This document shows positions 1 to 24,582 of a stretch of 24,582 nucleotides of DNA, piece after piece. The notes under the pieces were generated by a model that worked only from the letters and a program-made list of their open reading frames with translations, was not told the DNA's origin and made no database searches. Numbering within the stretch: position 1 is the first letter of the stretch; each line of letters begins with the position of its first letter. The position numbers and the translations under genes are program-made. The DNA comes from Spirogloea muscicola (Eukaryota > Streptophyta > Zygnematophyceae > Spirogloeales > Spirogloeaceae), in NCBI GenBank assembly GCA_009602725.1, contig WELB01000185.1, positions 68,443 through 93,024 of the forward strand, written 5' to 3'.

Positions 1-215
<215 letters not shown>

Positions 216-499
216 CCTCCTCACCCCCCAGCACAGACCTCAACCTGCCACCCAGTACCCAACCCCCCACTTCACTGCTGCTACTCTGTCTGAACTGCTG
301 GTGAGACAGCCCCCCCCCACCCTCTTGCCTGAGAGCAGCTTCAAGACAACCACAGCCCACGCCGCCAATTCACGATCTCTTGCAATCCTAGCGGCCCAGC
401 ACAGCAGCTGCACACGCTCTCCGCCCCGCCATCTCAACGACAGCTGCATCTGGGTAGCAGCGGCAGCGCGCTCCGGTTGTGGCGGCGGCGGCGGCGGCG

Positions 500-3400
500 A
501 TGGGCCGGCCCGTCGCCGACCTGCGGCTGGACGACGACCGCTACGTGGCGCTGCTCGCCAAGCTCGTGGGCGAGGCCCGGCACCTGCAGGCAAGGGCACC
601 AAAATGCCTAACCCATTTCCCTCCCTCCCCATATCTGTTACTGACTGGTCCCCTGATGATTTCCATAGTCCTTCATAACATATTCACGACAACTTGTCGC
701 AGCTTTCAGCCACCACCATTGCTAGCTACCGTCGCTCACTGCCAGTCTGCAATGCGCAGAACAACCCGCCGGAGAACGTGCCCAAGGAGGACCGTGCCGG
801 CCGCCACGTGCTCGACCTCCTGAGGCCGCTCAGGCGAGGCCTCTGCTCCATAGTGTGGACTTTGGGATTCACTATCAGACTTTTCCAGTAGATTAGCTCG
901 ATCACCTACTTAATCAATTCTCAAACTCGAATCCGAAATCAATGCATTGTGACAGGTCGATCTCGCTCTGTTTGTAAGACATTCCGTCTTTCCCGTGTTG
1001 ATTTCCGTCAATTAGCTTCACGAGGTGCTTAATTAGGTAGAAGAACTCCTGGGAGAGGGCGTTCTGCCGTTGCAGCAACGTCGTCGGCAGCAGCAGCGGC
1101 GGCAGCGGCAGCGGCAGCGGCTGAGGCTGCGTCTGCCTGCTGCCGCAGTGAGGAGGAGGGAGGCCCGCTGCGGGTGCGCCACGTGGCCTACGCCGAGGGC
1201 CGGGGGAACATCATCGTCGAGTACCCCGGCGACGACCCCGACCGCATCGTCTCGTTCGTCGGCTGCCACCTCGACGTCGTCACCGCCAACCCAGACGACT
1301 GGGTGTGCTCCTAAACCCTAACTCTAACCCTAATCCTAATCCTAGATTCCTAAACCCTAACCCTAACCCTTAATCATCGTCCCCTGAGCCCTGCCACGCT
1401 GCCGCCCTTGTGTTGAGCTCTGATCCCAAAGCTGCAACTTGAGAGTCCACAGCTACACTGCCGACCTTGGTTGCATGGCTGCTGCTGGCATCGCATATGA
1501 TCAGTCGTTGTCACTATGTGTATGCTGGGTAGCAGTCTACTCATTGACATTGTAGATTTCTGTAGTATCTAACATGATTGTTATGAGCAAGTTACGGCAG
1601 CAAGATGGCAGAAGCACAAATGGCACAGATAGTTCACAGACGCGGTTGGTCAGACCAAAGTGTACATTGCTTGGCCTTCAGGGGAAGCTTCACTCGACTA
1701 ACTGCCATTTATTGCTTGTCCTGATACTGCACGCGGCTGCCTCCAGGACTTTGACCCGTTTGCGCTGAGCGTGGAGGGCGACAAGCTACGTGGCCGCGGC
1801 ACGACCGACTGCCTCGGCCACGTCGCGCTCGTCACCGAGCTCTTCCGGCAGCTCGCCGAGGAGCGGCCCGCCCTGCGCCCGAGCGTCGTCGGCGTATTCA
1901 TGGCCAACGAGGAGAACTCGTCAGCGCTCGGCGTCGGTATTGATGCCATGGTGCGGGACGGGCTGCTGGACAAGCTCAAGGCTGGCCCTGTGTGATACCA
2001 CTAACTGCCCTCCCTGTCTCTAAAACCCCCCTCCTCCCTTCCTCCCTCCCTCCCTCCTAATATCGCATCCTCTGCTCTCTTGCTCCTTCCTCTTCCTTTG
2101 CTTCTCTCCACCCCCTTCCACTAACCTGTGTCATTGCACTTAGTATCACCTAGTGTCACCTCCTTGGTGACACTAAGTCACCGCTTGTCACATGCCCATC
2201 TGTCATAGCACTTCATGGAGCTATCTTACAAAAGCTGGCATCGTCCTTCGCCTCTGCCTGCCACCTTCTTAATGTCGGCTAGAAGCTCTTTGTTGCACAA
2301 TCAGGACAATGTCTATTTATAACTCACTTCACCTGCCATCTGCTGGCGTCGCGGCTCGCACCAAGCAGCTTCTGGGTGGACGTTGCGGACAAGCAGCCGT
2401 GCATCGGCACCGGCGGCATGGCCGCCTGGACGCTGCGGGCGTCCGGCAAGCTCTTCCACTCGGGCCTCCCCCACAAGGTGGTCACTGCCCTTTGCCTCCG
2501 AGCCCCGCCATGCCCCTCACGACCCAAGTGACTGCAAGCATCTGCGCCCGTGGTGCTACCAGTGAATGACCAGCGCCAAGCTTTGTCCTCACAATCAGCT
2601 TCATCCTACCACGTAGTCTTGATCCCTTATGTAGATATAATTCCATAAATAATTTGATGGGTTCATTGTCTGTTTCCTCATGAGCTCAGATGCTCGTTAC
2701 GCCACTGCAATTGCAATCATGCTTCCAGCCGTGTCCACAGCATTGCAATGCATTGTCAACAAGGTCACATCCTCTTCTTTGTTGGTTCACTGTGCCGTCA
2801 GGCTATCAACCCACTGGAGCTGGCTATGGAGGCCCTGGCGGAGGTCCAGCGTCGCTTCTATGCAGAGTTCCCGCCACACGCCGAGGAGGCGCGCTACGGC
2901 TTTGCCACGCCGTCCACAATGAAGCCCACCCAGTGGAGCTGTGCGTGGCACTGCCTCAGCTTCCTGCAAGACACGCAAGAGCGTGCCGAGCTGGTCATAT
3001 GCCTGCTGGATGCTGCTTAGATGCAAATGGAATTTACTCGGACTGACATAGTGCAGTGTATGTCTTATTGGGTATCCTGTTGCGCTTTGAAGCGACATGT
3101 AAGGTCAAGGCTTTGTACCCTGATGTATGATGTGCAGACCCTGGCGGGAGCATCAACCAGATCCCGGGCGAGTGCACCATCTCAGGCGACTGCCGCATCA
3201 CGCCATTCTACAGGTGCCTGGTACCAGGAGAGTCGAGGCTGCTCTGCAGTCAAGTCGCTTGTGAAGTAGCTGCCTTGGACAGGATTCCAGCAACTTAGAC
3301 TGTTCGGCATAGTATGATAGCGCTTCCACATTATCAGATAAGAACTCTTGCTTCTGAGTGCAAGAAACACATTCTGTTTTGATGATAACAGCAGCTATTT

Positions 3401-4564
3401 TAAGCATGTAGAAAATCTGCTCCTGTTGTGGCCCAGCACTGCTGAAGTGGTGAAAAAAGTGACTGCTTACGTGGAGGACATCGACGCCAACTTGGACAAG
3501 CTCGCAACCCGGGGGCCGTGCTCACGCTACGACCTCCCAGACGAGGACCTGCGTGGAAGGTGCAGCTGCGCTGGATCTCCTATTTGATTGCCAGTAGCAC
3601 TCACGATGCGGCTTGCTAACTCTTCAAGAGCGTACTGCTCACCAAGTTCTACATGCTGCTGCTCTCCTCTTATCCTCTATACTCTCTGCATGATCTCCTC
3701 TATCTTTCAGCACAATTCTCCTTGCCCCTCCTCACTGCCTCACTTTCTATCGTCCCCTCTTTCCCTGCCTCCCCGTCTCTGCAAGTCCTCACTTGAATGA
3801 CACCTCCAAGTTTGCAGATGTGCAACCTCCACTGCCAGGTAAAGACAGAGGAATTAGTGTTTTGGGCCTGGCTTGACGTTCAGTGGGGATGGCATTGGCT
3901 GACTGGCAGGGTGAGCATCGAGTTTGAGGAGGTGCAGATGTCGGGCGTCGCGTGCCGCCTCGACTCGCCGGGGTTCAAGGCGTTGTGCGCGGCGACCGAG
4001 GCGGTCGTGGGTCACGTCGCGCCCTACTCCATAACCGGCTCGCTCCCCCTCATCCGCGAGCTCCAGGACGCCGGCTTCGACGTCCAGACTGTTGGCTATG
4101 GTGAGCTCCGCCTGCCAAGCACTGTGATCTGGACAAGGCCTCTCCTTTGGCCAGATGTTTCGCCACAACGCAGTACCACAGTACCTACCAACTTAAGCAC
4201 TGATCCAGCCAGCACAAAACCCGCCATCAATACCAGTAATACCAGTGAACGGTCACCTTTGCAACTTCGCAACATTGCAGCCTTGCATTGATCCGACATT
4301 GAAGCACCTTGCTTACTTTGATGTGATAAGTCTGTGGGTTGGCGAACCTGCCGCCTGCCATCAAGCTAAGGAATGCAAGGATTCTACCGTGACAAGGCAG
4401 CGGTCCAGAGTGCCCCTGCCAACTGACTGCTCTAAGCTTGTGCATTCTCTGCGGCAGGCGTGATGGCAACATACCACGCGCGCAATGAATACTGCCTGCT
4501 GTCCGACTTTCAACAGGGTTTCCGCGTTCTCTGTCACATCATTGAGCAGCTGAATGGCGCGTGA
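500..4564 (+). CDS. Acetylornithine deacetylase, M20 metallopeptidase family (10 exons, complete)
   Basis: Predicted to hydrolyse N2-acetylornithine to ornithine and acetate in arginine biosynthesis; the plant protein of this family is the basis of the call. Exons: 500-589, 760-833, 1149-1302, 1747-1991, 2369-2477, 2802-2940, 3138-3213, 3437-3559, 3910-4100, 4458-4564. All phases agree and give 435 residues, the usual plant length (about 440). Metal and catalytic residues of the M20 fold are visible: HLD (His95, Asp97), RGRGTTDCLGH (Asp127), NEEN (Glu161, Glu162), LFHSG, and TYHARNEY (His407). Segments such as GRGNIIVEYPG, FATPSTMKPTQW, INQIPGEC and GFDVQTVGYG match plant homologues nearly residue for residue. 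ATG500 is chosen because the frame upstream is only an alanine-coding GCG run without another ATG. No transit peptide is obvious. Introns 1 (590-759) and 2 (834-1148) begin with GC; the other seven are GT-AG. It is convergent with the STIG1-like gene. The specific substrate is inferred from the family. Confidence 0.93.
1086..1140 (+). repeat. GGCAGC-type repeat before the intron 2 acceptor
   Basis: Degenerate CAG/CGG trinucleotide repeat inside intron 2 of the acetylornithine deacetylase gene, ending just before the acceptor at 1148. It supplies many CAG triplets that could act as alternative acceptors. Only the acceptor at 1148 restores the expected reading frame and protein sequence. Confidence 0.7.
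1311..1375 (+). repeat. Degenerate telomere-type repeat inside intron 3
   Basis: About eight CCCTAA/CCCTAAA-like units (CTAAACCCTAA, CTAACCCTAA, CCTAATCCTAA and so on), beginning eight bases after the GT donor of intron 3 of the acetylornithine deacetylase gene. These are plant-type telomere motifs. Short interstitial telomere motifs (telo-boxes) are common near plant promoters and introns, but this stretch of about 65 bases is longer than a single box. Confidence 0.85.
2151..2175. repeat. Perfect 10-bp inverted repeat in intron 4
   Basis: TAGTGTCACC, a five-base loop TCCTT, then GGTGACACTA. It lies inside intron 4 of the acetylornithine deacetylase gene, downstream of a pyrimidine-rich tract. 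No gene or family is attached to it. Confidence 0.9.
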
Positions 4565-6031
4565 CGCAACAGCCAGCGCTGAGCTCCATGAGTTCCCTCC
4601 TTTGCGTGTCAATACCATTGCTTACCTCTGTCTATTACTGCCACTGTGCGAGCTTCTGCTACAAGCAGGTCGTAGGTGGAATCAACTGTGATGGTCATGT
4701 CACTGCTACATATTCAATCTATCTCAAGGCGAATACATTGAAGCGTCCTTGTAGCTTGTTATACATGTTAGATCTGAATCAAGGCGAACACTAAGTGTCC
4801 TTGCAGCTTGTCACAGCCTTTGCCTCATCAAACTCTGGCAAAATACACTGGTAGAGAACAAGGGCTAATACATTTAATTACTTAACAATCTGCTGGTGGC
4901 AATATGCTGCCCCATATTCACCAGCAAGGAATCCATGATCAGCAAGCTTCAACTTCTGGAAGATTGGGGCCTGTATAGTAATCCTTGTTACTTCTCAACC
5001 AATTATTTATTATCTCCAATACACACTTGAAACTGCAAGGGTATGTCATACTGCTGCTGTAGGACTGAGCAATGGAAAGCTTCCAAAGATAGATTGCGAC
5101 AAATTACGCAGACTAATATATTCACTAATATATTCACAAGTCCAAGAACCAGATCATCCCACACATTGAATTTGATAACAATGAGGATAACATGGCACAA
5201 CTCAAGTATGTGCTTGCAACCAATAGCAGCATCCAGACAGGTGATCACATACACCAAATAGGACCAGCAAAGAGAATAAATAGGCTGATAAATACATCAG
5301 GCTGGGAAGAGGACCATGCAACAGTTCAGAGCCACCTGGCAGCCAGCATGCCACACGAACTTCAGGCGGCGGGACAGGCGCCAGATGGATGCCACAAGGG
5401 TCCAACAGAGAATGGGGCGCTACTACAACTCCTAAGACAATTTGCTATGGGAAGAACCTAAGCGGGCGCCCATGAGCGGGGTCATGACGCCAGCCCACCT
5501 CAGAGAGAGGAGGGCGGCGGCGTCTGCCCCTTTCCACATGTTTGGCAGGCACAACCATGCAGCCACTGCCGCCAGCCATGCCTGGCGCCTGTCTTTACTA
5601 TGCTGCCACCGACGTGCCATGGAGGGCGAGAGCCGTGATCCTAGTCTAGTCTTTGGAAAAAAAGAAAGCGCGGGCGCGGGAGGTGAGGTGCAAGACACAG
5701 CATGCAGCCAAGATGGAGGAAGGAGGCGGAAGAGAGATAGTGCGCCACCGCCGCCACGGTGAGCCTCCAACGTCAGACTGACCTCCTTCCTCACACCATC
5801 CTTTGTGCCAGCCACCTCCCTCCAACCTCCGCAACCCACTTCGTGCTTGCTCCCGTCTTCCCACCAGGTGCAGTGCCTCACATGATCAGCGAGCCAGACG
5901 TGAGACTTCATGTTCTGCTTCCGCCAGCCTGCCAAAGGTCACCATTGCCACTGCCTGCCCTTGCCCAAGACCTTCGGCCGAGAGCAAGAGCTGCCCGAAG
6001 CTGGCTCGCCACTGCCTCTCACCTCCTCCAC
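4565..6031. other. Intergenic region between convergent genes; no gene seen
   Basis: It follows the stop of the acetylornithine deacetylase gene and runs to the stop of the STIG1-like gene on the opposite strand, so both 3' untranslated regions should lie here. The 4800-5300 part is AT-rich, with a 12-base direct duplication (CTAATATATTCA twice) near 5112-5135. The 5450-6000 part is more GC-rich, with open frames that show no recognisable protein. Confidence 0.6.
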
Positions 6032-7106
6032 TTAGTAATTGCAGATACCAAACTGGCAGGTGGGCACTGGGTGCGTCGCGTCAGGCACACACTTGACACC
6101 GCACTTGCCACAGTTGTTCGCGTCCACAAGCAGGTTCGAGCAGGTGCCGTTGCAGCAGGTCAGGCCAAAGCCGCACACGTTGAAGCAGAAGCCGCAGTTG
6201 GTGAGCGATGTGGACGTGTCCACGCATGACTTGCTGCGACACGCACAGAGAGGGGGGAGGCGTAAGGTGCATGGAATGATGAGCTAGAATAGAAGCGTAA
6301 GGAGAGGAGGACAGGAAAGATAGGGAGGACGAAGAAGACAGGACACAGCTGAACGAAGTCCAGACACCAGTGCTTTCTACAAGCAAATAATAGCTAATAG
6401 CTAGTCAAGACACAAGCTTGAACTTGTCCCAAGTTCATATCCTAAGCTCAGCGGCGATGCAAAGCAGTTCCATTTTTAGTGTGAGGAAGGGTGAGCACTT
6501 GGTTGATGAGAACAAAAAGGTCACCTGCAGCAAGTCGGGGAGAAGACGGGGTTGTATCGGGGATCGAGGCAGATGGACGCGTTCTTGTTGCAGTTCTTGT
6601 GGCCAAACTTGTTGGGGTGGTGGCCCGTGCCTGCAGCAAGCAAGGCAAAATGTGAGCTCCGGCTGGCAGACCACGCAAGTGGAAAAGCCAGTCCAGCCCA
6701 AGACTGGACCCTCACTGGCAGAAGACATGACATGACAGGAGTGGCAGGAGACAGCGGGCATTCTGGTAAGGCCATCTGAGATGAAGCAACTCTAGACATA
6801 CGTACGTTTGAATCTGAGCAGAAAGGCAGCAGCTGTCGCGTCGCCAAGCGAGGCGAGACGACTCAGTGGGAAAAGGAAGGGGCCAGGAGAGAGGGGAGGG
6901 GGGGGGGAGGGGGCACCTGGCGGGTGGTGCCCGACGCCGGGAGGGTGGTGGCCGGCTATGACGCCGAAGGCGTTGAAGCCGTGCATGCCCTTGGTGGGAT
7001 CGCCGGCGTTGAAGGTCAGCTTGGGCTTCTTGGCGTCGACCGAGGCAGCGGCGGCGAGCGCGAGCACGAGCACAGCCGCGAGCAGGAACCTCGGCGAGGC
7101 GGCCAT
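6032..7106 (-). CDS. STIG1-like secreted cysteine-rich protein (3 exons, complete)
   Basis: Exons on the minus strand: 7106-6917, 6630-6525, 6233-6032. All introns are GT-AG, phases agree, and the product is 165 residues. It starts with a signal peptide (MAASPRFLLAAVLVLALAAA), so it should be secreted. A Gly-His-Pro-rich linker with three GHHP units (HHPPGVGHHPPGTGHHPNK) follows, split by intron 1. The C-terminal half has the STIG1 cysteine pattern: NCGFCFNVCGFGLTCC, NGTCSNLL, NNCGKCGVKC, then a final C-NY. In flowering plants STIG1 proteins act in stigma exudate and pollen tube growth; the wider family is apoplastic with mostly unknown roles, so a stigma function should not be read into this one. 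Most members I recall are intronless and near 140 residues; this one has two introns and the His-Pro linker. ATG7106 is chosen because the signal peptide begins there. Confidence 0.88.
6868..6914 (+). other. G-rich tract in intron 1 of the STIG1-like gene
   Basis: Several runs of three to eleven G on the plus strand, ending two bases from the intron 1 donor of the minus-strand STIG1-like gene. Such a tract could form a G-quadruplex in the DNA template strand. This is a sequence property, not a demonstrated element. Confidence 0.6.
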
Positions 7107-7431
7107 CGCAGCCTCCGCGAGCCGCACGAGCCGCCGCGCTCCGCGCTCGCTGAGCAGCCGAGCGGCGCTCGTCCCGGCGACCACCGACGAGTCCCGGACG
7201 CCTGCTGGCGCTGCTCTCCCTGCTGCTCCCGGCAGAAGCTCCCGGCGCGGCTGCGCCCGGAGAGCTGTGCGCGCACGGGCTCCGCGGCTGCTGCAACGAC
7301 GACGGCGGCGGCGCCGACGGGGGCGGAGACGGCGGCGGGCTAGGGCGGGCTTGGCGGCGAGGGAGGCCGAGGAAGGCGTGAGGGTGAGGAGTGAGAGGAT
7401 GGGGCGGAGTGGGGGAGGGGCTAGCTCAAGA

Positions 7432-7432
7432 N
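7432..7432. other. Ambiguous base (N)
   Basis: Single undetermined base in the GC-rich DNA upstream of the STIG1-like gene. It breaks reading frames locally, but no gene is called across it. Confidence 0.99.
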
Positions 7433-7472
7433 CGGCCTGCGCCCGTTCAAGACGACGGCCAAGCTCCCCCCC

Positions 7473-7520
7473 ACACGTGTCGCCGCCGCGCCGCGCCGCG
7501 CGGAGGGCGCGCCACGTGGC
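7473..7520. promoter_or_regulatory. G-box/ABRE-type palindromes upstream of the STIG1-like gene
   Basis: ACACGTGT at 7473-7480 and GCCACGTGGC at 7511-7520, both perfect palindromes with the ACGTG core bound by plant bZIP and bHLH factors. They lie 370-415 bases upstream of the STIG1-like ATG on the minus strand, in GC-rich DNA with no good open gene. Regulation by abscisic acid or light is a possibility from the motif only. Confidence 0.45.
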
Positions 7521-8420
7521 CCGGCTTCCCGCGGGCCGATCTGGGGCGGGATCGCCATCCCGCGGCGGGGATGGACGCGACCCGCCGTTAGGTTACACTG
7601 ACTGTACAGGTTAGAGTAACTGCTGGCGTTATGTCATGTCAACGGTACTGAGTGGGGGAGGCGGGGGCTTGCCGGATGGGCCGCCCGGGCGCACGCGTGC
7701 GCCCCAGACGTGCCCTGGTTATCCCGTCGAGGGGGGAGCTCGAGATAACCGTGGTAACCTGTATTGCTCCACGGCCCGGGAAATCGTGCCCGTTGCGGGG
7801 TGCGCGGTCACCGGGCGGTCAGGTCGCGGTGACGGCGGCGAAGACCGCGCCGAAATCACCGCGGCGCCGTCCGATCTGCCCGCCCCGGGGCTTGGCCAGC
7901 CGTCGGATGGCCCCCGGCGCGCAAGCGGCCGCCTTGGCGGCCTTGGCGGCCCCCCGCGGAGCTTGGCGCCCGGCGGTATCCGTCTTAACCTAATTGAAAT
8001 CTCTTAGAGCCGCCCCCGCCCCCCTCAACTCTCCCGCGCCCGTTCAACGGCTGCCCGCGTCGGGCGGCCCGCCGCCGATGGAGGGACCCATCCGACGATT
8101 CCAAAAGTGCCATGTGGCTAGCTCGGTGCCGTCCCACGTGGCAATCGTTGCTTCGCGGCGCGATGATAAGGAGGCCACGTACCCGAGCTGCCACGTGCGG
8201 GTTGCGTACGGCCGGGGGTTGGGATTCGTCCCCGGCAGCGTCAGCTGGGTGACACTCGCCTTCGTCAGCGGGGTGACACCCGCCCCGTGAGAGGCTGGGC
8301 CTGGATTGTCCCAGGAGTGGGGCCCCGCCGTCGTGGGAAGCGTCCTTTCGTCCTTTCATCCGTCGTGCCTGTCGTCACCGGTTGCTGGAAGCTGAGCTTT
8401 CCCGAAGCCTTCCATGGCCA
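7521..8420. other. GC-rich upstream DNA with further CACGTG motifs; no gene supported
   Basis: Very GC-rich. Several open frames of 60-120 codons overlap here on both strands but show no recognisable protein. CACGTG occurs at 8135-8140 and 8192-8197, with CACGTA at 8176-8181. A 21-base tandem pair (GTCAGC-T/G-GGGTGACAC-T/C-CGCC, 24-base period) lies at 8240-8284. It resembles distal promoter DNA of the STIG1-like gene, or of a lost gene. Confidence 0.4.
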
Positions 8421-8610
8421 CACGCCTTGCACCTGCGTGCCGGCCGTGCTCAGAGGAAGTGCTCGCCCAAAGCCAGCCCAAAAATAATGGACAATGTCCA
8501 AAGCCAAAAGGAAGGTTCTAGCTGCAGCCGGCTTTCGTCAGGAGGATACTTTCCCGGCAGCTAGTCTGTCGGATTTGAGGCTCCTCACTCGTGACTGCTG
8601 AGTGATCCAT
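8421..8610 (+). repeat. Tail-exon repeat copy 1, interrupted by a 70-bp hairpin module
   Basis: CACCTGCGTGCCGGCCGTGC encodes HLRAGRA up to 8450. The frame resumes at 8521 with AAAGFRQEDTFPAAS, then SLSDLRLLTRDC and TGA at 8599-8601. This aligns to the other copies (for example RAGRA-AAAS...FPAAS, and SLSDLRLLSRGY). Between the halves, 8451-8520 is extra DNA containing AAAGCCAGCCCAAAAA, a remnant of the hairpin repeat in reverse orientation. A related string (GGACAACGTCCAAAGAGCC) occurs near 17790. I read this as insertion of the hairpin module into a tail-exon copy. Confidence 0.6.
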
Positions 8611-8700
8611 CCTCCCCTTGTTCTGACAGCATCTTCAGGCCCCTTTGTAGCTGCTAAACGCTTGTAGGCAGGCCCCTACGAACCTTTGCCAATTCTTTTT

Positions 8701-9054
8701 GGGCTGGCTTTTCGCAGCCCTTGCTCCCATTGGGAGTGCCACTTCTTCTTTCCGGCTTCTAGCTGTTCGGATGCGCCGCTCCTCGCTCGTGGTCACCAAA
8801 GTACTTCGTCCCACCGGGCAAGCTTTGCGACACGCGCTTTTGGCCCCTTCGGTTCTTGTCAGGCTGGCTGTTCACAGCCCTTGCCCCTTCTGGGAGAGCA
8901 ACTTCTTCCCGAGCTTTCCGGAATTTGACCTTGTGAAATTGTTTGTCGGGCTGGCTGCTCACAGCCCGGGCCACCCCTTTTGTACCTGGCCATTTGGCCT
9001 ACATTTCTTTCTAATACACGATCTTTCTCCTTTCCGGGCTGGCCTTTCCCAGCC
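8701..9054 (+). repeat. Cluster of GGGCTG...CAGCCC hairpin repeats
   Basis: Four forward copies: 8701-8720, 8861-8880, 8948-8967 and 9036-9054. Each has a six-base inverted repeat GGGCTG/CAGCCC (first base varies) around an eight-base loop beginning GCT or GCC. Shared flanks (CTTGCCCC-TTCTGGGAGAGC, or TTGTACCTGGCCATTTGGCC) recur elsewhere, so the hairpin is the most conserved part of a longer module of roughly 60-90 bases. No long reading frame is supported here. Confidence 0.75.
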
Positions 9055-9128
9055 ACCAGTCAATCTGGCCGCGCTTTCTTTCCGGGCAAGCTCAGAGACG
9101 GCGCTTTTGGACCCCTAGTGCCTTTGAC

Positions 9129-9233
9129 CAGAAAGCTGGGCAAGCTCTAGTTGGTGGCAGAAGGGCTTCGTTTCTGGTATCTAGTATTCATGCATCGATC
9201 GGTGACCTTTATGTTTTGACCCATAGTTACTGA
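9129..9233 (+). repeat. Tail-exon repeat copy 2
   Basis: An open 34-codon tail ending in TGA at 9231-9233: QKAGQALVGGRRASFL, then ASIGDLYVLTHSY-stop. It is followed by the conserved non-coding flank GTAGGTTATGTGCTTGCCTT...TTGGCCATTTGGCC. It aligns codon by codon with copies 3 and 5. Confidence 0.7.
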
Positions 9234-9419
9234 GCGGGTCAATCTGCTGTAGGTTATGTGCTTGCCTTTGTACTTGGCCATTTGGCCTACGGTAATTTCA
9301 AATACACGAAATTTTCCTTCAGGAGAAGAACGACGCTTCCAGGAGAAAGTGCTCGCCCATTGAGGAGAGGGCGGTGGCTGGGAGAGGCCAGCCCAGTGCG
9401 GACCTTGTCAATTCCTTTC

Positions 9420-9439
9420 GGGCTGGCTGTGCACAGCCC
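9420..9439 (+). repeat. Hairpin repeat copy
   Basis: GGGCTGGCTGTGCACAGCCC: stem GGGCTG/CAGCCC, with a palindromic TGTGCACA centre in this copy. It sits about 190 bases downstream of tail-exon copy 2, in the same relative place as the copy at 9834 after tail-exon copy 3. Confidence 0.75.
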
Positions 9440-9516
9440 GACGTGCAGATGTGTTTCTGGCTGAGATGGGCTTGCCAGCTGCATATCTGTCGTTCTTGCG
9501 ACGACAAGTTTTGGCC

Positions 9517-9654
9517 TGCTTGCAGCGTGCTCAGGCTGATACTTTGCACCAGAAAGCTGGGCGAGCTCTAGTTGGTGGCAGAAGGGCGCCGTATCTGTCA
9601 TCTAGTATTCAGGCATCGGCTAGCGACCTTTATGTTTTGACCCGTGGTTACTGA
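9517..9654 (+). repeat. Tail-exon repeat copy 3
   Basis: Open frame CLQRAQADTLHQKAGRALVG, then GRRAPYLSSSIQ and ASASDLYVLTRGY-stop (TGA at 9652-9654). The upstream part aligns with the minus-strand copy at 18096-18254 (SLQHSQALAMHQRAGRALA), so homology extends to about 45 codons. It is followed by the same GTGCTTGCCTTTGTACTTGG flank as copies 2 and 5. Confidence 0.72.
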
Positions 9655-9833
9655 GCGGGTCAATCTGCAGTAGGTCATTAGATGTGCTTGCCTTTGTACT
9701 TGGCCAATATGGCCTTCATTTGATTCGAAGACACGAAATTTTCTTTGAGAGAGCCACTTCTCGGTCAGCCCTTTGGATGAGCTTGATTTTTAGACACTTC
9801 TGGCCCCTTCCAAACTTCGTTCATTCTTTCTCT

Positions 9834-9914
9834 GGGCCGGCCAATGACAGCCATTGCTCTCTACTGGCAGAGTCTTTCGTCCTGTCCGTTACGTTGGGCT
9901 GGCCTCTCACAGCC
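9834..9914 (+). repeat. Two adjacent hairpin repeat copies
   Basis: GGGCCGG...GACAGCC at 9834-9852 and GGGCTGGCCTCTCACAGCC at 9896-9914. Both have the same flank on the right (CATTGCTCT-CTACTGGCAGAG, and CATCGCCTTGCATTGGAAGAG). Confidence 0.7.
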
Positions 9915-10040
9915 ACATCGCCTTGCATTGGAAGAGCTGTTTGTTTGAAGAAAGTATAAGCAAGAAAGAAGTAAGAAAGACGGGAAGAAGCAGGTCTTCC
10001 AGAAGAAGCAGCTCTTCCCGAAGCTGCCAGAAGGGGCCAA

Positions 10041-10217
10041 GGGCTGTGAAAGGCCAGCACTCATAAGTTGTGAACAACGAAGATGCAGCAATTCCAAGGG
10101 AGAGAGAACGCGTGCTGTATGGTGCGCATGAAGTGAGAGGAAGGCCAAAGTATGCCAATCAGATTATTAGCGAAAGCTTGAGGACAGAAGGGGAGGCGAG
10201 GGCTGAAAAGCCAGCCC
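10041..10217 (-). repeat. Reverse-oriented hairpin repeat copies
   Basis: GGGCTGTGAAAGGCCAGC at 10041-10058 and GGGCTGAAAAGCCAGCCC at 10200-10217 read as the reverse complement of the family seen at 8701-9914. They are preceded by the reverse of its flank (AGAAGGGGCCAA and AGAAGGGGAGGCGA). Confidence 0.7.
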
Positions 10218-10255
10218 ACATGAGATCGAACAAGGTCTCGAGGAGCGAGCGATAT

Positions 10256-10475
10256 AGAAGTGGGTCCTCTGGCTCTGGCCAGGGGACCCACTTCCAGGAG
10301 CCTAGCGTCTCTGACCTGAGGCTGCTTAGCAGGGGTTACTGAGTGATCCGTCGCTGCTTTGTTTCTTCATGTGCTTGTTTTTCTTAGCGCTTCCCCTGGC
10401 CCCCTTCTCGTCCTTCGTTATTCTTTTTTGGGCTGGCTTTTCCAGCTCCTATTCTCGATGAGCGAGCACTTTCTT
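10256..10475 (+). repeat. Composite repeat: tail-exon copy 4 plus hairpin module
   Basis: Coding tail GTHFQEPSVSDLRLLSRGY with TGA at 10340-10342. The flank CTGCTTTGTTTCTT...TTCTTAGCGCTTCCCCTGGC and CCCCCTTCTCG follow, then hairpin GGGCTGGCTTTTCCAGCTCC (10430-10449) and GATGAGCGAGCACTTTCTTC. The whole block of about 220 bases reappears in inverted orientation at 16942-17170, at roughly 85-90 percent identity by eye. Confidence 0.78.
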
Positions 10476-10516
10476 CTTCTTGATATAGAGAGAAGTGGCT
10501 CTCCCGAAGGGGGCAA

Positions 10517-10812
10517 GGGCTGTGAGAAGCCAGCCCGAAAAGAACTGACATGGTTCGAAGGGGCCTAACTACAGAAGGAACCAAAAGCTCTATCTCAAAA
10601 CTGGTGTTCAGTAGGGCTTGCACAGTCTCCGCCCCCTCTGGAAGAAATTTCGTGTATTTGAATGAACTGGAAGAGCTCACTATCAAAAGGGGCTGTGCAA
10701 GGCCGGCCCATGACAATGAAGCTCAAAGAGCACAAAACTTTCAAGAGAGAGTTGGCTGTAAACGATATCACACCACAAATTGGAAGTGATTTTGAAAAGG
10801 GCCGACGGCTGT
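10517..10812 (-). repeat. Reverse hairpin copies and flanks
   Basis: GGGCTGTGAGAAGCCAGCCC at 10517-10536, GGGCTGTGCAAGGCCGGCCC at 10690-10709, and a weak partial (GACGGCTGTGAAGG) near 10804. ATTTCGTGTATTTGAAT near 10648 is the reverse complement of the ACACGAAAT string in the 9129-9960 units, so this stretch is a broken reverse unit of the same family. Confidence 0.65.
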
Positions 10813-10869
10813 GAAGGACACCTCTGGAATCCGGTGACGAAGTCCAATGGGTTCCGGACAGTGCCAAGT

Positions 10870-12146
10870 CATATTGCTATACGAGTGGCTAGCTAGCTAC
10901 TACGAGTGATTCGAGTCGTCAAGCCCAACAAGAATCGACAAGGGCTGAAGTGGCCAAAAGCGCAAACAGCTGCACAAGTTGTGGATATCTCCCCTAGCGC
11001 CGGCACCTTCACTGCAAGGGTAGGAGAACATTCTGCTTGGATGCTGAGATGAAGCCGAGTGAGTCTACTAGCTTTGCAAGATCAACAATAGCAATAGTCA
11101 GCATTGGGGTTACACAAAGCAAACGCCTTAAACAATATATAAAGAGAAGAAGAAGAAGAAGCTGGTCCGGAGGTCCAAGCTTCCAAGCTCTTTCTTCACT
11201 TCGTAAAATCTCATTGTTCTGCAGTATTGTTTCTTTACGAGTGTACTATGTGGCTCGAGTCAACCTCCCTGCTCCTCATTCGCATCGCCTGCCTTCTCTC
11301 TCTGCCTCACGGGGGCATGGCTCCGGAAGGCCAGCCTACATTTAAGGGACATCGGTTGTGACAAGTACACTAAAATAATGAAGTACTGATATAATGAAGA
11401 CAAACGTCGTCTCCTTCCACGTTGCGCAACCTGCAAGTAGACGGCCGGTTCAATTCCCGAATGAGGTGTACTGTGTTATTACTAGAGTGAGTGCTAATAG
11501 CACGTCGATTTGCACGTTAGCCCACTACCCCGACTGCCAAGCTCAACCCTTTTGCTATGCAGTTTGTGGACGCATTGAAGAATGGGACCTGCGATTTGCA
11601 TAACAAAGAAACCAGCATAGGTCAACAGATGACGTTGTGCACCAAGTCTAAGACTTAATTAGTACGAGAAGATTAAGCAGACAAAGGAGATCGACGGCAT
11701 CTTGCCTAAAGCACATCTTCGTCACATATCACATGATGATCAGAGCTCACCTCCAAGCCATGAATGCTTTGATCATTCTGCATTTGCTGTAGGTTGTTGA
11801 AAGTCAGATGACCGAACCGGTATTGCCACACTATGTGACAAAGATAATATGTGTTAACCATCAACGAGTTGTTAAGACAAGAACTCTCGGTAAAACAAAC
11901 TCTACATGGATGCAATACTATCACCATCAAACACTGCTATGGCAATCATCTTGCGATTTAGACAAGAAAGAAGCCAATCCCATAGCTTTTCGACTAATCG
12001 TAATTTTTGTCGGGACTACATTTGAATTGTCGAGCTGCAATAGAAGGAGCTCAATTTAAGAACGTGGCTGAGAAAGGCCAGGCCAAAAAGAAAGGACAAG
12101 GTTTAAAGAGCCGAAAGGCGCCTAAACCACACAGCTATGCACGAGA
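10870..12146. other. Stretch without a supported gene
   Basis: Mixed composition, AT-rich in 11350-12050. Open frames here are short, have no recognisable domain and overlap on both strands. A GAA-rich microsatellite lies near 11146-11162, and GAAAGGCCAGGCCAAAAAG at about 12073 is a weak hairpin-module remnant. GGTTCAATTCCC at 11448 looks like a tRNA B box, but no tRNA folds around it. Confidence 0.5.
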
Positions 12147-12272
12147 CTACAGCGGAGGGGAGCTTAGTAACCCCGAGTTAGTAGCAGCAAGTTGGGAGTA
12201 ACTTGCAGCTGGAAAAGAGGCACCCCGACGAGACGCAGAGGCAGCAGCTGTAGCGCGGCCTGCCCGCAAGTG
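12147..12272 (-). repeat. Tail-exon repeat copy, 3' end diverged
   Basis: Reads HLRAGRATAAASASRRGASF then PAAS on the minus strand, aligning with copy 1 (HLRAGRA, then AAAGFRQEDTFPAAS) without the 70-base insertion that copy 1 carries. After this point the SDL-LTRGY ending is not preserved; the frame continues to a different stop. Confidence 0.55.
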
Positions 12273-12715
12273 TGCACGGCGTGTGGCAAGGAGTTGATTG
12301 AGACAGATTTGCAATGAGTTTAGGTACATAGAAGATATCATGGAGTGTGCAATATTTAACTCCTTTGCTTCATGAATATGTCTTCGTTCCTTTTCCAAGT
12401 ATCTCAGAGAGGGACTATTTCCTTCTGCAATTGACCGTTTCCTAAACACGTCTTGAAAGAATAATAAAACGTTGTGTGTGGATACACATGTTTTTTGCTG
12501 TTCCTGTGTCCACACCAGGAGTAGTCCAATGTAGCTTGCATAACAATGTCATCAAAGTACGACCAAACTGAGAATAGTTTCTTCTGTGTTCGGAGGTGGT
12601 TGTTGTAGTTGTGCTCCTTCCGTTTGACAGCAGAAACGAATCAGTGTTCTGTTCACGGAGTATGTTATGCTGGTTGTACAAGCTTTACAGGAAGATGAAT
12701 AGCTTGACATCTTTT

Positions 12716-12890
12716 CACCAGAAAGCTGGGCGCAGAGTTCTGGTTGGTGGCAGAAGGGATTTGTATTTACCATCTGGTATACAGGCATCGATGAGCGAGC
12801 TTCATGATTTCGCCCGTGGCTACTGAGCGGAAGGTGATGTATACGCCTTCAGGTGTACTTGCCTTTGTAATTGGTCATATGGCTTTTTGT
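12716..12890 (+). repeat. Tail-exon repeat copy 5 with its 3' flank
   Basis: HQKAGRRVLVGGRRDLYLPS, then GIQASMSELHDFARGY and TGA at 12824-12826. The downstream flank GTACTTGCCTTTGTAATTGGTCATATGGC (12858-12886) matches copies 2 and 3. The copy is isolated: no hairpin follows at the expected distance. Confidence 0.72.
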
Positions 12891-13563
12891 TTTTTTCACA
12901 TATACGCAACATTCCTTTTAGCATTCCTTTTCACAACAAAAAGTACTAGATTTCTCCCATTTGTTTCCGAGCTTAGCAACATCTTAATGTGGAACAAGTA
13001 AGCTTCTGATAAAAAGGCATGTAAACACCTGAACCCTAAAACATCTGAACTTTCAAAAACAAGCATGAGAGTACTGCCTATATCATATAGACCTGGTACT
13101 GAGTCATATACCAACACATTCAGATTCTCTAAGTTGTTCATCTATCTATCTATCTGTAGACTACCCATTGTTTTTGAAGGGTTCTTCTTGACCATGGACC
13201 ACAGTTCATCATTACTGAACTGAGTTGACATTACATGAATATGTAGATATTAAAAAAGTGAGCCAGTACAAACTTACTCAGCAAACTCAAAATAAGTCTA
13301 AAACCTCACACAATTAAGCCCGACAAATAGAAGAACATCATTTTGGAGCCAAGAAAATGAATCTGCGCCTCGCAACCGGCGGGGGCCTATGCAATGGTAG
13401 AATTGTCATACTGACTGTGAATGTTGTGGGGACAAGGACCCACGCTAGTAAGTGGCCACTTGTCCCTGAGCACCAGAACCTCTCAACTAGCCATGCCGTG
13501 CAAAATCAGTTACAATATTCTACATGCTGCACATGGTATCCCTACATCCATGATAATCTACAT
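12891..13563. other. Intergenic and LEA 3' flank; no gene seen
   Basis: AT-rich sequence downstream of the minus-strand LEA gene, expected to hold its 3' untranslated region. A short TCTA repeat lies near 13141-13156. Open frames on either strand show no recognisable protein. Confidence 0.5.
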
Positions 13564-15041
13564 TCACTGAGTGGACCTCTTCACCTCGTCCACCTTATGA
13601 CTGGCCTGATTCTTGGTATCATGTGCAGCACCGGAAGCCTGGTTGTATGTGTCGTGCGCCGCGCCCTTGGCCTGGTTATATGTGTCGTGCGCCGCGCCCT
13701 TGGCATCGCCAGCTGCGTGCTGGGCCTGGTCACCGGCCTCCTGGGTCTTCCCAGCTACAGTCTCGTAGGCGCTGTTGACTGCGCCGGCAGCCTGGTCATA
13801 AGCCTGCCCGAGAACGCCCTTTGTTTGCTCGCCCGTCTCACCAGCTCTCTGCAAGATTGGCATTAGGCATGGATCAGCAAAATGCAGTTCATTACTTTGA
13901 GAATCTAAGTGATTGTTGGCACTAACATTTCAAAGATCTGACCTTGCTAATAAGCACAAAGCAAACTTCTGCAGCACCAGCACCAAGCAGCAGAAGCTAT
14001 TCGCCATTGTCCAAAGTATAACAAACAATTAATCAACTCCGTAGCATTTCAATTGTTGAATCGTAGCATTTCAATCGTTGGATGCCAGCCACAGCCAAAC
14101 ACCAGAAACGTTGCTGCAAAAGTAGAAGCACAGCAGAAAGCTCACCTGCTGGGCCTCTTGCGACTTCCCAGCGACAGTCTCATACGCGCTCTGGGCGGTC
14201 TGGGTGACCTTGTCGTAAGCGGCTGAGACATAATCCCTGGCCTTCTCACCAGCCTGAGCAGCTGTGTTCTGGGCTTGCTCAGCAGTCTCAGATGCCGACT
14301 GCTTGGTCTTGTCATAGGCCTCGCCAGCCTGCTGCTTGGTCTTGTCATAGGCCTTGCCAGCCTGCTGCTTGGTCCGATCGTATGACTCGCCTACCTGCTG
14401 CTTGGTCTTGTCGTAGGTCTCGCCAGCCTGCTGCTTGGTCTTGTCATACGACTCACCGACCTGCTGCTTGGTCTTGTCATAAGACTCGCCAGCAGCCTGC
14501 TTGGTCTTGTCGTAGGCCTCGCCAGCCTGCTGCTTGGTTTTGTCGTAGGCCTCGCCAGTCTGCTGCTTGGTCTTGTCGTAGGTCTCGCCAGCCTGATCCT
14601 TGGTCTTGTCATAAGAGTGCTGAGCGCTGGCCTTGGTCTTGTCAGCGGTATCTTGAGCGTGGCCCTTGGTCTGGCTGTACCTGCAATAATCAAATTAAAA
14701 ACAAAAGCTTACACCCATGAATTTGACCTTTGGTTGCTGAGAGATACAGGTTTGCTAGCTCAAATTGCATGATCGAGACACTCAAGACGGCTAGCAGAGG
14801 GGTTTACAGCCATCCAGAGCAGCTTCTCAACAATCGTGCGTCCATTGTGCTTAAGGCACACACAGATGGTGCGGTCCGTGCTACAGACGCATCGAGCAGG
14901 CCTCTTATTGCCCCAACCCGCCCACGACCAGCCAGACGAACTCCACCAACGACAGGAGGGACGCGCTGGCGGCAGGAGCAATGGCAGACGGGCCAAGGCG
15001 CGAGAAAGGGAGAAATCAGAGAAGCGTGCTCACTGCGACAT
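13564..15041 (-). CDS. Late embryogenesis abundant protein, group 3 / LEA_4 type (3 exons, complete)
   Basis: Minus-strand exons: 15041-15034 (eight bases, ATGTCGCA), 14680-14146, 13848-13564. Phases agree and give 275 residues starting MSQYSQTKGHAQDTADKTKA. Exon 2 encodes ten near-identical 11-residue units of the type YDKTKQQAGEA, the amphipathic repeat of LEA_4 proteins. They continue as QSASETAEQAQNTAAQAGEK and SAYETVAGKSQEAQQ, with further KGAAHDTYNQA units in exon 3 and the end KVDEVKRSTQ. There is no signal peptide or membrane segment, and the protein is highly hydrophilic with no Cys or Trp. Family members are disordered when wet and fold into helices on drying, protecting proteins and membranes during desiccation. 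Three G-boxes about 200 bases upstream fit abscisic acid control. The large coding exon contains no usable ATG in frame, so an ATG-to-stop scan misses it. The gene is divergent from VTI1. Confidence 0.9.
13645..13710 (-). repeat. 33-bp direct repeat in LEA exon 3
   Basis: The string TATGTGTCGTGCGCCGCGCC followed by CTTGGC recurs in adjacent 33-base units on the plus strand, encoding KGAAHDTYNQA on the minus strand. The near-perfect nucleotide identity shows recent unit duplication or conversion. Confidence 0.85.
14290..14620 (-). repeat. Tandem 33-bp coding repeat (YDKTK units) in LEA exon 2
   Basis: Ten head-to-tail units of 33 bases, each seen on the plus strand as CTGCTGCTTGGTCTTGTC plus a variable TAxGxCTCGCC part. 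Variation is concentrated at the Ala/Val/Thr and Ala/Ser/Thr positions (QQAGEA, QQVGES, QQTGEA, QAAGES). One unit has YDR instead of YDK. Confidence 0.92.
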
Positions 15042-15233
15042 GGCGGCGGCTGTGTCTGCGGTTGCGGCTGCTTCGGCGGAAGCGGCGGCGCTGCCGAAGG
15101 CGGAGAAGGCGGCGAAGCGGCGGCGGCGAAGCGGCGGCGGCGGGGGGCGAGGAGGGGCTGCGAGAATGGAGGGCTGCGCATCTGACGAGTACGGGCACCT
15201 GGGGGCAGGACCACCAGCGCCACGGCAGACAGC

Positions 15234-15332
15234 CACGTGGACGCCACGTGCCACGTGGCATGCGCTCAGGAGGCTGAGCCGCTCCGGGGCTGCCACGCGG
15301 CGGCCGGAGGGGCTTGGTGCGGCTGACGTGGC
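15234..15332. promoter_or_regulatory. Triple G-box (ABRE) cluster plus GACGTGGC
   Basis: CACGTG at 15234-15239, 15245-15250 and 15252-15257, all within 24 bases, followed by GACGTGGC at 15325-15332. In plants, clustered ACGTGGC/CACGTG motifs are bound by ABF/AREB-type bZIP factors, and more than one copy is normally needed for abscisic acid response. The cluster sits 193-218 bases upstream of the LEA start codon. That is a fitting place for a desiccation gene, though it could also serve VTI1. Confidence 0.65.
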
Positions 15333-15771
15333 GCAGGCGCGCCGCCCCGCGGTGGTCCCGAGGGATGGAAGGGGGATCTTACATCAACTGATGGTAGCAT
15401 AATCTATTGAATCTATTGAATGGCGAATTGAGGCACGGTCAGCTGATCGCGGAGTGGCAGCCGTCGTGGCGGCCCTCGTTTCCAACGAGGATGGCCGTCT
15501 CGGCAGACGGCGTATGCTCCTGTAGCCCAAATCTCGCACCAGCTTGTCCGGTAACATCAATGTTCCAGATCTACAGACCATACAATAATACACCAGAAAC
15601 TTTGAAAAGCAGGTTGGCTCGTCGTTCCAACGTTGGCCCCCGATACGGAGCTGACGGCGTGACGCGCTCCGTCTTCGTCAGCGGGATGACGGGCCCCGCG
15701 CCGTCCTGTGGCCCGGCAACTTCCTGGACACCTGCAGCTGCGCGTTAGGGTTAGGGCTCGGCGCAGCGGCT

Positions 15772-15814
<43 letters not shown>
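15772..15814 (+). repeat. (GCG)n trinucleotide repeat in the VTI1 5' leader
   Basis: About fourteen GCG units, ending 14 bases before the VTI1 ATG at 15828. It would code for polyglycine in the VTI1 frame, but no conserved N-terminal sequence supports an upstream start, so I treat it as leader. Confidence 0.85.
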
Positions 15815-15827
15815 GATCCGCGGCGCG

Positions 15828-16862
15828 ATGAGCGGCGCGGAGGGCGGCGCGGGCGCGGTGATGGAGGCGTACGAGCGGCAGTACCGCGAGGTGTCGGCGG
15901 CACTGGCGTCGGTGCAGGCCAGCGCCGCCGACCGCCGCGCGAGCCTCGAGGAGGCCGAGTCCCTGGTGCGCGGGCCCCGCCTTCCGCTCGCGGCGCAGAT
16001 AAGGTTTAGGGTTTGGAATTGAGGTCTAGGGTTCGATTCTAGGGGCTGTGCCGTGCGTCCTCATGGCGGCGGCGGCGGCGGCTGCGGACGGCGGGGGCGG
16101 GGCTGGTGACCAGCGCGCGCGGCTGCTGAGCGCCACGGAGCGGCTGACGGCGACGGGCGAGCGCATCCGCGACGGCAAGCGCACGCTGCTGGAGACGGAG
16201 GAGCTCGGCGTGTCCATCCTCCAGGACCTGCACCAGCAGCGCCAGACGCTGCTGCACGCCCGGGACTCGGTGAGCCCCATTGCCGCCGCCCGGGCTTGCC
16301 CCTAGCGCAGTCGTCAACGCTGGTTGATTGAGCTTCTGTGAGTCTTTGAGTCACTGTAAAGTGCTTGCAATAGTTGGGTGTCGTAATGATCACAACTGTC
16401 AATGCTGGCTTGTTGAGCTTCTTTGAGTCTGCGAATCATAGACTGTTTGTGACAAGCGTGTGTCTTATGAGTCACTACCAATGGGTATGCAATCATTTCT
16501 CTTGTGACAATGACATGACATAAGGCCTAATGGTAGTAATATAAATTGGCGGGTGCAATCAACTAACTAGTCGCAAGAGAGGCCGGAGTATAGTTGGCAG
16601 TGCCGCCGCCCATGCCGCCTGTGTCTCTTCCGCAGCGAGCGTCTGCCCCTTCACAGAAATCGTTGAGGCTCACTCTCACTCGATCTCGCCAATGCTGCTG
16701 CAGTTGCACGGCGTGGATGACAACATCGGCCGGAGTCGGCAGATCCTCAACGGCATGGCGCGCCGCATGAACCGCAACAAGTGGGTCATGGGCCTCATCA
16801 TCTTCATTCTCATTGCGGCGATTGTGCTGATTGTGTACGTGCGCCTGCGAGGCCACCGATAG
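15828..16862 (+). CDS. VTI1-type Qb-SNARE, middle of N-terminal domain missing
   Basis: Vesicle SNARE of the Golgi/endosome/vacuole route. Exon 1 (15828-15965) encodes helix Ha: AVMEAYERQYREVSAALASV to EEAESL. The exon ending at 16269 encodes the start of the SNARE motif (QRARLLSATERLTATGERIR, TLLETEELGVSILQDLHQQR). The last exon (16704-16862) encodes LHGVDDNIGRSRQILNGMAR, NRNKW and the C-terminal anchor (WVMGLIIFILIAAIVLIVYV), then RLRGHR and TAG. The central Gln expected of a Qb-SNARE lies in LHQQRQ. About 45-60 residues that homologues have between helix Ha and the SNARE motif are absent; only 64-97 bases of non-coding-looking, telomere-like DNA lie there. A model with a 64-base intron 15966-16029 keeps frame and gives 178 residues, but the joining sequence (GSILGAVPCVLM plus polyalanine) is unlike the family. 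Gene identity is firm; the central structure is uncertain, and an assembly deletion is possible. Confidence 0.78.
16003..16045 (+). repeat. Degenerate telomere-like motifs at the VTI1 gap
   Basis: GGTTTAGGGTTTGG, GGTCTAGGGTTCG and TTCTAGGGG resemble TTTAGGG plant telomere units. They occupy the place where the missing Habc-domain exons of VTI1 would be expected. Confidence 0.6.
16312..16430 (+). repeat. Imperfect 34-bp direct repeat in VTI1 intron
   Basis: CGTCAACGCTGGTTGATTGA-GCTTCTGTGAGTCT at 16312-16345 recurs as TGTCAATGCTGGCTTGTTGA-GCTTCTTTGAGTCT at 16397-16430. Both lie in the intron between the SNARE-motif exon and the membrane-anchor exon. Confidence 0.75.
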
Positions 16863-16941
16863 GCCTCGACTGGCTACAGCCCTGGCCTAATCACTGGCAT
16901 CGGCTCATAAAGGCCCGACCACTCCCTCTCCCTTCCATTTC

Positions 16942-17245
16942 AGAAGAAAGGGCTCGCCCATTGAGGATAGGGGCTGGACAAGCCAGCCCAAAAAAGAATG
17001 AACAAAGAACGAGAAGGGGGCCAGAGGAAGCCAGAGGAAGCGCTAAGAAACCAAAGCACAAAAGAAAGAAAGCAGCTACAAATTACTCAGTAACCCCTGC
17101 TAAGCAGCCGCAAATCAGAGAGGCTAGGGTCCTGGAAGTGGGTCCCCTGGACAGAGCCAGAGGCAGCAGCGAGGGCTCTCCCGGCACGAAGGTGCAGCGC
17201 ACGGGCCATGGACCTCTGCAGCGAGACGGCCAAGCGCATGCGATA
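16942..17245 (-). repeat. Composite repeat: tail-exon copy 6 plus hairpin, inverted relative to 10256-10475
   Basis: On the minus strand the frame reads YRMRLAVSLQRSMARALHLR, then AGRALAAASGSVQGTHFQ and DPSLSDLRLLSRGY-stop (TGA at 17089-17087). Next come TTCTTAGCGCTTCC, CCCCCTTCTCG, hairpin GGGCTGGCTTGTCCAGCCCC (16989-16970) and the reverse complement of AAAGGGCTCGCCCATTGAGG. The 17170-16942 part matches 10256-10475 in order and in most bases. This copy extends the tail-exon homology upstream to about 52 codons. Confidence 0.78.
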
Positions 17246-17759
17246 CACTTGCGCCAGCATTTCTCTCTCCTCATGGAGGAAGCCTGTAAAATTATACACA
17301 ACCATGGGATACTGCAGTACTTTTTAGTTTGATGTCTGATAGCAAATATGGGTTGGGAATCTGATCTACTTAGTGTCTGTCACTTGTCATCGCTTCACCG
17401 ACTTGCATGACTCAATGCTTTTGCCGGTCATGGTGAGCTTCTTTGAATACTGGTGTATGTTGCCTGACACTGACCTGGAGGCAGTTATGCCTGACAGTGT
17501 AGCCATCTTCACAGCCTTGTCCCTTATAGCCAATGGAGCGATTACGACTGGAGGATGCTCAAAAGCATCATAGAGTACACAGTTTCAGTGAGATGCATTC
17601 TTATGTTTATTATACAAAGCGCCCGAGCAGAGACAAAAGCATTTGCATTCACCATGCCGCGTCAAGAAGGCCGCCTCAAAGTTCTGAGCTTTCTACGCGT
17701 AGTATCATGCAGTCACAATATGATTTCCCACACTATTAGATTTGTGAACATATAGGAGA
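17246..17759. other. Stretch without a supported gene
   Basis: Mixed composition. Open frames on either strand are short and show no recognisable domain. No repeat module recognised elsewhere in the window is seen here. Confidence 0.45.
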
Positions 17760-17930
17760 GGCTGGCCGAGGCCAGCCCAGAAAGAAAGGACAACGTCCAA
17801 AGAGCCAAAACGATGCCGAGAAGGAAAATGGCACAGGCAGACACAAGACGGCGGTAGCATTCTAAGCTGCGGCTGCTCAACAGGGCACATTGCGCTTTCT
17901 TTAGTCTTCTGGGCTGGGCCTCTCACAGCC
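17760..17930. repeat. Hairpin copies in both orientations with a degenerate tail-exon remnant
   Basis: GGCTGGCCGAGGCCAGCC at 17760-17778 is reverse oriented and followed by AGAAAGAAAGGACAACGTCC. GGGCTGGGCCTCTCACAGCC at 17911-17930 is forward. Between them, TCTAAGCTGCGGCTGCTCAA at 17861-17880 encodes SKLRLLNRAH, a decayed match to SDLRLLSRGY in the forward orientation. Confidence 0.55.
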
Positions 17931-18095
17931 ACCCCCCTCTCTATCTCTCATGGCCTCCCCATCTCTAAATACACACGTTTTCCTGCCTCTCCTGGAAGAG
18001 AGAAGGCGCGCGGTGCGCATGAAACTTGTAAGGGAGGTCAATTTTAGCCTTACAAATGTCCTGTTAACTGGGTAATGAGCTGGCTAAAAGGGACA

Positions 18096-18254
18096 CTAAT
18101 ATCCCCGAGTGAGCACATGCATATCTGACAAGCTACACTGAAGAGCCAAACAACCACCACGGAAGCCACTAGCCTGGGCTAATGCACGACCAGCACGCTG
18201 GTGCATCGCGAGTGCCTGGGAGTGCTGCAGACTCAACGATAGCCGCATCCTATA
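18096..18254 (-). repeat. Tail-exon repeat copy 7
   Basis: Minus strand: YRMRLSLSLQHSQALAMHQR, then AGRALAQASGFRGG and SLSDMHVLTRGY with a TAG stop (18098-18096). It matches copy 6 from its first residue (YRMRL-SLQ-S-A-A-H-RAGRALA-ASG). GCATGCTATAG immediately upstream could be a splice acceptor. The ending uses different codons from the other copies (TCA GAT ATG CAT GTG CTC ACT CGG GGA TAT TAG) while keeping the peptide. Confidence 0.7.
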
Positions 18255-18544
18255 GCATGCAACAATGGTTTGCGGGACGCTGAAATGGCCTAAGCTACCT
18301 GCCCGACTACGTCGGCGGGCATCAACATGCAGTGCCAGGCGATGGAGGGAAGACCACTTCGTTCCGTAGCCGCCGTATATGTCCATGGCGCACGGGAATA
18401 AGTGGTCGTCAAGGGGGTGGTCGTTATGGTGGTTCTCCTTCTTGCTCTCTGTAGAAGCGTCTCTTCTTGTGATATTGAGCACCCCGTGGCCACTTCAGTC
18501 ATTTTGTGCTTTCTGGTCCCTTTGAACATTGCTCAGTCTTCTTT

Positions 18545-18563
18545 CTGGGCTGGCCATCCACAG
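18545..18563 (+). repeat. Hairpin repeat copy
   Basis: GGGCTGGCCATCCACAGCC, followed by ATCGCCCTCCACTGGAAGAG. This is the same right flank as the copy at 9896-9914 (ATCGCCTTGCATTGGAAGAG), so the homologous module extends about 20 bases beyond the stem. Confidence 0.75.
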
Positions 18564-18912
18564 CCATCGCCCTCCACTGGAAGAGTCTTCCTTCTTGAAG
18601 CTGACAGTACTGCATGCCAGTGGCTGCTGCGGACAAGCTGACATGGCCGGCGAGTCACAGTTGACGCAGCCACGGCTGTGGCTGTACGTGGGCCCTTGCA
18701 TCGAGGGCACTGTAACATCGCTCCGGTTGGCACCTCAGCGGCACCACTGTGTTCCACCAGTACGCTACCTTCCCGCCCTCCCGGACCTTGTTCATTCCTT
18801 TGTCATCCTTTCATCCATGCTTTTCGGCCCCACTGTATAGTCTCTATAGTCTCTTGCATGGCTGTGTGTATTCTGGCGCCTATTGGCTCTTCAAACCGTG
18901 TCCATTCTTCCT

Positions 18913-19140
18913 GGGCTGGCTATTCACAGTCCCCGCCCCTATTGATAGAGCTCACTTCTGCTTTTATAAGATGGTCTTGTCCAGCCAACGCCTTACTTGA
19001 GAAGAGCTATTTGTCTGTGCCATCGTGCCGCCGGAGCCCTTGGTGGTGACGAGGGGCCACTGAGCAGGCACCCTTACTGTCTCCACGTTTTCCGGCTTCT
19101 TTGGTCAGACCCTGTTTTTTGGGCTGGCTTTTCACAGCCC
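18913..19140 (+). repeat. Two forward hairpin repeat copies
   Basis: GGGCTGGCTATTCACAGTCC at 18913-18932, flanked by CCCGCCCCTATTGATAGAGC, and GGGCTGGCTTTTCACAGCCC at 19121-19140, flanked by TCGCCCCCTTTCTG. The second is the closest to the family consensus. GTAGGTTATG and TATGTGCTTGCCTT near 19157-19190 are the tail-exon 3' flank string without its exon. Confidence 0.75.
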
Positions 19141-19199
19141 TCGCCCCCTTTCTGCTGTAGGTTATGTAGATCTTTATATGTGCTTGCCTTAGAAGACCT

Positions 19200-20118
19200 G
19201 CTTTTCTTGGATAAGCTACTTTCATGTGCGCCTCAGATGGCTCCGCTGACTGTACTGCTGCCAATGTTGCGTGGGTTACCTCTATGATACCGCCAGCTAT
19301 GCGCCTACATGACTAGGACGTGTAGTGCCTGCTTCTGGCAGCGTACAGTTGCCGGTGCTTTCTGCAAAGCCGGCTGGTCCCTCCTTGTGCCGCCTAAAGT
19401 GAGCTGCCCGTGCCTCACCTGCATTGGTTCCACAGAATATATGACAGATTGACATACTGAAGGCACCTTCCCTATTGTTGGCATCAGCTTGATTGTTGTG
19501 GCCTTGAATTGCTGATACTTCCATTCTGGTTTAGGTGCAGGATACCTTGCCGCTTTGCTTGCGGTGACCACAGGCCTGGGGTTAAGTAGGGTCGTGCTCT
19601 GCAAACACTCACATGTATAGGCCAGAAAATGGTGTGCCTATGCTTTCATCTTGCTAGTACAGCCAACAGTCGCTGTTCAAGCCAGTTCAGCATCCAACAG
19701 CACTCATTGCTTTGACTATGCTGCATGACACCAAGACTTCTACTGGGATCACTGATGTCCATTGGTGGCAATCCAGCAGCAAAAGAAATAATAGAATTTG
19801 CCAAGTTCAAAGTCCTGGAAAGAATCTGATGGGGACTGCCTCAGTATGTTCAACGGTTGCCCTTAAGTGGACCCCATGAATATGTGCAGCAAGTGAAGAT
19901 GCGGGATATTATGTTGCTATGACAAGGTTGAGTCAAATGGTTCGGACGGTCGACCATTATTTGGTGCGAAGACAACAATAATCAGGACACATGACTTAAA
20001 CTTGCATGCACATTTGTGCTTTAAATTAGGATAAATAGAAGCTTGCACGCATAGGGCAAGGAATGTCAATCTTCTGATGCTTCTGCAACTCAGCACTGCT
20101 TTGCAAGCTGTGACTGCG
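19200..20118. other. Stretch without a supported gene; 3' flank of the glycosyltransferase gene
   Basis: No recognisable protein, RNA gene or repeat module. The last few hundred bases before 20119 should include the 3' untranslated region of the minus-strand glycosyltransferase gene. Confidence 0.5.
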
Positions 20119-23100
20119 TCAGCAAGTGTGACGGCACTTGCACATGAAGTCAACCTCTGTGATACGCCAGAGCTTGTATTCATGGAAGCGATTAACTTTA
20201 TTTGCCTTACCAATGATCCAATTGTTGTGGATCACCACTGGATTCACACCAGCAGCCTGATGGAAAGAGTACATGCCACTAGTCAGTGAAGCAAATTTCA
20301 CTCTGCCTGGCAGTGCTCCTGAAACATAATCCCTTAGAAAGAAACAACTATTGAGAAATGACCTCCAACACCTTGCTGATGCAAGGCATATATGTCTCCC
20401 TTGATCATACTAACACAGTAAGTGCGCATTTACAAAATTATGGAGTGAAACATAAGGGAAGCCACATGCTTGAAGCACAGCCCGTATTTGAATCAGAATG
20501 TGTCAGATAGCCATGAGGCTAGAGCTCAGGCATCGGGACACCATAAAAATGGAAGGGCTTTGATCATAATCACCTGGGGCTTCTGCTCCAGGAAGAAATC
20601 CTTTCCAGACGGGAAGAGCAGAGTGGAAAGGTTGCGGGGCACAAAAGCGCCGCGCTTGGCCATCTGTCGAATTTCAATGTTAAGGAGCTTCTGCTCGTGC
20701 TCCTCAATATTTGCCTAAAAACAATATATTCCATGTGAGCTGGAGATCTTGACAATGATAACACGCGGCTGAAAGTTTCGGTAGTTGTTGCATAAGTCAA
20801 GGTGTTGTCTCTCTCCTCAAATATCATCACTTGCTTCGAATGCAGATCACTTGACAATGATGTTATACATCCTCTCATTCATGAATGACTCCATAGGCAG
20901 TAGTAGACTGCCTCAGTCAGAGAAGCAAGCTCGGTAAGCTGCAGATGCTTCAAGGCATCAACGTGAATGACATAGACAGGCTAGTGACTTATGACCCAGT
21001 GTTTGTCTGAGGGGGACCTCACCTCAAGGTACCGTGCCTTCTCGGCTGCCGTCTTAAAGGATGCCAGCTTATGAGCTAAGTTGTCCACGAGGTCAACAAA
21101 TTTGCGCGTAACAGTGTGCCACAAGGCCCGCATCCGCTTCGTGTTCCTCATGTACAAAAATCCTCCACACATGTCTCCATTGGGCTCTACCTGCAATAGT
21201 AGGGACTCACGATCTGTAGAAACTTAGCAAGAAGCTGCAACCTCAAAACATCTTTTTGCTGCGATGTTTTGCATACCGTTTACCAAAAGCAGGGCTTCAA
21301 GACCCAGCCAGTTACACTGCCCTGGGTGCCTCAACACTACGGATACGCCAACTACTTTTGCGTGTACTTCTGCCAACCCTTCCACCATAAGACTCCTTCC
21401 CAACTTGATCATCAACGGAGCTCTGCGACCCTGCTGCACCTTTCAGCCATGACTATTATCTCGCACCCTCTCACCAACTTGCACAAGTGCTGGATAGAAG
21501 TGCTACTTGAGTAGGGGCAGCACCTCATGACCTAGCTCAAGTAAGCACGCTCTGGATCCCATTCCAACAAGACCTGCATAACTGGCCTAACGCCCTCCTA
21601 AGCAACTGCACAAAAGCGTGGGTAGACGACGCACCTGGCCATACATGTCGACATTATTATCTGTGAGATGCAGGAAGGGGTTTGACTGCCAAATGGAGTC
21701 GATGTCTGCCAGGAGGACGTGGTAGCCAAAGTCCAGGACGATGCCAATCACTTTGGTACGCTCCAGGATGAGCTGCTGGTACTCCAGTGTCCCATAACTG
21801 AGGCCCTCCTGACGTGTCGCCGACTGGGCGCGGAGATTTCCAAAAGAGGGGGTCAGCTTGTCCTGCGGTCTTAAAACCACTCTCCATCCCTAAACCCTGA
21901 CCTTATCAGAACGGCCCCAAGCCATCAACCACGAGTGAAGTACGGCTGGGGTGGCTGGCTCCTGCGGCTGACTTACTATCCTGCCAAGGTTGCCCCACGT
22001 ACTTTCGATTCCTGTTACACACGTAGGTACGCTCTAGGTGAAACTTGGTCAAAGTCACACCTTGAGGAAGAAGACAGCATGGCCAGCCGCCACGAGGTTG
22101 TTGGCCAGCTGCTCGTCAAACGAGACGATCATGTAGTTGGTGAAGTGCAGCTCGCTGGAGTAGCAGAGCCAGTTAGAAAGCATGTCTTCCATGCCGCCGT
22201 TGGCCGAGATAGCAATGATGGTGTTGTTGATGGCAATTGCCTGGACATAGAGCAGATTGCACAAAGCAAAATTTGCTGGAATTAGCTGTGAGGAGTAGAA
22301 CAAGCGTCTCAACCATACGCCCTCACGCGTCGGCTGATGCAGTATAGCAATAGTGATAAGGACAGCATTGGCTGACAAGCAGGACCAGAGCTACCAGCCA
22401 TTAACTACTATTGTTTCGCACTGCTATCTACTATGCCTGCTGATCGTTTCCAGAAGACTGGGACAGTAAGCTCGCCACACCTGGAGCATGTCCCCGAGCT
22501 CCCGGCGATTGGTAGCCATGATGCCCGGCCGCATGCTCTTGAAGCAGTAGTTATATCGTCGCAGCTGCAAAAGCGGTGGTAGGTCATCCCACGCCTGCTC
22601 CTGCACGACGCCCACTAGCGATACCTCGGGCAAGCCCTCCGCTAGTTGCAATCTCTCCGACGGCGACTCCTGCAGCCATTTAGTGAGGAAGCAAGTTGCT
22701 GCTGACTGGTTTCTAAAGTCGCACAGACAACCAAATAGCAATCTGCAGCACGGCGAGCCAAAGCAGCTGCGCTCTTAGAGTAGCACAATGAGGCGCAGAC
22801 TGTCAATCAGGCTGGCTTAATCTTCTGATTTAAGGGTGTAGCTTGGCTCAGCTCAGCTCACCGCAACCTTGCCTCTGTCCGCGAGCGTGGTGGCAAATGC
22901 GCCACCGTCGGGCAGGTGGGCATAGACGTTGAAGTAGAAATGGGAGTGGAGGAACTCGGCAAAGCGGGACATCCACGTGTCCTGGCACGTCGACGCGTGC
23001 TCGTCCGCCCACAGCATGTCATTGCCCAGCGCCGGGTTGCCGTCCCGGTTTTGCCAGTGTTCCTCGTACCACAGCCGGAAGCTCTTCCAGGGGCCTGGGA

Positions 23101-24499
23101 AGAGCACCTGCGCTCGTGTCGCCATCATCTGATACAGGAACGGCCGGAAGCCCTGCGGCCCCTCTTCGACCACATCCGCATCCTGCTTGCCTGCCAGTAG
23201 ATGCTCGAGAGGTGCTCAGAGGCGCCAGAAGCTGCCACGACCCAGTCCTTGTCCGACAAGCGCCAAGATATTGCTTCCACTCCATTGACACGACTGATGG
23301 ATGCTTGCAACAATGCAAGCGAGGGAAGAGACAAGGCGGATGGGGCTGTGTGTACTCAGTCACTACAACGCAGAGCTTACCAGCGACCTCATCCCAGCGT
23401 TGAAGCGAGAAGCCATATATGGACGGGTCATACGCGTTCTTGTCAAAGTAGTAAGCATTCAGCAGTCTCCGCAGGTACCGGTAATACACTGGCGACAGCC
23501 TGCATTCGCGTGTGCGGAGGCGTCTCGGAGACTCAGGAGATGGGTAATGTTATGCAGTTGTTGCTGTCACAGTAAGGAGCATCGGTGCTTCCCGCCAGAG
23601 GAGGCTGGCACTTGCTCACCTGGCCGTGTCCTTGACGAGGAGCACAAACTCGGCCATGCTGGCCGGCCACCACGACTCCAGCCACCGAGGCTGCACACCC
23701 AGCGGCTCGCTGAAGTAGAAGGTGCTCTGCAGCCCAGCCACACAGCCCGAGGAGGCCAGCCAGTTTCGAAGCCAAGGTCAGCAGGAATTGTGACGAGGGC
23801 TTGGAGAAGTATGTCAATGCTTGAGATGCAGTTATTGCCGGAGGCAGCTTCGATGCAGTCGCTCCAGCACGTCGAGATGCATAACTGATTCCTGTTAGTT
23901 CTGCATCTCCCCTCCCGGCTGTTTAAGCCGCACCTTGGGTCCATGTGGCCACATGAAGCGCTCGGCGAGCTTGAGCAGCGAGCGCGCGCGGCGGACATCC
24001 TGCTTGGGGTTGGCGCGCCGGCCCCGCGCCGGCACCGGGTGCGCGACGCGGATGTCCAGGAACACGACGTCGTCGCCGTAGTCTGCCGCCTCCAGGTACT
24101 CGAGGCACGTGGCCAGCGTCTCGGCGTCGGACGACGCAAAGACCTACGCATGGCCCCGCCCCAGCAGCCCCCACAGCAGCTTCAGTAAGCCCCACCCCAA
24201 CCCACATGTACCATCATACCTGTAAGGCGTTGCAAGCTACGGCAGAGGACAGGGGTTCGAATCCCTCTGTCCGCATTTAGGTACAGTATAAAATGAGATG
24301 CAACTGCCGAGGCAGAAGCGGAGGAGGGACGGGCTAGTGAGCCATGGCCTCACCTGGATGCGGAGCGAGAACTCGGGCGGCGCATCGGAGGCCGCCTCGC
24401 GCTGCGGGCGGCCGGCCAGCCCAGCGCCGGAGCCGGGGTCCTGGACCAGCAGCGACGGCTCGCGGCGCAGCAGGGCGGGCCGCCGCAGGTCCACGATCT

Positions 24500-24500
<1 letters not shown>
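20119..24500 (-). CDS. Two-domain plant glycosyltransferase, 5' end outside the window (about 13 exons)
   Basis: Minus-strand exons: (>=24497)-24354, 24143-23934, 23726-23620, 23499-23381, 23190-22862, 22705-22481, 22240-22061, 21823-21635, 21190-21023, 20714-20574, possibly 20399-20372, and 20318-20119. Introns are GT-AG and phases agree, except that the step into the last exon needs the small exon listed separately. The N-terminal part resembles a GT2/GNT-I-like fold: SLRIQVFASSDAETLATCLE, WPHGPK, RWLESWWPASMAEF, YYRYLRRLLNAYYF, YGFSLQR, RPFLYQMMATRAQVLFPGPW, KSFRLWYEEH. The C-terminal part is a nucleotide-diphospho-sugar transferase domain (GT77-like, PF03407): a DIDSIWQSNP metal motif in HVLLADIDSIW, CGGFLYMRN, NLSTLLFPSGK and VIHNNWIIGKANKVNRF. 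The combination and order match an Arabidopsis protein I remember (AT5G12260-like). A Golgi glycan-modifying role is inferred; the sugar and acceptor are unknown. The start codon and any membrane anchor lie beyond the A tract. Confidence 0.82.
20372..20399 (-). other. Possible 28-nt microexon of the glycosyltransferase gene
   Basis: The preceding exon ends in phase 0 after EQKPQ. The last exon, after acceptor TTTCAG at 20319, must be read from phase 1 to give ALPGRVKFASL...HNNWIIG; joining them directly hits a stop after six codons. The 28 bases at 20399-20372 are flanked by AAG and GTG, read GDIYALHQQ and convert phase 0 to phase 1. The acceptor is weak, so this is the best of few options rather than a firm exon. 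Confidence 0.3.
24241..24275 (+). other. tRNA-like 3' fragment (T arm) inside a glycosyltransferase intron
   Basis: GGTTCGAATCC at 24254-24264 is a perfect B-box/T-loop sequence. It sits in a hairpin: GGACAG GGG, loop TTCGAAT, CCC T CTGTCC, then GCA, like a T arm and acceptor 3' strand. No matching GCGGACA 5' acceptor strand, D arm or anticodon arm is found in the roughly 90 bases upstream, so this is at most a tRNA fragment or a tRNA-derived relic. Confidence 0.4.

Positions 24501-24582
<82 letters not shown>
24501..24582. repeat. Terminal poly-A tract (82 bases)
   Basis: Uninterrupted A to the end of the window. On the minus strand it is a T82 tract directly upstream of GAG|ATCGTGGAC, the first visible exon of the glycosyltransferase gene. 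It could therefore be the polypyrimidine tract of a splice acceptor. A homopolymer artefact at a contig end is equally possible. Confidence 0.9.

Follow-up and report, generated by a model that had tools for sequence, protein, structure and literature searches.

According to PMC4640811, LINE retrotransposons that encode a restriction-like endonuclease (RLE) include the clades CRE, R2, R4, NeSL and HERO, and Utopia is reported there from Amoebozoa, SAR and Opisthokonta. An excerpt of PMC8226300 groups Zepp with L1, and L1 carries APE according to an excerpt of PMC3636483. The locus described here appears to be populated by remains of elements built like the R2-type and other RLE LINEs, with a central reverse transcriptase (RT), a putative Cys/His motif and then a PD-(D/E)XK-like region. 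It lies in a stretch of 24,582 nt of Spirogloea muscicola contig WELB01000185.1, referred to below as the window, in which a preliminary description had noticed a repeated C-terminal peptide. The peptide copies are very probably the 3′ termini of 5′-truncated non-LTR (LINE) retrotransposons, dead on arrival, that encode RT, an RLE and a tail of ~65 residues; the element itself is a LINE, most likely with an R2-type restriction-like endonuclease. The preliminary statement that no known family was recognizable therefore fails at the level of the kind of element. The process is familiar, and we could not match the particular families to any described one; a literature search at the level of listings and abstract openings found nothing specific to them.

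All seven peptides claimed, in both orientations, are present and in frame up to their stops, at 8601, 9233, 9654, 10342 and 12826 on the forward strand and at 17087 and 18096 on the reverse strand; six of them stop at TGA and one at TAG, also as described. They represent four LINE families, and at least seven families occur in all the sequence examined. The copy at 8521..8753 (+) is a 5′-truncated family D 3′ end with the last codons ...SDLRLLTRDC, a stop at 8599-8601 and a palindrome in the 3′ UTR, and its best blastn match (85.4%) is to a family D copy. Three copies belong to family A, namely 9127..9324 (+), which ends ...GDLYVLTHSY (stop 9231-9233, followed by the 3′ UTR; best match 85.3%), 9439..9738 (+), and the diverged 12716..12922 (+), which ends ...SELHDFARGY (stop 12824-12826; best match 78.2%). 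The second of these has its 5′ junction at ~9439, reads ...RADVFLAEMGLPAAYLSFL...HQKAGRALVGG...SDLYVLTRGY to a stop at 9652-9654, and has a 3′ UTR ending ACACGAAA; it shares 83% protein identity over 71 aa with L041, a longer copy with a nuclease-like region. Family B is represented at 10261..10517 (+), with ...SDLRLLSRGY, a stop at 10340-10342, a GGGCTGGC/GCCAGC palindrome in the 3′ UTR and a best match of 90.0%, positions 10266-10440 of the window recurring at 41 other genomic places at 91-97%. A second family B 3′ end, 16925..17258 (−), carries HLRAGRALAAASGSVQGTHFQDPSLSDLRLLSRGY with a stop at 17087-17089; its positions 16925-17191 are matched by the 3′-end library, and it is 99.4% identical over 314 nt (16946-17258) to L010, a copy with the nuclease-like region in its ORF. 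The family G 3′ end at 18003..18494 (−) has SDMHVLTRGY, a TAG stop at 18096-18098 and then the 3′ UTR (best DNA match 90.5%, family G), and its 132-aa frame (18099-18494) covers the end of the nuclease-like region plus the tail, with 62% identity over 113 aa to L002 of the same family.

Further pieces are 3′-UTR remnants, assigned to family A at 8979..9034 (+; best match 97.7%), family E at 9028..9090 (+; 100% over 47 nt), family C at 8445..8515 (−; 97.6%) and 17747..17853 (−; 76.9%), family D at 10483..10572 (−; 93.9%) and 18874..18965 (+; 78.9%), and family D followed by family A at 19110..19190 (+; 91.7% and 97.5%). A family C 3′ end lies at 12064..12272 (−; 77.8%), and an intact tail peptide was not found in it. 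The peptides are not chance occurrences, since a strict version of the motif is found seven times in the window against a mean of 0.0 in 60 first-order Markov simulations, and a looser version 149 times (135 of them distinct) across the window and 90 loci against three times in the same sequences reversed. Two of the shared features first reported were overstated. The upstream H-x-(K/R)AGRAL is exact in three of the seven copies (9654, 17087 and 18096), altered in two (DQKAGQAL at 9233, HQKAGRRV at 12826) and absent from those at 8601 and 10342; the 3′ flank GTGCTTGCCTTTGTACTTGG is exact after two copies (from 9258 and 9684) and diverged after 12826, and the remaining four have differing flanks, each specific to its family.

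In longer copies from this 153 Mb genome, SDLYVLTRGY closes a single frame that also encodes, upstream, the nuclease-like region and, before it, a reverse transcriptase. The RT of L092 reaches 53.6 bits with the Pfam model RVT_1, whose cut-off is 29.6, a YADD motif is present in L006, L034, L042 and L051, and at least 21 open frames of 1,100-1,600 aa with a family B tail are found among the 150 matches listed. The copies do link to a longer reading frame, the lack of which had been named as evidence against the original reading. The nuclease-like region has a predicted PD-(D/E)XK-type fold, and its top PDB matches (Foldseek, VIA) are R2 retrotransposon proteins, with weak TM-scores and Z; profile searches of PDB and Pfam gave no meaningful match to the region, and a first AlphaFold model of 326 residues, with a pLDDT of 40.8, was set aside. 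The fold is supported but not proven, and with moderate confidence we read the ORF as RT followed by a PD-(D/E)XK-like nuclease. Between the two lies a putative CCHC-like motif, CxCG...H...C, with C20 conserved in 8/9, H32 in 9/11 and C36 in 9/9 sequences. The nuclease is followed by the C-terminal tail of ~65 residues, and ~74 residues lie past the last one that aligns with R2 structures (the final 10 of the model and 64 beyond its end). A tail ending SDLxxLTRGY is common to at least six families with diverged 3′ UTRs.

Leftover LINE tails number in the thousands across the genome, a single common 20-mer occurring 1,920 times. Among 68 family A copies the 3′ end is fixed and the 5′ ends are mostly scattered, with alignments starting anywhere from 115 to 1923 of 1,976 nt (the 5′ end being unknown in seven copies), and junction repeats of at least 7 nt accompany 20 of the 68, compared with 9/200. 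The fixed 3′ end, 5′ truncation and target-site changes match what is expected of target-primed reverse transcription. Confinement to 28S rRNA genes was not seen, as 41 matches fall on 38 contigs and none of 20 copy-holding loci has an Rfam rRNA match. Folds of the 3′ UTR were not significant, and none of 118 pattern matches in viral contigs was confirmed as a relative.

Selection on the protein before its spread, as first proposed, is borne out. In 50 of the 68 distinct family A copies, those aligned from position 200 of a 535-nt reference or earlier, changes confined to a single copy (private changes) comprise 102 nonsynonymous, 56 synonymous and 4 stops and look neutral, whereas changes common to at least three copies comprise 12 nonsynonymous, 22 synonymous and 1 stop. 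The synonymous share of the latter (22/35 against 0.316 expected, p = 1.7e-4) indicates constraint, and these changes were likely fixed before the spread. Neutral change (dN/dS near 1) had been put forward as counting against the original reading; the private changes look neutral, the common ones do not. We prefer this count to the dN/dS obtained by tree from 73 tails (0.35 for internal branches, 0.53 for terminal ones), since selecting those tails by a peptide pattern biased them towards conservation. In the last 35 codons, pN/pS between the consensuses of families B-G, built from only 4, 5, 3, 1, 2 and 1 copies, is 0.25-0.58, and synonymous sites are nearly saturated; between family A and the others it is 0.58-0.94, a weaker signal.

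The preliminary description saw in these copies the amplified last exon and 3′ region of a gene, and they are indeed the 3′-terminal part of a protein-coding gene, but not a host terminal exon. To the idea that the amplified unit is the terminal exon of a host gene for a cellular protein, or its processed pseudogene, we give almost no weight: it would fit a coding peptide with constrained common changes, yet RT shares an open frame with the tail peptide, with the nuclease-like region also upstream, the long family B frames exist, and upstream of the peptide the 68 family A copies do not converge on one exon border. The pieces are 5′-truncated insertions, for which splicing is unnecessary. It is also highly improbable that the repeats are a non-autonomous SINE or other short non-coding repeat with only the look of coding sequence. 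The window pieces are short and have palindromic 3′ ends, as in short interspersed elements, five of the 68 family A copies begin at one place (1468-1473), and non-autonomous partners that borrow a LINE 3′ end may be present among the pieces; but the window has neither a tRNA nor any Rfam family, the 20 loci likewise lack Rfam families, a common non-LINE head was not seen in the 68 copies, the longer copies run colinearly into the ORF, and the common changes favour synonymous sites.

We consider it unlikely, if somewhat less so, that the RT belongs to another class of retroelement, whether LTR, Penelope-like, an APE-type LINE (L1/Zepp) or a Dualen-like LINE with both nucleases. Other RTs are frequent in the genome (150 scored RVT_1 matches), an excerpt of PMC3446292 reports that Zepp LINEs of Coccomyxa form nested clusters, and the frames were read from a point downstream of the N-terminus, where any APE would lie. 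Nevertheless the nuclease-like region resembles the R2 endonuclease and has no GIY-YIG match at E <= 1, and of the APE models PF03372 matches the genome at 10 places, all of them more than 5 kb from the listed LINE places, and PF14529 at none. The top RVT_1 loci were also tried as the source element and rejected, a local search with family A pieces giving one match among 30 loci (L061-L090), at L086. That match is a separate LINE tail adjoining another frame, which from its motifs we take to be Ty3/gypsy-like.

The link to the ORF, the RT, the pattern of truncation, the repeats at junctions and the pattern of selection are all demonstrated; how reverse transcription is primed, that the protein is active and what the tail does we infer. 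The element protein would bind the 3′ end of its own RNA and the endonuclease would nick the target DNA; reverse transcription, primed at the nick, would begin at the RNA 3′ end and mostly halt early, so that most new copies would hold just the ORF tail and 3′ UTR. Purifying selection acts on the protein only in lineages still transposing, each truncated copy is dead on arrival and decays neutrally, and several families with related tails and differing 3′ UTRs have spread.

Other LINE 3′ ends have an excess of insertions near them, and this enrichment would go some way to explaining seven tails within 10 kb. A family A 3′ end precedes TTGGGAGAGCCAC, the family D 3′ end, in 12 insertions against ~0.24 expected. 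Of the 5′ flanks that match a LINE 3′ end, 29/38 do so in the same orientation against 63/128 in controls (p = 0.005), whereas 3′ flanks show no orientation bias (23/45 against 70/131, p = 0.86). The flank test is rough, as its library includes stretches from the same loci, so that insertions and controls both contain some self-matches, and may overrun some 3′ ends. A tentative suggestion, compatible with these counts and with the pN/pS values above, to which we attach rather low probability, is that the ~65-residue tail is a distinct functional module that perhaps brings the protein to LINE 3′ ends, leading to mutual insertion and nests.

Repeats that look coding are thus explained by a familiar mechanism, and gene annotators should be warned that the tail peptide stands in open frames at very many places, where it could be annotated as a gene or a terminal exon. 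A eukaryotic genome in which several LINE families with an R2-like nuclease region reach very high copy number should be useful for asking how elements of this sort acquired so wide a range of insertion sites and what causes the enrichment of insertions at LINE 3′ ends.

Among described elements, Utopia is likewise an RLE LINE with RT, one zinc finger and a C-terminal RLE, but inserts in U2 snRNA genes (both from PMC4640811), and Rfam gave no match in the window or 20 element-holding loci here. Dualen/RandI of Chlamydomonas and relatives are green-algal LINEs with a PD-(D/E)XK-like nuclease (excerpts of PMC3636483 and PMC8226300); Dualen also carries APE, whereas the APE models have no match at the present elements, whose frames were read downstream of the N-terminus. 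Zepp and Zepp-like L1 LINEs of green algae share the mutual nesting (excerpt of PMC3446292), but form one cluster per chromosome, whereas the elements here are dispersed and RLE-like. The closest likeness in fold is to R2-type elements, whose structures are the best matches of the nuclease-like region, and a D...D...K-x3-Y order is comparable to the mutated KPD and KRNKY sites of R2Bm (excerpt of PMC6895275), the reading of K/ARNKY as KRNKY being our own interpretation. R2 structure 8gh6 has ~34 residues past the aligned part (length 1,114, aligned to 1,080), compared with ~74 here, and R2-type elements occupy one target gene, whereas several coexisting families are here dispersed over thousands of places.

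The repeated C-terminal peptides are very probably the tails of 5′-truncated LINE retrotransposons, an observation that is real and largely ordinary. All seven peptides of the preliminary description are found, ending at the stop codons assigned to them, although the AGRAL motif said to lie upstream is exact in three of the seven copies and the supposedly common 3′ flank in two. The tight form of the peptide motif occurs seven times in the window compared with a mean of 0.0 in 60 simulated sequences, and a looser form has 149 occurrences, 135 of them distinct, across the window and 90 further loci, compared with 3 in the same sequences reversed. The tails form at least seven groups (families A to G), each with a distinct 3′ UTR, and family pieces cover 2,910 bp of the window, all within 8,445–19,190. 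In pieces of families A (SDLYVLTRGY/F), B (SDLRLLSRGY) and D a single frame connects the nuclease-like region with the tail, and the window copy of family G (18099–18494) holds the end of that region and the tail. Near their 3′ ends families B, C, D and E carry a palindrome (type GGGCTGGC...GCCAGCC or CAGCC), followed in B, C and D by a TGGG(A/C)GAGC-like stretch, and the family ends match many small palindromes of the window.

Longer copies extend upstream in frame, and the reverse transcriptase (RT) signatures GDPLSPILFALA and YADD are present in L006, L034, L042 and L051. On contig C48 a 1,137-aa open frame holds two RT-side matches together with the tail peptide, and on contig C28 one of 613 aa holds the tail and a match to residues 100–195 of the RT-side query; rows with frames of 2,769–7,620 aa were left out, their length probably being inflated by N runs. 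At locus L086 (1423–2859, reverse strand) a pol-like frame, presumably Ty3/gypsy-like by its motifs, seems to contain the LINE 3′-end palindrome FILFWAGLSSPYPQWASPFF, read through with no stop.

In all 68 family A copies the 3′ end is ACACGAAA, whereas the 5′ alignment starts are spread over positions 115–1923 of the 1,976-nt reference, the true 5′ end being obscured in seven copies by a locus edge or N run. Five copies (L002, L007, L022, L042 and L060) begin within reference positions 1468–1473, possibly a truncation hot spot or a truncated subfamily. Junction repeats of at least 7 nt occur in 20 of the 68 copies compared with 9 of 200 mismatched pairs (p = 1.8e-7), and the shared words reach 18 nt. 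The fixed 3′ end, scattered 5′ ends and junction repeats fit target-primed reverse transcription that stopped early.

Throughout the assembly (153.1 Mb, 471 contigs), in which the window is C185:68443-93024, the 20-mer GTGCTTGCCTTTGTACTTGG is present in 964 forward and 956 reverse copies, and in none when read backwards. A 60-aa C-terminal query and a 203-aa family B query gave 11,889 and 20,609 first-look candidates, which without scores are a rough guide to abundance only; all 150 scored for each query match. Among the scored family B rows, 35 share one score (E = 5.9e-112) and 90% identity, with frames of 245–1,357 aa, and seem to represent a subfamily that has spread very recently. Two opposite family B copies about 4.6 kb apart have the same mirror layout at C20:1130796-1135995 and C338:9309-14508, with frames of 283 and 1,350 aa, and these pairs resemble a segmental duplication.

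The synonymous variety read in the preliminary description as selection on protein was examined in 50 family A copies across 100 codons. Private changes, those found in a single copy (102 nonsynonymous, 56 synonymous, 4 stops), agree with a no-selection expectation of 0.648/0.316/0.037 that takes a transition bias of about 4 (p = 0.45), whereas those in at least three copies (12, 22 and 1) have a raised synonymous share (p = 1.7e-4), and the two classes differ (p = 0.004). Since private changes look neutral and shared ones constrained, the variety does reflect constraint, dating mainly from the transposing lineages, and after insertion each copy decays freely. Synonymous divergence between family consensuses is 0.56–0.87, near saturation, so between-family ratios are rough.

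The family A end ACACGAAA lies 2–14 nt before TTGGGAGAGCCAC, near the family D end, at 12 genomic places, compared with about 0.24 expected from 2,995 TTGGGAGAGCCAC sites and an assumed 1,920 family A ends. The 5′ flanks of 38 of 64 insertions match a library of LINE 3′ ends, 29 in the same orientation, compared with 128 of 300 random points in the same loci (63 same, 65 opposite). The 3′ flanks match in 45 of 64 insertions and 131 of 300 controls, and no orientation bias was found among these matches. LINE insertions may thus nest near other LINE 3′ ends, which we treat as a lead only, given the small samples, LINE-rich loci and crude library.

Elsewhere in the window, positions 13564–14694 (minus) encode a tandem-repeat protein with ten in-register copies of a 33-bp (11-aa) repeat over 14205–14679; we take the product to be LEA-like, and its Pfam matches all fall below their cut-offs. 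A Stig1 domain is at 6032–6283 (minus; 56.5 bits, cut-off 24.1). A SNARE-like gene in pieces occupies 15822–16862 (plus), with V-SNARE_C in frame at 16030–16305 (45.7 bits) and, by eye, a hydrophobic stretch near 16790–16840; a family B tail (16925, minus) starts about 60 bp past its stop. Pieces of an M20 peptidase (1702–1995, plus; 42.6 bits) and of a nucleotide-diphospho-sugar transferase (21590–21889, minus; 39.2 bits) are also present.

The element behaves as a LINE encoding a restriction-like endonuclease and, on the features found, most likely is one; that it belongs instead to a different class of retroelement seems very improbable. A piece of locus L092, in frame with a 1,267-aa ORF, matches RVT_1 (53.6 bits, cut-off 29.6). 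Its top PDB hit is an R2 retrotransposon protein (E = 1.7e-4), with group II intron and L1 RTs so close behind that the clade is left unfixed by this match. No APE-type endonuclease model was matched near the elements, read here without their N-terminus (PF03372 has 10 matches, all elsewhere; PF14529 has 0). R2 proper is rejected, since 41 matches are spread over 38 contigs and an Rfam search of 20 copy-bearing loci matched neither rRNA nor any other family. Likeness to Dualen hinges on the N-terminus. What keeps the elements of interest is how many families run in parallel, that insertions are enriched close to LINE 3′ ends, and that a conserved additional tail follows the nuclease-like region.
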